From positions 1 through 64,000 of the forward strand of contig NZ_AUEY01000001.1 of assembly GCF_000426225.1 (NCBI RefSeq): a stretch of DNA of 64,000 nt, given 5' to 3'. A program made the position numbers and the translations under genes. The DNA is from Desulforegula conservatrix Mb1Pa. GTDB lineage: Bacteria; Desulfobacterota; Desulfobacteria; Desulfobacterales; Desulforegulaceae. Shown here one piece after another: positions 1-64,000 of the stretch (position 1 is the first letter of the stretch; the number at the start of each line of letters is the position of its first letter). The notes beneath the pieces are model-generated. The model was not told the origin of the DNA and searched no databases. It was given only the letters and a program-made list of their open reading frames with translations.

Positions 1-184
1 AAGGGTCAGCGTGAGTTCGCCACCACCTATCACTGGATGCTTTCAGCTCGCTCGGCAGCTTGTCCAGATCCCTGTATTTCCTCGCTGTCTTTTCATCCAT
101 GCCAGCTTGCAATGCCGAGATTACAAGGCTTTTTCCCGCGCTTAAATTTTTCTTCAATTTCTTCACCTGATTGTCAGTGATCAT
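1..184 (-). CDS. istA: IS21 family transposase IstA, N-terminal fragment
   Basis: IstA is the DDE transposase of IS21-type elements and works with the ATPase helper IstB. The visible 61 codons read MITDNQVKKLKK, then QAGMDEKTARKYRDL and KLPSELKASS, which is the typical IstA N-terminal helix-turn-helix with the AGMDEKTARKY signature. The start at 184 is chosen because GGAGGA sits seven bases upstream; an in-frame ATG at 199 lies on the wrong side of that site. The frame stays open to the window edge, so whether the gene is intact cannot be judged. Confidence 0.85.
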   Translation of the reverse strand, partial: MITDNQVKKLKKNLSAGKSLVISALQAGMDEKTARKYRDLDKLPSELKASSDRWWRTHADP

Positions 185-231
185 CCAATGATCCTCCATA
201 TCACAACATTGGATAACCGGGTTTGCATTAA

Positions 232-276
232 GCGGGAATTCTAATTGTCGTCAGGGGGGATTTATAACTGTCGTTG
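232..276. repeat. Two tandem 22-bp repeats at IS21 left end
   Basis: Bases 232-253 and 255-276 are two direct copies of a 22-bp unit; on the minus strand both read ACGACA(A/G)TTA near the start and end in a run of C. They lie between the presumed IS terminus and istA. Such reiterated units are the usual transposase-binding sites of IS21-family ends. Confidence 0.7.
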
Positions 277-280
277 ATCA

Positions 281-310
281 CCCTTTGCTTTATTTCAACA
301 ATATTGCCTT
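281..310. repeat. Right-end remnant of a ~122-bp MITE-like element, abutting the IS21 end
   Basis: Bases 292-307 (TATTTCAACAATATTG) match 18979-18994 and are preceded by CACCCTT in both places. At 18871-18993 this motif is the right terminus of a 123-bp element with inverted ends. Here only the right end is visible, directly next to the IS21 terminus, suggesting that IS21 inserted into a copy of that element. Confidence 0.4.
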
Positions 311-346
311 TTATCCCTGTTTATTCAAAATTCAGGTCGGTATTTA

Positions 347-480
347 TGATGGACTCGCAAAAAGTCTAAAAATAGCTTAAGCGTCATGCCGGACTTGATC
401 CGGCGCCCAGTAATTTCAGCCACTTCCGGATTCCGGCCTGCGCCGGAATGACGGTAATCGGACTTTTTGCGGCCTTGTCA
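347..480. repeat. Dispersed palindromic repeat, family A, copy 1
   Basis: An imperfect palindrome of about 134 bp. The left end is TGATGGACTCGCAAAAAGTC and the right end, read in reverse complement, is TGACAAGGCCGCAAAAAGTC. Inside are two smaller inverted arms built from GTCATGCCGGACTTGATCCG and the GCCTGCGCCGGAATGAC type sequence. Seven further copies occur in the window. The right end touches the 3' end of the Lcl_C gene at 482, so the element lies immediately downstream of that gene. Confidence 0.85.
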
Positions 481-481
481 T

Positions 482-2356
482 TTATATGTCTCTTACGAGC
501 CGGACATAATTGGTGATGCGGACAGCATCGCCCTGGGGGCCACGACCATTCGGGTAATTGGCCGGGTTGCCCGCCATGATATCCGACTTTTGTGAACCAG
601 CTCCGTGAACGTCAATCCACGATCCATTTACGTATCCAATCGCTCGGCCAAAGGAAATATAAACACCTGAGGGACTTGGGCCTCCGTCGAGCAAGACTGT
701 ACCAGTCCAGATATACGGATAGTCTGATTGCCCTGCTTCGTTCGTTATGGCAGTGCTGTTAAAATAATTGATGTCAATGGCCGGGGAATTCGTTGTTGAA
801 GGAGATCTTGTGTAATCCACGATGCTCTGAAGCTCCTTTGCATTGGGAAGTCTCCAGTCATTGTGACCAAGATAGTTTGCCGCGTTTTGTGCCTGCACCC
901 AGGCTAAAGCGTCGGCCCAGTTCATCCCCTGCCTGCTGTCATCCTTAGACCACATGAGTCCTGTAGCCAGATCACTGACGGTAGAATCAGAATTTGCCTG
1001 AAAGGAATTTTTGCCATATTCAGGATTCCCCCTGACATAACGGACATATAATAGTTTGCCAACTGTTTCACCGCTGCTTGGCTCATACTTTGGATATCCT
1101 TTGATACGGCCATCGGCAAAGTTGACGCCAAATATAGTCGCATTGTTGTGCATTGTGGTGGTTACATAGGCTGTTGCTGACCAGTCCTGGCAATCAATGA
1201 CCCGCTCAGACCCAATACCGCTTCCATAGACAAACCCGAAGTAATTGGTATCAATAAATGGAGTAAAGCCAGTTGTCACCATATTATCCGGGCCATTAAC
1301 TCCGCTGAATTTAATGAGCGAGTAAAGCTCTTTGATTGTAGGCATACGCCAGTCGCTATATCCGCCGACGCGGCAAGAAGAAGCGCCTGAAACAGCATCG
1401 TCCCAGGAAATTCTATTTCCCCTTTCCTGAACCCATACAAGCCCGGTATTCAAATCAGTTATGGTTCCGTCTCCATTATTCTTGTACGAAGGCTGATTGC
1501 CCTGGATCTGGGAATCCTGGCCGGAAAATGCCTGGCCAGCCGCTGGAGGGCTGATTTCAGAAGTATTTCCATAGGTTTTAGTCTGCCCTGTATCCACTAT
1601 TTTATAATTAACAGAAGATGACTCTGATGCCCCAACAGCAACATTTGTCCCAATTATTGGCAGCGCGGCAGGTTCATTTGCCGGATCTGTTACTGCTCTT
1701 GCCACAACAACGTAATTACCTGGATTTGAAAAAGCATGGGAGCAGGTATTGGCAGTTGAATATTCCTGCATGATTTCCCAGGTGCTTGTGGGATATGAGT
1801 ATGTACCGTAATTACCGCAGCTATAGAATTTATAATATATCTGACTGTTATCAGGGGTGGAGGCATTCAGAAAAAAATTCACGGATTCCCCAGCCTTAAG
1901 AGATGGCGTAGCAGAGGAATTGAAATCCGCAATATTCACCTGGCCAGAGTCTCCGCCCACTGAAACAAGCCCGCCAATGATGGGAAGAGCGTCAGGTTCA
2001 TTTGCAGGATCAGTTACCGCCCTTACCACAACAATATAGTTTCCTGATGACGGCACGGAATAGGCGGCTGTTTTTGCTGTGGAATAATCTTTGACAACAA
2101 CCCATTCCGAGGTTTCATAATCAGAAGTCCCGTAATTAGGGCAGTAATAAAATTTGTAGTACATTTGTTCAGAATCAGAAGATGAAGCTTCAACGCTGAC
2201 GCTGAAAGAATCTCCGGGCATTATCGGCGTTACGGAGCTATTAATGATTATTTTTGAGATAGCAATAGTTGTCCCTGCGGATACATTCACAGCCATCACA
2301 ATGAACAGCAAAAAAGCCACAATTATTAAAAAAAATGATTTTCTGGTCATGGCCAT
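482..2356 (-). CDS. Secreted protein with two ligand-type repeats and two Lcl_C (DUF1566) domains
   Basis: The start at 2356 gives MAMTRKSFFLIIVAFLLF, a clear signal peptide cleaved near VNVSAG; longer starts only translate repeat sequence. After it come two ~95-residue repeats sharing MYYKFYYCPNYGT/IYYKFYSCGNYGT and RAVTDPANEP-ALPIIG. Two Lcl_C domains follow, each opening with a D-TGL-W block and containing a DWR(M/L)P-KEL core (about residues 300-440 and 450-620). Lcl_C domains are common in exported proteins of Desulfobacterota and are related to fibrinogen-like folds; ligands are mostly unknown. The internal duplication of both modules suggests expansion within the gene. The protein probably sits in the periplasm or on the surface. 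No partner gene is adjacent. Confidence 0.85.
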   Translation of the reverse strand: MAMTRKSFFLIIVAFLLFIVMAVNVSAGTTIAISKIIINSSVTPIMPGDSFSVSVEASSSDSEQMYYKFYYCPNYGTSDYETSEWVVVKDYSTAKTAAYSVPSSGNYIVVVRAVTDPANEPDALPIIGGLVSVGGDSGQVNIADFNSSATPSLKAGESVNFFLNASTPDNSQIYYKFYSCGNYGTYSYPTSTWEIMQEYSTANTCSHAFSNPGNYVVVARAVTDPANEPAALPIIGTNVAVGASESSSVNYKIVDTGQTKTYGNTSEISPPAAGQAFSGQDSQIQGNQPSYKNNGDGTITDLNTGLVWVQERGNRISWDDAVSGASSCRVGGYSDWRMPTIKELYSLIKFSGVNGPDNMVTTGFTPFIDTNYFGFVYGSGIGSERVIDCQDWSATAYVTTTMHNNATIFGVNFADGRIKGYPKYEPSSGETVGKLLYVRYVRGNPEYGKNSFQANSDSTVSDLATGLMWSKDDSRQGMNWADALAWVQAQNAANYLGHNDWRLPNAKELQSIVDYTRSPSTTNSPAIDINYFNSTAITNEAGQSDYPYIWTGTVLLDGGPSPSGVYISFGRAIGYVNGSWIDVHGAGSQKSDIMAGNPANYPNGRGPQGDAVRITNYVRLVRDI

Positions 2357-2388
2357 TATTCTCAGGAGTTTATTGCTGCTGTTAATGA

Positions 2389-2521
2389 AGATGGAGTCGC
2401 AAAAAGTCCGGTTCCCGTCATCCCTGCGCAGGCCCAGATCCATAACTTACTAAAAATACTGAATACTTGATCAATCCGGCATGATCACAACGCTTTTATT
2501 TGTCTTTTTGCGAGTCCATCA
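2389..2521. repeat. Dispersed palindromic repeat, family A, copy 2
   Basis: Begins GATGGAGTCGCAAAAAGTCC and ends CTTTTTGCGAGTCCATCA, so its two ends are inverted copies of each other. It is in the opposite internal orientation to copy 1 and overlaps the upstream side of the Lcl_C gene, where it creates a spurious N-terminal reading-frame extension. Confidence 0.8.
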
Positions 2522-2664
2522 ATTTTGTTTTTTAATTTCAAAGTTTAACTGGAAGATAGACTTCTTTCAAAAGGGTTTCCAGAGATCAAATCTGAAATAT
2601 AAATAATGATCCGTGGAAACCATTGCCCGAAATCACTTCTTTCCGCTCCGGCTGTCAGGCGATG

Positions 2665-3216
2665 TTATTCTGCCGGAGGCTCTTCCTCCCCCTTTGAAAG
2701 CATCCTGTCAGCTTCTTCTTGGGTGATAATTCCGGCTGTGACTCCATTTTGAATCAGTTTTTCCATGATTGCATGGCGACTGCCCTGCTTTTCAAGGGCC
2801 TCAAGAATAAGTGTTTCCTGGGCTGCGGTTATGCTGCCATCCTCGACCCTTTTGTGAACAAGGGCTATGAATTTGGGTTTCATGGAAGTCTGAAAAGTTT
2901 CTTTTGTTATATTGTATTCCTTTAGTACCTTTGGAAGCCTGTCTTGTTTCAGCTTTGCCGCCACAGTCTCAACCGGCTGGGATGATAGCTCGCTTATGGT
3001 CTGGGCAGCCATATTTTCAAACTGGAATCTCCCAAGCATCTCAAGTGGGCCGTTGTGCTTATCAGGATGCTTCTTCATCGCAGCGTCACCCTGTGTTTCC
3101 GTGGCAGCTGCGGTTGTGGTGTTCTGGTCACTTTCTTTCTGGGCTGCAAAGGCTGACCCCGAAGCAATGAGTGCCGCCATTAAAAAACCTGCCATAACTC
3201 TGTTGAATGCTTTCAT
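2665..3216 (-). CDS. Small periplasmic protein of unknown function, divergent from a two-component system
   Basis: Start at 3216 is set by GGAGGGAGC just upstream and gives MKAFNRVMAGFLMAALIASGSAFAAQ, a classical Sec signal cleaved after AFA. The mature part (about 160 residues) is charged and helical, with a His/Lys stretch KKHPDKHNGP near its N terminus and no membrane segment. I do not recognise a named family. It is transcribed away from a histidine kinase whose sensor loop is rich in acidic and His residues, in the way that spy, cpxP or zraP sit beside their envelope-stress kinases. By analogy it could be a periplasmic target or modulator of that system; this is inference. An acidic, proline-ending tail (GEEEPPAE) closes the protein. 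Confidence 0.75.
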   Translation of the reverse strand: MKAFNRVMAGFLMAALIASGSAFAAQKESDQNTTTAAATETQGDAAMKKHPDKHNGPLEMLGRFQFENMAAQTISELSSQPVETVAAKLKQDRLPKVLKEYNITKETFQTSMKPKFIALVHKRVEDGSITAAQETLILEALEKQGSRHAIMEKLIQNGVTAGIITQEEADRMLSKGEEEPPAE

Positions 3217-3278
3217 GCTTGCTCCCTCCACTGATTTTGTTTGTTCAGTGATTTAATGTTTTCTTTTTTTATCAGACC

Positions 3279-3415
3279 TGACCCTCAATATATTAATCAG
3301 GGTCACCCGTTTTCCTGGCTACAAGATAGTCAAACAATGTGAAGAAAATCTGAAGATAAAATGGAAAGAATGTGTATTCTAATAATTCAAGATGAATTGT
3401 GTGGAAAATGTGAAG
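3279..3415. promoter_or_regulatory. Divergent regulatory region with tandem TGAAG sites and an inverted repeat
   Basis: This 330-bp intergenic gap separates the periplasmic protein gene from the kinase gene. It holds an inverted repeat TGACCCT (3279-3285) / AGGGTCA (3299-3305) and TGAAG at 3340-3344 and 3351-3355, exactly 11 bp apart, with a third TGAAG at 3411-3415. OmpR-family regulators bind direct repeats spaced about one helical turn, so these are candidate sites for the response regulator at 5273. No experimental motif is available; the assignment is inference. Confidence 0.4.
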
Positions 3416-3548
3416 AAATGCCGGATTCTATGTGAACATCAACCAATCATTTGAAAACACGGCACAAATAACTTATCTTCAACTTAATTACTGATGGACT
3501 TCAGTTCATAAACATTTTCAAAAATGTTTTTTCATAAAGGAAACAAAT

Positions 3549-5153
3549 CTGAAACTTAAGCTGTCATATAAACTTCTTGCCGCATTTTTGCTCAGCTCCC
3601 TTGGCATCATCATCATGCTGACCGGTGTTACTCTGTTTTTTTCGTTCAAAAATTTCTCGGAATACCTTGGAAACAGGGTACTCGAGAATCAGGACAATCT
3701 TATAGCAAGAATCAAGGATGAATACATACGACACTCAGGGTGGGAAAACCTTAAAAAGGACAGAGTCATATGGGAGAAAATGCTTGAAACTGCAAGGCCT
3801 TTTGAAGAAGAAAGGCCTGGTGGCCCTAAAATGGGACTTCCTGGAGACCCTCCTCCATTTGGAATCAAGGAGCCTGACCACCCAATGGAAGATGACGATA
3901 TGCTTCCTCCGCCTGATCACGACCCGTCTTTCCATGATTCTGACAATATAAGGGAAGAACTGGAAAAAAGATTCCCCGAAAGATTCAAAATATGGGAAAA
4001 GACGGGCAGGCTGCCATTTATAGAAGAAAGAATCAAAAAAGACCTGGAAAGGCGGGGTTCTCATCCTTTGTTATCGAGGCTGAGCCTTTTTGATGAAAAC
4101 AGCCAGCCAATTGCTGGCAAAGCAATCTCCATGGACAAGCACGTCCTGAGAAAAATTGAAATCAATGGAAAAACCATCGGATGGCTTGGTATAAAAACGA
4201 ACAGGATGCCATCCCATCCCCTGGATTCGGACTATATGAAGAGGCAGTCCATAATTTTTCTTTTTGCGGGCATATGCGTACTTGCTCTATCAGGACTTGT
4301 TTCATACATGGTCTCAAGACATCTTATAAAACCTGTTAAAGAACTTGCCGAAGCTACAAAAGCACTGACTTCAAGAAATTTCGAAACAAGAATAGATGTA
4401 AAATCAGGAGATGAACTTGGGCAGCTTGCCGAAGATTTCAACATGCTTGCCTTTACCCTGAAAAGATATGAAGAACTACGCAGACAATGGCTTTCAGACA
4501 TTTCCCACGAACTTAGAACCCCGGTTTCAATCCTGAGGGGTGAAATCGAATCCATACAGGATGGAATAAGGGCGTTCACTCCTGAAACAGCCGAATCACT
4601 CCATGCTGAAATAATGCGACTTGGCAGACTGATAAACGATCTCCATGATCTTTCGACAGCAGAATCAGGGGCCCTTAAAATCAGCAAGGAGCCTGTGAAA
4701 CCATTGCAAATACTTAAGGATACGCTTGGAGTATTCAGCAAGAGGCTTATGGATCAAAGAATGAGTGTTTCGGATATGACAACAGGTACTCTGGAGATGG
4801 AAATAATGGGTGACCATGACCGTCTTGCCCAGGTTTTTTCCAATCTTCTTGAAAATTCACTTAGATATACGTTCTCACCTGGAAAACTTTTGCTGAACGC
4901 CGACGCAAAGGGACGCTTTCTGACCATAAACATCGAGGACAGCGCGCCTTCTGTCCCTTCAGAAGCCCTGCCAAAACTTTTTGACAGGCTTTACAGGGTG
5001 GATGAGTCAAGAAGCAGAAAAAATGGCGGAAGCGGCATAGGACTTTCAATATGCAAGCATATAATCGAGATTCACGGCGGCACAATAATGGCAGACGAAA
5101 GCGAGGCCGGGGGTGTAAAGATACAAATATGCCTGCCTTTAATTAACACATAA
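3549..5153 (+). CDS. Envelope-sensing histidine kinase (HAMP-HisKA-HATPase)
   Basis: Inner-membrane sensor kinase. TM1 is at the N terminus (KLLAAFLLSSLGIIIMLTGV). It is followed by a ~200-residue periplasmic loop unusually rich in Pro, Asp, Glu and His (PMEDDDMLPPPDHDPSFHD), then TM2 (IIFLFAGICVLALSGLVSYM), HAMP, a HisKA box with DISHELRTPV (phospho-accepting His about residue 320) and HATPase_c motifs NLLENSLRYT and GGSGIGLSICKHI. Start choice: no ATG lies in frame; CTG at 3549 has AAAGGA seven bases upstream and restores the basic LKLKLSYK leader before TM1, whereas TTG at 3588 has no ribosome site and cuts into the helix. It pairs with the regulator at 5273; the acidic/His loop suggests metal or cationic stress sensing, by inference. 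Confidence 0.9.
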   Translation: MKLKLSYKLLAAFLLSSLGIIIMLTGVTLFFSFKNFSEYLGNRVLENQDNLIARIKDEYIRHSGWENLKKDRVIWEKMLETARPFEEERPGGPKMGLPGDPPPFGIKEPDHPMEDDDMLPPPDHDPSFHDSDNIREELEKRFPERFKIWEKTGRLPFIEERIKKDLERRGSHPLLSRLSLFDENSQPIAGKAISMDKHVLRKIEINGKTIGWLGIKTNRMPSHPLDSDYMKRQSIIFLFAGICVLALSGLVSYMVSRHLIKPVKELAEATKALTSRNFETRIDVKSGDELGQLAEDFNMLAFTLKRYEELRRQWLSDISHELRTPVSILRGEIESIQDGIRAFTPETAESLHAEIMRLGRLINDLHDLSTAESGALKISKEPVKPLQILKDTLGVFSKRLMDQRMSVSDMTTGTLEMEIMGDHDRLAQVFSNLLENSLRYTFSPGKLLLNADAKGRFLTINIEDSAPSVPSEALPKLFDRLYRVDESRSRKNGGSGIGLSICKHIIEIHGGTIMADESEAGGVKIQICLPLINT

Positions 5154-5163
5154 ATGAACCGAT

Positions 5164-5252
5164 TTGTAGGCCTGGTTAGAGCGTCCTTTGCCCGTAACCC
5201 GACATTATTCCGAATGCCAGAGGGTCGCTTTTTGAGAAAATCTCCGCAAAAA
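5164..5252. repeat. Two repeat fragments between kinase and regulator genes
   Basis: Bases 5164-5204 are the reverse complement of the repeat at 35323-35366 (shared core ACGGGCAAAGGACGCTCTAA). Bases 5222-5252 (GGTCGCTTTTTGAGAAAATC and onward) are a degenerate single half of the bipartite hairpin family found complete at 24847 and 61058. Together they fill the 119-bp gap between the kinase and its regulator, so mobile repeats have landed inside a two-gene operon. Confidence 0.6.
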
Positions 5253-5272
5253 ATTTAATAAAAAGGACGTAC

Positions 5273-5962
5273 ATGAGTTCAAAACATATTCTAATAGTGG
5301 ATGATGAAGAAAAAATAGCTTCCTTAGTCTCTGATTACCTGAAAAATGACGGGTACGAAACCTTCATCCTTCACAGGGGAGATCTGGTCATTCCGTCAAT
5401 CAGAAAAACCCCTCCTGATTTGATTGTCCTTGACATAATGATGCCTGGAATGGATGGAATTTCTGTGTGCAGGGAAATCAGAAAATTTTCCGAAATTCCC
5501 ATAATAATGCTGACGGCAAAGACAGATGAAATAGACAGGCTCATAGGTCTTGAAATAGGTGCCGATGATTATGTCTGCAAGCCTTTCAGCCCCAGGGAGC
5601 TTGTTGCGAGGATAAAGGCTGTTTTAAGAAGAACTGAAAGAAAAACAGAAGAAAAAATCATCACCGAAGGCAACATAAGGCTTGAAACAGAAACAAGGCG
5701 TGTTCTTGTGAACGGATCTGAAATCAAGCTGACGCCAAGCGAGTTCGGCCTTCTTGCTTCAATGATGTCCCAGCCTGACAGGGTTTTTTCAAGAAACGAC
5801 CTGTTAAGACAGGTTCAGGGCTATGAATATGAAGGATATGACCGAACCATAGATACTCACATAAAAAATCTGAGAAAAAAAATAGGTGAAAAAATTGAGG
5901 GTGAAAATCCGATAAGCGGAGTTTACGGAGTCGGATACAGATTCAGTATTGCATCAAAATAA
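5273..5962 (+). CDS. OmpR-family response regulator
   Basis: A 229-residue two-domain regulator. The receiver domain begins HILIVDDEEK with the acidic pair, has the phospho-acceptor Asp54 in LIVLDIMMPGMDG, the switch Thr in MLTAKTDE and the Lys in DDYVCKPFSP. The C-terminal winged helix shows the OmpR/PhoB pattern LTPSEFGLLASMM, YDRTIDTHIKNLRKKIG and GVGYRF. AAAAAGGACG gives the ribosome site. It is the cognate partner of the kinase just upstream and probably acts on the divergent region at 3279-3415. Confidence 0.95.
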   Translation: MSSKHILIVDDEEKIASLVSDYLKNDGYETFILHRGDLVIPSIRKTPPDLIVLDIMMPGMDGISVCREIRKFSEIPIIMLTAKTDEIDRLIGLEIGADDYVCKPFSPRELVARIKAVLRRTERKTEEKIITEGNIRLETETRRVLVNGSEIKLTPSEFGLLASMMSQPDRVFSRNDLLRQVQGYEYEGYDRTIDTHIKNLRKKIGEKIEGENPISGVYGVGYRFSIASK

Positions 5963-6116
5963 TTCGATTAAAATCGATCTGATATGCCGGGGCTTTCTCA
6001 GATTTGTTTGGCCTTGGGTTATTTATTTTTTATCCTGGACAAATGCATATAATCAAATCCTTCATGTTTTCATGTAATATGCTATCATTACGATATTTTT
6101 CTCGTTGTTTAAGATC

Positions 6117-6220
6117 GATGACCTCGCAAAAAGTCCGGTTTCCGTCATTCCGGCGCAGGCCGAATCCAGAATCAGCTGGAATTACTGGATACCGGATAAA
6201 GTCCGGCATGACGCTTAAGC
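6117..6220. repeat. Dispersed palindromic repeat, family A, copy 3 (right end degraded)
   Basis: Starts GATGACCTCGCAAAAAGTCC and continues with the GTCATTCCGGCGCAGGCC arm and the GTCCGGCATGACGC arm. The outer right end seen in other copies is not recognisable. It lies between the response regulator and the next gene. Confidence 0.75.
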
Positions 6221-6280
6221 CATTTCTGTATAAAAACCCAATCAAGTTCTTTTTCAACCCCCTCAAAAAAGGACAAAACA

Positions 6281-7126
6281 ATGAAAATACCGAAATACTG
6301 GGCAAAAAAATCACTGCGGGTTCACAGCCACCCATCTATTACTGAAACTTCATGCTGGGGATACTCCCTTGAAAGCATGCGAGAAGCTGAAAAAATGGCA
6401 GAAGAAAAAGTCATGAAAGCGGCGGAAAGACTGTCCCTGGGGAAAATGCCGGACAGTTATTTCTATTCTGACAGACCAATGAGGGAAGAAATCATCGAAG
6501 AAAAAGTTTATCCGGAAAGTGGAGAATCCTATGTCATCACCAGAAACTCTTATGGCGCCCTTGTTCTCAATTCTGCAAAAGTAATGTTTGTTGATATCGA
6601 CGAAATCAAGAATGAACAGGGATTTATTGAAAAGCTTCTCTCCATTATTGGACTCAAAAAAGCAGAACCCATTGCAGATATATATTCAAGAATAAACTCC
6701 CTGCTTTCTGAAAATCCTGGTTGGGGACTAAGGCTTTACGAGACATTCAAGGGCTACAGATTAATCGTAACCCACGATTTATTCGACCCGACAGACAAAA
6801 ACACTACTTCAAGACTTGAGAAAATCGGTGCAGACAGCCTGTATCTGAAGCTGTGCAATGCCCAGGAAAGCTTCAGGGCAAGGCTTTCCCCCAAACCCTG
6901 GAGAATGGGCATGCCTGTTCCTCCTGGAAAATATCCAAGGGAAAGCCATAATCATGAGAATTTTTTATGCAGCTGGCTTCCACAATATGATAAGCTCTCG
7001 GCTAATTTTTCCATATGCAGATTTATCGGGGAGTTCGGCGCTAAAAATATGCACAGAGAAGTGGAAAAAATAGTAATGATGCATGACGAGCTGTGCAAAG
7101 TGAATTCAGATCTGCCTCTGGCATAA
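6281..7126 (+). CDS. Conserved protein of unknown function
   Basis: A 281-residue soluble protein with no signal or membrane segment. Recognisable blocks are an acidic beta-strand motif VMFVDIDEIKNE (about residues 107-118), GLRLYETFKGYRLIVTHDLFDP in the middle, and FRARLSPKPWRMGMP followed by a segment with several Cys and Trp. Homologous proteins with the same blocks occur scattered in environmental bacteria as hypothetical proteins; I cannot name a function. The pair hhhDhD plus a downstream basic beta strand is superficially like archaeo-eukaryotic primase folds, but the motif spacing is not enough to claim it. Start ATG has AAAAAGGACA upstream. Confidence 0.75.
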   Translation: MKIPKYWAKKSLRVHSHPSITETSCWGYSLESMREAEKMAEEKVMKAAERLSLGKMPDSYFYSDRPMREEIIEEKVYPESGESYVITRNSYGALVLNSAKVMFVDIDEIKNEQGFIEKLLSIIGLKKAEPIADIYSRINSLLSENPGWGLRLYETFKGYRLIVTHDLFDPTDKNTTSRLEKIGADSLYLKLCNAQESFRARLSPKPWRMGMPVPPGKYPRESHNHENFLCSWLPQYDKLSANFSICRFIGEFGAKNMHREVEKIVMMHDELCKVNSDLPLA

Positions 7127-7238
7127 TGTCTTAAAGGATAACTCTTTAGAAATCATAAATAGTATTTGCCTGTTTTTCGATGGATATCCTGCTAACAACA
7201 TAGCCACTAAAACTTGTAATAATCTCAAGGGAAAGAAC

Positions 7239-8360
7239 ATGAAAAACAAGAAGAAACTAACCGAACCAGATTCCCAGTCAAGACACTATTTTCTAATAGC
7301 TCTTCTTGGAGTAGCGCTATTCGGTTGTTTCAAGATAATTCAGCCTTATCTCGGCCCGATAATACTTGCTCTGATCTTTGCTATTGTCTTTCACCCGATT
7401 CATGCACGAATCGAAAAAAAGCTCAAAAACAGAAAAAGCCTCACAGCCACAATTTCATGCGTTTTGCTCATGACAGCATTTGTCATGCCTCTATTCATGA
7501 TAACCGCTGCGGCTATTCAGCAGGGCATTGAATCAGCGCGATCAATTATAGAATGGGTAAACCAGGGCGGAATAGACATATTAATGCAGAAACCCTTTGT
7601 TGCCACACTGATAGAACAATTCCACGAAAGATTCATTCAGTTTCAGAAGTTGTTCCCTGACCTGAAGTTCCAAAAAATGGATATAGCCGCCAAAATGATG
7701 GGCTTTTCAAGCTGGATGCTAAGTTTTCTGACTGATCAGGCTACAATAATTATAAAAAACCTGACCCTTATGGTCGGTAATTTCGTTCTTATGCTTTTTG
7801 TTTTTTTCTTTCTGATCAAGGATTATGATTCAATTGTTGATGGTATTCTGCATCTTTCCCCACTTTCCACAACCCAGGAACAAAGAATTCTTAACAGGAT
7901 CAAGGATGTTTCAAGCTCGGCTCTTCTTGGAACTCTTGTAACAGGAGTGGCCCAGGGTGCGGCAGGAGGGTTTGCACTTTGGCTATGCGGTCTTCCTGGG
8001 CTTTTCTGGGGAGCAGTCATGGCTTTTGCGTCACTGATTCCAATAGTAGGAACTGCCCTGATATGGATTCCTGCAGCACTTTATCTTGTTATTGCGGGAA
8101 GATTGGGAGCAGGATTATTCATAGCCATATGGTGCCTCGTTATAGTCGGGATGATGGACAATGTCGTGCGGCCTCTTTTCATGAAAGGAGGAGCTGACAT
8201 GAGTACAGCCCTTATTTTTCTTTCCATACTTGGCGGAATCAATCTTTTCGGGATAATGGGAATTCTTTACGGTCCGCTATTATTTGGCATCGCCCTGGTT
8301 CTTCTTTATATCTATGAAGCTGAATATGGCGAGTTCCTCAGTCATCAGGACAGAAACTGA
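7239..8360 (+). CDS. AI-2E transporter family (PerM/TqsA-like) membrane protein
   Basis: A 373-residue polytopic inner-membrane protein with about eight hydrophobic helices. Typical family features are the N-terminal PYLGPIILALIFAIVFHPIHARI, a long loop with amphipathic segments, and the C-terminal GLPGLFWGAVMAFASLIPIVGTALIWIPAALYL and MKGGADMSTALIFLSILGGINLFGIMGILYGPLLFGIAL blocks. Members include TqsA (autoinducer-2 efflux), Na+/H+ or Na+/Li+ antiporters and many uncharacterised permeases, so substrate is open. AAGGGAAAGA precedes the start. No functional neighbour helps to decide. Confidence 0.88.
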   Translation: MKNKKKLTEPDSQSRHYFLIALLGVALFGCFKIIQPYLGPIILALIFAIVFHPIHARIEKKLKNRKSLTATISCVLLMTAFVMPLFMITAAAIQQGIESARSIIEWVNQGGIDILMQKPFVATLIEQFHERFIQFQKLFPDLKFQKMDIAAKMMGFSSWMLSFLTDQATIIIKNLTLMVGNFVLMLFVFFFLIKDYDSIVDGILHLSPLSTTQEQRILNRIKDVSSSALLGTLVTGVAQGAAGGFALWLCGLPGLFWGAVMAFASLIPIVGTALIWIPAALYLVIAGRLGAGLFIAIWCLVIVGMMDNVVRPLFMKGGADMSTALIFLSILGGINLFGIMGILYGPLLFGIALVLLYIYEAEYGEFLSHQDRN

Positions 8361-8368
8361 ATCCTGCT

Positions 8369-8494
8369 ATTCCATTCGCATTCAAGATGAAACCAAGGCG
8401 CCAAGGAGGAGACCCGGAGGCGTACGTTGGTTGTTTCTACGTCGAGGACTTGACGACGCAGGCAACACAGGTATCGCTTGAATGCGGATGGAAT
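8369..8494. repeat. 126-bp MITE-like element with 18-bp terminal inverted repeats
   Basis: The ends 8369-8386 (ATTCCATTCGCATTCAAG) and 8477-8494 (CTTGAATGCGGATGGAAT) are inverted repeats with one mismatch. The interior has no reading frame. Its right end recurs before the CobD-like gene (33823-33842, CGCTTGAATGCGGATTGGAA) and in diverged form between hmcE and hmcF (59937-59981). It lies just past the AI-2E gene stop. Confidence 0.65.
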
Positions 8495-8609
8495 TGAAAA
8501 AAGTATTAAAGAAAACCAAATACCTCTTGACGAAGAAAACCTTATATATAATTTTTAGAATGTTTATTCTTGGAATTTGGAATCTATCTTAATCTAAAGG
8601 GAGTCTTAA

Positions 8610-9431
8610 ATGAGCGGGTACGAGTTTTATTCAGTTGAAAAAAAAGGCCAGATAGCATGGGTTTATCTTAACAGACCTGAAAAGAAAAACGCCATGAATC
8701 CTCCTGCGTGGATTGAACCTCCAAAAATTTTTGAGGAACTTGACGCTGACCCAGAAATCAGAGCCATCATACTTGCTGGCAAGGGCCCTGCTTTTTCAGC
8801 CGGAATAGACCTCATGTCCATGATGAATTTCATACCAGAGATACTTAATCCAGACCAGAAAGGCGGAGTCAAGCCCAAGCTCATAAAAAAAATCATGATG
8901 ATGCAGGATACCATGACCTGTATTGAAAAATGCAGAAAACCAGTTATTGCAGCTGTTCACGGTTTCTGCATTGGTGCCGGACTTGACATGATAACAGCTT
9001 GTGACATAAGACTTTCCACAAAAGAAGCCGTATTTTCCCTGAGAGAGGCGGCAGTTGGCTTTGTTGCAGATGTAGGAGTTCTCCAGAGAATTCAGAATAT
9101 ATGCGGTCAGGGCATCACCCGCGAACTTGCTTACACTGCAAAAAATATAAGCGGAGCGAGGGCAAAGGAAATCCTTCTTGTGAACGAAACCTTCGACACC
9201 CAGGAAGAACTTTTTGCAGCAGCAGAAAAAATGGCCCTTGATATTGCAGCCAATTCTCCTCTTGCAGTCGAGGCAACAAAAGATGTACTTAACTTCGGGA
9301 TAGGCAAGACAGTTGATGACGCACTGAAATATGTAGCGTCCATGAGTGCAAACATTATTCCTTCAAAGGATCTCTATGAAGCGGCTGCGGCCTTTGCTGA
9401 AAAGCGCAAGCCAGTCTTCACCGGAGAATAG
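8610..9431 (+). CDS. Enoyl-CoA hydratase/isomerase family, dienoyl-CoA isomerase-like
   Basis: Crotonase-fold acyl-CoA enzyme of 273 residues. The oxyanion-hole segments are PAFSAGIDLMSMM and HGFCIGAGLDMITACDI. The region CDIRLSTKEAVFSLREAAVGFVADVGVLQRI carries the acidic residues characteristic of delta3,5-delta2,4-dienoyl-CoA isomerases (ECH1 type), in particular the Asp in VADVG, rather than the two catalytic Glu of classical enoyl-CoA hydratases. It would act in oxidation of unsaturated fatty acyl-CoAs in the cytoplasm. AAAGGGAGTC precedes ATG. It stands alone, ended by a terminator hairpin at 9440. Confidence 0.88.
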   Translation: MSGYEFYSVEKKGQIAWVYLNRPEKKNAMNPPAWIEPPKIFEELDADPEIRAIILAGKGPAFSAGIDLMSMMNFIPEILNPDQKGGVKPKLIKKIMMMQDTMTCIEKCRKPVIAAVHGFCIGAGLDMITACDIRLSTKEAVFSLREAAVGFVADVGVLQRIQNICGQGITRELAYTAKNISGARAKEILLVNETFDTQEELFAAAEKMALDIAANSPLAVEATKDVLNFGIGKTVDDALKYVASMSANIIPSKDLYEAAAAFAEKRKPVFTGE

Positions 9432-9439
9432 ATTCATAC

Positions 9440-9466
9440 AGGGCCGCTTAATATGGCGGCCCTTTT
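9440..9466 (+). terminator. Rho-independent terminator after the crotonase gene
   Basis: Stem AGGGCCGC (9440-9447) / GCGGCCCT (9456-9463), 8-nt loop, followed by TTTT. It ends the crotonase transcript and lies directly before rimO; it also shows why the in-frame ATG at 9453, inside the hairpin, is not the rimO start. Confidence 0.8.
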
Positions 9467-9476
9467 AGGGAAGTTG

Positions 9477-10802
9477 ATGAAAGTTTACATTGAAACGTTA
9501 GGCTGTGTACGCAACAGCGTTGACAGTGAAATCATGGCCGGCAGGCTTGAGTCTGCCGGCCATTTGGTTATTGATGAGCCTGAGGATGCAGATGCCATAG
9601 TGGTCAACACTTGCGGCTTTGTTACTTCTGCGGTGGAAGAAGCTATTGATGTGATTATTGATCTGTCTGAGCACAAAAAAACAGGCCGGTGCAAAAGATT
9701 AATAGTCGCAGGATGCATGGCAGAGCGTTACAAGGAAAGCCTTGTTGAAGAAATGCCGGAAGCTGATTTTTTCATGGGAACAGGCTGCTATCAGGATATT
9801 GTGGAAATAGTTGAAGGCAGAAAAACCGAAAATGGCATAATTCTTTTCCCTGACCCGTTAAAATGCACCCTTCAAAACGCCGACACCCCAAGAATTCTCA
9901 GCACCGGCCATATTGGATATCTCAAAATTGCAGAAGGCTGTGACAGACACTGCACTTACTGCATAATTCCAAGACTACGAGGGAAACAGAGAAGCAGGAA
10001 AATAAAGGATATACTGTCCGAGGCAGAATCAATGATTCAGGTTGGTGTGAAGGAAATCATCCTCGTAGCCCAGGACACTACTTTCTACGGCAAGGATCTT
10101 AATTCTGGAGAAAATCTTGGCAAGCTCCTGACAGAGCTTTCATCCATGAACAAATCCATCTGGATCAGAACCCTTTACGGCAACCCTGACACCCTTGACC
10201 TTGATGTTTTAAAGACATTCAAATCCCATGACAACATCTGTCATTATTTTGACCTGCCGATCCAGCATGCATCAGACAGGGTTCTCAAAAGAATGGGCAG
10301 ACGCTATACCAATGAATTCATGAGCGATCTTTTCAAAAAAATCAGAAAAGAACTGCCGGACGCGGCCCTTAGAACCACTGTAATCACTGGTTTCCCAGGT
10401 GAGACAGACGAAGATTTCAAAATTCTTCTTGATTTTATAGAAGAAACAAGGTTCGACCATCTCGGAGCATTCATATATTCAGACGCTGAAGATATACCGT
10501 CACACAGGCTGCCTGACCATGTGGCTCCTGAAACAGCATCTTCAAGACATGAACAGATAATGGCGGTTCAGGCGGAAATTTCTTTCAAGAACTACCAAAA
10601 ATATCTGAATAATACCCTTGAAGTTATGATAGATGATGACGATCCCAACGAGGACGGCCTGTATCATGGTCATACAAAATACCAGGCCCCTGAAGTAGAC
10701 GGATACACATACGTCGACGGAGAAAACCTTAAATCCGGAGATGTTGTGAAAATAAATATTACTGACACTTTTGACTATGATCTGATCGGTGACCAGATAT
10801 GA
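9477..10802 (+). CDS. rimO: Ribosomal protein S12 methylthiotransferase RimO
   Basis: Radical-SAM enzyme that adds a methylthio group to the conserved Asp of ribosomal protein S12. The N-terminal UPF0004 domain carries Cys10, Cys46 and Cys80 for one [4Fe-4S] cluster; the radical-SAM motif is CDRHCTYC (Cys155, 159, 162); a TRAM domain closes the protein. LGC-RNSVDSE and IIPRLRGKQRSR are RimO-like rather than MiaB-like. Start at 9477 (MKVYIETLGC) has AGGGAAG upstream; the earlier ATG at 9453 lies in a terminator stem. The stop overlaps the next start by four bases (ATGA), indicating translational coupling with the prenyl synthase. Confidence 0.95.
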   Translation: MKVYIETLGCVRNSVDSEIMAGRLESAGHLVIDEPEDADAIVVNTCGFVTSAVEEAIDVIIDLSEHKKTGRCKRLIVAGCMAERYKESLVEEMPEADFFMGTGCYQDIVEIVEGRKTENGIILFPDPLKCTLQNADTPRILSTGHIGYLKIAEGCDRHCTYCIIPRLRGKQRSRKIKDILSEAESMIQVGVKEIILVAQDTTFYGKDLNSGENLGKLLTELSSMNKSIWIRTLYGNPDTLDLDVLKTFKSHDNICHYFDLPIQHASDRVLKRMGRRYTNEFMSDLFKKIRKELPDAALRTTVITGFPGETDEDFKILLDFIEETRFDHLGAFIYSDAEDIPSHRLPDHVAPETASSRHEQIMAVQAEISFKNYQKYLNNTLEVMIDDDDPNEDGLYHGHTKYQAPEVDGYTYVDGENLKSGDVVKINITDTFDYDLIGDQI

Positions 10803-11779
10803 CTGATTTGAAAAGACAGCTGGTTTCAAGACTATCTCCAGACCTTGAAAAGATTGAAAAGGCACTTGTGGCCAATCTTGATCCCAACATTGAACTTGTA
10901 AAAAAAATAGCGGGACATCTTCTCTTCAGCGGCGGCAAAAGGCTCAGACCCATATTGATGATGCTTTCGGCCCGCTCCTGCGGATATGAAAAAGAAGACG
11001 CTTCTGACTTTTCAGTTATTTTTGAATATCTCCACGCAGCGACTCTTCTACATGATGATGTTGTTGACGGAGCCCTTGTCAGAAGAGGGAATCCTGCCGC
11101 CCACACATTATGGGACGCGCCCGCAGTTGTTCTCACCGGAGACTTTCTTCTGGCAAAATCACTCGAACTTGCCGCCATGTCGAAAAACCCTGAAATAATA
11201 AGGGTAATAGCTTCAATAACCAGGGAAATGGCCCAGGGTGAAATCGACCAGATGACAAGAAAAGGAGATTTTTCACTTTCAGAAGAAGAATACATGTCTG
11301 TCATAAAAAGAAAAACAGCCGTATTGATTGAAGGTGCCTTAAAAACAGGCGCGCTTCTCTCGGGAGCAGAAAACGGGAAGACAGAAGCCCTGTCATCGTA
11401 CGGATATCATCTTGGAATGGCATTTCAGATGGCAGATGATCTGCTTGACTATACGACCGATCTTGAGACCCTTGGAAAGAATCCCGGAGCAGATCTAAGG
11501 GAAGGCAAAATGACGCTTCCTGTGATTGAATCTCTTAAGAATGCAAAATATGAAGAAAAGGAGTTCATGCTTTCAATGCTTGGAAGCACCGATTTTTCAT
11601 CGGATGATTTTGAAAAATTCATATCCCTCGCTGACAAGCACGGAGGCATTTCCTACACAAGGGAAAGAGCAGTATTCCATGTAGCGCAGGCAAAAAAAGC
11701 TCTTGAGTCCTTTAAAAGAAACACCGAGATAGAAACGCTTGAAATGTTAGCTGATTATGCATTACTCAGAAAGTCGTAA
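10799..11779 (+). CDS. Polyprenyl diphosphate synthase (IspB-like)
   Basis: Long-chain E-prenyl diphosphate synthase that extends farnesyl diphosphate with isopentenyl diphosphate, supplying the side chain of menaquinone. Visible motifs are GGKRLRP (about residue 45), the first aspartate-rich motif HDDVVDG (85-91) and the second ADDLLDYTTD (from 212). At 326 residues it has normal family length. It overlaps rimO by 4 bp and is followed after 18 bp by the next gene, so the three genes likely form one transcript. Confidence 0.93.
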   Translation: MTDLKRQLVSRLSPDLEKIEKALVANLDPNIELVKKIAGHLLFSGGKRLRPILMMLSARSCGYEKEDASDFSVIFEYLHAATLLHDDVVDGALVRRGNPAAHTLWDAPAVVLTGDFLLAKSLELAAMSKNPEIIRVIASITREMAQGEIDQMTRKGDFSLSEEEYMSVIKRKTAVLIEGALKTGALLSGAENGKTEALSSYGYHLGMAFQMADDLLDYTTDLETLGKNPGADLREGKMTLPVIESLKNAKYEEKEFMLSMLGSTDFSSDDFEKFISLADKHGGISYTRERAVFHVAQAKKALESFKRNTEIETLEMLADYALLRKS

Positions 11780-11797
11780 AAAATCAGGAGGAAAGAA

Positions 11798-13015
11798 ATG
11801 AAGCTTATTATTAATCTGATAATATCTGTTTTTTTCACACTTGTCATTGCAGGGAATGCCTTATGCGAGTCAGGCCAGGATATAATCCAGGTTCCTGCTT
11901 TCGGTACATCCCAGATACAGAAAACAGACACAATGACAGCACGAAGCGAAGCTGTCAAAAAAGCCCTTTCCAAATCCGTTGAAACAGCTCTTTTTCAGAT
12001 GATCCCCCATGAAAACCTCGCATCTGATTTCAAGAACATCGAATCAATTCTGACAGGAGATCCCGCAGCATACGTGAGGGATTATAAGGTCATCGGAGAA
12101 AACACTGTCGGCAAAGAATACAGGGTAATAGTCAACTCAAATATCATAAAGGCAAAACTTTCTGCCGCAACCCAGGCCAGCGGCATGGAATCTGCGGATT
12201 CTTTTCCTAAGGTACTCATACTTTTTTCAGAAAAACTTAATCCGGCAGATCAGGCATCATCTTGGTGGGCCGGAAACGGTGCCGGATCTTCAGTATGCGA
12301 GCCAGAAGCGGCAGCTTCCCTTATTTCAAAAAAGCTGAAAGCATCAGATCACTCCCAGCCAGCTCTTGACGAGACTGGAAAATCTGTTGTTATCTCCCCT
12401 TCCCCGACCAATGAAGAAGCTTTAAAGCTTGCCAGGGCATACAAAGCCGACATGGTTATTATCGGTCAGATCAGCGTTTCAGAGCCAGCCAACAGCGTTT
12501 CAGGAGGCCTTAAATCCTTCCCTGCCAAAGTCGAAGCAAGAATAATAAATGTAGCTGACGGAACAGAAATAGCCTCTGCTTCAGAAACTGCGTCTGCACT
12601 TAATGCCGACAGGATCGCAGGGAGCAAGCAGGCTGCAATACAGGCAACCAAACAGACAACTGCTAAACTTGCGACGGCAGCTTCCGCAGCCCTGAAAAAG
12701 ACTCCCCAGACAGCACCAGCGGCAGCCGCATCAGCAACCGGATTAAAGACAATCCCTGTTTCCATAAATGGACAGGACATTCTGGGTAAAATGATACCTA
12801 TCAGGACTGCCATGACATCAATCAAAGGAATGAAAGAAGTCAAGACCCTTGAAATGAATTACAGCAATGCAAAGCTTCAAGCATCATATGACGGGGATGC
12901 CGCGACCTTGTCCAACGAATTGGCGCTGAAAAATTTTGAAAATTTCAAAATGGAAATCAGCTCCTCCCCTGAATCAGGCATTGTGATAAACATACCTGAT
13001 CAGAAAATACAGTAA
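11798..13015 (+). CDS. Exported protein with FlgT/LPP20-like N-terminal domain
   Basis: Strong ribosome site AGGAGGAAAG. Signal peptide MKLIINLIISVFFTLVIAGNALC is followed by a domain with ARSEAVKKALSKSVETAL and AAYVRDYKVIGENTVGKEYRVIVNSNI, the pattern of FlgT N-terminal/LPP20-like modules (A..A...AL..AV plus a strand motif). A central part resembles the TolB-like domain that often follows (IIGQISVSEPA, KVEARIINVADGTEIASAS). A long Ala/Thr-rich linker leads to a C-terminal alpha-beta module. FlgT-type proteins belong to flagellar basal bodies, but no flagellar genes are near, so only a periplasmic or outer-membrane-associated role can be inferred. Confidence 0.7.
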   Translation: MKLIINLIISVFFTLVIAGNALCESGQDIIQVPAFGTSQIQKTDTMTARSEAVKKALSKSVETALFQMIPHENLASDFKNIESILTGDPAAYVRDYKVIGENTVGKEYRVIVNSNIIKAKLSAATQASGMESADSFPKVLILFSEKLNPADQASSWWAGNGAGSSVCEPEAAASLISKKLKASDHSQPALDETGKSVVISPSPTNEEALKLARAYKADMVIIGQISVSEPANSVSGGLKSFPAKVEARIINVADGTEIASASETASALNADRIAGSKQAAIQATKQTTAKLATAASAALKKTPQTAPAAAASATGLKTIPVSINGQDILGKMIPIRTAMTSIKGMKEVKTLEMNYSNAKLQASYDGDAATLSNELALKNFENFKMEISSSPESGIVINIPDQKIQ

Positions 13016-13076
13016 TTGAAAGGAAAATAATTTCTGAAAATAGAAAATAACTATTCAGCTTGGCATGTTTATTCTT

Positions 13077-13256
13077 GGAAAACCCTTTTTGCAAAAAGGG
13101 TTTTCCAAACCTTTCCCAAAAACTTTTATATTGTTTAATATCAGTATTCTGGAATCAGATCCAGCGGCCTTTTATAAGCGATATCTGAGTACAAAACGGA
13201 TAATCCAACAAATCCAAAAGTTTTTTGCTAAGCTTTTTTTCAAAAAAGCGACCTTT
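13077..13256. repeat. Bipartite hairpin repeat (X-Y), copy 1
   Basis: Half X is a near-perfect 30-nt palindrome at 13077-13106 with arms GGAAAACCCTTTTT, followed by CCTTTCCCAAAAACTTTTAT. After ~110 bp comes half Y, AAAAGTTTTTTGCTAAGC and onward (13216-13256). The AAAAACTTTT of X and the AAAAGTTTTT of Y face each other as inverted ends, so X and Y act as one unit. Four more such pairs occur in the window. Confidence 0.7.
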
Positions 13257-13262
13257 AAAAGT

Positions 13263-13389
13263 TGATGATCTCACAAAAAGTAAAAAAAGGCGTCATGCCT
13301 GACTTGATCTGGCATCCAATATTTTCAGACACTTTTGGATTCCGGCCTGCGCCGGAATGACGGTAATCGGACTTTTTAAAACGTTGTCA
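13263..13389. repeat. Dispersed palindromic repeat, family A, copy 4
   Basis: Starts GATGATCTCACAAAAAGT and ends GGACTTTTTAAAACGTTGTCA. Same internal orientation as copy 1; it abuts the bipartite repeat on its left. Confidence 0.8.
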
Positions 13390-13446
13390 AAGTTTATTTG
13401 CTGAATAATTACAATAGAAAAAATCAAAAGATTAAATGGTGATAAA

Positions 13447-14016
13447 ATGCTGGGCCCTTTACGATTCGACTCCAAATGGAGCGTGCCAAATCTCCTGACA
13501 ATTTTAAGAATTTTTCTTGTACCTTTTTTCATAATCATGGTCATCGAAAAAAGATTTGCGCCGGCTCTAAGCGCCCTGACAATTGCCGGAATAAGTGATG
13601 CCCTCGATGGTTTCATTGCCCGTTACTTCAACCAGAGGACAGAGCTTGGCTCGTATCTAGATCCGATAGCAGACAAGCTCCTTATGGTATCATCCTATGT
13701 TTGTCTTGGTTATACCGGAGTTCTTCCGGACTGGCTTTGTGTAATTGTCATAAGCAGGGATGTTCTTCTTCTGCTTGGAATAGGAATCTGTTCCGTTGCA
13801 AACATCAAGGTAGAGATAAATCCAAGCAAAATCAGTAAACTAAATACTGTTGCCCAGATTTCGACAGTCTTCTTTATCCTTCTGACAAAGGTTGTTGCCT
13901 GGAATATAAATCCGCTTGTTTATGATTTGTTCTTCTATACAACTGCATGGCTCACTTTTCTGTCTGCCTGCCAGTATGCATACAGAGGACTTAGCGTTAT
14001 AGGGCCGGACAAGTAA
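13447..14016 (+). CDS. CDP-alcohol phosphatidyltransferase (PgsA or cardiolipin-synthase type)
   Basis: A 189-residue membrane enzyme with the CDP-alcohol signature D-x2-DG-x2-AR-x8-G-x3-D-x3-D, seen as DALDGFIARYF through SYLDPIADK (about residues 56-82). SVPNLLTILRIFLVPFFI is the typical N-terminal helix of PgsA and of eukaryote-type cardiolipin synthases. The reaction joins CDP-diacylglycerol to glycerol-3-phosphate or to phosphatidylglycerol; the sequence alone does not decide which. Flanked on both sides by family A repeats. Confidence 0.88.
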   Translation: MLGPLRFDSKWSVPNLLTILRIFLVPFFIIMVIEKRFAPALSALTIAGISDALDGFIARYFNQRTELGSYLDPIADKLLMVSSYVCLGYTGVLPDWLCVIVISRDVLLLLGIGICSVANIKVEINPSKISKLNTVAQISTVFFILLTKVVAWNINPLVYDLFFYTTAWLTFLSACQYAYRGLSVIGPDK

Positions 14017-14030
14017 TCCCAATCATATTT

Positions 14031-14164
14031 GACAAGGTCGCAAAAAGTCCGATTTCCGTCATTCCGGCGCAAGCCTAAATCCAGAAGTACCTGAAAATAC
14101 AAAGATGCAGGATCAAGTCCGGCATGACTCTGACGTTCTTTTCTGACTTTTTGCAAGACCATCA
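14031..14164. repeat. Dispersed palindromic repeat, family A, copy 5
   Basis: Starts GACAAGGTCGCAAAAAGTCC and ends CTTTTTGCAAGACCATCA; opposite internal orientation to copies 1 and 4. It lies 15 bp past the stop of the phosphatidyltransferase gene. Confidence 0.82.
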
Positions 14165-14185
14165 TGTTTCAAAGAGCAATAGCAC

Positions 14186-14211
14186 CGGGGAATTCTTAAA
14201 AAAGTTCCCCG
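14186..14211 (+). terminator. Hairpin downstream of the phosphatidyltransferase gene
   Basis: Stem CGGGGAA (14186-14192) / TTCCCCG (14205-14211). It resembles half X of the bipartite repeats (GGGGAACTTTTT-type arms), so it may be a repeat remnant serving as terminator. The remainder of the gap to 14531 is A/T-rich with no convincing gene; a 70-codon frame at 14289 lacks a ribosome site and family features. Confidence 0.45.
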
Positions 14212-14531
14212 TACTCCATCTATAAAAACATCTTGATAAATTCGTCCAAGGTAGTAATGATAAAAAATCATTCTGGGCTGCCCCTGCAATGATTAAGAAT
14301 TTAACCAAGAATAATTTCAAAATGAAAATCAAATACAAATCAACTTTTTTCCGAATTGAGAATCCTTATACGGAAGCAGATCAAAAAAAAGTATCGTCAA
14401 AAATCCAAAGCCCTGAACCCAGAAGCATCATCAACCAAACCAGTACAGCCATAGCAACTCCATTCTGTTTGAAGGCCCGGCAGTCCACAAGCAAACCTTA
14501 ATAAAAACGTTATAAGAACCAGGAGATCCCC

Positions 14532-16529
14532 ATGTCCTTAATAAAGGAAGGATCATTTGCTAAAAAAGTTAAAAACATATTTATTGGCAAAGAATTAGAC
14601 CCAAACGACCATACGGTTTTCCATCGCCTGTCCCTGATAGCCTTTTTTGCCTGGGTCGGACTTGGGGCTGACGGACTTTCATCATCATGCTACGGCCCCC
14701 AGGAAGCATTTCTTGCCCTTGGAGAGCATACCTTTCTTGCAGTTTTCGTAGCCCTGGGAACTGCACTTACAATTTTCATAATCTCTGCGGGCTACTCCCA
14801 GATAATCGAACTCTTTCCACACGGAGGCGGCGGGTACATTGTCGCAAGCAAGCTGCTTTCACCCAAGATGGGGATGGTATCAGGTTGCGCCCTTCTCATA
14901 GATTATGTTCTTACCATAACTCTCTCAGTTGCGAGCGGCGCAGATGCTATATTCAGTTTTCTTCCTGAAACATGGCTCAAATACAAGATCCTGTTGGCCA
15001 TTTTCGGGGTGGTTCTGCTTACAATCATGAATATGAGGGGGGTCAAGGAGTCAATCATGGCCCTTGTACCTGTCTTCATGGTTTTCATAATCACCCACGC
15101 CATTGTCATAATATATGCACTTGTATCCCATTCGAGTCAGATCCCTGAACTCACCGCGCGAATAACGGCAGATGTAGGTCTTGCCAAATCCCAGCTGGGA
15201 TTCGCAGGCATGGCCCTTCTTGTTCTACGATCCTACAGTATGGGAGCCGGTACTTATACAGGTATCGAAGCGGTCAGTAACGGCCTTCAGATACTCAGGG
15301 AACCAAGGGAGGAAACAGGGAAGCGAACCATGCGCTACATGGCAATCTCCCTTTCAATAACAGTTGCGGGACTTATCTTCGCATACCTGCTTTTTAATGT
15401 TAAATACGAACACGGTAAAACCCTGAACGCAACGCTCTTTGAAACCATAACCAGCGGATGGGGAAGCTTTGGATATGGATTTATGCTTGTGACCCTCATA
15501 TCAGAAGCCCTGCTTCTTTTTGTTGCTGCCCAGGCAGGCTTCCTTGACGGCCCCCGCGTTCTCTCAAACATGGCCATTGACAGATGGTTTCCGGCTCGGT
15601 TTGCTCTCCTCAGCGACAGGCTGGTGACCCAGAACGGAATCCTTCTGATGGGAGTATCCTCACTTGTACTCATGATTGCGTCAGGTGGTTCCGTAGGCTG
15701 GCTCATAGTACTATACAGCATCAACGTGTTCGTTACATTTGTGCTATCCCAGCTTGGAATGGTTATTCACTGGTGGAAAGAAAGAAAAACAGCCTATCAC
15801 TGGAAAAAAGGACTGGTCATAAATGGGCTGGGACTTCTTCTCACAGGATTCATTCTTATCACCGTCATAATGACAAAATTCTTTGAAGGAGGCTGGATTA
15901 CAATAGTCATCACCGGATCCCTAGCCTTCCTCGCCCTTATGATCAAAAAGCATTATAAAGAGACTGGGCAGCTCCTAAAAAAACTGGATGTAATAGCAGA
16001 TGCAACTCTGGAAGAAATCACGAGAAAGGAAAAAAAGGGCTATACAGAAGCAGAATGCGATCCCAAAGGTAGAACCGCTGTTGTCCTTGTAAACGGATTC
16101 AACGGATTAGGCCTTCATACGCTCATGAGCGTTCTGAAATATGATATAGCGGCTTTCCATAATTATATCTTCATACAGGTCGGTGTCGTCGATGCCTCTG
16201 TTTTCAAGGGAACCGAAGAAATAAAGCGTCTGAGTGACAAAATGGACGAGGATCTTGGCAAATATGTCCGGCTCATGAAGGCAAGGGGCTATCATTCCGA
16301 GTCCATGTCCATAATCGGGACGGATCTGGTTGCAGAGGTCATGGAACTGACGCCCCAGATAGTCAAAAAATACCCTAAAGCGATTTTCTTTGGTGGTCAG
16401 ATAGTTTTCAGGGAAGACTCGATGTTCACGAGATTCCTTCATAATTATGCGGTTTTCGCACTCCAGAGGGAATTTTATAAACTTGGCCTTCCGTTCATGA
16501 TCATGCCGATTCTTGCGGATAAGGCATAA
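14532..16529 (+). CDS. APC-superfamily permease, KimA/KUP-like, with cytosolic C-terminal domain
   Basis: A 665-residue transporter with about 12 transmembrane helices and a ~170-residue C-terminal cytosolic domain. The N-terminal FAWVGLGADGLSSSCYGPQEAFLALG matches the first helix of APC-type permeases related to the potassium importer KimA (LSSDALSSVAYGTE type). GGGGYIVASKLLSPKMGMVSGCALLIDYVLTITLSVASG is likewise typical. The C-terminal part (AVVLVNGFNGLGLHTLMSV, then YPKAIFFGGQIVF) resembles a Usp-like nucleotide-binding fold. The substrate, potassium or an amino acid, cannot be settled here. CAGGAGATCCCC precedes ATG. A family A repeat begins directly after the stop. Confidence 0.85.
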   Translation: MSLIKEGSFAKKVKNIFIGKELDPNDHTVFHRLSLIAFFAWVGLGADGLSSSCYGPQEAFLALGEHTFLAVFVALGTALTIFIISAGYSQIIELFPHGGGGYIVASKLLSPKMGMVSGCALLIDYVLTITLSVASGADAIFSFLPETWLKYKILLAIFGVVLLTIMNMRGVKESIMALVPVFMVFIITHAIVIIYALVSHSSQIPELTARITADVGLAKSQLGFAGMALLVLRSYSMGAGTYTGIEAVSNGLQILREPREETGKRTMRYMAISLSITVAGLIFAYLLFNVKYEHGKTLNATLFETITSGWGSFGYGFMLVTLISEALLLFVAAQAGFLDGPRVLSNMAIDRWFPARFALLSDRLVTQNGILLMGVSSLVLMIASGGSVGWLIVLYSINVFVTFVLSQLGMVIHWWKERKTAYHWKKGLVINGLGLLLTGFILITVIMTKFFEGGWITIVITGSLAFLALMIKKHYKETGQLLKKLDVIADATLEEITRKEKKGYTEAECDPKGRTAVVLVNGFNGLGLHTLMSVLKYDIAAFHNYIFIQVGVVDASVFKGTEEIKRLSDKMDEDLGKYVRLMKARGYHSESMSIIGTDLVAEVMELTPQIVKKYPKAIFFGGQIVFREDSMFTRFLHNYAVFALQREFYKLGLPFMIMPILADKA

Positions 16530-16530
16530 A

Positions 16531-16667
16531 TGATGGACTCACAAAAAATCAAAAAAGAGCGGCGGCGTCATGGCCGGACTTAATCCGGCATCTTTGTATT
16601 CTCAGATGCTTGTGGATTCCGTCCTGCGCTGGAATGATGGGAATTGGACTTTTTGGGATCTTGTCAT
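16531..16667. repeat. Dispersed palindromic repeat, family A, copy 6
   Basis: Starts TGATGGACTCACAAAAAATC one base after the permease stop codon and ends TTTTTGGGATCTTGTCATA. The inner arm GTCATGGCCGGACTTAATCC has a one-base insertion relative to the others. Confidence 0.8.
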
Positions 16668-16726
16668 AAATTTGGTGCCGTACTGCTGTATTTATTAATA
16701 TTCCAAAACAGACCACGGGATTTACA

Positions 16727-17323
16727 ATGGCATTCACCTTTTTTTTCAGAGATCTTGCTCCACTTGAGCTTGCAGTAAGTGAGTTCTGCCCGAGGACAAG
16801 CGGAAGAAGCAGGATAAGGGTATGGGACGCAGGCTGCGCAACAGGCCAGGAACCATATACACTTTCGATGCTGCTTGCGGAAAAAATGGGCAATTTCGCT
16901 TTCAGAAATCTTAAAATCTACGCCACAGACTATGACGCACCGCTTTTAAAAACAGTCAGGGAAGCTGTTTATCCTGCAAGCGAGCTTGAAAGAATTCCCC
17001 GCGAGTATTTCGAAAAGTATTTTGAACCTGTTGACAGTCAGGGTTTATGCAGGGTTGTGGAAACCATAAGAAACAGCCTGCATATTCAGGAGCACAATCT
17101 GCTTTCCTTTGCTCCTGTAAGCGACGGATTCAGCATGATTGTGTGCAAAAATGTACTTCTGCATTTCCAGCATCATGAACGGGTAAAAGTCATTGAGATG
17201 TTTCACTCTGCGCTCGAACCGAATGGAATCATCGTGCTTGAACACACGCAGAAAATGCCTGATGAGTGCACCCGCCTTTTCAGCCAGATATCTTCATCGG
17301 GACAGGTATTCCAGAAGGTTTAA
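16727..17323 (+). CDS. CheR-like SAM-dependent methyltransferase lacking the N-terminal domain
   Basis: A 198-residue protein equivalent to the catalytic domain of CheR. It starts in MAFTFFFRDL, matching the T-FFR boundary of CheR, then has the SAM-binding WDAGCATGQEPYTLSML, the ATDYD acidic strand, and CKNVLLHFQHHERVKVIEMFHSAL with PNGIIVLEHT. The N-terminal helical domain that CheR uses on receptor methylation helices is absent, while the full-length cheR at 27911 has it. It could therefore methylate something else or work as an accessory enzyme. It is followed after 7 bp by an MBL hydrolase and lies upstream of cheW. Confidence 0.8.
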   Translation: MAFTFFFRDLAPLELAVSEFCPRTSGRSRIRVWDAGCATGQEPYTLSMLLAEKMGNFAFRNLKIYATDYDAPLLKTVREAVYPASELERIPREYFEKYFEPVDSQGLCRVVETIRNSLHIQEHNLLSFAPVSDGFSMIVCKNVLLHFQHHERVKVIEMFHSALEPNGIIVLEHTQKMPDECTRLFSQISSSGQVFQKV

Positions 17324-17330
17324 ATTTAAA

Positions 17331-17933
17331 ATGAAAGTTGCAAACATGACGTCAAAGAGCAAGGTATACACTTCAAATGTATTCCTGTGCACAGGTGACT
17401 GGAATCGCATTGAGGACAGAAACACCCTGATTGACGTCGGTAACGACCCTTTGATAATTGATTACATTGAGAAGTATCCTTCAGGAATCGGGAAAAAAAG
17501 ATTGGATCAGGTTATCCTAACCCACAGCCACTCTGATCATTCCGGCATATTGCCCCTGATAAAAAAAATATTCAACCCTGTGGTATATGCATTTTCACCA
17601 TTCCAGGAAGGCGTGGACAGAACCCTCGGAGACGGGGATTTGATTAAAATTGCGGATCAGATGTTCGAGGTAATTCATATGCCAGGACACAGCGATGATT
17701 CCCTATGCTTTTTTTCCCCATCCGACGGGTCGCTTTTTGTGGGTGACGTTCCCGTAATAATAAAATCTTCAGGCGGGACATATGAAAAAGCATTTATTGA
17801 AAAGATGAAAATCCTGTCCGGGAAAAACATCAAAACGATATATTTCGGTCATGGAGATCCCCTTACAGAAAACCCGGCCCAGGCTGTCATGAATTCATAC
17901 AAATACATATTGATGAATAATGCCACTTCCTGA
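17331..17933 (+). CDS. Metallo-beta-lactamase fold hydrolase
   Basis: A 200-residue MBL-fold protein. Metal-binding motifs are THSHSDHSG, the His in MPGHSDDSLCFF, the bridging Asp in LFVGDVPV and the last His in YFGHGDP, so the dinuclear site looks complete. Start at 17331 (MKVANMTSK) has AGAAGG upstream and lies 7 bp after the CheR-like gene; longer starts would run inside that gene. Glyoxalase II-like hydrolases and many uncharacterised enzymes share this layout; the substrate is unknown. Co-transcription with the short CheR-like enzyme is likely. Confidence 0.85.
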   Translation: MKVANMTSKSKVYTSNVFLCTGDWNRIEDRNTLIDVGNDPLIIDYIEKYPSGIGKKRLDQVILTHSHSDHSGILPLIKKIFNPVVYAFSPFQEGVDRTLGDGDLIKIADQMFEVIHMPGHSDDSLCFFSPSDGSLFVGDVPVIIKSSGGTYEKAFIEKMKILSGKNIKTIYFGHGDPLTENPAQAVMNSYKYILMNNATS

Positions 17934-18354
17934 ACCAGAGTACCTGAATCAGAGCAATAATATATTCAATTTTTGATGTCAATTTTTGATGTTGCAAAAC
18001 CCAGCGATAAAGGGTTAATATGTTTGAAATGTTTCAAAAACGCCATGACATTTTGTCATAGTGATCAAATCGCAAATCTTTTTTCTGCACTGTTTTTTCT
18101 GAAGCCTGATTTTTAAACGGCTGTTTTCTCCAAAGCACTTTTTATCAAATGACTGCCGTCTGTTTATGTTCCAAGCGGAAGATAAATTGGCAAGGCAATC
18201 AGGCTCAAAACAAAACATTTCATTAATCACAAATCAGGAGGCCAATTAAGCTTCATTTTTTCCCACAGAAACTTGCTGATTTTTGCCCCACCCATGATGT
18301 CGATATCTGATGAATAGCTCTATTTAATTACCCAAGATAATTATGGAGGAATAC
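17934..18354. other. Intergenic region before cheW, nothing recognised
   Basis: A/T-rich, 421 bp, no reading frame with coding character, no family A or bipartite repeat. It presumably holds the cheW promoter; an AGGAGG at 18236 is not followed by a usable start. I could not identify a sigma-28 or sigma-54 promoter with confidence. Confidence 0.4.
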
Positions 18355-18849
18355 ATGAGTTCAACAGAAACCATCCAGGCAGCACAATACCTTACATACA
18401 GATTAGAAGACGAAGTGTTCGCAGTTGACGTGGCCAAGGTCAGGGAAATACTTGACTACACTCCGGCAACCAAAATTCCGGGAACACCTGATTTTATTAG
18501 TGGAATAATCAACGTGAGGGGAAGCGTTATTCCCGTGGTTAACATGCGCATCAAATTCGGACTCCCGAATACAGAAAAAACCGTAAATACCTGCATAGTT
18601 GTCATGGAAATAGGAAGTGACGAAGAAAAGACCATACTCGGGGCTCTTGTTGATTCGGTACAGGAAGTATTTGAACTGGAAGCTGCCATGATAGAGCCAC
18701 CACCTAAAATGGGCACAAGACTAAAAACCGAATATATTAAAGGCATAGGCAAGCGTAACAATGAATTAATTATAATCCTTGACATAGACAGGGTTTTTTC
18801 AAACAGCGAGCTTATGATCATAAAAGACAACAATGATATTCAGGACTGA
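18355..18849 (+). CDS. cheW: Chemotaxis coupling protein CheW
   Basis: CheW scaffold that links chemoreceptors to the kinase CheA. The 164-residue protein shows QYLTYRLEDEVFAVDVAKVREIL, IPGTPDFISGIINVRGSVIPVVNMRIKFG and GALVDSVQEVFEL, a standard single-domain CheW. The start at 18355 (MSSTETIQ) is supported by GGAGG five bases upstream; that site overlaps the alternative ATG at 18343. It precedes three receptor genes, and cheA/cheY are not in the window. Confidence 0.94.
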   Translation: MSSTETIQAAQYLTYRLEDEVFAVDVAKVREILDYTPATKIPGTPDFISGIINVRGSVIPVVNMRIKFGLPNTEKTVNTCIVVMEIGSDEEKTILGALVDSVQEVFELEAAMIEPPPKMGTRLKTEYIKGIGKRNNELIIILDIDRVFSNSELMIIKDNNDIQD

Positions 18850-18870
18850 TTAAGCGGTCTCTTGCCTCCC

Positions 18871-18993
18871 AATATTGCTGAATTGATTATTCTCTGTAGG
18901 GTGAGTCCTGCCCCTTTCACGCACCATGCTTACTTAATCTGTGCGTGAAAAAAAACGCACCCACCCTTGATTTTGCCATATTTCAACAATATT
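18871..18993. repeat. 123-bp MITE-like element (family E) with internal hairpin
   Basis: Ends AATATTGCTGAATT (18871-18884) and TTTCAACAATATT (18981-18993) are inverted. The centre contains a perfect 10-bp stem TTTCACGCAC (18915-18924) / GTGCGTGAAA (18941-18950), which could end the cheW transcript. A second element with the same ends and length is at 25132-25253. Confidence 0.55.
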
Positions 18994-19025
18994 GGCCTTA
19001 ACCCAGTATTGATGAAGGAGATAGC

Positions 19026-21524
19026 ATGCTCGCAAACATGAAAATCGGAAACAAGGTAATGATGGCCATGCTCGCCATGGCAGGTCTGTGTTTCGTTATT
19101 GGTGTAGTAGGGTATTATTCTACTTCCACGGTCAAAAACTCCATGAATGAGATTTCTGATGTCAGACTTCCGAGTATATTCGGCCTTGAAATCATTAACG
19201 AAGCCCAGACCGCTATCCAGAGAGCAGAGAGAAGCCTGATTCTGCCTGAAATATTCAACGACACAAAAGAGAAAGAAGTTCAGATCGCAGGCCTGAACGA
19301 CGCATGGCAGAGAGTGGACAAAGGATGGAAAATATATGAACCTCTGCCCCAGACAAAAGAGGAGGAAATTCTCTGGAAAAAATTTGTGCCTGCATGGGAA
19401 GCCTGGAAAAAAGACAGCAACACAGTGGTAGATCTCATAAAATCAGGAAAAAGAGACGAAGCTTTGAAAATGTCCGTTGGCGAGGCAAGACAAAGCTTCT
19501 CTGCTGCTGAGACTTTGCTTGGAGAAATAATAGCGCTCAATGAAAAAGTAGCCAGCGAGGAATCAAAAGCAGCGCATTCCAAAGCTGCAACAATGACCTT
19601 GCTCATTGTCATTTTCGGAATATTTGCAATTCTTCTTGCAATCGGATTCGGGTTTATTTTCAAAAAAAATGTTGTTGGCATTATTAACTCCATTCTTGAT
19701 GAGACAAAAAAACTCGTTGATGCAGCTGTATCAGGAAGACTTGCAACCAGGGCTGATCTTGACAAGGTGAATTTCGAATTCAGAGAAATAGCCATCGGCA
19801 TAAACGAGACCCTCGATGCAGTTATCGGGCCACTGAATGTTGCGGCAGAATATGTCGACCGCATTGCCAAGGGCGATATCCCGCCCAAAATAACAGACAC
19901 GTACAAAGGCGATTTCAACGAAATCAAAAACAATCTTAACCAGTGCATTGAAGCCGTTAACAATATGATAGCTGACGCAAATGCGCTTTCAAAGGCAGCA
20001 ATCGATGGCAAACTTGCAACAAGGACAGATGCGACAAGACACCAGGGGGATTTCCGCAGAATAATAGAAGGAGTCAATGGAACCCTCGACGCTGTCATCG
20101 GGCCTCTTAATGTTGCTGCCGAATATGTGGACAGAATAGCAAAGGGCGACATTCCGCCAAGAATCACAGACTCTTACAATGGTGATTTCAATGAGATCAA
20201 AAACAATCTTAACCAGTGTATTGGTGCTGTAAACAACATGATATCTGACGCGAACCTCCTTTCAAAGGCCGCCGTTGAAGGCAGGCTTGCCACAAGAGCA
20301 GATTCAGCCAAACACCAGGGAGATTTCCGAAAAATTATTGAGGGAGTAAACAGCACGCTTGACGCAGTTATCGGGCCACTTAATGTTGCGGGAGAGTATA
20401 TTGACAGAATCTCAAAGGGAGACATACCTCCTTCAATAACAGATAATTACAATGGTGATTTCAACACAATCAAAAACAACCTTAATATCCTGATTGAAGC
20501 CAACAACGAAATAACAACGGTTGCCGAAGAAATTGCGGGCGGGAACCTGACTGTATCAGCAAGAAGCAGATCAGACAGGGATAAACTGATGTTTGCCCTT
20601 GAAAGCATGCTTAAAAAACTCACGGAAGTTGTGGCAAATGTACAGCAGGCGGCAAGCCATGTTGCAAAGGGCTCAGAGGAACTGAGCGTCAAGTCCGAGC
20701 AGATATCGCAAGGCTCCACCGAACAGGCTGCGTCGGCCGAAGAAGTATCTGCTTCAATGGAAGAGATGACGGCAAATATTCTGCAAAATGCCGAAAACTC
20801 CCAGCAGACTGAAAAAATAGCTACAAAAGCAGCTGAAGACGCGCTCCAGGGAGGATCGGCAGTATCTGAAACTGTAAAAGCAATGCAGGAAATTGCGAGC
20901 AAAATTTCAATAATCGAGGAAATAGCCCGCCAGACTAACATGCTGGCTCTTAATGCGGCCATTGAAGCTGCAAGGGCTGGTGAACACGGCAAGGGCTTTG
21001 CAGTTGTTGCAGCTGAAGTAAGAAGACTTGCAGAAAGAAGCCAGAACGCGGCAGGAGAAATAAACCGCCTGTCCAGCTCGAGTGTTCAGGTTGCAGAAAA
21101 AGCCGGAGAACTGCTTGCGAGCATTGTCCCTGCCATCCAGAAAACCGCCGATCTTGTTCAGGAGATTACGGCGGCAAGCAATGAACAGAGAACAGGCACA
21201 GACCAAATCAATAAAGCCATTCAGCAGCTTGATCAGGTTATTCAGCAGAATGCGGCAGGCGCAGAGGAAATGGCATCAACAACAAGTGATCTGAGAGAAC
21301 AATCGGAACAGCTCCAGGACGCAATAAGCTTTTTCAGGACAGACAGCTCTTCAGGAAGAAGAGTCCGCACAAAAGCTATAGCGCTAAAGCCTTCCCAATC
21401 AGGCAAATTTTTTCTTCAGCATGAGAAAGGATCAGGGCCAAAACCCAAAGGCGCCGGTATTGCCATTGACCTGATAGAAAGAGGCAGAAAAGACGACCTA
21501 GATTCGGAATTTGAGATTTACTGA
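19026..21524 (+). CDS. Methyl-accepting chemotaxis protein with 4HB sensor and poly-HAMP array (MCP1)
   Basis: An 832-residue receptor. TM1 is about residues 12-32, a periplasmic four-helix-bundle-type sensor follows to ~190, TM2 is TLLIVIFGIFAILLAIGFGF, then a HAMP array to ~510, the MA signalling domain with the hairpin tip [31 protein letters not shown], and a linker ending EFEIY. The HAMP array is three copies of a ~90-residue unit made of two HAMP-like halves ([20 protein letters not shown] and [33 protein letters not shown]). Tail EFEIY fits the CheR-docking pattern x-[HFYW]-x2-[HFYW]. GAAGGAGATA precedes ATG. Confidence 0.95.
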   Translation: MLANMKIGNKVMMAMLAMAGLCFVIGVVGYYSTSTVKNSMNEISDVRLPSIFGLEIINEAQTAIQRAERSLILPEIFNDTKEKEVQIAGLNDAWQRVDKGWKIYEPLPQTKEEEILWKKFVPAWEAWKKDSNTVVDLIKSGKRDEALKMSVGEARQSFSAAETLLGEIIALNEKVASEESKAAHSKAATMTLLIVIFGIFAILLAIGFGFIFKKNVVGIINSILDETKKLVDAAVSGRLATRADLDKVNFEFREIAIGINETLDAVIGPLNVAAEYVDRIAKGDIPPKITDTYKGDFNEIKNNLNQCIEAVNNMIADANALSKAAIDGKLATRTDATRHQGDFRRIIEGVNGTLDAVIGPLNVAAEYVDRIAKGDIPPRITDSYNGDFNEIKNNLNQCIGAVNNMISDANLLSKAAVEGRLATRADSAKHQGDFRKIIEGVNSTLDAVIGPLNVAGEYIDRISKGDIPPSITDNYNGDFNTIKNNLNILIEANNEITTVAEEIAGGNLTVSARSRSDRDKLMFALESMLKKLTEVVANVQQAASHVAKGSEELSVKSEQISQGSTEQAASAEEVSASMEEMTANILQNAENSQQTEKIATKAAEDALQGGSAVSETVKAMQEIASKISIIEEIARQTNMLALNAAIEAARAGEHGKGFAVVAAEVRRLAERSQNAAGEINRLSSSSVQVAEKAGELLASIVPAIQKTADLVQEITAASNEQRTGTDQINKAIQQLDQVIQQNAAGAEEMASTTSDLREQSEQLQDAISFFRTDSSSGRRVRTKAIALKPSQSGKFFLQHEKGSGPKPKGAGIAIDLIERGRKDDLDSEFEIY

Positions 21525-21638
21525 AAACAGACTCAATAAGATCAATGATATTAAAGCCTTTCAAATCAACAACAATTCTCTAACCATAGTATACGTGCAT
21601 TTAACCATTTTTTGATTCATGAAAACGAGGTGCTCTTT

Positions 21639-24600
21639 ATGTTCAAAAATATGAAGCTTGCCACAAAAGTCATATCCGGTTTTATTACGGTCGCGCTGGT
21701 TGCCGGAGTAATCGGATTGATCGGCATCTTAAAAATCAAACAGATCAGTGATGCAGACACAATACTGTATGAAAAAGTCGCTAAACCGCTCGAAGAGCTT
21801 GCAAGTATATCCATTAATTTCCAGAGAGTCAGAGTCAATTCCCGGGATCTGATAAATGCCACTACAAAAGAGGAACAGGCCAATTTCACCAAGAGGATTA
21901 CAGATCTTAGAAATGATATAAATGAAATAAGCGCGAGCTTTGAAAAAAGCATTATTTCAGATGAGGCAAAAAAACTCTTTGCAGACTTCAAACAGTCCAG
22001 AGCAGAATATGCTACCCAGCTTGACAAGATCGTCAGCTTTGTAAATCAGGGCAAGATTGATGAGGCTAGGGCCGTTCTTAAAGGAGATGCTGCTGTCGCG
22101 TCAAGAAACGAGCAAACCATTCTCGAAAAGCTTATGGAGAACAAAGTCAAACAGGGCAAGGAAATATCAGACAGCAATACAAACATTGCGAGCGCGGCAT
22201 CTTATACCATGATAGCATTCGCGCTCTTCGGAATTCTTGCAGCTGTTGTTTTAGGCGTGTATATTTCCGCAATCATCAAAAAAATCATAAGCTCACTGCT
22301 TAATGAAACCAGAAATCTCGTAGATGCCGCTGTTAATGGCAGACTGGCCACAAGAGCCGATACAGACAGAATAAATTTTGAATTCAGAGGCATAGGAACA
22401 GGCCTTAATGAAACCCTTGATGCTGTGATCGGGCCTCTCAATGTTGCTGCGGAATATATAGACCGAATTTCCAAAGGCGACGTACCTCCTAAAATCACAG
22501 ACACCTACAAAGGCGACTTTAACGAGATAAAAAACAATCTGAATCAGTGCATAGACGCGGTCAACAGCATGTCAGGCGATACCAGTTCTCTTGTCAAAGC
22601 AGCCGTTGAAGGCAGACTCGCGACACGCGCGGACGCTTCAAGGCACCAGGGAGATTTCCGCAAAATCGTTGAAGGCATTAATGAAACCCTTGATGCTGTC
22701 ATCGGGCCTCTCAATATTGCTGCCGAATATGTTGACCGTATAAGCAAGGGCGACATACCTCCAAAAATTACTGATACTTACAAAGGCGACTTCAATGAAA
22801 TCAAAAACAATCTGAATCAGTGCATAGAAAACCTAAATGGGCTCATCAACGAGATGAACAATATGTCAAGACAGCATGATCTTGGAGACATAGATGTCTT
22901 GATTGACGGAGGGAAGTTTACCGGCGCTTACAGGGAAATGGGCGAAGGTGTCAACAAGATGGTCACAGGCCATATAGCTGTGAAGAAAAAGGCCATGGCC
23001 TGCATTGCTGAGTTCGGAAAAGGCAATTTCGAAGCACCTCTTGAAAAATTCCCTGGCAAAAAAGTATTTATCAATGAAACCATTGAGGAGGTTCGCACCA
23101 GACTGAATGCCCTGATAGCAGATGCCAATACGCTATCCAAGGCAGCGGTTGAAGGCAAACTCGCAACAAGGGCAGATGCGACAAGACACCAGGGGGATTT
23201 CCGCAGAATAATAGAAGGGGTAAATGGGACCCTCGACGCTGTCATCGGGCCTCTTAATGTTGCTGCCGAATATGTGGACAGAATTGCAAAGGGCGACATT
23301 CCGCCAAGAATCACAGACTCTTACAATGGTGATTTCAATGAGATCAAAAACAATCTTAACCAGTGTATTGAGGCAGTAAACAATATGATAGCAGACGCAA
23401 ATCTCCTTGCAAAGGCGGCAGTTGAAGGCAGGCTTGCCTCAAGAGCAGATTCTGCAAAACACCAGGGAGATTTCCGAAAAATTATTGAGGGAGTAAACAG
23501 CACGCTAGACGCAGTTATCGGGCCTCTGAACGTTGCGGGAGAGTATATTGACAGAATCTCAAAGGGAGATATTCCTCCTTCCATCACAGATAATTACAGT
23601 GGTGATTTCAACACAATCAAAAACAACCTGAATATCCTGATCGAAGCCAATAACGAGATAACGACGGTCGCAGAAGAAATTGCCGGGGGAAATCTTATGG
23701 TTTCCGCCAGAAGCAGGTCTGACAGGGATAAGCTGATGTTTGCCCTTGAAAGCATGCTTAAAAAACTGACTGAAGTTGTGGCAAACGTGCAGCAGGCCGC
23801 AAACCACGTTGCAAAGGGCTCAGAGGAACTGAGCGTCAAGTCCGAGCAGATATCGCAAGGCTCCACCGAACAGGCTGCGTCGGCCGAGGAGGTATCTGCT
23901 TCAATGGAACAGATGACGGCAAATATCCTGCAAAATGCCGAAAACTCCCAGCAGACCGAAAAAATAGCCACAAAAGCGGCCCAGGACGCGCTCCAGGGTG
24001 GCTCGGCAGTGGCGGAAACGGTCAAGGCAATGCAGGACATTGCTAGCAAGATTTCTATAATAGAGGAAATAGCCCGCCAGACTAACATGCTGGCTCTTAA
24101 TGCGGCCATTGAAGCTGCAAGGGCTGGAGAACACGGCAAGGGCTTTGCAGTTGTTGCCGCTGAAGTAAGAAGACTTGCAGAAAGAAGTCAGAACGCGGCA
24201 GGAGAAATAAACCGCCTGTCCAGCTCAAGTGTTCAGGTTGCGGAAAAAGCTGGTGAACTGCTTGCGAGCATTGTTCCTGCCATCCAGAAAACGGCTGACC
24301 TTGTTCAGGAGATTACGGCGGCAAGCAATGAACAGAGAACAGGCACAGACCAGATCAATAAAGCCATTCAGCAGCTTGACCAGGTTATTCAGCAAAATGC
24401 CGCAGGTGCAGAGGAAATGGCTTCAACCACGAGCGATCTGAGGGAACAATCGGAACAGCTCCAGGACGCAATAAGCTTTTTCAGGACAGACAGCTCTTCA
24501 GGAAAAAAATCCCGCAGCTCAGGAGCTTCGAGGGCAATAGCGCCAAAACCGTCCCAGTCAGCCGGCCTCCTTCTTTCTCAAGGGAAAGGAGCAAAGCCTA

Positions 24601-24677
24601 AAGGAGCAGGGATTGCCATTGACCTTATAGAAAGAGGCAGAAAAGACGATCTTGATTCGGAATTTGAAGTTTACTAA
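21639..24677 (+). CDS. Methyl-accepting chemotaxis protein with extended poly-HAMP array (MCP2)
   Basis: A 1012-residue receptor. Start at 21639 ([10 protein letters not shown]) has GAGGTG upstream and matches the start of MCP3 ([10 protein letters not shown]); the earlier ATG at 21612 lacks such support. It has TM1, a ~150-residue sensor, TM2 ([20 protein letters not shown]), then four of the double-HAMP units. These are interrupted by a distinct module ([30 protein letters not shown], then [24 protein letters not shown]) known from other poly-HAMP receptors. MA domain and tail are nearly identical to MCP1 even at DNA level; it ends EFEVY. Followed by a hairpin at 24692. Confidence 0.95.
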
Positions 24678-24691
24678 TTATATTTAATTAC

Positions 24692-24728
24692 ATCAAAGGG
24701 GTACGTGCATTGCTTGCACGCGCCTTTT
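24692..24728 (+). terminator. Terminator-like hairpin after MCP2
   Basis: Stem CGTGCA (24704-24709) / TGCACG (24715-24720), which extends outward through CAAAGG and CCTTTTG, and ends in TTTT. It lies 15 bp past the MCP2 stop. Confidence 0.6.
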
Positions 24729-24846
24729 GATGGGTAAATGTTGGGACAGTCACAAAGAATGTGATTAACCCAATCTAAAAGGCTCTGTTCCCGCTAAGTG
24801 TGGAATATTTATCATTCCAATAACCAACTAATACTTTTAATAAAAA

Positions 24847-24997
24847 ACGCCTCCGGCGGGTCGCTTTTTGAAAAAAGCTCCGCAAAAACTTTCAGGTAAT
24901 TAGACAGTGCATGCACAATTTTAGGGCATTTGCGTCTGATCATAATAAAAACATAAAGTTTTTGAGGTGACTTAAGGAACTTTTTACAAAAAGTTCC
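24847..24997. repeat. Bipartite hairpin repeat (Y-X), copy 2, reversed
   Basis: Here the order is reversed: half Y at 24847-24892 (GGGTCGCTTTTTGAAAAAAG with GCTCCGCAAAAACTTT) and half X at 24976-24997 (GGAACTTTTT-AC-AAAAAGTTCC), separated by ~80 bp that includes CATAAAGTTTTTGAGG next to X. It keeps the same inward-facing AAAAACTTT/AAAGTTTTT arrangement as the other copies. Confidence 0.75.
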
Positions 24998-25131
24998 CCC
25001 AAGATCCATAAGTCCAAAAAGGATTATTATTTCGCTTTTCAACTTCTAAGGGGAACATAGCCAGCTAAAAAACCGATTTATGCGAAATTCTGCTCTGAAA
25101 GAACTAAATATAATAGCCTGGCGCAACGCTC

Positions 25132-25253
25132 AATATTGTTGAATTAGGCGTAAGTCGCGCTGCTCGACGTGAGAGGCACCATAAAAATCTTCTTTCTTAT
25201 GGTGGGCTTCGCTGAAGCTCAGCACAACCTACATTTTTTAATTCAACAGCATT
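25132..25253. repeat. 122-bp MITE-like element (family E), second copy
   Basis: Ends AATATTGTTGAATTA (25132-25146) and TAATTCAACAGCATT (25239-25253) are inverted with two mismatches, and match the ends at 18871-18993. The interior differs and includes CTTATGGTGGGCTTCGCTGA. The rest of the 24998-25373 gap before MCP3 shows no gene. Confidence 0.5.
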
Positions 25254-25373
25254 GTGGGACCAAGGGGCTGTTTCACTAATTATGCAACTTATTTCAACAT
25301 CGGAGGACACACTCTCAACTCAATTATTTCCATGTACTAATTATATTTATGTTTAATTCAAAGAGGTGGATTT

Positions 25374-27608
25374 ATGTTCAAAAATATGAAACTCGGAGGC
25401 AAACTGGCTGTTGGCTTTGGATTTTGCATCTTTGTAATAGTTGTTCTTAGTGGAATAACAATTACTCAGCTGAACAAACTGGCTCGTTTGCAGGATGAAG
25501 GAGCCAAGCTGGCCAAAGATGCCGTCATCACCATGGGGGCAGCCGGAATAGGAGAAGAAACCTATTCAGTAGTTGCCGACGCGATAATCAACCGAAATAT
25601 TGCAGAAACAGAAAAAAACTGGGCCGCAATTAAAGAAAAAAACGACAAGGAATTCAAGGACGTCGAAGCAATAGTGGACACCCCGGAAGAAAGGGCTCTG
25701 CTGAAAAAGGCCGAGGGCGATTACGCAGAAATGGTAAAGCATTTCGAGAATGATCTTATGCCTCTGCTTAAATCAAATGGAGACGCTAAAAAAATATCGG
25801 ATGTTGATGGAGAAATCGATCCACATAAAGTGGCCATCCATGAAAGCATGGTTGCCATATCCCAATCCATTGTAAAAGAATCGGAAAAAGGAGATCAGGT
25901 TTTTGATACGGCTCGTTCCGAGCTGACATGGCTTCTCATAATCTTTTCCATCATAGGCTCTCTGACAGCAGCTGGCTTTGCCTTTTTCATAACAGGCAAC
26001 ATCAAAAACATTATCAATATGCTTATGTCTGAAACCAAAACCCTTGTAGAAGCAGCTGTTAACGGCAGGCTTGCAACAAGGGCAGACACAGAAAAAATCA
26101 ATTTTGAATTCAGAGGGATAGCAGATGGCTTTAATGAAACATTAGACGCTGTAATAGGGCCTCTCAATGTTTCAGCCGAATACGTGGACAGGATCGCCAA
26201 GGGTGATATTCCTCCGAAGATTACAGACATGTATAAAGGTGACTTCAACGAAATCAAAAACAACCTGAATCTCTGTATAGACGCCATAATAGCAATGATA
26301 ACCGATGCCAATATGCTGACAAAGGCAGCGGTTGAAGGAAAACTAGCAACTCGAGCAGACGCCACCAAGCATCAGGGCGATTTCCGAAGAATCATTGAAG
26401 GCGTTAACAGCACCCTCGATGCAGTTATCGGGCCTCTCAATGTTTCAGCCGAATATGTTGATCGCATCAGCAAGGGCGATATTCCTCCAAAGATAACAGA
26501 CAACTACAGCGGAGACTTCAAAGAAATAAAAAACAACATCAATGTTCTGATTGACGCAAATATCGATATCACAGCCGCTGCCGAAGCCATTGCAAACGGG
26601 GATCTGACCATCGACATACAAAAAAGATCCAACCAGGACAAACTTATGATTGCCCTGGATACAATGCTGAACAGGCTGACAGAAATAATAAATGAGGTTC
26701 AGGCCGCAGGGAATCAGGTCGCCCTTGGTTCTGATGACCTCAGCTCCAAATCAGAGCTGATATCCCAGGGAGCAACTGAACAGGCGGCTTCCGCAGAGGA
26801 AGTATCCGCATCCATGGAACAGATGACGGCAAACATCATGCAAAATGCCGAAAACTCCCAGCAGACAGAAAGAATAGCTACAAAAGCGGCTGAAGACGCC
26901 CTTGAGGGAGGATCTGCGGTTTCAGAAACAGTCAAGGCAATGAAGGATATTGCAAGCAGGATTTCCATAATCGAGGAAATAGCACGTCAGACAAACATGC
27001 TGGCCCTAAACGCAGCGATTGAAGCAGCTCGTGCAGACGAACACGGCAAGGGTTTTGCCGTGGTTGCTGCTGAAGTAAGAAGACTGGCGGAAAGAAGCCA
27101 GACTGCGGCAGGAGAGATAAACCGTCTGTCAAGCTCCAGTGTTCAGGTGGCTGAAAAAGCGGGCGAACTGCTTGCAAGCATTGTCCCTGCAATTCAGAAA
27201 ACTGCTGATCTTGTTCAGGAAATAACAGCTGCGAGCAATGAGCAAAAATCAGGCGCTGATCAGATAAATAAAGCCATTCAACAGCTGGATCAGGTAATTC
27301 AGCAAAATGCGGCCGGAGCCGAAGAAATGGCAGCTACAACATATAAACTCAAATCCCAGGCAGAGCAGCTTAAAGAAGCGGTCGGTTTTTTCAGTACAGA
27401 AAGCACTTCAGGAAGAAAAAAACATGGCCAGCGTGGTTCTAAAGTAATTGCCCAAAGATTGCCTCAATCCAGAAACATCCTTCTTCCCCAGGGAAAAGGA
27501 GGCGGGGCAAGAAATTCAGGTTCCGGGACTTCAGGATCAGGGATTGCGCTTGATCTGACAGAAAGAGGCAGACAGGACGATCTTGATTCTGAATTTGAGG
27601 TTTATTAG
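25374..27608 (+). CDS. Methyl-accepting chemotaxis protein with short poly-HAMP array (MCP3)
   Basis: A 744-residue receptor with TM1, a 4HB-like periplasmic sensor ([22 protein letters not shown] onward), TM2 ([23 protein letters not shown]), two double-HAMP units and an MA domain with [31 protein letters not shown]. The tail [20 protein letters not shown] is shared with MCP1 and MCP2 and ends in the candidate CheR-docking pentapeptide EFEVY. Its DNA is clearly more diverged than MCP1 versus MCP2. AAGAGGTGG precedes ATG. Confidence 0.95.
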
Positions 27609-27624
27609 TATTATTCAGCAACTA

Positions 27625-27655
27625 TATGGTGCATGGGAAAAAACCACGCACCATA
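27625..27655. terminator. Hairpin after MCP3
   Basis: Stem TATGGTGCATGG / CCACGCACCATA (27625-27636 and 27644-27655) with one G-T pair and a 7-nt A-rich loop, 17 bp past the stop. No T tract follows on the plus strand, so it is either a weak terminator or an mRNA-end stabilising hairpin. Confidence 0.45.
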
Positions 27656-27759
27656 AGAAAAAATGGCTATGTACTATTTTCAGTATGATTGTCTGGTCTG
27701 AAAAAAGTGATTTACAAAAATATCGAAAGTATTGTTTTCCAAGCACCTGACATAATCAT

Positions 27760-27808
27760 AAAGTTTTTGCGGAGCTTTTTACAAAAAGCGACTCGCCGAA
27801 GGCGCTCA
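27760..27808. repeat. Single half Y of the bipartite repeat
   Basis: AAAGTTTTTGCGGAGCTTTT followed by ACAAAAAGCGACTCGCCGAA. Only half Y is present; no X half is visible within 200 bp. It lies between MCP3 and cheR. Confidence 0.65.
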
Positions 27809-27910
27809 AGCTAAAAATAAGACAGAGCCAAATAAGGAAATGCCTTATTTAATCACATTGCCAGATATACGCCTGCATTTGACGAATTATAAATACATCA
27901 AGGCTTAAGA

Positions 27911-28810
27911 ATGGATTACAGAGATAAATATTCCGGAGGAGATGAAACGACTGAATTCCTGGAAAAAAAAGGCATCAGGACGACTCTTTCGGATTCGGAT
28001 TTAAAACGGCTTTCTGAGTTTATATATACATATTCAGGGATAAAAATGTCTCCTGAAAAAAAGTCTCTGCTCGAAGGAAGGCTTAAAAAAAGGATCAGAC
28101 ATCTAAAAATAAAATCATACAGTGATTATTGCGATTATGTCTTCAGCAATGAAGGAATGAAGAATGAAATCATTCACATGGTCGATTCGATAACCACAAA
28201 CAAGACAGATTTTTTCCGGGAGCCAAAGCATTTTGAATATATAACTAAAATCCTTTTGCCTGAAATGATCAAGAATAACAGCAGTCCTGATCTGAATCTT
28301 AAAATATGGTGTGCGGCTTGTTCTTCAGGCGAGGAGCCTTATACCCTGGCAATGGTCTTAAGCAGTTTTGCCGAAAAAAGACAGGGACTGGATTATGCGA
28401 TTCTGGCTTCGGATATTTCCACAAATGTGCTTTATAAGGCTATCATGGGAATCTATGAAGAAGACAAAATATCTCCGATACCCATTTTTTACAAAAAAAA
28501 ATATCTGATGCGAAGCAAGGATTCACAAAAAAAACAGGTTAGAATTATTCCGGGGCTCAGGGAAAAAATATTGTTCAAAAGAATAAATCTCATGGAGCAA
28601 AGTCTGCCTGTTATTAAAACAATGGACATTATTTTCTGCAGAAATGCCATTATATATTTTGACCGTAAGACTCAGGAAAAGGTCATAAATAATCTTTGCA
28701 ATCATCTGAGGCCGGGCGGATATCTTTTCATGGGGCACTCGGAAACTCTAAACGGCATGAGGGCCCCTCTCGAAAATGTTGGGCACACGATATACAGAAA
28801 AATTCTTTAA
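27911..28810 (+). CDS. cheR: Chemotaxis protein methyltransferase CheR
   Basis: Full-length CheR (299 residues) that methylates glutamates on chemoreceptors using SAM. The N-terminal helical domain (LSDSDLKRLSEFIYTYSGIKMSPEKKSLLEGRLKKRI) is followed by TTNKTDFFREPKHFEYI, the SAM loop IWCAACSSGEEPYTLAMVL, ASDIS, and FCRNAIIYFDRKTQEKVI with RPGGYLFMGHSETL. It is the natural partner of the three MCPs, whose tails carry a docking-type pentapeptide. No clear ribosome site was seen before ATG (only AAGGCTTAAGA). Confidence 0.94.
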   Translation: MDYRDKYSGGDETTEFLEKKGIRTTLSDSDLKRLSEFIYTYSGIKMSPEKKSLLEGRLKKRIRHLKIKSYSDYCDYVFSNEGMKNEIIHMVDSITTNKTDFFREPKHFEYITKILLPEMIKNNSSPDLNLKIWCAACSSGEEPYTLAMVLSSFAEKRQGLDYAILASDISTNVLYKAIMGIYEEDKISPIPIFYKKKYLMRSKDSQKKQVRIIPGLREKILFKRINLMEQSLPVIKTMDIIFCRNAIIYFDRKTQEKVINNLCNHLRPGGYLFMGHSETLNGMRAPLENVGHTIYRKIL

Positions 28811-28932
28811 AAAAGTCCGGTTTAAGTCATTCCGGCAAAGACCTGAATCCAGAACTATCTAAAATTGCTTGATGAGGGATCAAGTCTGGAATGACGCCGA
28901 CGCCTTCTTTTGACTTTTTGCGGCCTTGTCAA
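28811..28932. repeat. Dispersed palindromic repeat, family A, copy 7
   Basis: Contains AAAAGTCCGGTTTAAGTCAT, the GGATCAAGTCTGGAATGACG arm and CTTTTTGCGGCCTTGTCA. It begins at the cheR stop. A stray end, ACCGGACTTTTTGCGAAGCC, is at 29036-29055, so a second, partial copy lies before the hybrid kinase. The rest of the gap to 29148 shows nothing else. Confidence 0.75.
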
Positions 28933-29148
28933 CATTTAACTGGAACATAGCCAAAAAGAAAGATCCATATTCAAGACGCTCAAACCTTCCTGGAATGAGA
29001 CTTACTTGAAGTATGCCTCATTGTGCAGCGCAGAAACCGGACTTTTTGCGAAGCCATCCAAAATAATGATTCGACATTTTTATGTTTTTATCTGCATAGA
29101 TATCAGATCAAATTGTATTAGCACTTTTTTGGCATTTGAGGCTGCAAC

Positions 29149-32100
29149 ATGACAGATATTCAGGCAAACAATAATCAAAAAAAACCTGGAGCCCTGAGGC
29201 TAAATCTGCCCGCCGTCTTTTTTATCGCTATTACATGCCTGATAGCGCTTTCAGGACTGATAGGCTGGTTTTCAGACAATTGGCATATGACTACCTTTGG
29301 AATAGGCTATGTTCCCATGGCTCCAAGCACGGCTATCCTCCTGTTGCTGCTGGCTTCGGGTGTGATGCTCTCTTCCAATAAGCCTCTCAAAAAGACCGCA
29401 AAATCTTTCTCGCTCTTTTCCATGGCAGTAACTGCGGTTGTAAGCCTCATGGTCCTTGGCGCCAATTTTTTTGAGAGTTGGCACTCTCTTCAAACTGCGA
29501 TGATGGGAGCCCCTGAAACCATTAATAATATACCTGTGGGGAGGATGTCCCCTCTTACAGCCACGGTCTTTATACTGGGCGTAATTTCCATCATGACGAG
29601 CCTTAACATTTCAAAAGGAAACAGAATTCTTTCAAGTATCAGCACCATATCCTCTTTTCTGTCCGCATCCATCTGCTTAGCTGTTATTCTGGGATACTCA
29701 GTAGGCCTTCCCCTGCTTTACGGAGGAAAAATAATCCCAATGGCTTTGCTGACGGCTATTTCCTTTATTTTTTTTAACCTGGGCATCTTGATGTCTTCAA
29801 AATACGGGATCCTGTTTATTTCAGAATTCAGGTCAAAGGCCAAGGCTCCAGACCATTATCCTGATCCACAATGGGCAAAAATTCAGGTTATTTCCTTTCT
29901 GCTTATTTCGGCCATAATATTGGCATCAGGTTTTTCCCTGCTTCAAACCCAGATAAAGGACGCAAAAAATAAAATACACCAGGAACTCTCCCTGATCTCT
30001 GATTTCAAATCACGCCAGATTTCGGACTGGTATTACGAAAGAAAGGATGACGCAGGGATAATAATGGAAAGCCAGGCTCTACAGACCCAGATGTCCCGCT
30101 TTCTGAACGGCCAGGAAGATGATCAAGGATATGAGCAGGACAGACAGGAGCTTCTGAAATGGATGGGAACCATAGAAAAAGAGTCTGATTATGCACAGAT
30201 TATTCTTTATGACGCAAAGGGTGTGGCTCAACTATGGACCATGAAACCGGATCTGGAGATAATAGGCAAGGATGAAATCAAACCATTCTGGGAGACTCTA
30301 CACAGCAAAAAAATAGTGATTGGCAATCTGCATAATCATAACCCATCCATTAAAGAAACCCCGGCCCGTATTTACATGAGTATATTCATACCCGTGGGAA
30401 TCATTTCTGATGCAGAGAAACAGGCTAAGGGCGTCCTTATGCTTCACATAGATCCATTCAGACACCTTTATCCCCTTATTCAGGCATGGCCGACCAACAG
30501 CGCAACGGCTGAAACGCTCATAGTCAGCCAGGAAGGCGATAAGGTGGTTTTTCTTAACGAGCTACGCCACATGAAAAATACGGCCCTGAGATTGAGGCTC
30601 CCGCTCAAGTCCGACCTCCCAGCGGCGATGGCGTTAAAAGGGATTAAAGGAGTTGTCGAAGGCATTGACTACAGAAACAGGCATGTGCTTTCCGCGCTTA
30701 ATGACATTCCCGGAACAGGGTGGCATATTGTGTCCAAGATTGACATGGATGAAATTTACGCACCCATCATAAAAAAAATATGGACGGAAATATTTATTAT
30801 AATTGCCCTCGTACTCATGACCGGCATGTTCTTTTTTATTATTGAGAATCAAAGAAGCGTGAAATTCTACAGAAGCACACTGGAAAAAGAACAGGAAAAT
30901 CAGAAAACGAAGAATGCCTTAATAGAAAGCCAGCAACACTTCAGAACAATTTTTGACCAAGCTGCCGTGGGTATCTGCTACGTGGATCTAAGCGGAAAAT
31001 TTCTTAAAGTGAATAACCGCTTTTGTGAAATCACGGCCTACACCGAAGAAGAACTGTACAATATAACTTTCAAGGAAATAACCCATCCTGACGATCTTGG
31101 GGCTGATCTTGAAAAGGTGGATGAACTTATTAGCGGGAAAATCCAGACCTATTCCCTCGAAAAAAGATATATTCGCAAGGATAAATCCATAGTATGGATC
31201 AATCTGACCGTTTCTCTCGATCGTTTTCCTGACGCCACTCCGAAGTCTTTCATATCTGTGGTCGAGGACATATCTAAAAGGATAAAAGCTCTCTCTGACC
31301 TCAAAGAGAGTGAAGACAGGTATGCAAAAACAATCGAAGCCCTCAATGACGGAATGTGGGACTGGAATGTCCCCAGCGGCAAAGCTTATTTCAGCGACCA
31401 CTATTACACCATGCTCGGATATAAACCGCAGGAATTTACAGCCAATTACACCAAGTGGAAAACCATCGTCCATCCCGAAGACATAGACAGGGTCGAGCAA
31501 CATCTCAATAACAGTATAATGGCTGACAAAGCATTTAACATAGATCTCAGGATGAAAACAAAAGACGGCGGATGGAAATGGGTTGCGACAAGGGGCAAGG
31601 CTGTTGAGCATGACAGCAGCGGCTCTGTGGTACGGATGATGGGAACCCTTAGCGACGTATCCGAGCGCAAGTCAATCGAAAATCAATTAATTGAAGAAAA
31701 GGAAAGGCTTCAGGTAACGCTCCGCAGTATTGGAGACGGCGTCATCACGACCGATACCTGCGCGAAAATAACAATGATGAACAAGATAGCCGAAGACCTT
31801 ACCGGCTGGAAAATAAATGAGGCCGTTGGCAGATCCATAAATGAAATTTTATGTTTATCACATAAATATTCAAAAAAGGAATGTGAAAACCCAGCCCTTA
31901 AAGTTCTGGACACAGGAGAGATAATAGACTTTGAAAGCAACACGGTTCTGACAAACAGGAATGGGAAAGAAATAAGCGTGGAAGACAGCGCAGCTCCCAT
32001 AAAAGACAGCGACAGCAAAACAATCGGGGTAATAATTGTTTTCAGGGATGTCACAGAAAAGCATAAAACAGAGGAAGCCCTTCAAAACGCCCAGAAACTT

Positions 32101-33240
32101 GAATCCCTCAGCATTCTTGCAGGCGGCATAGCCCACGACTTCAACAATCTTCTCGGGGGAATTTTCGGCTATCTTGACATGGCCCTCGAATTTGCCGGAG
32201 ACAAGGACTTCAATGGAACCCAGGCAACCATTTCAAGCGCTCTCAGTGTTTTTGAAAGAGCCCGGGATCTGACCCAGCAACTTCTGACCTTTTCCAAGGG
32301 CGGAGCGCCTGTAAGAAGAACCGAATCAATATCCAAACTGGTCAGGGAGTCCGTATCTTTTGCACTTACAGGATCCAATGTCGCCATGATTTTTGAGATT
32401 CCTGAGAATATCTGGCCGTGCTATTTCGATACAAACCAGATAGGGCAGGTCATGGACAACATAGTAATCAATGCCAGGCAGGCCATGTTATCAGGTGGAA
32501 TTCTAAAGGTAAATCTGACGAATATTCCACAAGACAAAGCACCGGCGTTATTAAAGCAAAAAAAATACGTCAAAATCTCCTTAAGTGATAATGGGCCTGG
32601 AATTCCAAAAGAAAGCCTGTCGCATATTTTTGACCCTTTTTTCACCACAAAGGCCCACGGAAATGGCTTAGGCCTCGCTACATGTTACTCCATACTAAAA
32701 AGACACGAAGGTATGATTGAAGTTGAAACAGAAAAAAACAAAGGCACTACTTTTCATATTTATCTTCCTGCTTCAACCGAGGACACAGTGATTATAAAGA
32801 CAGAAACCAGCTACACCTTCAAAGGGCAGGGGAAAATCCTTGTCATGGACGATGAAGTGGCAATGCTGAAAGTGACATCCGCCATGCTTGGCAGATTCGG
32901 ATATGAAACCCTAACTGCTGCGGACGGAGACGAGGCGATAAGAATCATCAGACAATCGGTTCTTGAAAATCAAAAAATTTTCGCGGCCATCCTTGATCTT
33001 ACAGTTCCCGGAGGCAGAGGAGGCAAAGACATTATTAAGGAAATACAGACATTGGATCCGTCAATAAAAGTAATAGCTTCGAGCGGGTATTCAGGAAATT
33101 CGGTCATGTCAGACCCTGAAAAATTCGGCTTTGTCGCATGCCTTTCCAAACCTTTCAGAATTTCAGAGCTTGCCAGAATACTCGAAGGGCTATCTGACTC
33201 AGATAGAATTTTTGATTTTGAAGAAAACAGTCCAACCTGA
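29149..33240 (+). CDS. Membrane hybrid sensor kinase with three PAS domains and receiver
   Basis: A 1363-residue protein. The N terminus has about six to seven membrane helices (residues 20-230), then a further helix and a ~270-residue extracytoplasmic sensor starting RQISDWYYERKDDAGIIM, closed by a helix (IFIIIALVLMTGMFFFII). Three PAS domains follow (FRTIFDQAAVGICYVDLSGKF; TIEALNDGMWDW; LRSIGDGVITTDTCAKI), then a HisKA of the SLSILAGGIAHDFNNLLGGI type, HATPase_c (NGLGLATCYSILKRHEG) and a C-terminal receiver with ILDLTVPGGRGG. It is an integrating phosphorelay kinase with no dedicated regulator beside it. It stands alone between repeats. Confidence 0.93.
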   Translation: MTDIQANNNQKKPGALRLNLPAVFFIAITCLIALSGLIGWFSDNWHMTTFGIGYVPMAPSTAILLLLLASGVMLSSNKPLKKTAKSFSLFSMAVTAVVSLMVLGANFFESWHSLQTAMMGAPETINNIPVGRMSPLTATVFILGVISIMTSLNISKGNRILSSISTISSFLSASICLAVILGYSVGLPLLYGGKIIPMALLTAISFIFFNLGILMSSKYGILFISEFRSKAKAPDHYPDPQWAKIQVISFLLISAIILASGFSLLQTQIKDAKNKIHQELSLISDFKSRQISDWYYERKDDAGIIMESQALQTQMSRFLNGQEDDQGYEQDRQELLKWMGTIEKESDYAQIILYDAKGVAQLWTMKPDLEIIGKDEIKPFWETLHSKKIVIGNLHNHNPSIKETPARIYMSIFIPVGIISDAEKQAKGVLMLHIDPFRHLYPLIQAWPTNSATAETLIVSQEGDKVVFLNELRHMKNTALRLRLPLKSDLPAAMALKGIKGVVEGIDYRNRHVLSALNDIPGTGWHIVSKIDMDEIYAPIIKKIWTEIFIIIALVLMTGMFFFIIENQRSVKFYRSTLEKEQENQKTKNALIESQQHFRTIFDQAAVGICYVDLSGKFLKVNNRFCEITAYTEEELYNITFKEITHPDDLGADLEKVDELISGKIQTYSLEKRYIRKDKSIVWINLTVSLDRFPDATPKSFISVVEDISKRIKALSDLKESEDRYAKTIEALNDGMWDWNVPSGKAYFSDHYYTMLGYKPQEFTANYTKWKTIVHPEDIDRVEQHLNNSIMADKAFNIDLRMKTKDGGWKWVATRGKAVEHDSSGSVVRMMGTLSDVSERKSIENQLIEEKERLQVTLRSIGDGVITTDTCAKITMMNKIAEDLTGWKINEAVGRSINEILCLSHKYSKKECENPALKVLDTGEIIDFESNTVLTNRNGKEISVEDSAAPIKDSDSKTIGVIIVFRDVTEKHKTEEALQNAQKLESLSILAGGIAHDFNNLLGGIFGYLDMALEFAGDKDFNGTQATISSALSVFERARDLTQQLLTFSKGGAPVRRTESISKLVRESVSFALTGSNVAMIFEIPENIWPCYFDTNQIGQVMDNIVINARQAMLSGGILKVNLTNIPQDKAPALLKQKKYVKISLSDNGPGIPKESLSHIFDPFFTTKAHGNGLGLATCYSILKRHEGMIEVETEKNKGTTFHIYLPASTEDTVIIKTETSYTFKGQGKILVMDDEVAMLKVTSAMLGRFGYETLTAADGDEAIRIIRQSVLENQKIFAAILDLTVPGGRGGKDIIKEIQTLDPSIKVIASSGYSGNSVMSDPEKFGFVACLSKPFRISELARILEGLSDSDRIFDFEENSPT

Positions 33241-33339
33241 TGGAAACAGGACTGTCTGCTATACTCATCAATGTCACAGCTTGAACATTTGAAATAAGTC
33301 AGGCTGTTTGGATGGCAAGCCTGTTGTTGCATCATTACT

Positions 33340-33485
33340 GGAAAACCCTTTTGAAAAAGGGTTTTCCAGACCTTTCCCAAAACTTTTATGTTTTTTTATG
33401 ACGAGTTGATAACATATGTTTTTAAAGCAAAAGAATCCATAACCGAAAAGTTTTTGCCAAGCTTTTTTCAAAAAGCGGCCTTTGA
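33340..33485. repeat. Bipartite hairpin repeat (X-Y), copy 3
   Basis: Half X at 33340-33367 (GGAAAACCCTTTT-GA-AAAAGGGTTTTCC), then CCTTTCCCAAAACTTTTATG. Half Y at 33444-33485 (CGAAAAGTTTTTGCCAAGC with TTTTTTCAAAAAGCGGCC). Same subtype as copy 1, since both X halves have GGAAAACCC arms. Confidence 0.75.
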
Positions 33486-33849
33486 CCTTTTATCTAACAG
33501 AAGAGTTCAATTTATGACGATGTGAAGTATATCTTTTCAAGGACAGTTTATAACTCTTTACACCGCTCTGTTCGGCCTTTACCACTTTGACATATTGGGC
33601 ATGGATTCAAAAAGCATTTAACAAGGGGAGAATTTCTGTTATTGTGATTGACTTGTGGCGGAGTATTCAGTTGTCCGCCCCGGATCAGGCTCTTGCAGAA
33701 AGGCCTTATCATTTGGCGTTCAGAATAACGCTGGGAATACAGGCACTTAAGGCCATAGGAGTACATTGCTTTACCACTTGAGCTGACACGATGCGCTCAA
33801 ACCCTGAAAGCAAAACGGGGTAGCGCTTGAATGCGGATTGGAAGTTATT
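33486..33849. other. Intergenic region with a 3' end of the 8369-type element
   Basis: Frames on both strands (for example 33587-33781 and its complement) have no ribosome site and no recognisable protein. Bases 33823-33842 (CGCTTGAATGCGGATTGGAA) match the right end of the 126-bp element at 8477-8494. The CobD-like gene takes its ribosome site (TGGAAG) from this repeat end. Confidence 0.4.
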
Positions 33850-34932
33850 ATGATTACAGGGCACGGCGGTGATATCCAGGAAACTGCGGCAAGACTTGGC
33901 TGCGCAGTCACAGAACTCGTGGACATGAGCAGCAATCTTAATCCGATTGGCCCTTTACCAGGCCTTGAGGAATTTCTCTGCAAAAACATCAGATCAATCA
34001 TTACTCTGCCAGACGCCGACACTGATCGGGTTTCAAGTTCGCTGGCAAGGCTGTATGACTTGAGCGCCGAAAACATCTCTGCAGGGAACGGCACTACGCA
34101 ATTCATCTATAATCTTCCTCTTGCCCTGAAATTCAAAAAGGTTCTCATTTTAGGGCCAGTTTATGCAGACTACGCAGACGCATGCGCAATGCACGGAGCA
34201 GAAACGACCCTGTTCATGGCTGACAATGACAAAGGATTCGAATGGGATTACAAAAAGCTCGACCATGAGCTAAAAATTCGCGACGCCGTCTACATATGCA
34301 ACCCAAACAGCCCGACAGGAAAACTGACAGATGCGGCTGAGATAGCCAAACTTGCCGCCCAAAATCCTGATAAATGGGTGATCGTCGATGAGACCTATCT
34401 TCCTTTTCTCAAAAACTGGAAAAAACAATCCCTGCTCTATTCAGACCTGAAGAACCTCATAGTGTTTCACTCCATGTCAAAAATACACAGGCTTCCGGGT
34501 CTCAGGATAGGATTCATGAAGGCGGACAAGGATGTGGTGAGCAAATTCATGGATTTTTTCATGCCATGGTCCATAAACAGCCTTGCCCAGTCCGCCGTTT
34601 TCCATCTTGCGGAAAGAAAAACCGACGTTGAAAAATTCATTAAGGACTCCGCCAATTACGCGTATGAACAAAAACAGATAATCATGGATGGCCTGAAAGG
34701 AACAGGAATCGATTTTTTTGCAAGCAGCTCGGTTTTCATGCTTGGCAAAACTGGCCCAGGACTTCCTGATTCTGCAACGCTTCACAACATGATGCTTGAA
34801 AAAAAAATCATGATAAGGGATTGTTCCAATTTCAAAGGACTTTCCGGAAGACATTTCAGAATTTCGCTTCATACACAGGAGAACAATCTGAACTTTGTAA
34901 AAGCAATCCGGGAATGTATTGGTCCTAAATAG
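33850..34932 (+). CDS. PLP-dependent aminotransferase, CobD-like threonine-phosphate decarboxylase
   Basis: A fold-type I PLP enzyme of 360 residues. GHGGDIQETAARLG and VDMSSNLNPIGPLPG at the N terminus are typical of CobD, which makes (R)-1-aminopropan-2-yl phosphate for the cobalamin nucleotide loop. The PLP Lys is probably Lys211 in SMSKIHRLPGLRIGF, with Asp180 in VIVDETYLPF and the NPNSPTG turn. HisC histidinol-phosphate aminotransferase is the alternative; the GHGGD leader favours CobD. No cobalamin genes are adjacent. Start at 33850 has TGGAAG six bases upstream; the TTG at 33838 is less likely. Confidence 0.82.
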   Translation: MITGHGGDIQETAARLGCAVTELVDMSSNLNPIGPLPGLEEFLCKNIRSIITLPDADTDRVSSSLARLYDLSAENISAGNGTTQFIYNLPLALKFKKVLILGPVYADYADACAMHGAETTLFMADNDKGFEWDYKKLDHELKIRDAVYICNPNSPTGKLTDAAEIAKLAAQNPDKWVIVDETYLPFLKNWKKQSLLYSDLKNLIVFHSMSKIHRLPGLRIGFMKADKDVVSKFMDFFMPWSINSLAQSAVFHLAERKTDVEKFIKDSANYAYEQKQIIMDGLKGTGIDFFASSSVFMLGKTGPGLPDSATLHNMMLEKKIMIRDCSNFKGLSGRHFRISLHTQENNLNFVKAIRECIGPK

Positions 34933-34962
34933 GCACCGAAAATATTTGTTTATGAGGTTTAT

Positions 34963-35298
34963 ATGGAAATAACACCATACTGCATGATAATAACAACCTG
35001 CTCCACATATGATGAAGCAGCCCATATAGCGAACGGCCTGATAGGGAACAAGCTGGCCGCCTGCGTTCAGCTTTCCGAAATCAAGAGTTTTTATTCATGG
35101 GAAGGCCAGATCCAGCATGAGCCAGAAGTAAGACTGATGATCAAGACAAGAACCTGGCTTTATCCTGAAGTTGAGGATTTTATAAGAAAAAATCATTCAT
35201 ACTCCATTCCTGAGATTATTTCTGTTCCCATAGACCGGGGAGAGCTTAAATATCTCAGCTGGATGGATGAAGTGACAGGGAAGACAATAACAGGCTGA
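34963..35298 (+). CDS. cutA: Divalent-cation tolerance protein CutA
   Basis: A 111-residue PII-like trimeric protein. CMIITTCSTYDEAAHIANGLIGNKLAACVQL, IKSFYSWEGQIQHEPEVRLMIKTR and IPEIISVPIDRGELKYLSWM are family hallmarks. CutA was named for copper tolerance but its precise role remains unsettled. It lies 30 bp after the CobD-like gene, so co-transcription is likely. Confidence 0.95.
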   Translation: MEITPYCMIITTCSTYDEAAHIANGLIGNKLAACVQLSEIKSFYSWEGQIQHEPEVRLMIKTRTWLYPEVEDFIRKNHSYSIPEIISVPIDRGELKYLSWMDEVTGKTITG

Positions 35299-35322
35299 TT
35301 TAAAAAATTACAAGGCAGGCTG

Positions 35323-35366
35323 ACGTCGGATTACGGGCAAAGGACGCTCTAATCCGTCCTACGAAC
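35323..35366. repeat. Repeat family C, hairpin-forming, second copy
   Basis: Core ACGGGCAAAGGACGCTCTAA is inside inverted arms CGGATTA (35327-35333) and TAATCCG (35351-35357). The reverse complement is present at 5164-5204. It follows cutA and may act as its terminator. Confidence 0.6.
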
Positions 35367-35424
35367 TAAAAAATAGCCTGAATAACAAATACATTTTAAC
35401 GACTACACAAACAAGGACTCCTAA

Positions 35425-37626
35425 GTGTCAAACAGCAGATTCGGAAAAACAGGCAAAAAGTTGACATCCGTTCTGATTATTGCGTGTTTTCTTGGTTTTA
35501 CTGGCTGCGGTGGAAGCAGCGAGGTTTCATCTCCAAGAATGGGCAAAATCATGGGTGGCAAGATAATTGAAAAAACAGACGCAAATGGCCACATCCTTAA
35601 AACAGTTCCGCTTGCAGAGGATATTTCAGGCCTTACATACAGAAGTGGACGCAGAGTGGGCGTGACTGACAAGGATGGCTTTTTTTTCTATAAGCCAGGT
35701 GAGACAATAGAATTCGCCATAGACAGAGTTCTTGTGGGCAAGCTTGACATAAGCGAAACCGAAACAGGCTACGCATATACAAGAAAAAATCTGAACACCA
35801 CGGAATACAAATATTACATACCCACAGCAAGCACGGATGAGGATAGAATCCTTCTGGTTTCCATGAGGGATGTGGCAGCAGGGTGGGATGCCGAGCTTAA
35901 TGAAGCAAAGGTCATTAATATGATCAGATTCCTTGAAAGCCTGGATGAGGACAAAAATTCCTCAAACGGGATCAAAATCTCAAGCAGCACTGCAACCCTT
36001 GTGCAGAATACATGCGATTCCCTCGGAATAACAGAAATTGATTTCTCATCCTCGACCCAGTCAGAAGCAATTATTTCAGGAATGAACTCGGTCGCAGGAT
36101 CCGGTTCTTATATTCTGAACCCCGATAACGCAAAAATGAAAGACTGTCTCTACTCCGCATATTCCAAATACAGAGCCATGCCGCTCGCCCTTTTCAGCCT
36201 TGGAGACGGGTTCATGGCAGGTGCCCAGAGCGGCATCACCAACATCCATGAAGCGACCCAGAACAGAGGAGTTGCAAGAATAACGTCTGATCTTCTGAAT
36301 GAAGCAGGAGACAACGGCATATGGGTAGCTCCCCTCCTTTCTATGAATGCGGACAGATCTGTCGTAAGAAAAACAGAATATGACACAAATGGCAATGTGG
36401 TATTATATATACCGTCCAACGTTTCCGTTCCCACAGCCACAAGTGAAGACATTCTTGCAAAATACACCGGCTCGGGAGACTCTCTGCTTGACGAGCTTCT
36501 TAAACCTGTCACATGGGCAGACTGTCTCAATGCCCCGGCAACACAGCTCGATGCAGTTCTTTATTCTGCATCCCAGGATACAGCCAAAGGCAGACTCAAG
36601 ATATTCACAATCTGGACAGGAATGCAGGACGTTTACAAAAACGTCGTGCCTGGCACATCAGCGAACCTTGACAACGTGACAGCCGGGCTAAGCGATATAG
36701 AAACAGTAAAAAGCAGCATTAACCAGACCGTCACAAGAATAAAAAACAAGTATCCTGATGCCAAGATTTTCATAGCCACAATCCCTGATATTGACACCAT
36801 GGCTGTTTCCCTGTCGTCCGAAGACCTTGCGACATTTGTATCAAACAGCAATCTGAACGCCATAGAGTCGCCTGTCATTATTGGACTTGAGCCCGGCTCA
36901 AGAGTTGGCCTCAATGCTTTCATAAACAAAATAGCCCCGACCCTGAATCCTGGGATGACCTTGATCAATGTCAACGCGGCCATTGCCGGCCTTTCTTCCT
37001 CGGAAATACTGAGTTCATCCGAGCAGGCCGAGCTAAAAACAAGGTCAGACGCATTGAACTCATACATTTCAAGTCTGGCAGACAGCAAAACCGTATATAA
37101 AGTTGATATAAACGGTCTCTTTAAAGACTATAAAAACAATAAATTCGCATATATAGACGAAAAATATTTTGTAAGGGTTCCGGCCGAGGGATTTGAGGAT
37201 ACAACATCATCCATAAGATATATCACTCCTGTGTGGGGAGGCGGTCTTTTCAGCTCCGACGGCTATTACCCGTCACATACAGGAAACGCCCTCATTGCCA
37301 ACAGCTTTTTTACCCAGATGACAAAAGCGGATCTGGGCTTTGATCCTGAAAATATTCAGAAGCCAACTGCACTTACGCTTAATCACGAAGAAGAATACTG
37401 GTACATAAATGTTGAGGCTGCCTGGGACATAGACCCATACAGGGACTTCGACAGGGACGGATTCCCAGGAGGGCCTGGATTGATGCCCCCCACAGATGAC
37501 CTTACCAACTATATACCTGTGGCATCTCCTGAATTCTCGGCTGTGGAAGACTGCGATGACGCAACAACAACATCCGGCAAGGTAAACAAGCTGCCAAAGG
37601 CTGTTACTGGCGTAGACTGCCAATAA
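35425..37626 (+). CDS. Lipoprotein with GDSL/SGNH-like domain lacking the usual nucleophile
   Basis: A 733-residue exported protein. The leader KKLTSVLIIACFLGFTGCGG ends in a lipobox-like FTGC, so it is probably a lipoprotein. A beta-rich N-terminal part precedes an SGNH-hydrolase-like region. Block I is LALFSLGDGFMAG, where the catalytic GDS is GDG; a G-x-x-D-like block is IWTGMQDVY; block V is SSDGYYPSHTGNALIANSF with the Asp-x-x-His-like pair. The missing Ser suggests loss of hydrolysis or a displaced nucleophile. The C terminus has Asp-rich, calcium-binding-like stretches (DIDPYRDFDRDGFPG). Start is GTG with AAGGA upstream. It precedes an OmpW-like barrel. Confidence 0.8.
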   Translation: MSNSRFGKTGKKLTSVLIIACFLGFTGCGGSSEVSSPRMGKIMGGKIIEKTDANGHILKTVPLAEDISGLTYRSGRRVGVTDKDGFFFYKPGETIEFAIDRVLVGKLDISETETGYAYTRKNLNTTEYKYYIPTASTDEDRILLVSMRDVAAGWDAELNEAKVINMIRFLESLDEDKNSSNGIKISSSTATLVQNTCDSLGITEIDFSSSTQSEAIISGMNSVAGSGSYILNPDNAKMKDCLYSAYSKYRAMPLALFSLGDGFMAGAQSGITNIHEATQNRGVARITSDLLNEAGDNGIWVAPLLSMNADRSVVRKTEYDTNGNVVLYIPSNVSVPTATSEDILAKYTGSGDSLLDELLKPVTWADCLNAPATQLDAVLYSASQDTAKGRLKIFTIWTGMQDVYKNVVPGTSANLDNVTAGLSDIETVKSSINQTVTRIKNKYPDAKIFIATIPDIDTMAVSLSSEDLATFVSNSNLNAIESPVIIGLEPGSRVGLNAFINKIAPTLNPGMTLINVNAAIAGLSSSEILSSSEQAELKTRSDALNSYISSLADSKTVYKVDINGLFKDYKNNKFAYIDEKYFVRVPAEGFEDTTSSIRYITPVWGGGLFSSDGYYPSHTGNALIANSFFTQMTKADLGFDPENIQKPTALTLNHEEEYWYINVEAAWDIDPYRDFDRDGFPGGPGLMPPTDDLTNYIPVASPEFSAVEDCDDATTTSGKVNKLPKAVTGVDCQ

Positions 37627-37659
37627 TATAATGCAAATATAAACAGGAAAGACTGACTG

Positions 37660-38322
37660 ATGAAATTAAAGAACAAGCTGAAAATATACGGAATGGCTTT
37701 TGTGTTCCTGACTTTGTCATCAAGCCCTGCATTCTCTGGCGAATACGGCCAGTTTGCCATAGGAGCAAGACTCTACAATTTTGAAACAGGCACAAGCGAT
37801 ATGAATGAAGTCGACATTGCCTTTGATTCGGCTTATCCCATAGACCTCAATCTTACGTGGAAATTCATGGACAATCTATCTCTTGAATTTTCAACTACCC
37901 AGTTCAAACAGGAGGTTGATGGTCGAATTGATGATTTTTCAGGTTATATGGGAGAACTCACCCAAACTCCGGTGTTTTTAACCCTGAGATACGAACAGCA
38001 GATTCATGAGAGTGACATCAACATGTATTTCGGTGTTGGAGGAGCTTACATAATGAACGATTTCGACTTCAAAAAACGTGAATTTCCGGATTCTTTTTTT
38101 GGTGTAAACTATAAGAATGTGGATATTGATGACAGTTTAGCATTAACCCTGAGCATAGGAGCTGAATACAAATTCAGAGAAAATCTTGCTATGTGCGGAG
38201 ACATCAAGCTCATTCTGAACCAGGCTAATTTCACAGTGGATTATTTTGACAACACAACAGGAGAGGAAGATGTCGGACTGACATCTTCCATGTTCGGTCT
38301 CGGCCTGAAGTATTATTTCTGA
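37660..38322 (+). CDS. OmpW-like outer-membrane beta-barrel protein
   Basis: A 220-residue outer-membrane protein. The signal peptide ends at SSSPAFSG; the mature part is alternating beta strands (QFAIGARLYNF, LNLTWKFMDNLSLEFSTTQF, VFLTLRYEQQI, MYFGVGGAYIM, LALTLSIGAEYKF) and ends FGLGLKYYF with the C-terminal Phe recognised by the BAM machinery. The size and eight-strand layout fit OmpW. AGGAAAG precedes ATG. It lies 33 bp after the GDSL-like lipoprotein gene and is closed by a terminator. Confidence 0.82.
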   Translation: MKLKNKLKIYGMAFVFLTLSSSPAFSGEYGQFAIGARLYNFETGTSDMNEVDIAFDSAYPIDLNLTWKFMDNLSLEFSTTQFKQEVDGRIDDFSGYMGELTQTPVFLTLRYEQQIHESDINMYFGVGGAYIMNDFDFKKREFPDSFFGVNYKNVDIDDSLALTLSIGAEYKFRENLAMCGDIKLILNQANFTVDYFDNTTGEEDVGLTSSMFGLGLKYYF

Positions 38323-38343
38323 TACAAACACTGATTCGCAGGC

Positions 38344-38380
38344 AATCCCTGGACTGGCCATCACCTGCCCAGGGATTATT
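38344..38380 (+). terminator. Terminator after the OmpW-like gene
   Basis: Stem AATCCCTGG (38344-38352) / CCAGGGATT (38369-38377), 16-nt loop, followed by ATTA. Confidence 0.65.
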
Positions 38381-38398
38381 AAACAATTATTCATTTAT

Positions 38399-38531
38399 TG
38401 ATGAACTCGCAAAAACTCAAAAAAGGCAACGACGTCATGCCGGATTTGATACGGCATCCATTATTTTCAGTAAGTTCTGGAGTCCGGCTTGCGCCGGAAT
38501 GACGAGAATCGGACTTTTTGCGACCTTGTCA
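38399..38531. repeat. Dispersed palindromic repeat, family A, copy 8
   Basis: Starts TGATGAACTCGCAAAAACTC and ends GGACTTTTTGCGACCTTGTCA. Same internal orientation as copies 1, 4 and 6. It lies after the terminator of the OmpW-like gene. Confidence 0.85.
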
Positions 38532-38625
38532 TTTATTGATTTCATGCTAAAAACAAAAAGAGTATAGTAAAAATATCTATAAAGTTAGGCCATTCTGACA
38601 TTAACCATTATCAAGGAGGCCTCGT

Positions 38626-39120
38626 ATGTACAAATCCATAAAAAACATACTTTTTGCCACAGATCTTTCAGATTCTGCCAAAGATGCCCTCAAGTACGCA
38701 ATCAGCCTTGCTGAAAAACACCAGGCGAAAATAACCGCATTCCATGTACTTCCTGATGTGATGGAAAATTTCTTCTGGGGTGCCGGATTTGAGATGGACA
38801 TGCATTTTGACGCAGAAGCATGGAAAGAGGTCACAGAAGGAAGGCATGCCACTGCATTAGAAATCATTTCCAAGCATATCGAGGAAGTCAGAAAAGGAAT
38901 AGAAGAAGCCAAGGACGTATCAGTCAGGGTAAAGGTGGAAATCGGCCACCCTGTTAAAAATCTGCTCGAAGAATCCGAACAGGGCTATGATCTGATCGTC
39001 ATGGGCACAATGGGTCACAGCAAGTTTGAAGACATGATACTGGGAAGCGTTGCAACAGGTGTTGTCAGAAGATGCAAGATACCGGTCATGGTTGTACCTC
39101 TTGCCGATAAAAAGGAATAA
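38626..39120 (+). CDS. Universal stress protein, UspA family
   Basis: A 164-residue Usp domain. KNILFATDLSDSAKDALKYAISLAEKH opens the fold, and the nucleotide-binding signature G-x2-G-x9-G-S is present as GTMGHSKFEDMILGS. That pattern marks the ATP-binding subgroup. AAGGAGGCC gives a strong ribosome site. The next gene starts 12 bp after the stop, so Usp is co-transcribed with the siroheme/ferredoxin protein. Confidence 0.93.
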   Translation: MYKSIKNILFATDLSDSAKDALKYAISLAEKHQAKITAFHVLPDVMENFFWGAGFEMDMHFDAEAWKEVTEGRHATALEIISKHIEEVRKGIEEAKDVSVRVKVEIGHPVKNLLEESEQGYDLIVMGTMGHSKFEDMILGSVATGVVRRCKIPVMVVPLADKKE

Positions 39121-39132
39121 TGGAGTTAAGGT

Positions 39133-39978
39133 TTGAAGCTTTTTTCAAAGAAAACAGATACCATGCACTGGGAAAGCGAAGCAGAAGAAGCTGTCGGAAA
39201 AGCGCCTTTTTTCATAAGGCCTAAAATAAAAACGAAAATAGAGGAATTCTGCAGGGCCGAAGGCAGTAGTAAAGTAACCCTTGATATAGTCAACAGGGCA
39301 AAATCCAGTTTTACCGAAGAGATGCATAAAAACGTCAAGGGTTACCAGATTTCCTCATGTTTTTCATCCAGCGGATGCCCGAACAGAATTTTTTCAACTG
39401 AAAACCTTCTGGCAAGGCTCGAAGAAGAATTGAAAAATGCGGACATATTAGGCTTCCTTAAATCAAATATTAAAGACGGACTGAAGTTTCACCATGAATT
39501 CAGACTGACCATTGCCGACTGCCCCAACTCATGCTCCCAGCCCCAGATTGCTGATTTTGGAATAATAGCAGCCTCGGTGCCAAATGTTCTCGGAACAAAC
39601 TGCACCCTCTGCGGGGAATGCACATCTTCCTGTCCTGATAAGGCAATCACCCTCGACCACAATAGTTTAATCCCGATTATTGATTTCAGTCATTGCAGCA
39701 AATGTGGCATCTGCTGCAAAAAATGCGGTTTCGGAGAAATAATTGAAGCAAAAAGGGGTTACAGAATACTTCTTGGGGGCAGGCTTGGTCGCCATCCGAG
39801 GCTTGGCATGGAACTTTCCGGTATTTTTTCTGAAGCTGAAACACTATCCATTTTTAAATGGAGTGTTGATTTTTATCTAAGAAATAGTAAAGACGGAAAG
39901 CGATTCAGCCATATTTTCACGGACAAGGACTTTCAGGAACTTACAAGAAAGATTGACCAAGACAATTTTTCATCATAA
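39133..39978 (+). CDS. PCP_red, siroheme-type sulfite/nitrite reductase and ferredoxin domain protein
   Basis: A 281-residue redox protein. Residues 10-60 (MHWESEAEEAVGKAPFFIRPKIKTKIEEFC) match the PCP_red domain. The middle contains the NiR/SiR signature C-x5-C (CFSSSGC) and C-x3-C (CPNSC), which binds siroheme coupled to [4Fe-4S]. After it come two ferredoxin motifs, CTLCGECTSSCP and CSKCGICCKKC. This is much smaller than DsrA or DsrB and likely a single-domain siroheme enzyme or electron carrier. TTG start with GGAG seven bases upstream; the ATG at 39163 would cut the PCP_red domain. The substrate is unknown. Confidence 0.82.
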   Translation: MKLFSKKTDTMHWESEAEEAVGKAPFFIRPKIKTKIEEFCRAEGSSKVTLDIVNRAKSSFTEEMHKNVKGYQISSCFSSSGCPNRIFSTENLLARLEEELKNADILGFLKSNIKDGLKFHHEFRLTIADCPNSCSQPQIADFGIIAASVPNVLGTNCTLCGECTSSCPDKAITLDHNSLIPIIDFSHCSKCGICCKKCGFGEIIEAKRGYRILLGGRLGRHPRLGMELSGIFSEAETLSIFKWSVDFYLRNSKDGKRFSHIFTDKDFQELTRKIDQDNFSS

Positions 39979-40061
39979 AAGACTGGTACATCAGTAATTA
40001 TGGCAAATGGCTCATTAAAAAACCAATATAGTTTGAAATTTTTCAGCTCGGAGAAACAGTA

Positions 40062-40682
40062 ATGAAAAAGCTTTTTTTTTCGGTTTGCCTGACATTTTTA
40101 TTAACATCAGGAGTATGTTTTGCTGCTGACCCTTCTTTTGAAGCAGGTGTCAGAGTCAACCACGAGACAGTTGAAGGCAATTTTGACGCTATAATCCCAA
40201 CAGGCATAGGCTCCATTGTGACAGGTCTCGGAGGCACTTACAATGAGGAGGACTTCAAATATTGGAATGCCAAGTTTGCGGCCAAAAACAGTAATTTTAC
40301 GCCTGGTCTCCAGTATATTCTCGGATTCAAAGGACTATACGGAATTGCCTATGATAATAAAAAGGGCGGACCTAATAAGGACAGTGATCTGGCGGTAATA
40401 GGTTTTCTTTTCGGAGCTGACTATGAGATCCCTGGTAAAATGAATCCTGTCCCAATACCAATAACAACAGGTTTTTCAGTTATTGCAGCCCCCAAACCAC
40501 TCTGCTTTCAAGATACCGACACTTATTTCGAAATCGGAATGGGCATGAAATTCCATGTGATCAAAAATGCCATGGTAACCCTGGACTACCGTTTTGCTGA
40601 CATGGAATTCGAAAAGGATAACGGCTATGACTGGGGGAAAGAGCATCATATGTTTCTTGTGGGTTATGCTATGAAGTTCTAA
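40062..40682 (+). CDS. Outer-membrane beta-barrel protein, YfaZ-like
   Basis: A 206-residue exported protein. Signal peptide MKKLFFSVCLTFLLTSGVCFA is followed by amphipathic strands (FEAGVRVNHETVEGNF, LQYILGFKGLYGIAYDNKKGG, AVIGFLFGADYEIPG, YFEIGMGMKFHVIKNAMVTLDYRFADMEF) and a C-terminal Phe in LVGYAMKF. The layout fits YfaZ-type small porin-like barrels, although the family call is tentative. GGAGA lies before ATG. A hairpin with T tract at 40715 ends the transcript. Confidence 0.75.
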   Translation: MKKLFFSVCLTFLLTSGVCFAADPSFEAGVRVNHETVEGNFDAIIPTGIGSIVTGLGGTYNEEDFKYWNAKFAAKNSNFTPGLQYILGFKGLYGIAYDNKKGGPNKDSDLAVIGFLFGADYEIPGKMNPVPIPITTGFSVIAAPKPLCFQDTDTYFEIGMGMKFHVIKNAMVTLDYRFADMEFEKDNGYDWGKEHHMFLVGYAMKF

Positions 40683-40738
40683 AGGCTTATTTAATGGCCT
40701 TTAAGGGGTTAAGAGCGCATTTTTTCTGCGCCCGTTTT
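40682..40738 (+). terminator. Terminator region after the YfaZ-like gene
   Basis: Two hairpins: AAGGC (40682-40686) / GCCTT (40697-40701), then GCGCA (40715-40719) / TGCGC (40727-40731), the latter followed by CCGTTTTTC. Confidence 0.55.
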
Positions 40739-40814
40739 TCCGGATTATGTTTTTGATTTGGTTTTTTGCAATCTGTTACCTGTTTTCTCTATTCTGCCTG
40801 ACATAAAACCACGA

Positions 40815-40835
40815 GGCGCTCATTTTATAAGCGCC
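40815..40835 (+). promoter_or_regulatory. Hairpin in the leader of the HDOD gene
   Basis: GGCGCT (40815-40820) / AGCGCC (40830-40835) with 9-nt loop, 25 bp upstream of the HDOD protein start. It may be the end of the preceding transcript or a leader structure; no T tract follows. Confidence 0.35.
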
Positions 40836-40859
40836 CATAATCTATGAGAGTATAATAAA

Positions 40860-41891
40860 ATGCTTATGAAATTCGACTGCCCCAAATGTCAGAAGCCTTA
40901 CAAACTCAGCGAGAACTTCTCGCCTCCAAGCCCCAAGGTGATTTTCCCTTGCAGAAAGTGCGGGCATGAGATCATCCTGAATTTTTCAGACTCAACTGAA
41001 GCTCCTAGCGATTTCAAACTGGGAGAGGCGGCTAAGGAAGAAAAACCAGACAAACTTGTAGAAAAGATCATTGATCATGTAAAAAAAATCAAACCTCTTC
41101 CCAACGTTGTCCTAAAGGCAAGAAAACTCCTCAAAGACGAAGACGCTACACTCTCCGATATATCGACCCTGATTGAAACAGATCCTGCAATGGCAACAAG
41201 GGTTCTAAGATTCGCCAACTCAGCCTATTATGGAATGCAGGGCAAGGTAGCTTCACTAAAGCATGCCGCGCACATCCTGGGATTTACCCAGATTGCCCAT
41301 ATGTTCGAAATAGTCGGAAGTGTGGAAATGCTGGGTTCAAAGCTTAAAGGCTATGGCTTTGACGCTATGACCCTATGGAAGCACTCCCTGTTTACGGCAT
41401 CGGCCGCAAGGCAGATAGCAGAGGCTATAAATCCGGCCCTTGAGGGCGAGGCATTTACCTCCGGACTGATCCACGATGTAGGCAAACTGGTGCTGGATCC
41501 TTTTGTCCAGGAACAAAAAGAACTATTCGCGCGGAAACTGGGCGAAAAAAAAGTATCAATGCTAAATGTTGAAAGGGATCTGCTTGGTATTGATCATGCC
41601 CAGGCAGGATACGCAGTTTGCAGAACATGGAACCTCCCGAAACTCCTGAGCAATGCAATATTGTATCATCATACACCTGACAGAGACACAAACAGCCCTA
41701 CCCTGTCCACAATTCTTTCAATTGCAAATATTCTTGCCGTAAAAAGCGGGATGGGACTGGATGAAGAGCACGCCCCTGTCTCAAATGAAGCCATAGACGC
41801 CATAGGGCTCGAGCTTGGTGATATGATGAGGATTGCCTCTGATTCAGCATCGTTTGTGCAGGAAGCATCTGAAACTCTGAAGGTTGCATAA
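40860..41891 (+). CDS. HDOD signalling protein with N-terminal zinc ribbon
   Basis: A 343-residue cytosolic protein. Residues 1-40 form a zinc-ribbon of the MJ0042 type (FDCPKCQKPYKL and FPCRKCGHEI). The rest is an HDOD domain (KIKPLPNVVLKARKLLKDEDATLSDISTLIETDPAMATRVLRFANSAYYG, HSLFTASAARQIA, GLIHDVGKLVLDPF, HHTPDRD). HDOD proteins are HD-superfamily relatives that act in signalling and stress or motility control. The HD pair is retained in the second part (LIHDVGK), which some HDOD proteins lack. No strong ribosome site is visible. Confidence 0.88.
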   Translation: MLMKFDCPKCQKPYKLSENFSPPSPKVIFPCRKCGHEIILNFSDSTEAPSDFKLGEAAKEEKPDKLVEKIIDHVKKIKPLPNVVLKARKLLKDEDATLSDISTLIETDPAMATRVLRFANSAYYGMQGKVASLKHAAHILGFTQIAHMFEIVGSVEMLGSKLKGYGFDAMTLWKHSLFTASAARQIAEAINPALEGEAFTSGLIHDVGKLVLDPFVQEQKELFARKLGEKKVSMLNVERDLLGIDHAQAGYAVCRTWNLPKLLSNAILYHHTPDRDTNSPTLSTILSIANILAVKSGMGLDEEHAPVSNEAIDAIGLELGDMMRIASDSASFVQEASETLKVA

Positions 41892-41898
41892 ATAACTG

Positions 41899-42360
41899 TC
41901 AGGAACGCCGATTATTGAACCAGTCGTCGAGTCTTTCATATGCGGAATTAAGTATCTGCATGATCTGCTTGGATGTTTCCAGCTTTTCAGGATCATGCAT
42001 GAACCTATCTGAATGATATTTTCTTATTTCCCTGTTTCTGGCCTTTTTAACCTCGTCAAAACTTGACGGAGGCTGGAGTCCGAAGGTTTTCAAATCTTCG
42101 ACAACCTGCGGCGGATATCCTCCGAAACCAGAACGCCCTCTCTCATATGAAGTATCATGACTGAAATTTTGTCCATCCTCTGACGAATAATGTTCGTCCT
42201 CATGGTATTTTTTTCCTGGCCCTTTTTCTCCATAAACTGATTGATCGGCATACCTGTCAATCAAATCGCCAGCCTTTGAACTGGCAATATTTATTATTCT
42301 TTTTATTATTCCCGGCACTGTTTTTGCTCCTACAGTTTTCAAGGTGTTATTCCGATTCAT
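41899..42360 (-). CDS. J-domain protein with a C-terminal, HPD-altered J domain
   Basis: A 153-residue protein. The N-terminal ~80 residues are polar and lack a known domain; the C-terminal ~70 residues form a J domain (VVEDLKTFGLQPPSSFDEVKKARNREIRKYHSD with SKQIMQILNSAYERLDDWF). The invariant HPD tripeptide that stimulates DnaK ATPase is HSD here (KYHSDRF). That change usually weakens or abolishes DnaK activation, so this may be a J-like adaptor rather than a true co-chaperone. It is convergent with the HDOD gene, 7 bp apart. Confidence 0.8.
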   Translation of the reverse strand: MNRNNTLKTVGAKTVPGIIKRIINIASSKAGDLIDRYADQSVYGEKGPGKKYHEDEHYSSEDGQNFSHDTSYERGRSGFGGYPPQVVEDLKTFGLQPPSSFDEVKKARNREIRKYHSDRFMHDPEKLETSKQIMQILNSAYERLDDWFNNRRS

Positions 42361-42437
42361 AAATTCATACTGAGCCTTTTCAGAGTTTTAACAGTCTGAA
42401 ACCGACTCCATTCAGAAAGAACGAAAGGAGATAAATT

Positions 42438-42650
42438 ATGGGACACGCCATTGACTTCGCAGCATATGCCAGCAGAAAAAAAGATGAAAACGATGCACTG
42501 GAAGCACGGAAAGAAATGTCAGATTTCCGTGAAGCCTGGAGACTTATAAATAATCTTCCCACTTCAAAAATTGTCAGACTATTCCGCCGTGCTCTTAGAC
42601 TCAGGCTTATCACAATGGCGAATATTCAGGCTGATACAACCGAACCGTAA
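42438..42650 (+). CDS. Small basic protein of unknown function
   Basis: A 70-residue protein preceded by a strong ribosome site (AAAGGAGATA, ATG 7 bases later) and followed by a perfect hairpin, which together support a real gene. It is helical and charged, with an acidic first half (KKDENDALEARKEMSDF) and an Arg-rich second half (KIVRLFRRALRLRL). No family is recognised. It is divergent from the J-domain protein gene, which suggests shared regulation. Confidence 0.65.
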   Translation: MGHAIDFAAYASRKKDENDALEARKEMSDFREAWRLINNLPTSKIVRLFRRALRLRLITMANIQADTTEP

Positions 42651-42665
42651 ATATTTTTGAAACAT

Positions 42666-42704
42666 GATTTTTGATTATGGATATTTTCTCCATAATCAAA
42701 AATC
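42666..42704. terminator. Bidirectional terminator between the small gene and nadE
   Basis: A perfect 16-bp stem, 42666-42681 (GATTTTTGATTATGGA) with 42689-42704, and a 7-nt loop. T-rich on both strands, so it can serve both convergent genes. Confidence 0.8.
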
Positions 42705-42760
42705 TAAATTCATCAGTTCGCATTCCAAAATTCGCTTCATTCCTGAATAATCAAGCACCC

Positions 42761-44380
42761 TTATCTGAACCTATGAGCTATGGGGAATCTGCGTCCGAGT
42801 CCAAACGCCTTGGTTGTCACTCTTAAGCCGGGAGGAGCCTGCTGGCGCTTGTATTCGTTATTCATTATCCTGCGCATCACATCTTCGGTAATCTTCCTGT
42901 CATAACCAGCTTCAACAATTTCATCAATTCCTTTAAACTCTTCCACCGCAAGCTTCAGGATTTTGTCAAGAAGATCATATTCAGGCAGATCATCCTGATC
43001 CTTCTGGTCATGTTTGAGCTCAGCTGAAGGAGCCTTGTCAATTATTCTTTGCGGTATAATCTCCCCATTCTTATTCAGGTCATTGCATATTTCATAAACC
43101 TTGGTCTTGAATACGTCTGAGATTACTGCAAGCCCTCCATTCATGTCTCCATACAGAGTGCAGTAGCCGGTCGCCATTTCAGACTTGTTACCTGTTGTCA
43201 GAAGAATGCGGTTTTCCTTATTTGAAATTGCCATAAGAATGACGCCCCTGATTCTTGCCTGGAGATTCTGCTCCGTGATCCCCGGATTCTCTGGATCAAG
43301 ATTTCCGTGGGCTGTCAAAAAGGCCTCAAAAAGCGGCTTAATGGGCATTATCCTTCGCTCTGTCCCAAGATTTGCGGCAAGCTTTTCAGTGTCTTCAAAA
43401 TTGTCTTTATCAGTATATTCGGAAGGCATGAATACGGTCAGAACATTTTCAGGGCCAAGTGCATCTGCCGCAACCGCAGCTACGATGGCGGAATCGATCC
43501 CGCCGGAAAGCCCGATTACAGCTTTTGAAAATCCGCATTTGCGTACATAATCCCGCACTCCGCATGAAAGTGCCTTGAAAACGGATGAAGACTCATTTTC
43601 GGATACAGAATGAATTTCACCCTCGCCTGCCGCAAAATCAACGCAAACAATATCCTCCTCAAAATCAGACGCCCTTGACAGCATTCTGCCGGAAACGTCA
43701 AAAGCCATGCTCATGCCGTCAAAAAGAAGACTGTCGTTGCCGCCTACCTGGTTTGCATAGACTATGTTCATCCCATATGTTCCTGCAATATTCTTCAGGA
43801 TTTCCTTTCTCAAGTCTTCTTTGCCTGTATTGTAAGGGGAAGCCGAAATATTTATCATCAGGCTCGCACCGGTTTCCGCAAGCTGGCTTACAGGATTCAC
43901 GGAGTACATCGAAGTCTGGAAATAATCCTTGTCATTCCATATATCTTCACAAATTGTCAGGCCCATGCTTACGCCTTTATACAAAAATGCCGAATACGGC
44001 CCGCCTGAATGAAAATATCTTTTTTCATCAAAGACATCATAATTAGGAAGAAGCTGTTTGTAAGCTTTTTTGATAATTTTGCCGTCTTCAAAAAGAACTG
44101 CTGCGTTGAAAAGATCCTTTTCCTTTCTGTCAACAAAACCAAGAACAACTCCGATGCCCTTGATTCTGGACACAAGCTTTTCAAGGGCCTCAATATTGGC
44201 ATCCACAAAATCAGAGCGCTCCAGAAGATCCCTCGGAGGATATCCGAGAAGAGCCATTTCCGGAAAAACAACGAGGTTGCACCCCATTATCAGAGCTTTT
44301 TCAGAAAACTCGACTATCTTTAATGCGTTACCTTTAAAGTCACCGATTGTAGGATTTATCTGGGCTATGGCTATTTTCAT
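42761..44380 (-). CDS. nadE: Glutamine-dependent NAD+ synthetase
   Basis: A 539-residue enzyme for the last step of NAD synthesis, converting deamido-NAD to NAD with glutamine as nitrogen source. The N-terminal nitrilase domain has the Glu-Lys-Cys triad (Glu41 in VVFPEMALLGYPP, Lys108 before QLLPNYDVFDE, Cys144 in LTICEDIWND). The C-terminal synthetase domain has the ATP-pyrophosphatase loop GLSGGIDSA and LLTTGNKSEMATGYCTLYGDMNGG. Length is normal for the two-domain type. It stands as a single gene upstream of an ISAzo13 element. Confidence 0.96.
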   Translation of the reverse strand: MKIAIAQINPTIGDFKGNALKIVEFSEKALIMGCNLVVFPEMALLGYPPRDLLERSDFVDANIEALEKLVSRIKGIGVVLGFVDRKEKDLFNAAVLFEDGKIIKKAYKQLLPNYDVFDEKRYFHSGGPYSAFLYKGVSMGLTICEDIWNDKDYFQTSMYSVNPVSQLAETGASLMINISASPYNTGKEDLRKEILKNIAGTYGMNIVYANQVGGNDSLLFDGMSMAFDVSGRMLSRASDFEEDIVCVDFAAGEGEIHSVSENESSSVFKALSCGVRDYVRKCGFSKAVIGLSGGIDSAIVAAVAADALGPENVLTVFMPSEYTDKDNFEDTEKLAANLGTERRIMPIKPLFEAFLTAHGNLDPENPGITEQNLQARIRGVILMAISNKENRILLTTGNKSEMATGYCTLYGDMNGGLAVISDVFKTKVYEICNDLNKNGEIIPQRIIDKAPSAELKHDQKDQDDLPEYDLLDKILKLAVEEFKGIDEIVEAGYDRKITEDVMRRIMNNEYKRQQAPPGLRVTTKAFGLGRRFPIAHRFR

Positions 44381-44512
44381 GTATCATGTCTCTCTGCTGG
44401 GTTGTTCAAGCTGTTCTAATCAGGCAAAGGGATAGCATAAAAGAGGATGGGGTGAAACGGATTTTGATCAGGCCGCAGGAAAAATCCATGCGGCCATTTT
44501 AGTCTCTGTTCC

Positions 44513-45818
44513 ACTAAGGGCCCGTAAAATAATTACATGGCCGTTTGTTTGATGAAGGGGATAATGGAATAGTTCCATTCACCATGAAAATCATCACGTT
44601 GAATGCGTATTGCCGTAAATTCCTCATCAGTAACTTTGATGCCCTTGGGATAAAGTTTAGAATCGATACTTGCCCTTACTTTTAATCCTTTTTGAGTAGT
44701 GGTCGCAGCAATCAAGTTGACGATTACTTCATGGCTAATCAATGGCTGTCCTCGCCAATTCATGCTTATGTGCGAAAACAATCGATGTTCAATCTTGTTC
44801 CACTTGCTTGTTCCTGGAGGAAAATGACTAACCCTTATGAGAATGCCAAGTTCATCAGATAATTTTTGCAATTCAAGCTTCCAAAGTCGTACGCGGGAGC
44901 CATTGCTGCCGCCTCCATCCGCCATGATTACAAGCTCTTTAGCATCATTATAGAGTGGAGCCCCCATTGCAAACCACCATCTTCGAATAGTTGCCACGGC
45001 AAAGCTTGCCGTATCGTGATCCGTGCCGACACTTACCCATCCGGTGTTGTTTGCCAGATCATAAACACCGTATGGATTCGCTCTTCCCAACTCTTTATCC
45101 ACAAAATCATACACGTTAACTTTTTCTGGATCTCCCTGAGGTCGCCATTCCTTTCCGCCGTTTTTATATTGCCAAACCAGCTCTTTCTTCTTGGTATCAA
45201 CTGAAATCACCGGCTGGCCATTACTAATCGCCTCTTCCGCAATCGTATTTATATACTCAAATTGTGCGTTGCGATCAGGATGGCTGCTTCCCTCCAGTGT
45301 CTTACGATTGCCCTGCAGGCTGTATCCCAGATTTTTAAGCAGATCGCCTATCGATGTGTGGCTGACAATATGTCCTTGCTTCTTCAATTCAGACTCTAAC
45401 TGTCTCAGACTTTTGCAGGTCCAGCGCAAGGATGAATCAGGATTACCGCGAGTTACAGGTTCCACAAGGCTTTCCAAAGCTGCGGTTAGAGCTGCGTTCA
45501 CTTTTACGGTAGCTTTTCTACCAGCACCCTCTCGTCTTATTCGCTGGCGCCCGCCACTCTTGTTTTCCAGTCGCTGACATAACTCTTTCAGACCTTGCTT
45601 TATCGAGCCTATAGCTACTCCTGTCGCTTTACTTACAAGCGTTATTCCTCCATGGCCAATTGCTTTCGCTTCGGAAGCAGCATGCAAGCGCCTTAATCGC
45701 TCATCCAGCGTCCATTCAAGATTCTGAAAACGTTCTCTGATTTTTAATTCACTAGTCATGATCCAATATTAACACATGTTGTTAAAATAGCTATGTTATT
45801 ATTTTACAATGCCTTAGT
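44513..45818 (-). mobile_element. Complete ISAzo13-family insertion sequence
   Basis: About 1.3 kb. The terminal inverted repeats are visible: ACTAAGGGCCCGTAAAATAA at 44513 and, in reverse complement from 45818, ACTAAGGCATTGTAAAATAA, continuing as (T/A)ACAT(G/A)GC. The core ACTAAGG-N4-GTAAAATAAT is identical at both ends. One intact transposase gene spans nearly the whole element, so it could still be active. I could not find a convincing target duplication. Confidence 0.88.
44533..45759 (-). CDS. ISAzo13 family transposase
   Basis: A 408-residue DDE transposase. After an N-terminal helix-turn-helix part (ATGVAIGSIKQGLKEL, REGAGRKATVKV) come SLRWTCKSLRQLESELKKQGH and then the catalytic domain, with VISVDTKKKELVWQYKNGG, VIMADGGGSNGSRVRLWKLELQKL and FPPGTSKWNKIEHRLFSHISMNWRG, where the three acidic catalytic residues are expected. 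This is the Rhodopirellula-type DDE architecture defining ISAzo13. The gene is uninterrupted and its stop lies within the left inverted repeat. Confidence 0.93.
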   Translation of the reverse strand: MTSELKIRERFQNLEWTLDERLRRLHAASEAKAIGHGGITLVSKATGVAIGSIKQGLKELCQRLENKSGGRQRIRREGAGRKATVKVNAALTAALESLVEPVTRGNPDSSLRWTCKSLRQLESELKKQGHIVSHTSIGDLLKNLGYSLQGNRKTLEGSSHPDRNAQFEYINTIAEEAISNGQPVISVDTKKKELVWQYKNGGKEWRPQGDPEKVNVYDFVDKELGRANPYGVYDLANNTGWVSVGTDHDTASFAVATIRRWWFAMGAPLYNDAKELVIMADGGGSNGSRVRLWKLELQKLSDELGILIRVSHFPPGTSKWNKIEHRLFSHISMNWRGQPLISHEVIVNLIAATTTQKGLKVRASIDSKLYPKGIKVTDEEFTAIRIQRDDFHGEWNYSIIPFIKQTAM

Positions 45819-45860
45819 TGTTGGAAAACGAAATAATAGACTTTTCTATCGTTCTTGATT

Positions 45861-46009
45861 TTGGGGAACTTTTTGAAAAAAGTTCCCCAACCCCCTCAAA
45901 AACCTAATGTGTTTATGATAGCAATACGTATTGGTACTTTTTCTTATCTCCGCTCTTTCATAATATCTAAAAGTTTTTGCGGAGCTTTTTTCAGAAAGCG
46001 GCCCGCCGG
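45861..46009. repeat. Bipartite hairpin repeat (X-Y), copy 4
   Basis: Half X is a perfect palindrome at 45861-45890 with arms TTGGGGAACTTTTT, then CCCCCTCAAAAACCTAATG. Half Y is at 45968-46009 (CTAAAAGTTTTTGCGGAGC and TTTTTTCAGAAAGCGGCCCG). It fills the space between the ISAzo13 element and the Mqo-like gene; nothing else is seen in 45819-46099. Confidence 0.75.
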
Positions 46010-46099
46010 CAGATTTAAGTTGAAATATTAGACACTTATTTAAACAATAATATTTCAGTATTTAACAGGAAGATAGCCTTTTATAATGACTGACTCTTT

Positions 46100-47419
46100 T
46101 CAGTTCACAAGCTCTTTCCTGAAAAGCTCTTCATTAAAGCTGCAACCAAGAAAATCCACAATAATCTTCAGATCCTTGTAAGCATTGTCGAGGCAAACAG
46201 TACCTCCTGGTGAAGGAGTCATGTTAAAGGTGATACCCTTCCCAGTGTTTATCTTTGCTTCGCCCAAAAGAAGTTCCTTTTTCTTCTTGTCAATAAGCTG
46301 TGGCCTCAGACCACCGAAACCCTTTGCAAACTGAAGATCCTTGAGCTTCACCGAAGGCATTATTTTTCTTACATCCTTAAGGAAAAGCCGTCTGTTAACG
46401 AATGGAATCTCAAACAGGAAATTCTTGAAAATATAATTTCTGATGTCGCTCACGCTGTAAAGATCCATAAGCACCTTGAACACAGACTTGTCCAGTTTCA
46501 GAACCTTGAAAAACTCGACAACTGTGCTGATATTGTAGCGCTCAAGCATTGGAAGCATAAGGGCCGTAGGCCCGATGCGGGTAAGGCCTGGAGTCGTGAC
46601 ATCAGGATCGCCATGAATTGCGGCAAAAGGAAGTTTGTCGTTCTGTACTGTATATACCTTTCCGTTAAGATACTGAGGCGTGAAGTAATAAGAGCCGCCG
46701 ACAGGAAGGCAGCTGAATTCATGGCCATATCCCATGCTCTGGGCAAAAAGCAGAGAATGTCCGCCAGCAGAGACAACGACGAATCGTGCCTGAAGATCAC
46801 CTTTTCTGGTCTTTACGACATATTCCCCATTCTTCTCACGGATCGATATGACTGCTTCATTCAGGCGGACATCGACTGTCTTTCCGGTCTCTTTCTTAGC
46901 ATTCTGAACAAAAGAATGGGCCATGGTATAATAATCCACGGCTGTGTACTCACCCTCAACTCCTATTGCAACAATCTCTTCTTTTCGGCCGTCTACGACT
47001 GCAGGCTCGATCCTGGCGATATCTTCCTTTTCCCACAAACGCATATTCGGGAAGTGGGGGCTGAAAAGCTCGAACCTTTTCCTGATAAGATCGCACTCCT
47101 TTTTCCCAACTCCAAGAACCATCTTTGAATATTTCGTCATCAACCCGGCTGTATTTTTCTGGGCTTTGGCATAGTTTATAAGCATGCGGGCGGCCTTATT
47201 CACATTTATGGCCTTTTCGAGCGAGTAATTAGTCTCGATGTCCCCGCAGTGCAGGGTCTGTGAATTGTTTGTTGCCGCAGAATTGACCTGGGAAAGATCG
47301 TCGTACTTTTCAACCAGACCGATTGCCTTGAGGTCCGTATATCTTGCCAGCTCGTAAAGAAGCGAGGTTCCTGAGATACCTCCGCCAATAATCAGAACAT
47401 CATACCGGGTTGTTGCCAT
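46100..47419 (-). CDS. FAD-dependent oxidoreductase, malate:quinone oxidoreductase-like
   Basis: A 439-residue flavoprotein. Dinucleotide-binding GGGISGTSLLYELARY is at the N terminus, followed by NSAATNNSQTLHCGDIETNYSLEKA, the hallmark of Mqo, and the C-terminal GGLRPQLID and PSPGGTVCLDNAYKDL. Mqo oxidises malate to oxaloacetate and passes electrons to (mena)quinone at the membrane. At 439 residues it is shorter than the ~490 of enterobacterial Mqo, so a related substrate is possible. AAGGGT lies before ATG. Confidence 0.82.
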   Translation of the reverse strand: MATTRYDVLIIGGGISGTSLLYELARYTDLKAIGLVEKYDDLSQVNSAATNNSQTLHCGDIETNYSLEKAINVNKAARMLINYAKAQKNTAGLMTKYSKMVLGVGKKECDLIRKRFELFSPHFPNMRLWEKEDIARIEPAVVDGRKEEIVAIGVEGEYTAVDYYTMAHSFVQNAKKETGKTVDVRLNEAVISIREKNGEYVVKTRKGDLQARFVVVSAGGHSLLFAQSMGYGHEFSCLPVGGSYYFTPQYLNGKVYTVQNDKLPFAAIHGDPDVTTPGLTRIGPTALMLPMLERYNISTVVEFFKVLKLDKSVFKVLMDLYSVSDIRNYIFKNFLFEIPFVNRRLFLKDVRKIMPSVKLKDLQFAKGFGGLRPQLIDKKKKELLLGEAKINTGKGITFNMTPSPGGTVCLDNAYKDLKIIVDFLGCSFNEELFRKELVN

Positions 47420-47895
47420 TTTAAGACCCTTTTTATTATTAATCCTTAATTAAAAAAACAGATGCCTTTTATTAAAAAGGTATAAATAGATTTTTTTATC
47501 GGGAATTTCAAGCATTCACAGAACTTTAAAATTAAGAATCAGGCTATAACTGAAAGGCACATGGCTTAAAGTGATTTTACAAGCCTTTCTCCTCAAAAAT
47601 TTTCAAATTTTACGGGGAATAAACTTGTGTTGAACCATGCAAAAGCAACATCCTCGATTATTGACAAAAAGGCATATAAAATCATATATATAACATCAGA
47701 TCCAATACTTATTAATATCTCCTTATTCTCAAATTAGAATCATTGAATTATCGGTATGATAGTAAAGATTAAACAGACTGACAAACTCGTCAGAATACTT
47801 TTAAAATTATAGAAAATTGCATTAAGGTTTTATCTTTTCGAATTTAAATAGGAATTCAGGGCTTTATATCAAATTTAAAAACCAGGGAGGCTTCT
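47420..47895. other. A/T-rich intergenic region, no gene seen
   Basis: 476 bp between divergent genes. No reading frame with coding character, no family A or bipartite repeat. It must contain promoters in both directions. GGGAGG at 47884-47889 is the ribosome site of the following gene. Confidence 0.4.
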
Positions 47896-48603
47896 ATGAT
47901 TTGTCCAAATTGCGGCGCACAATCACCAACTGATGATTGCATCAAATGCGGGGTAATAATCAGCAAACACATTGCTCTTGAGGCAAAACATCACGAAGGA
48001 GAGGAACAGCCGCCCCAGAGAAAAAAAATGGACATTTATGTTGAAGAGAAACCAAGCGCTACAAAAGCGATAGTACTTAATATCCTATTTCTTATTACCT
48101 GCCTCGTCGTATATATAGTTGCCTGCCCGTTTCTGACCGTAAACAATCTTAAAAAAGCCGTGGAACAACAGGATACAGCTGAAATGGCTAATTACATTGA
48201 CTATGATTCACTCCGCGAAAGCCTTAAAAAGCAGTTCGACGACAAAATACTGCAAAGTAAAACAAAGGCAGGGGATCCGACTGCATCCCTGGCTGAAGCC
48301 TATGTATCAAAACTGACAGAGCCGATGCTTGATGAAGCTGTCACCCCTGAAGGCATTTTCAAGATGATGACAGGTTACAAACAGTTCAAAAACAAAAAAG
48401 TAGATCCGACTCTTGCCGAAGTTGGCGGTGGCGAACAAAAGGCCTTGTCAGGAATATTGATGGAGGCCAGAAGCAACTACGATTCTCTGAATGAATTTTC
48501 CATGGTAATTTCAACCGAAAAAGATAATGAAACGAGGATAGTCATGAAAAGATACGGAATTTTTTCGTGGAAAGTCGGTGAAATAATTCTGGGCGCCGAA
48601 TAA
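47896..48603 (+). CDS. Zinc-ribbon membrane protein with DUF2939 domain
   Basis: A 235-residue protein. The N-terminal zinc ribbon is MICPNCGAQSPTDDCIKCGV. A single membrane helix (AIVLNILFLITCLVVYIVACPFL, about residues 56-80) is followed by an extracytoplasmic DUF2939-like domain with NNLKKAVEQQDTAEMANYIDYDSLRESLKKQF. Such proteins anchor a sensing-type domain outside the membrane; the function is unknown. Strong ribosome site GGGAGG and a perfect terminator downstream support a single-gene unit. Confidence 0.8.
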   Translation: MICPNCGAQSPTDDCIKCGVIISKHIALEAKHHEGEEQPPQRKKMDIYVEEKPSATKAIVLNILFLITCLVVYIVACPFLTVNNLKKAVEQQDTAEMANYIDYDSLRESLKKQFDDKILQSKTKAGDPTASLAEAYVSKLTEPMLDEAVTPEGIFKMMTGYKQFKNKKVDPTLAEVGGGEQKALSGILMEARSNYDSLNEFSMVISTEKDNETRIVMKRYGIFSWKVGEIILGAE

Positions 48604-48624
48604 TAATACTGGTCATAATTAACT

Positions 48625-48658
48625 AATCTGGCAGCCAAATATTTGCTGCCAGATTTTC
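48625..48658 (+). terminator. Rho-independent terminator
   Basis: Perfect 11-bp stem AATCTGGCAGC (48625-48635) / GCTGCCAGATT (48645-48655) with 9-nt loop, then TTC. It closes the DUF2939 gene. Confidence 0.85.
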
Positions 48659-48769
48659 AGACCCTTTGCGCAGCAAGCAGCAAACTCATTTAAAAAGTAG
48701 TCCTTCCATGCATAATGATTACAAAACTTCAAACGTCTTTCACCATCCTCACCATTTCATAAATCATGA

Positions 48770-49969
48770 TCACCATTTGGTTCCAATTCCAAATACAAGA
48801 GCGTAATTTGTCGTGTATGCCCCCTCTATGCTACCTGCCAAAGGAACATCCTGAACATTGAATCTGCCATCGCCAAACTGCACATAGGTTAAATCAAAGG
48901 ACAGACTTTTCCCCTTGCCGTATCTGTAATCAAATCCCATGCCTGCTCCCCATATCTGGTCTAAGCGCATGAATACGGTATGGTCTTCTTCATCCATTGG
49001 AGCAGAAACATAAAATGCTCCGCTCTGGAGTGTTATCTGGGATGAAAGTCTGTAGTTGACCCCAAGAGTTGCTGCCCACAGATCATTATAATCCGCAGGT
49101 CTTGTCGCTATACTGGAATCCCCGATCTCTACCTCTTCAAATCCGAAATCAGAAAAATCAACCCAGGCGACATCAAGAGAGAATGACCAGTCGTTCTGAA
49201 ATTCATGATAGATGCCCCCGGCAAGAACCTGTGGAGTGCCTGTATCAAAGGAAACATCCTGATTAAGGAGATGTCTCCTTTCTTCGGTTATGCCTGACAG
49301 ATCCGGGCTTCCGTCCATGCTGACCGAAACCTTTGATCTGTATACAAGGCCTAAGCGAGTCATTTTTGTCGGTTCGTATAGTATTCCAAGATTAACTCCA
49401 GCGCCCCATCCGTCTGCTTCAAGCTCAAATGAACCGTCACTGGTGTCTGCGCCATTGAAAATGGCTTTTTCCAGCGAGTACATGGAATACATAAGCGGGA
49501 TTGAGGCTCCTACGGAAAGCTTGTCGTTCACTCTATATGCGGCCGAAGGTGCAATTCCTGCAAAATTAAGAGACCATTCTTTAAGGAAATAACGGCCAAG
49601 CCAGTCGTTGTCGTATGATGCTCCAAGCCCTGCGACCGCGTTCGGCCCAACGCCTATGGCCCATTTCTTATCAATAGGCTGAATATATGAAAAACCAGGA
49701 GCCGGAATCACGGACTCATCACTCAATGACTGTTTGCGCCCTGTTTCGGTTTCAGTAATTTTAGTCTCGCTCTTCATATATACAACCATGGGACTTCCGT
49801 ATCCGCTTGCCTTCTTGAATCTCGTCATTCCGGCAGGATTGGTTACCACCGTTTCAGCAGTATCTGCGTTTGCGGTAACGCCTGCAAAACCAGGGCCTAA
49901 GGCGAATGACTCACTTGCTATTAAAGATACAAAAAGAGTAAAACCAGCGACAAAACCCAAAAACTTCAT
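48770..49969 (-). CDS. OmpP1/FadL/TodX family outer-membrane transporter
   Basis: A 399-residue outer-membrane channel for hydrophobic molecules such as fatty acids. Start at 49969 (MKFLGFVAGFTLFVSLIA) is supported by GGAGGAC upstream; earlier starts translate leader DNA. The signal is cleaved after ASESFA. The N-terminal plug follows as GPGFAGVTANADTAETVVTNPAGMTRFK, containing the NPAG-MT motif of the FadL family. The rest is alternating beta strands ending YALVFGIGTKW. It is downstream of and on the same strand as the TetR-controlled genes but lies outside any operator seen here. Confidence 0.9.
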   Translation of the reverse strand: MKFLGFVAGFTLFVSLIASESFALGPGFAGVTANADTAETVVTNPAGMTRFKKASGYGSPMVVYMKSETKITETETGRKQSLSDESVIPAPGFSYIQPIDKKWAIGVGPNAVAGLGASYDNDWLGRYFLKEWSLNFAGIAPSAAYRVNDKLSVGASIPLMYSMYSLEKAIFNGADTSDGSFELEADGWGAGVNLGILYEPTKMTRLGLVYRSKVSVSMDGSPDLSGITEERRHLLNQDVSFDTGTPQVLAGGIYHEFQNDWSFSLDVAWVDFSDFGFEEVEIGDSSIATRPADYNDLWAATLGVNYRLSSQITLQSGAFYVSAPMDEEDHTVFMRLDQIWGAGMGFDYRYGKGKSLSFDLTYVQFGDGRFNVQDVPLAGSIEGAYTTNYALVFGIGTKW

Positions 49970-50134
49970 CAGTCCTCCAGGAGCCAGAGCAATTCTTAAA
50001 AAAGGCTTCAAAACGATGCGCCAATGACTTTCAATCTGGCCATTTCCGGCAATGCTTGCACAATCAGAATAGTGCTTAACTAAATTAGCCAACAACTATC
50101 AGGTTAGCCTCTGTTTTCCATAGACAAACAAACA

Positions 50135-50431
50135 TTATTGAGGATTGCCAGAATTTATTCTGTCACCAGAAGTAAGCAGAGATTCTATCGTATAGTTCAC
50201 TTTAGGGCGCCCTTTAGAATATTTTTTCAGAAATCTAATATTGCACGCTATATCGCCTGAATCAAGATTTTCTGTCTCGAAGCTGACCTCCGCGCCCACG
50301 CAAAAATCAGCTCTGATACAGTCGCTGCTGACTGATGTAGCGTCAAAATAGATTTCTTTACCGCATTCAGCCTCAATATAACCGAAAAGAGGGCGCCTCT
50401 TGTTAAACCATGTGATATGGCCGTTTGGCAT
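50135..50431 (-). CDS. Cold-shock-domain-like protein
   Basis: A 98-residue protein. MPNGHITWFNKRRPLFGYIEAE corresponds to the CspA start (G-V-WFN-KGFGFI), and GKEIYFDATSVSSD to the RNP2-like strand, with VGAEVSFETENLDSGDIACNIRFL completing the OB fold. The RNP1 aromatic pattern is reduced (LFGYI), so nucleic-acid binding may be weaker. A basic C-terminal tail is added. GAGG lies before ATG. No cold-shock gene partner is nearby. Confidence 0.75.
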   Translation of the reverse strand: MPNGHITWFNKRRPLFGYIEAECGKEIYFDATSVSSDCIRADFCVGAEVSFETENLDSGDIACNIRFLKKYSKGRPKVNYTIESLLTSGDRINSGNPQ

Positions 50432-50575
50432 AATATGGCCTCGCAGACAAAAGAATAGGGCAGATTTAGGAAACTCAGGCTATCAGATTTGAGTCCCCTG
50501 TATGAAAAGAGAATAATTTGAAATTTTTTACATCAGCCGTCGCTTAAGGCTGGTAGATTACACACCCAAGTTCCC

Positions 50576-52030
50576 CTAAAAAATAAAACTCGCCCTCATG
50601 AATGTAAAATCCTTCTGATTGAACTGGCCAAAAAGATCGTTGAGCGTTCCTCCGTCATAAAAAAATGCGCCTACTGTAAGCTGGGACCAGCTTGAAGGCT
50701 TATAGGAAAGCTCAAGCTGATTCTGTCTGTCGTGGGTTCCGAGATAAGCCATTATTCTCCACATGGCATTAATTTTTGAATCAAATGCCGAATATTTCAA
50801 TGTAAAGGTAAGGCCCTGGCTGAGTTCTTCGGCATCGAGATAGTCCTTATGCTCCGGGATGAATTCTGCCACATACTGAATGTTCATGAAAAGATTCCTG
50901 AACAGAAGATCGTTTTTATCTATTCCAAAAAGAATCTGGCCCTTGTTCATTTCCTCTAAACCTTCAGGAAACCGGGCAAGAAGCATAGGGTCTAAAGCAT
51001 ATTTTACAGGAATGAATGCGCCCTCGCTTTGGTATGCAGCCTCTCCGCGCAGAACAAAATCGCCTGCAACCTTCTCGAAATCAGCGCCAAACACCACCGC
51101 AGTCGGATGATTATATGAAAGTTCGATGGGAGTTGGCGGGATTTCCATATAATAAGGAGGCTGGGCAATGGGCATCATGGTGGTAAACTTCGAAACCCTG
51201 AAACCAGGGGCCGGATCATGCCCGCGCCAGGCATAAAGCGAAACATCTGCGGTAGATACTGGAAATGCGAATTTCATTCCCATTGATGCATCATTTTTCC
51301 ATGTCCATTCCTCGTCCTCATCTACAATTCTGCCACCTGCGGCAGAAAATGAGGCAAGGCGCGGAGGCTCAAAGTACCCGCCCTTTTCCGGCATTTTTGA
51401 AGGATTGAAAACCGGAGACCAGAATGTTTCGATCCTTACTCCGCCATTAAAGGCGCCTTCGAGGAACAAACCCGGAAGTCCGGTCTTCCGATCATTTTTG
51501 TCGTAATAGAGGAATGTTGTCAGATCTTCCGGGGATACGCGGTCAATCGGCCGTATTTCATCGCCTTTACCCCAGTTTACTATTTTTCTGCCAATTGAAA
51601 AGGACATGGAATCAGTTCCATTTATATCCATATTAAGCTGGCCATATAGCTCCCTTAAATCAGCAGAAACTTCTTCATCCTGCTCAAGATTCTGATAATC
51701 ACTCCTGAATCTTCCAAGGAACTTAAAATTCGCGATATTTTTTTCAGCAAGAAGATCGAGCCTGTCGGTTGTTTTGAAATCATGGGGTTCCTTTAGTTCA
51801 TACCAGACAGAAGGTCTCAGTTCTCCCTCAAACTTGCCGCTGCCGCCTGATTCAATGTTGACCGTCTTTGCCGGTTTTGCATCAGCCTTTGATGTTTTTT
51901 CAAGCAAGGCGCCAAAATCTTCTTCATCACCGCCAGGTTCAGCTGCATAAACTGCGCATGGGAGCAAAACAAACAACATTATAAAAAGCAAAACCATCTT
52001 AACCGAATTTTTTCTACCATCTACTTCCAT
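50576..52030 (-). CDS. DUF1302-type outer-membrane barrel protein
   Basis: A 484-residue exported protein with signal peptide KMVLLFIMLFVLLPCAVYA. It is rich in beta strands and has FSIGRKIVNWGKGDEIRPIDRVSPEDLTTFLYYDKNDRKTG, typical of the DUF1302 family that occurs with RND exporters and LolA-like proteins. It ends DFTFMRASFIF with the terminal Phe of outer-membrane proteins. Its start overlaps the end of the LolA-like gene by 10 bases and uses GGGGGA as ribosome site, so the two are translationally coupled. It is the outer-membrane part of the export module. Confidence 0.85.
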   Translation of the reverse strand: MEVDGRKNSVKMVLLFIMLFVLLPCAVYAAEPGGDEEDFGALLEKTSKADAKPAKTVNIESGGSGKFEGELRPSVWYELKEPHDFKTTDRLDLLAEKNIANFKFLGRFRSDYQNLEQDEEVSADLRELYGQLNMDINGTDSMSFSIGRKIVNWGKGDEIRPIDRVSPEDLTTFLYYDKNDRKTGLPGLFLEGAFNGGVRIETFWSPVFNPSKMPEKGGYFEPPRLASFSAAGGRIVDEDEEWTWKNDASMGMKFAFPVSTADVSLYAWRGHDPAPGFRVSKFTTMMPIAQPPYYMEIPPTPIELSYNHPTAVVFGADFEKVAGDFVLRGEAAYQSEGAFIPVKYALDPMLLARFPEGLEEMNKGQILFGIDKNDLLFRNLFMNIQYVAEFIPEHKDYLDAEELSQGLTFTLKYSAFDSKINAMWRIMAYLGTHDRQNQLELSYKPSSWSQLTVGAFFYDGGTLNDLFGQFNQKDFTFMRASFIF

Positions 52031-52827
52031 GTTTCCCCCATCTTTTCCTTGTCAAAATCCGCAGAATTTATTCCTGAATCAACCTTTACGTCTGAAACTT
52101 CTATCAATGTGGAATGATTAGCCCTAAGATCCTTTGCCGCTGTTTTGAATGGAACATTGATTCCCTTAACATTCTTGATGTCTCCGGCCACAAGAACCCT
52201 TTCAAGAGTCCCTTCTTTCCCGAAAAATTTCACCTGAAGCGGAACAAACGAATTCTTGTCTATCCAGCTTATCTGCTTGGGATATTTGGCAGAGGCATCC
52301 TTTGAAACAGCCTCAACCTTGTAACAGTCTGTTCCGGAAAATGCGACGTCTGCCTTGCGCTCGTAATTATAGTCGTCAATCTTCCTGCCTCCGAGGTCTT
52401 CATTGCTGAAGTCCGTATCTTCGAATGCGTTCTGCCTGTCGTTGACGGCAATTTTTCTCGATCTGCCGAGGGAAGGGATATAAAGGTACTGGTCATTATC
52501 AGCACCCTGGTTTTCTATTGTCATGAAAGTCACGCCGCGTTTTGTGGAATCCATGAATCTCAATGCATAACGGTCTGTTGCTCCGTAATTTTTCTGGCGG
52601 ATCACGAGCTGACGTGTGTCGGTCTTTGAACCACCGGACATCAGATTCATAACGGCATTTATGGACAAATCCTGCTTTGGCCTGTTTGTTTCATCAACTT
52701 TTTCAGCAATGGCCCTGCCGTCTTCCTTTGCCTTTGCAGCGTCAAACTGCCCTGGTTCTCCCGCAAATACGCAACCAGCCATCAAAATACAAATCATCGC
52801 TTCCGCTAAAATTATCCTTCTAAGCAT
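52021..52827 (-). CDS. LolA-like outer-membrane lipoprotein-sorting protein
   Basis: A 268-residue periplasmic protein. Signal peptide MLRRIILAEAMICILMAGCVFA. The mature part matches the LolA-like family of RND operons: TRQLVIRQKNYGATDRYALRFMDSTKRGVTFMTIEN, DNDQYLYIPSLGRSRKIAVNDRQNAFEDTDFSNEDL and YPKQISWIDKNSFVPLQVKFF. Such proteins are thought to shuttle lipids between an RND exporter and an outer-membrane partner. GGGAGA precedes ATG. It lies between the RND gene and the DUF1302 barrel gene, the standard order of this module. Confidence 0.88.
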   Translation of the reverse strand: MLRRIILAEAMICILMAGCVFAGEPGQFDAAKAKEDGRAIAEKVDETNRPKQDLSINAVMNLMSGGSKTDTRQLVIRQKNYGATDRYALRFMDSTKRGVTFMTIENQGADNDQYLYIPSLGRSRKIAVNDRQNAFEDTDFSNEDLGGRKIDDYNYERKADVAFSGTDCYKVEAVSKDASAKYPKQISWIDKNSFVPLQVKFFGKEGTLERVLVAGDIKNVKGINVPFKTAAKDLRANHSTLIEVSDVKVDSGINSADFDKEKMGETWK

Positions 52828-52878
52828 TTTTTTATTATCTCCCTGTTATATTTTTTTATTGAAACCATCAGACTCCAT

Positions 52879-52917
52879 TGGGTCGCTTTTTTGAAAAAAA
52901 GCTCCGCAAAAAACTTA
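52879..52917. repeat. Single half Y of the bipartite repeat
   Basis: Reversed half Y: GGGTCGCTTTTTTGAAAAAA with GCTCCGCAAAAAACTTATG. It lies in the 280-bp gap between the RND gene and the LolA-like gene and so interrupts the spacing of the TetR-regulated operon. Confidence 0.65.
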
Positions 52918-53106
52918 TGGTTTTTTTGAGCTGTTTTGTTCTATCTTCTCTCTTTTTTTGCCGGGCTTGGTCAGAAAATATGGAAGGAATCCTGACCGTA
53001 TTGATTCCAAGACCTCTAAATTTGTGGGTAAAAGCCTGAAAGACACCTTTTGCAAATGGTGTCGTTCAAAGATAGCAAACTGCATATTTACGATGGCTTT
53101 GATCAT

Positions 53107-56010
53107 CTATTCAGCCACCTGCCCTTCAACGCCTGACATGAATTCTTCATCCTGCGAATCCTTCGCAACCGTCTTTTCGGCAGTATAATGAAGCTTTGAT
53201 TCCACGAGGCTCAAAAACGCAGGAAGCAGAGTCATCGCAGCAAAAGCCGAGCTGATCATGGTCAGAGAGATAAGGATTCCGAGATTGACAAGGGGAACAA
53301 AAGCAGATGCAAGAAGCACTATAAATCCGGCTGCAACCGCCACTGCATTGAAAATTATGGCCTCACCAGAACCCGCAGCTGTTGCAAGGACAGCGGCTCC
53401 ATGATCAAGTCCCTGTTTCCTGAAATCCCGATAATGGACAAGATAGTGAATTCCGTAATCGACACCTATGCCTATGGCGACGCAGGCTGTTATGGATGTT
53501 GCTACATCAAGGGCAATATTGAAAAATCCCATGATCCCGAAATTGATCATTATGGTTACTGTCAGGGGAACAAGGCTGAAAAACCCGTAAATAAATGATC
53601 TCATGATCCATGCGACCACAAAAAAGACAAGCACTACTGAAACCACGATTGACCAGAGCTGGCCAGACACAACCAGCCTGTTTGCCTCAAGGTACATGGA
53701 GCCCGTGCCTGTGCATCTGAAGGTCATACCCTTGTCCCTGAGGGGCTTTCCCAATGGGCCGGAAAGAATGGACTCTACGTTTGCGGCAACCCTTTCCACG
53801 ACAGAGCTCGATGAAGTCCTCATCTGGACGGCAACAACCGTCTCTTTTTTTTCATTGTCAATCAGGCTTTTTGTGTCTTTTTTCTGATACTTGTCCATGT
53901 ATGCTTCGTACTGGGACTGAAGCGCGGCATGGCTTTTTTCACCAGAAAGATCATTTATTACGGGGAGCCTGTAATAAGCCGGATCATTATAAAAAAATGC
54001 CTGATTCATTTTCCTGATCAGATCCGCAATGCTTATGATCTTTCCGATTTCAGGATTTTCTTTAATCAATCGATCGGACAATTCTCCGATCACGGATACA
54101 ATTTGTGGATCAATGGCATCACCAGGCTTTTGACCTGTCATGACAACCGAAAAGCCAACTGTTCCAGCAAATGTGCTGTTCACAAAAGTATCAGCTATTC
54201 TGATCGGAGAGTCTTTCTTGAAAAAGGTGATATTGTTCATCTCGACCTTGAGCATGAAAAGCCCGGCTATCGAAATGGCAAGGATTATGGAATAAGCTGC
54301 AATGACAGTTTTGGGGCGATTAAAGCAGAATGATGACACAGCATTTACGATCCGGCTGTAAGCTTTTGGTGGAACATCAGCTTTTTTATCCAGATTCTTT
54401 ATATTTTGGGACTTTTTACCTTCCCCGAATCTGATCATCATGGATGGAACAAGATACATCGTGATCATCAAGGCGAAGACAACTCCCAGGGCCATGAATA
54501 TTCCGAAATCCCTTAAAGGAACTATCTTGTTTGTGGCAAGAGATGCAAAGCCTGCGACGGTGGTAAGCCCCGCCATCATGACGCCTTTTCCTGAAAGATC
54601 AAGGATGCGTTCGGCCTTCTGAATCTGGCTGCAGCCTGTTTCATCATAATGCTGAAAAGAATGGGTAAGATGAATGGCGTAAGCTGTGCCTACGGCAACA
54701 AGCAGCACTGGCAGCGCAGAAGCGACAACTGAAACAGGCGCGTCCGCGTATCCCATCGAGCCTGCGCACCATATGAGAGAAATCATGACCGTAAGAAGCG
54801 GATAAAACACTCCGGGCAGATTTCTGAACATGATGAAAAGAGAGGCCATCACTATAAGAGTCACGACGGGAAAGAGGCTCCTGATATCTTTGACCATAAG
54901 CTCTCCGATTTCATCATCCACAACAGGCTCGCCTGCGATATGATACTTAAAACCTGAATCCTTGAATACAGAACCAAGAATTCTTCTTATTTCGTCAAGC
55001 AGAAGAGCCTTGTTTGCCTTGTCGAGATTTGGCGCAGTCTTTACAAGAACAAGGGTGCTTTTTTCGTCTTCCGAGAAAAGCGTTCCCTTAAAAATTGACC
55101 AGGAATTAAGCCTTTGTTTGAGGCTCGCCAGAGCATTTTCATCTGACTGAAAAAGCCTTCCCGTCCGTATCTGTTTTGGAGCCTTTTGAATTGTTTCCGA
55201 AAGTTCCCGTGCAAAACTTTCGCCTGAATCCAAAGATATGGCGTTTGCAAGATTTGTATAAAAACCGTTTGTTGATCCAGCAGCCACAATTTCATTTCTT
55301 TGTGAGAAAATGAATCTTGAAATCGACGCAGGGTCTGCAATCCCTCTTTCAAGAAGAAGGCTGGAAAAGATTCGTGATGAGGAAACATCTTCAAATCCTT
55401 TTCCTTTAAAAAAGGCATCAATACTTTCAAATCCGTCAAACTCCGGCCAGACAGTATCTGTCTCCATTAATGACGATATTTGATCAACCCACACGCCTCT
55501 GTTAAACCCGCGTTTGTCTGTTGGTGCTGTAACGGCTGCTGCAAGTTTTCCTGCGATCCCAGGATCTTTTTTTATGGCAGAAGATACGGCTTCCGCAGTT
55601 TCTGAAACAAGAAGCTCTGTATCTCCAGAAGAAAGATATGACGGCAAAGACTCGGAAAGGGCCTCGGCGAGAGAACCTCTGTCAGACAGACTTGGCGTAT
55701 CTAACTTGAAAGCTTTCCCCTCTTCCTTTGACCGGTTCCGGAGATATGATGTGAGGACAAGAGCCTGGGTGTCTCCTAATGGAACAAGTTCTTTTATGCT
55801 GTTTGCCGGAATCTGCTGATTGGCTCTTAAAATCAGATCCCCGGCAGTTTTTATTCTTTGCAGCAGATCTTTATCGTAAATGCCTTTTTCAGTCTCAATG
55901 GCAATAACAACTCCGGTTGATGATCCGAATTTTTCCTGGGCATCAAGAAAAAACGTCTTTGCATCGTTTTCATCAGGCAGCATGAACATTATGTCGTTTT
56001 CAATCCTCAA
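53107..56010 (-). CDS. RND-superfamily (MMPL-type) exporter, 5' end interrupted by an amber codon
   Basis: The open frame codes for 967 residues with two repeats of a periplasmic domain and several membrane helices (LFPVVTLIVMASLFIMFRNL, ALPVLLVAVGTAYAIHLTHSF, SLVPLTVTIMINFGIMGFFNIALDVATSITACVAIGIGVDYGIHYLVHYRDF). GIGVDYGIHYLVHYR is the SSD/MMPL-type motif of lipid-exporting RND proteins. As written it lacks TM1: the in-frame sequence before it (56068-56127) reads MRMKEKQLSSLIVPLARRF, TAG, LLVTAFAVLTGILIYGTG. So the real start was probably 56127, and the gene is either a recent pseudogene, read through, or restarted at TTG 56010. It is the pump of the LolA/DUF1302 module. Confidence 0.85.
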   Translation of the reverse strand: MRIENDIMFMLPDENDAKTFFLDAQEKFGSSTGVVIAIETEKGIYDKDLLQRIKTAGDLILRANQQIPANSIKELVPLGDTQALVLTSYLRNRSKEEGKAFKLDTPSLSDRGSLAEALSESLPSYLSSGDTELLVSETAEAVSSAIKKDPGIAGKLAAAVTAPTDKRGFNRGVWVDQISSLMETDTVWPEFDGFESIDAFFKGKGFEDVSSSRIFSSLLLERGIADPASISRFIFSQRNEIVAAGSTNGFYTNLANAISLDSGESFARELSETIQKAPKQIRTGRLFQSDENALASLKQRLNSWSIFKGTLFSEDEKSTLVLVKTAPNLDKANKALLLDEIRRILGSVFKDSGFKYHIAGEPVVDDEIGELMVKDIRSLFPVVTLIVMASLFIMFRNLPGVFYPLLTVMISLIWCAGSMGYADAPVSVVASALPVLLVAVGTAYAIHLTHSFQHYDETGCSQIQKAERILDLSGKGVMMAGLTTVAGFASLATNKIVPLRDFGIFMALGVVFALMITMYLVPSMMIRFGEGKKSQNIKNLDKKADVPPKAYSRIVNAVSSFCFNRPKTVIAAYSIILAISIAGLFMLKVEMNNITFFKKDSPIRIADTFVNSTFAGTVGFSVVMTGQKPGDAIDPQIVSVIGELSDRLIKENPEIGKIISIADLIRKMNQAFFYNDPAYYRLPVINDLSGEKSHAALQSQYEAYMDKYQKKDTKSLIDNEKKETVVAVQMRTSSSSVVERVAANVESILSGPLGKPLRDKGMTFRCTGTGSMYLEANRLVVSGQLWSIVVSVVLVFFVVAWIMRSFIYGFFSLVPLTVTIMINFGIMGFFNIALDVATSITACVAIGIGVDYGIHYLVHYRDFRKQGLDHGAAVLATAAGSGEAIIFNAVAVAAGFIVLLASAFVPLVNLGILISLTMISSAFAAMTLLPAFLSLVESKLHYTAEKTVAKDSQDEEFMSGVEGQVAE

Positions 56011-56067
56011 GCGTCCTGTTCCGTAGATCAGAATTCCTGTCAGGACAGCAAAAGCAGTAACAAGAAG

Positions 56068-56127
56068 CTAGAATCTCCTGGCCAAAGGCACAATCAGGCT
56101 GGAAAGTTGTTTTTCTTTCATTCTCAT
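56068..56127 (-). pseudogene. N-terminal segment of the RND exporter cut off by in-frame TAG
   Basis: ATG at 56127 (or 56121) opens MRMKEKQLSSLIVPLARRF; the TAG stop is codon 20 from 56127, at 56068-56070. The next codons, still in frame, encode LLVTAFAVLTGILIYGTG, a clear first membrane helix that is followed without a break by the rest of the protein. The only later start before the visible frame is TTG 56010, which loses the helix. Confidence 0.75.
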
Positions 56128-56153
56128 TATCCATTCAAAAGGGTTATGATTAT

Positions 56154-56173
56154 ATGACTGACTCATCAGTCAT
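56154..56173. promoter_or_regulatory. TetR operator upstream of the RND gene
   Basis: ATGACTGACTCATCAGTCAT: 8-bp arms ATGACTGA and TCAGTCAT around a 4-bp spacer. It lies 27 bp upstream of the ATG at 56127. It matches the sites at 57421, 57457 and 58101. Confidence 0.8.
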
Positions 56174-56243
56174 GTACTGCTTCAAAAAAACCGATTCAAA
56201 TGCATAGCCTGCATAGAACCGGATTAAGTTTGTGGATCTATTC

Positions 56244-57389
56244 CTATTCTATCTTCTCTATCTTCAGAACCCTTGAGAGAGTTATAGCGCACATCGATAT
56301 TCCCGCGCTGAAAAGGGCTCCCATTTTTGCAGCTCCCTGGACATCCCCGGTAAAAGCCTGACCAGCGACAAATAGAGCCACAGTAAGTCCTAATGCAGCA
56401 ACGTTGGCAGCTACAAAAAGCGATCTTGAATCCATTCTGTCCGGCAATGGAAACCCCATGGCCATTCCAATTCTGCCAAGAATAAATATTCCGAACGTCT
56501 TTCCTATCAGAAGAGAGCAGAATACAAGCCAGGTCGCAGTGGAAATTCTGGCAAACTCAACACCTGCGTTAGAAATTCCAAAAAACAGGAGGCCGAAATC
56601 TACGATTGTTTTCCAGTCATGCTCAAAGCTGGCCATTGTTGAATGATCATCTTTGACTTCTTCGAATATTTCCCCTGTTGATTTCACAGGCCAGGGCATG
56701 AAAGGAACTATAAAAACAAGGGCAAGAGCAGGATGCATATGGGCTTTGAAAAGACCTGCCCAAGCTGGCACCCCTCCACAGATAAGATATGCCCAGTAGC
56801 TTCTGATATTGAATCTTCTGAGCATATAGGCGATGCAAATTCCCGCCAGAAGCAACAAAAGCCATAAAGGAGCGACAGGGTTATTCAGATCAGGATAGAA
56901 TATTGCGATGATTAAAAGGCCTATGCCGTCATCAGCGATTGCAAGAAGCAGAAGAAAAGATACGGCTGGATGCCCTGCTCCGAATATGAAACGGGCAAGC
57001 AGCCATGCAAGGGCAATATCTGTTGCGGTCGGAATCCCCCATCCATTTGCAAGATCCGATGATCCTATGAAATAATTTAGAGTGACATAAACAATGGCAG
57101 GCCCGATAACTCCACCAAACGTCGACATTATGGGATTTATTGCTTTTCTGACCGGATTCAGATTGCCACCGGGAAGAAAGCTTTTGGTGATCTCAATTGC
57201 GGCCATGGCAAAGAAAAACACCATAAAAATGTCATTTACTAAAAAATGGAAATCAAGCCCCCAGAGCCATTTACTTTCATTAATATGATGATAGGTATCA
57301 GGCGAAACATTGGCCCAGATCAGACCTATTACCACACCTGAAATCAGCGGGATTGAGAACTCCCTTAAAAGATTGATGGTCTTTTGCAT
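56244..57389 (-). CDS. nhaA: Na+/H+ antiporter NhaA
   Basis: A 381-residue inner-membrane antiporter that expels Na+ or Li+ in exchange for protons. The family landmarks are NDIFMVFFFAMAAIEI, GWGIPTATDIALAWLLA and LLLLAIADDGIGLLIIAIFY, with the two essential Asp in ADDG. PVSFLLL-type and GVEFARISTATWLVF helices complete the fold. AGGGAACAG lies before ATG. Two operators at 57421-57440 and 57457-57476 lie between it and tetR, so it appears to be under TetR control with the RND exporter. Confidence 0.94.
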   Translation of the reverse strand: MQKTINLLREFSIPLISGVVIGLIWANVSPDTYHHINESKWLWGLDFHFLVNDIFMVFFFAMAAIEITKSFLPGGNLNPVRKAINPIMSTFGGVIGPAIVYVTLNYFIGSSDLANGWGIPTATDIALAWLLARFIFGAGHPAVSFLLLLAIADDGIGLLIIAIFYPDLNNPVAPLWLLLLLAGICIAYMLRRFNIRSYWAYLICGGVPAWAGLFKAHMHPALALVFIVPFMPWPVKSTGEIFEEVKDDHSTMASFEHDWKTIVDFGLLFFGISNAGVEFARISTATWLVFCSLLIGKTFGIFILGRIGMAMGFPLPDRMDSRSLFVAANVAALGLTVALFVAGQAFTGDVQGAAKMGALFSAGISMCAITLSRVLKIEKIE

Positions 57390-57420
57390 TCTGTTCCCTT
57401 TGAAAATTTGCGCTCATTTT

Positions 57421-57440
57421 ATGACTGACAGATCAGTCAT
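57421..57440. promoter_or_regulatory. TetR operator upstream of nhaA, site 1
   Basis: ATGACTGACAGATCAGTCAT, 8-bp perfect arms with spacer CAGA, 31 bp before the nhaA start. Confidence 0.8.
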
Positions 57441-57456
57441 ATACATTATCAAAAAA

Positions 57457-57476
57457 ATAACTGACAAATCAGTCAT
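57457..57476. promoter_or_regulatory. TetR operator upstream of nhaA, site 2
   Basis: ATAACTGACAAATCAGTCAT, one mismatch in the left arm, spacer CAAA. Site centres of 1 and 2 are 36 bp apart. Site 2 lies between nhaA and the end of tetR. Confidence 0.75.
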
Positions 57477-57499
57477 CAATCATCCTTAAAAAAGATCTT

Positions 57500-58120
57500 C
57501 TATTTTCTGATTGAAAGTCCGTTAAGAATAAAATCCGTCATGTCACTGGCTATTTTTTCCACATCAAGCTCTTTCAAAACAAGCATGAAAAAGAAAAAGC
57601 TGCGCTCGACTAGTCCAACAATAAACACAGCCGCTGTTTCGGGATCAGATGCTTCGATCATTCCTCTGCCCCTGCTGTTTTCTAATCTTGTCGCAAGAAG
57701 TCTGATGAACTGAACGATCAGATCCTCATACAGTTCCTTAAAAAGACCTCCGTGTCCTATCCCCTCTCTTAAAACAATTTCAGCAGCTTCCGAATCCCTT
57801 GCAAAGACCTCAAGTGCACCCTTGATTATGGATTTAATTTTGGATTCAAGTTCTTCCTTGGAAGAAGCCTCAAAAAGATCACTATCAGCATCAAGAAGTC
57901 CCTGGAATTTAACCATGAAGCCTTTGCATATCTGGCGTGCAATTTCGTCCTTGGAAGGAAAATACAGATAGAAAGTACCCTGGGCAACTCCGGCAGCAGA
58001 AACAATATCCGATACCCTGGTTTTCTGGAATCCTTTCTCCCTGAAAACCTTTATGGCGGCATCGAATATCGCCTGTCTGGTGTTTGATTTATCCGATGTA
58101 TTGACTGACATATCAGTCAT
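57500..58120 (-). CDS. TetR-family transcriptional repressor
   Basis: A 206-residue regulator. The N-terminal helix-turn-helix is RQAIFDAAIKVFREKGFQKTRVSDIVSAAGVAQGTFYLYFPSKDEIA, a clear TetR_N domain; the C-terminal helical part binds an unknown ligand. The start at 58120 lies within an operator, so its first codons (MTDMSV) are encoded by the palindrome itself, and repression of its own transcription is expected. Identical operators precede nhaA and the RND exporter gene, all on the same strand. Confidence 0.93.
   Translation of the reverse strand: MTDMSVNTSDKSNTRQAIFDAAIKVFREKGFQKTRVSDIVSAAGVAQGTFYLYFPSKDEIARQICKGFMVKFQGLLDADSDLFEASSKEELESKIKSIIKGALEVFARDSEAAEIVLREGIGHGGLFKELYEDLIVQFIRLLATRLENSRGRGMIEASDPETAAVFIVGLVERSFFFFMLVLKELDVEKIASDMTDFILNGLSIRK
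58101..58120. promoter_or_regulatory. TetR operator overlapping the tetR start codon
   Basis: TTGACTGACATATCAGTCAT, spacer CATA. Its right end is the start codon itself (58118-58120 on the minus strand), so a bound repressor would block transcription at the beginning of the gene. Confidence 0.75.
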
Positions 58121-58301
58121 ATAAAATTATAAGAGTCATGCTGTCAAGAACTATATTTTTTATAATGGGAATGCAATTCAGGGCATAAGCTAAAAAGCAT
58201 ACTTCACATCGCCATAGTTTGAATGTTTCGAGATCACGCCCAGCTTTGTTTCTGAAACGACCCGCGAGTTGCCAAAAAATATTTTTTTACTACGAATCCA
58301 T

Positions 58302-58432
58302 AAAGTTTTTGCGGAGCTTTTTCCAAAAAGCGACCCGCCGGAGGCACTCGCCATAATAGAGGTGTCATTAAATGTCCTTATGATTCCTGTTTATCTTTGG
58401 TTTATAAGGGTTACATTGCCTCCCCTGAGGCA
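58302..58432. repeat. Single half Y plus downstream palindrome
   Basis: Half Y at 58302-58350 (AAAGTTTTTGCGGAGCTTTT with AAAAAGCGACCCGCCGGAGG), then 66 bp, then palindrome TGCCTCCCCTGAGGCA at 58417-58432. The same order, with TGCCTCCCCGGAGGCA, is seen at 61058-61190. The remaining sequence between tetR and hmcF shows no gene. Confidence 0.6.
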
Positions 58433-58530
58433 TCATGATCAATGTCGGAACGGACACAAAGGGCATCCAATCCGACCTTCGCATCTGGTATTTATGGCCA
58501 ATACAGCCAGGTAATAAAGGACACATAGCC

Positions 58531-59907
58531 TTAGGCTTTAAGGTGTTCCGGCACAATAACCATTTTAAGAAGAAGGGGTTTCAGAAAGCTCCATCTTATC
58601 CCGATTTTATAGATTTCCTCCATATCACGGATGGCATCCCAGCAGTTATGGCAGGGGGCGATCACAAATTTTGCACCAGTTGCAAGGATCTGATCACGTT
58701 TTACGGTCAACGCTATATTTCGTTCCTTTCTATATTTACCTATGCCGTTGAATCCACCGCCTCCGCCGCAGCAGAAATTATGTTCCCTGCACGGCTTCAT
58801 TTCCCTGAAATCCTCTGCGATATGGCTCATGATGATTCTTGCGTGGTCAGAAAGCCCCCCGTTTCGGATATAATTACATGAATCCTGATATGTTACAGGC
58901 TCCTTGATTTTTTTGGACGGATCGAGCTTCAGTTTGCCGGACTCGAGAGCGTCCGCCACCCATTCCACATAGTGGAAAGACTCCACTGGGGGTTCCCCTG
59001 TTTCGTATCCGGCCCAATATGGCCCTTCAATTACCGTGGCGCGGTAGGCATGACCGCATTCGGTTACGACCATTTTTTTGGGACTAAGGCGTTTCATGGC
59101 GGCATAGATAGTATCAACCTGAAGCTTGCAGGCGGCCCAGTCGCCCGCGAACATGGCGAGACTGGTTTCCTCCCATCCTACGCTCGGCACTGTCCAGTTT
59201 TCACCTGCGATGTGAAACAAAATGGCGGCCTCGGCGATATCTTCTGGATAATGCTTTGGCTCCCTGGCATTGACCGTGTACATGATGTCCGTGCCTTCCT
59301 TGTCGATAGGGATTTCCAGTCCTGGCCATTCTTCCTCGTTTTCCTCAACCATCCACTGACAGCTGTCCACCCAGTCCTCGGACGTGACATCCATCTGCGC
59401 CTGATATATCCTGTGCATGCCAGCGCCGATCTTCATTTCCCAAGGCACAAAACCCTGGGAAAAGCATAGCCCCCTCAAATATCCGTTCATGACCCCTGTG
59501 TCTATGCCAAACGGGCAATACATGGCGCAACGGTTGCAGTTGGTGCATTTTGACCATGCGGTATCCATCACCATACGCATGAAGTCGTTATCCACTTTCC
59601 CTTTCCGTCTGATGATTTCGCCTAGTGTGGATTGAATCTTGTAAGAAGGAACCTGTTTGGGATCTCTGTTGTTGGCAAGGTACAAAAAACATGATTCTGC
59701 GCAAAGCCCGCAGTGAGAGCATATTTTCAGCCAGGTTTTCATCCTGGATCTGCATGTTTTCCGGATTGTTTCCCATAATGCTTCATGATCAACATCGAGG
59801 TTTTTCATCTCCTCGTAATATTGTTTCCCGCTCTTGTCGGCCAGCAAGGCCTGAAGTTCCCCAAGAGTTTCCACAGGCTTTTTATTGCAAAGTTTTCCTT
59901 CAGGCAT
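58531..59907 (-). CDS. hmcF: HmcF-like iron-sulfur protein of the Hmc redox complex
   Basis: A 458-residue cytoplasmic-face protein related to the catalytic part of heterodisulfide reductase. Two ferredoxin motifs are [11 protein letters not shown] and [14 protein letters not shown]. The C-terminal half has the CCG domain ([23 protein letters not shown]), with a partially degenerate first CCG region (VTECGHAY). In Hmc it accepts electrons that have crossed the membrane and hands them to a cytoplasmic partner. TmcB of the related Tmc complex is the alternative; the A-to-F gene order favours Hmc. It is the last gene of the operon, 74 bp after hmcE. Confidence 0.9.
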
Positions 59908-59936
59908 AATTTATATTTTCCCCGAACTTATCTAAG

Positions 59937-59981
59937 TTGACGACACGGCCAAAGCAGGTATCGTTTTGAAGGCGAATTGAA
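59937..59981. repeat. Diverged end of the 8369-type element inside the hmc operon
   Basis: TTGACGACACGGCCAAAGCA, GGTATCGTTTTGAAGGCGAA resembles 8449-8496 (GACGACGCAGGCAACACAGG, TATCGCTTGAATGCGGATGG). It lies between hmcE and hmcF. Confidence 0.4.
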
Positions 59982-60656
59982 TTACCAGGACAGATTCTTC
60001 TTCATCCCCCCACGCTTTATTCCGAAATCCATGCCTATCTGAGCCCTGGACATAAAAAACAGAACAAAATGGGACAGTTTGGTGAATGGTATTGCAATCA
60101 GCATGATTTCCCCGGAAAGGACATGGGCAACTATCCAGAACCTGTAATTTGAAACCTGATGATAGGCAAGCATTCCGGTTATGAAAGGCGCTGCCGAAAT
60201 TGCTATCAGAAGATAATCATATGCGCTGGTTATGAATCTGACATGTTCAAGGGCAATTCTTCTGATAATAAGGAAAACGGCCGAAACAATCACGGCAAGA
60301 GTCAGAATATCTGCGTAGAAATCTGAAATGGTGAACAGACTGAATCCCCACCTTTCCCTCAGAATAAGATTATGGGCCTGCAAAAAAATCGGTGTGATCA
60401 CCAGACCTATATGAAAAACAAATATAAAACAGGTAAAAACAGGGTTATTTCTCCAGCTTCGTGTGCCGTAAGGGAACAGCCAGAATAAAACTGAGCGCAA
60501 AGCTCCTTTTAAACCAAATGGGATATGCTGGGTATAGGCGACCCTGTCCTGTTTCCAGTCAAGTCCCTTGATATATTGCACAATATGAAAAATCACGCCT
60601 ATAAGGAAAACTGAAAAAGAAAGCCATAAAAGAGGGCCGGTGACAAATTGATACAT
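59982..60656 (-). CDS. hmcE: HmcE-like cytochrome b (NarI-type) membrane subunit
   Basis: A 224-residue membrane protein with five to six helices, like NarI and DsrM. Helices are PLLWLSFSVFLIGVIFHIVQYI, PVFTCFIFVFHIGLVITPIFL, YADILTLAVIVSAVFLIIRRI, YDYLLIAISAAPFITGMLAY and VAHVLSGEIMLIAIPFTKLSHFVLFF, and conserved His in them can ligate b hemes. Start at 60656 (MYQFVTGPLL) has AAAGGA upstream; the longer start reaches into hmcD. It passes electrons between the membrane and HmcF. Confidence 0.88.
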   Translation of the reverse strand: MYQFVTGPLLWLSFSVFLIGVIFHIVQYIKGLDWKQDRVAYTQHIPFGLKGALRSVLFWLFPYGTRSWRNNPVFTCFIFVFHIGLVITPIFLQAHNLILRERWGFSLFTISDFYADILTLAVIVSAVFLIIRRIALEHVRFITSAYDYLLIAISAAPFITGMLAYHQVSNYRFWIVAHVLSGEIMLIAIPFTKLSHFVLFFMSRAQIGMDFGIKRGGMKKNLSW

Positions 60657-60666
60657 ATTTTTTCCT

Positions 60667-60861
60667 TTAGTAATGACCTTTATAGTGTTCGTGATGCTCG
60701 TCCGAATGAGCATCTGGATGAAAATGGTGATCGCCCGTTTTTTCGTCTTCCCTTCCGTTCAAGAATCTCCAGAAAAGAACAAAACCAACCAGAAATAAAG
60801 GTATCAGCAGATACGTGATGCCTTCTGTTCTCGCCATATATTCCTGCAAAGTATAAATCAT
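60667..60861 (-). CDS. hmcD: HmcD-like small membrane subunit
   Basis: A 64-residue protein with one membrane helix (GITYLLIPLFLVGFVLFWRFL) and a His/Asp-rich tail (DHHFHPDAHSDEHHEHYKGHY). Position and size equal HmcD of the Hmc complex, whose role is structural or unknown. The start region is duplicated: a 23-nt near copy of the sequence around its ATG also lies directly after hmcC (61236-61258). The His-rich tail could bind metal. Confidence 0.8.
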   Translation of the reverse strand: MIYTLQEYMARTEGITYLLIPLFLVGFVLFWRFLNGREDEKTGDHHFHPDAHSDEHHEHYKGHY

Positions 60862-61258
60862 ATTGTTTGGCTATGTCCCTCTAAATGTTGAAAACTAAAA
60901 AGATATACGGTTTCTTATTTGCAGAAGAATCCAGCTCAATTTATAGGCGCATGATTTTTGGGAACTTTTTGTAAAAAGTCTGCTCCCTCAAAACTTCATG
61001 GTTTAACTTTTTCGGCTCAGATGGCTCTACAATTTACCCTGCCATGCCATAATACCTAAAAGTTTTTGCGGAGCTTTTTTCAAAAAGCGACCCGCCGGAG
61101 GCACTCGCTTCAGCCACTTAAAGATAACCCAAACGGTCTGAGACAAATACTTAATTAGTTTAGGGCCTCAAAATTGCCTCCCCGGAGGCACACGCTTCTG
61201 GTGCGCAAGCCTTAGAGCTTGAGCACCCTACGAATCTGCATAATATAAATCATATTGT
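60844..61258. repeat. Insertion in the hmc operon: bipartite repeat flanked by a 23-nt duplication
   Basis: Flanks 60844-60866 and 61236-61258 share 21 of 23 bases (CTGCA-N3-TATAAATCATATTGT) and cover the hmcD start. Between them are half X (60958-60990, degenerate), half Y (61058-61106), a palindrome TGCCTCCCCGGAGGCA (61175-61190) and CCGGAGGCAC(A/T)CGCTT repeated at both Y and the palindrome. So a ~390-bp insertion separates hmcC from hmcD. Confidence 0.7.
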
Positions 61259-61266
61259 GTTCAGCT

Positions 61267-62442
61267 TTAATGTTCTTCAGGGTAGTCAGGATGCTCATAA
61301 AAAATCGGCATTCTGGTGACTATAAACCTGAAGACAAGAATCCCAAGTGTAACTATGAACAAGGAGATCCCGATTTCCATCCAATGAGGGAAATATCTTT
61401 CATTTGACGGAAGATGCCAATTAAAGGCAACCAGGGATACATTAAAACGATTCAGAATAATTCCGAGAACTGCCAGAAGAGATGTCCATTTGATCAGTTT
61501 AAGATTCCTGTCCCTGACTCCGATGGCATACAAAAGGCAAGGAAGAGCGACAAATCCTAAAAGCTCCACCAGAAACCATATGCCGTAAGGCGTTGCAAGA
61601 AGATGCCAGTTGTCTCCGGCAGAAACGCCGATAACCTTTATGGCAAAATATCCGGCAAGAACAACTGAGGCAGCCTTTCCAAATCCCAGTATGAGCTGAT
61701 CTTTTCCTGCTATATGGGCAGAGTCCATCTTGTCTATGAAAAACCTGCTCGAAAGAGAGCTTTCAAATATCACCATGGAAAGCCCGGCAACAATGCTTGA
61801 AATAAAGAAAAATACAGGCAGGTATGGAGAATACCAGAGCGGATGGAGCTTGGACGGCGCTATCAAAAAAAGGGCTCCGAGCGAAGACTGGTGGAGGGTG
61901 GAGAGGATCACGCCGAAAATGGTCAGCACTATTGTCAGATTTACAGCCAGTTTGCGGGCCTTTTTCAGTCCGAGCCATTCCAGAGCAGCAGGAGAGAATT
62001 CAAGGAACAGGACTGTCAGATACAAAGACACACAGGCTGCGACTTCAAACAGAAGTGACGTTGTTCCGCTTTGCATAATAAACGGATATGGAAGCCGCCA
62101 CGGCCTTCCCACGTCATAGGTCAGGGCTATAACTACGAAAAGATACCCCAGAAATCCGGTAAGCACGGCAGGCCGGACAGCAAAATGAAATCTTTTTAAT
62201 CCGAAAATATATACGGCCGCAGAAGTGACATACCCGCCAGCGGCAAGCGCGACCCCCACCAGCAGGTCAAAACCGATCCATATTCCCCAGGGATTATAAT
62301 CTGAAAGATTTGTTACGGCACCGAGTCCTTTTGTGAAACGGATTACAGTAATAATCAACCCCATCAGAACTATTATTCCGGAAACAATATTAAATGGAGT
62401 AAACAACCTCTTTTCTGGTGCAATAATGGCAATTTCGTCCAT
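61267..62442 (-). CDS. hmcC: HmcC-like NrfD-family membrane subunit
   Basis: A 391-residue integral membrane protein of the NrfD/PsrC family with about ten helices; it binds or exchanges electrons with quinone-type carriers and anchors HmcB. Landmarks are PFNIVSGIIVLMGLIITVIRFTKGLG, WGIWIGFDLLVGVALAAGGYVTSAAVYIFG, DVGRPWRLPYPFIMQSGTTSLLFEVA and SSLGALFLIAPSKLHPLWYS. Its ATG overlaps the hmcB stop (TGATG), so the two are translationally coupled. The hmcD gene would have followed about 20 bp after its stop before the insertion. Confidence 0.92.
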   Translation of the reverse strand: MDEIAIIAPEKRLFTPFNIVSGIIVLMGLIITVIRFTKGLGAVTNLSDYNPWGIWIGFDLLVGVALAAGGYVTSAAVYIFGLKRFHFAVRPAVLTGFLGYLFVVIALTYDVGRPWRLPYPFIMQSGTTSLLFEVAACVSLYLTVLFLEFSPAALEWLGLKKARKLAVNLTIVLTIFGVILSTLHQSSLGALFLIAPSKLHPLWYSPYLPVFFFISSIVAGLSMVIFESSLSSRFFIDKMDSAHIAGKDQLILGFGKAASVVLAGYFAIKVIGVSAGDNWHLLATPYGIWFLVELLGFVALPCLLYAIGVRDRNLKLIKWTSLLAVLGIILNRFNVSLVAFNWHLPSNERYFPHWMEIGISLFIVTLGILVFRFIVTRMPIFYEHPDYPEEH

Positions 62443-63497
62443 CAGGCAGCCTCCTCTGTATTGGCTTTGACGGCATTGTCGACCGCACTTTTGACAGCTT
62501 TTTCAACGATTTCTTCTTGCTCTTTTTCAGCTTTTGCAAGAGCCTCACCGATCTTTAATTCCGCGACTGCCTTAGTCGCTTTAATAGCTGAATTGACTGC
62601 CTGATTTTTTTCTTCGTTTTCAATTTTCTCTTTTCTCTTTGTAATGGCATATACCCCGGTCAGCAGAACAGGCCAGAGAGCCGCCACCATCGGAACCACG
62701 CTCAAAGCGCCGGAAGTAAGTTCAGGAGCTGGTTTTATTCCCAGATCCTCGCGCATACCGATCTTTTGAAAAGCAACTCCTGACAGATACATCCAGCTCG
62801 TTCCGCCCATTTCATGCTCGCCATAGATATGATCCACATAATTTTTCGGATATCTGGCTATACGATTACGGGCTATTTTAATCAGATCATCGCGTTTCCC
62901 AAAAACAAGAGCCTCCCTTGGGCAGGACTCAACACACCCCGGCAGCTTCCCCTCCAGGATTCTGGGCTGGCACATGGTGCATTTTACCACTTTGGGAGAA
63001 AGTGCATTGTCATATTCATAGGCTGGGATGTCAAAAGGACAGGCCATCATGCAGTATCTGCATCCAACGCATACACTTGCATCATATGTCACTGCTCCGG
63101 TCTTTGTTTTTTTGAATGCCTTTACAAAACATGCGGATGCACAGGCAGGTTCGAGACAGTGGTTGCACTGGGTTTTATTGAATACTGGCGCGATGCCGTC
63201 CTTCGCACGATCATGACGGTTTACCACTGTATAGGCTTTTGCAGTTGTTCTCCGTTTCTTATCCAATACCGAGGCATCGGAAAAAGGCTGATCAGGCTCT
63301 GGGAGATCATTGACCTTGTTACATGCCTCTTCACACTGCCTGCATCCGACACACCGAACCGAGTCATGTAATACGGCAAAGCTTTCTGGATAACCGGTAA
63401 AATGTTTATTAGAAGCAGCAAACACCGAGTTGCTCACGGCTGTACCAACTCCAGCCGAGCCTATCAATCCAAGAAATTTTCTTCGTGAAATGGACAT
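62442..63497 (-). CDS. hmcB: HmcB-like periplasmic-side ferredoxin subunit with Tat signal
   Basis: A 351-residue iron-sulfur protein. The Tat signal [12 protein letters not shown] supports the start at 63497, with GAGGT seven bases upstream; the ATG at 63533, overlapping the hmcA stop, is the alternative. Four cysteine clusters follow: [35 protein letters not shown] and [20 protein letters not shown], enough for four [4Fe-4S] centres. A C-terminal membrane helix ([19 protein letters not shown]) and a Glu/Lys-rich coil close the protein. It links the multiheme cytochrome HmcA to HmcC. Confidence 0.92.
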
Positions 63498-63532
63498 TTT
63501 TAATACCTCAAAAGATTCAGCCTTTAGTATCA

Positions 63533-64000
63533 TTATTTTTTCGGTTCATGCGCTTTTTCCTTGTGACAGTCTGTGCATGAAACAGGTTTTTCCATTCCCA
63601 TTTCCTTATGACAGCCCATGCATTGCAAGTGATATGCCCCCATTAAGCCAATTTTAAACGAACCCTTATCCTGAGCCTGCTTTACATGACAGCTTACGCA
63701 TCTCGGCGGCTGTTTGCCAGGAGGAGTATTGTGATGGCATCCCTGGCAGATCGTGCCTTTTTCAGCATGGAAATAACTGGCTAATTTATTGTTATTAATA
63801 TTGTTAACAAGCGCCTTAACGATCTTCCGATGCGGGAATTCAACGGGTTCGTATTTATTCGATAAATCCTTGATTAGTATTTTCTCGGGAATATCTTCAT
63901 CATTATATGTGGCGGTAATCGGAGTCCTTGACTTCAGCATCATCTCGGCAAGCCTGGCTGATTTGTCAGTTTTCGACTTGTGAGACGTAGTTGCTTCCTT
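63533..64000 (-). CDS. hmcA: HmcA-like multiheme cytochrome c, C-terminal part (truncated by window edge)
   Basis: The frame is open to the window edge, so only the C-terminal ~155 residues are seen; the ATG at 63943 is internal. Four heme-binding motifs are visible: CQGCH, CVSCH, CMGCH and CTDCH, with FPHRK and YFHAEKG supplying distal His as in class III cytochromes. [20 protein letters not shown] is like the last heme domain of HmcA. HmcA takes electrons from periplasmic hydrogenases or cytochrome c3. It overlaps hmcB as TAATG if the longer hmcB start is used. Confidence 0.9.

Follow-up and report, generated by a model that had tools for sequence, protein, structure and literature searches.

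TetR control of an RND pump is a classical arrangement. In AcrR-AcrAB and MtrR-MtrCDE a local TetR repressor acts through palindromic operators on an RND pump of the HAE1 type, which works with an adaptor and a TolC channel. TetR-family FadR proteins of Bacillus and Sulfolobus (3whb, 5gp9, 6en8) likewise combine palindromic operators with few genomic targets, which belong to beta-oxidation. FadRSa has four genomic sites, and even known FadRs lack homology to one another in the pocket residues that contact the ligand (PMC6449355). Among exporters, AmeABCD of Castellaniella defragrans consists of an HAE3 RND protein, a DUF1302 protein, a LolA-superfamily DUF1329 protein and the YCF48-like protein AmeC, and provides monoterpene tolerance; it exports apolar monoterpenes, and an envelope-spanning export of hydrophobes was proposed for it (PMC6394551).

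The DNA analysed here, a stretch of 64,000 nucleotides from Desulforegula conservatrix (the window), carries on its minus strand a tetR gene, nhaA and an exporter operon. The operon encodes an RND (HAE3/MMPL) exporter (53107..56127, from ATG 56127; MMPL, E=3e-51), a LolA_like periplasmic carrier of 268 aa (52021..52827; PF17131, E=5e-47; solved relatives 9tp6, 3bk5, 4z48 and 3buu) and a DUF1302 outer-membrane barrel of 484 aa (50576..52030; PF06980, E=9e-19). As in AmeABCD, an RND protein, here HAE3-like by a best model score below the curated cut-off, is encoded together with DUF1302 and a periplasmic LolA-superfamily protein, and the export route suggested below is modelled on the same proposal. 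The two systems differ in gene order (RND-LolA-DUF1302 in the window), in the length of the RND protein, which is greater in the window, and in the dedicated TetR of the window. Since no YCF48-like gene is found among the listed ORFs of the operon, and PF17131 stands in place of DUF1329 (the DUF1329 model scores the LolA_like protein at 19.1 bits, below its cut-off of 23.1), we regard the window exporter as an analogue of AmeABCD and not, by these features, as a member. The locus shares with AcrR-AcrAB and MtrR-MtrCDE the local TetR, the palindromic operators and the RND pump as target; it departs from them in its HAE3/MMPL, LolA and DUF1302 components and in the inclusion of nhaA. A search of open-access literature turned up no description of this pairing of TetR and exporter. 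What is new lies in the targets, in the operator shared across the order and in the insertion of nhaA.

Two neighbouring regions carry further genes of interest. Just downstream of DUF1302 lies a gene for a FadL/OMPP1-family outer-membrane protein (48770-50095), which has no operator and was left out of the regulon. On the other side of tetR, the minus strand at 58531-63943 encodes a Fe-S/CCG-type protein, a NarI-like cytochrome b, an NrfD-like membrane protein, a ferredoxin-like protein and a multihaem cytochrome; read from translations only, this cluster looks like a membrane redox complex of sulfate reducers.

Operators and regulator at the locus

The first-pass annotation had reported four palindromes, and all four are present, at 56154, 57421, 57457 and 58101. 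Over the 16 specified bases of ATGACTGA-N4-TCAGTCAT, the copies at 56154 and 57421 match exactly, and those at 57457 (ATAACTGA...) and 58101 (TTGACTGA...) carry one mismatch each. The inner pattern TGACTGA-N4-TCAGTCA, at 56155, 57422, 57458 and 58102, is perfect in three copies and has one mismatch in the remaining one. Operator O1 (58101..58120), a motif match, lies over the start region of tetR. Upstream of nhaA, O2 (57457..57476; one mismatch) covers the predicted -35 and O3 (57421..57440), 36 bp from O2, covers the predicted -10 and start. O4 (56154..56173), again a motif match, lies upstream of the RND gene. When up to three mismatches are allowed, the window holds 5 matches against 0.28 expected from dinucleotide shuffles, none of which gave as many as 5.

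We scanned the genome (4.47 Mb in 178 contigs) for the operator. All three perfect sites and one 1-mismatch site of the inner pattern fall in the cluster, and just one further site with at most one mismatch exists genome-wide, at C23:46299. The C23:46299 site lies within the coding sequence of an ABC transporter and breaks the spacer rule described below, and was rejected as a regulon member. With two mismatches the genome yields 16 matches compared with 14 for a reversed control pattern, which is background. Because this level is at background and the fifth site sits inside an ABC-transporter gene, the four sites appear to make up the whole regulon in the assembled genome, and the predicted TetR and operator regulon is local.

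The operator itself can be defined more closely. Among 81 non-redundant sites, 79 have a pyrimidine at the first base of the spacer and a purine at the fourth, a rule that was no part of the search pattern that collected them; the operator is therefore better written TGACTGAY-NN-RTCAGTCA. It is similar to the B. subtilis FadR operator, TGAATGA-N4-TCATTCA.

The tetR gene (57500..58120, minus strand; TetR_N PF00440, E=8e-17) encodes 206 aa when read from ATG 58120. Relatives conserve a different start, ATG 58111 (MSVNT...), at the centre of the operator, and this central ATG lies inside the operator in the window and in 7/7 relatives compared. A putative tetR promoter (58119..58147, minus strand) consists of TTGACA, a 17-nt spacer and a weak A+T-rich -10 that runs into O1. 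Among eight loci compared, TTGACA stands about 17 nt before a weak -10 entering the operator in six (the window, L044, L045, L046, L104 and L106) and is absent upstream of the operator at L126 and L134. A generic sigma-70 scan of the region gave matches no more numerous than in shuffles, and the promoter placement therefore rests on the comparison across relatives. This arrangement predicts that the tetR transcript begins at or beside the central ATG, as a leaderless message that TetR itself could block.

In a phmmer search the FadR structures 1vi0 and 3whb were among the closest solved structures by sequence, and the AlphaFold model of TetR (pLDDT 84.5) gave FadR proteins as its best Foldseek matches, so that FadR is the closest fold and among the closest sequences. 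As TetR comes closest to the acyl-CoA-sensing FadR, we take it to be a repressor whose action a lipid-like ligand would relieve. The identity to FadR is only about 25%, too low to establish the ligand; proteins of the TetR fold commonly bind unrelated ligands. The curated FadR model NF053878 scores TetR at 59.6 bits, below its cut-off of 200; since TetR does not reach this cut-off and the ligand-contact residues are not common to all FadRs, we treat acyl-CoA sensing as a hypothesis. The predicted targets also set it apart, being export genes where those of FadR belong to beta-oxidation.

Conservation across the Desulfobacterales

Of 389 Desulfobacterales genomes, 35, among them that of the window, encode a relative of the window TetR at E <= 1e-25. 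The motif is present in all 34 of the other TetR-bearing genomes, with a mean of 3.4 sites compared with 0.56 for the reversed control, and 34 TetR-free genomes have a mean of 0.5 sites (Mann-Whitney p = 4e-11, species relatedness ignored). The contrast between TetR-bearing and TetR-free genomes, the shuffles, the genome-wide counts and the spacer rule led us to reject chance as the origin of the palindromes. Two perfect sites with an identical spacer (TGACTGACCGGTCAGTCA) were also seen at G067:C28:66693 and G140:C31:1127, in two genomes of one family that have no close TetR relative.

At the loci of Desulfobotulus alkaliphilus (L044), one Desulfobacterales MAG (L045), a further Desulfobotulus-group genome (L104) and family f29 (e.g. 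L118-L121 and L129-L133), RND, LolA_like and DUF1302 stand in line behind tetR, without nhaA. At most of these loci one operator lies at tetR or upstream of it and a second one precedes RND. L130 and L131 have only the first of these, and their tetR-RND gap holds no recognisable site with up to two mismatches. A T-run or hairpin directly before the RND operator, as in the window, is found in several relatives. In most of family f59, tetR adjoins a ParA-like gene and other unrelated genes, and several of these tetR genes have no recognisable operator (<=2 mismatches). Operators, usually paired, lie elsewhere in the f59 genomes between divergent RND operons, one of which continues with LolA_like and DUF1302; these trans sites indicate that the same regulator points to the same kind of exporter, adjacent or not. 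One f59 locus (L199:1-2716) has its divergent RND pair near AMP-ligase-like, methyltransferase-like and type III PKS-like genes, neighbours whose translations, the sole basis here, suggest a phenolic lipid product.

The motif is thus kept at tetR and before RND in several family groups. What is conserved as its predicted target is an RND exporter of the HAE3/MMPL type, accompanied by LolA_like and in most cases by DUF1302. TetR, operator and hydrophobe exporter form a real, well conserved unit, whose function and signal we infer. One signal had appeared to be shared by TetR, NhaA, RND, LolA-like and DUF1302; this stands for TetR, RND, LolA_like and DUF1302, and nhaA falls outside the conserved unit.

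Our main reading, with a probability of about 0.8, is a local autoregulated repressor regulon in which the FadR-like TetR would control tetR, nhaA and RND-LolA-DUF1302 through O1-O4. A TetR dimer would recognise TGACTGAY-NN-RTCAGTCA over the tetR start region (O1), in O2 and O3 over the nhaA promoter and in O4 before the RND operon, holding tetR, nhaA and the exporter operon off until a hydrophobic ligand, most likely fatty-acyl or hydrocarbon-derived, releases it. The HAE3 RND protein would then take the hydrophobe from the inner membrane and deliver it to the periplasmic LolA-like carrier, from which it would pass to the DUF1302 barrel in the outer membrane.

The RND frame and its in-frame stop codon

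The RND protein scores best with TIGR00921 (HAE3), at 229.5 bits with a cut-off of 351.9; we call it HAE3-like, as it stays short of that curated threshold. Its frame, 1006 codons from ATG 56127, is homologous along its length to uninterrupted relatives and is itself interrupted by an in-frame TAG (56068-56070, minus strand) in the first membrane helix, which the first-pass annotation had missed. At this position relatives have Arg (CGG/CGC/CGA) or Trp (TGG). Decoding of the TAG as pyrrolysine is unsupported: the genome has no PylS_Nterm, and its weak PylS_Cterm matches stay far below the cut-off, at a level also seen in 12 ordinary control genomes.

Given the in-frame TAG and a search that found no pyrrolysine system, the pump in the Desulforegula genome has probably been cut short or has recently become a pseudogene, if the base was read correctly. 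Suppression of the codon, or an error in the sequence, would spare RND output, which is otherwise probably lost or diminished, and the regulon may no longer deliver export in this genome. Taken further, the exporter would be a pseudogene and the operators decaying relics, working at most for tetR autoregulation and perhaps for control of nhaA. We consider this possible, at clearly less than even odds. Besides the TAG, it draws on the starts available before the first conserved block: past the TAG there is no ATG or GTG and a single TTG, at 56010, and a protein begun there would lack the first membrane helix. However, the remaining RND frame runs to its end without a further stop, O4, LolA_like and DUF1302 are intact, and in a draft genome one stop may go back to an error in sequencing or to a mutation of very recent date.

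nhaA and masD as possible targets

The nhaA gene (56244..57389, minus strand) lies between tetR and the exporter operon and encodes a Na+/H+ antiporter of 381 aa (Na_H_antiport_1 PF06965, E=2e-55). The catalytic Asp pair of E. coli NhaA is D163/D164, accompanied by K300, and alignment to 1zcd showed that the equivalents of all three are kept. The curated model TIGR00773 scores the protein at 132.7 bits, below its cut-off of 254; we classify it by this score as a divergent NhaA subtype, with the aspartate pair and lysine kept. A predicted intrinsic terminator (56184..56222, minus strand) follows nhaA directly before the RND operator, with a hairpin of -14.6 kcal/mol (z = -4.3) and then U7.

This NhaA type was confined to the Desulforegula genome among the four genomes compared first and, at 1e-40, has no match in any other of the 389 genomes of the order. 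Within the Desulforegula genome there is a paralogue at G000:C26:39171, 75% identical and without an operator, and a distant homologue on C11. No nhaA lies near tetR at any other TetR locus retrieved. With nhaA missing at those loci and its type found in no other sampled genome, we interpret nhaA as having inserted between tetR and the pump specifically in this lineage, and it was rejected as a conserved regulon member of the order. The coupling of NhaA with an RND/LolA/DUF1302 module is not supported as a general one: in the sequence it is real, and it is unique to the Desulforegula lineage. By inserting between tetR and the pump, nhaA would have come under the same operator. As O4 and the terminator still stand before RND, the nhaA sites are not simply a displaced RND operator; they may have come into being along with the insertion or go back to an ancestral pair like the one in L045.

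O2 and O3 could instead be bystanders, remnants of the ancestral tetR-RND intergenic region behind which nhaA merely landed, so that TetR would control only itself and the pump. The two operators between tetR and RND in L045 fit this account, as does the status of nhaA as an insertion with an operator-free paralogue elsewhere. We nevertheless judge it unlikely: O2 and O3 cover a promoter-like stretch directly before nhaA, O3 is placed relative to its putative -10 as O1 is at tetR, and repression of nhaA would follow, whatever the origin of the operators, if TetR binds O2 and O3. Some TetR-family members activate transcription, but TetR as an activator or dual regulator in place of a simple repressor is improbable here, as the operators cover predicted promoter elements and the start of tetR and nhaA, the usual repressor geometry.

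Under the repressor reading, the nature of the signal is addressed by a further set of sites. In three relatives the operator lies roughly 200-450 bp upstream of a gene for a MasD-type alkane-activating enzyme. In a Desulfobacteraceae MAG (L046) it stands between tetR and masD (L046:10914-13511), whose product, the catalytic subunit of (1-methylalkyl)succinate synthase, scores 1235 bits against 9o8u. In two f59 genomes (L151 and L153) operator pairs lie upstream of masD, a glycyl radical enzyme gene. Twelve genomes have both TetR and MasD; operators are near masD in these three, and none were found in the larger regions fetched around masD in the other nine. The masD link is therefore occasional, and masD as a general target is unsupported. 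With FadR as the nearest relative in sequence and fold and the operator upstream of masD in three relatives, the data point to a lipid or hydrocarbon signal; the response to membrane-active or ion-gradient stress suggested at first is a hypothesis.

We offer a broader picture tentatively, and with more doubt than confidence. The FadR-like TetR and operator of the Desulfobacterales would constitute a hydrophobe-response regulon joining the HAE3/LolA/DUF1302 exporter to hydrocarbon metabolism, responding to an alkane-derived or fatty acyl signal. In some members it would also control masD, which adds n-alkanes to fumarate, and TetR would then regulate how alkanes are activated anaerobically. NhaA would have joined in one lineage only and would protect the proton gradient in solvent-like stress.

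The analysis takes a motif from a single genome to a predicted regulon common to dozens of sulfate-reducing bacteria, and the precise operator, TGACTGAY-NN-RTCAGTCA, with its defined targets makes that prediction testable. It gives a handle on the cargo and the trigger of RND/LolA/DUF1302 exporters, which are poorly understood. The nhaA insertion would be a clean case of a gene captured by a pre-existing operator, and the masD cases suggest, in a form open to testing, how the anaerobic activation of alkanes may be switched on.
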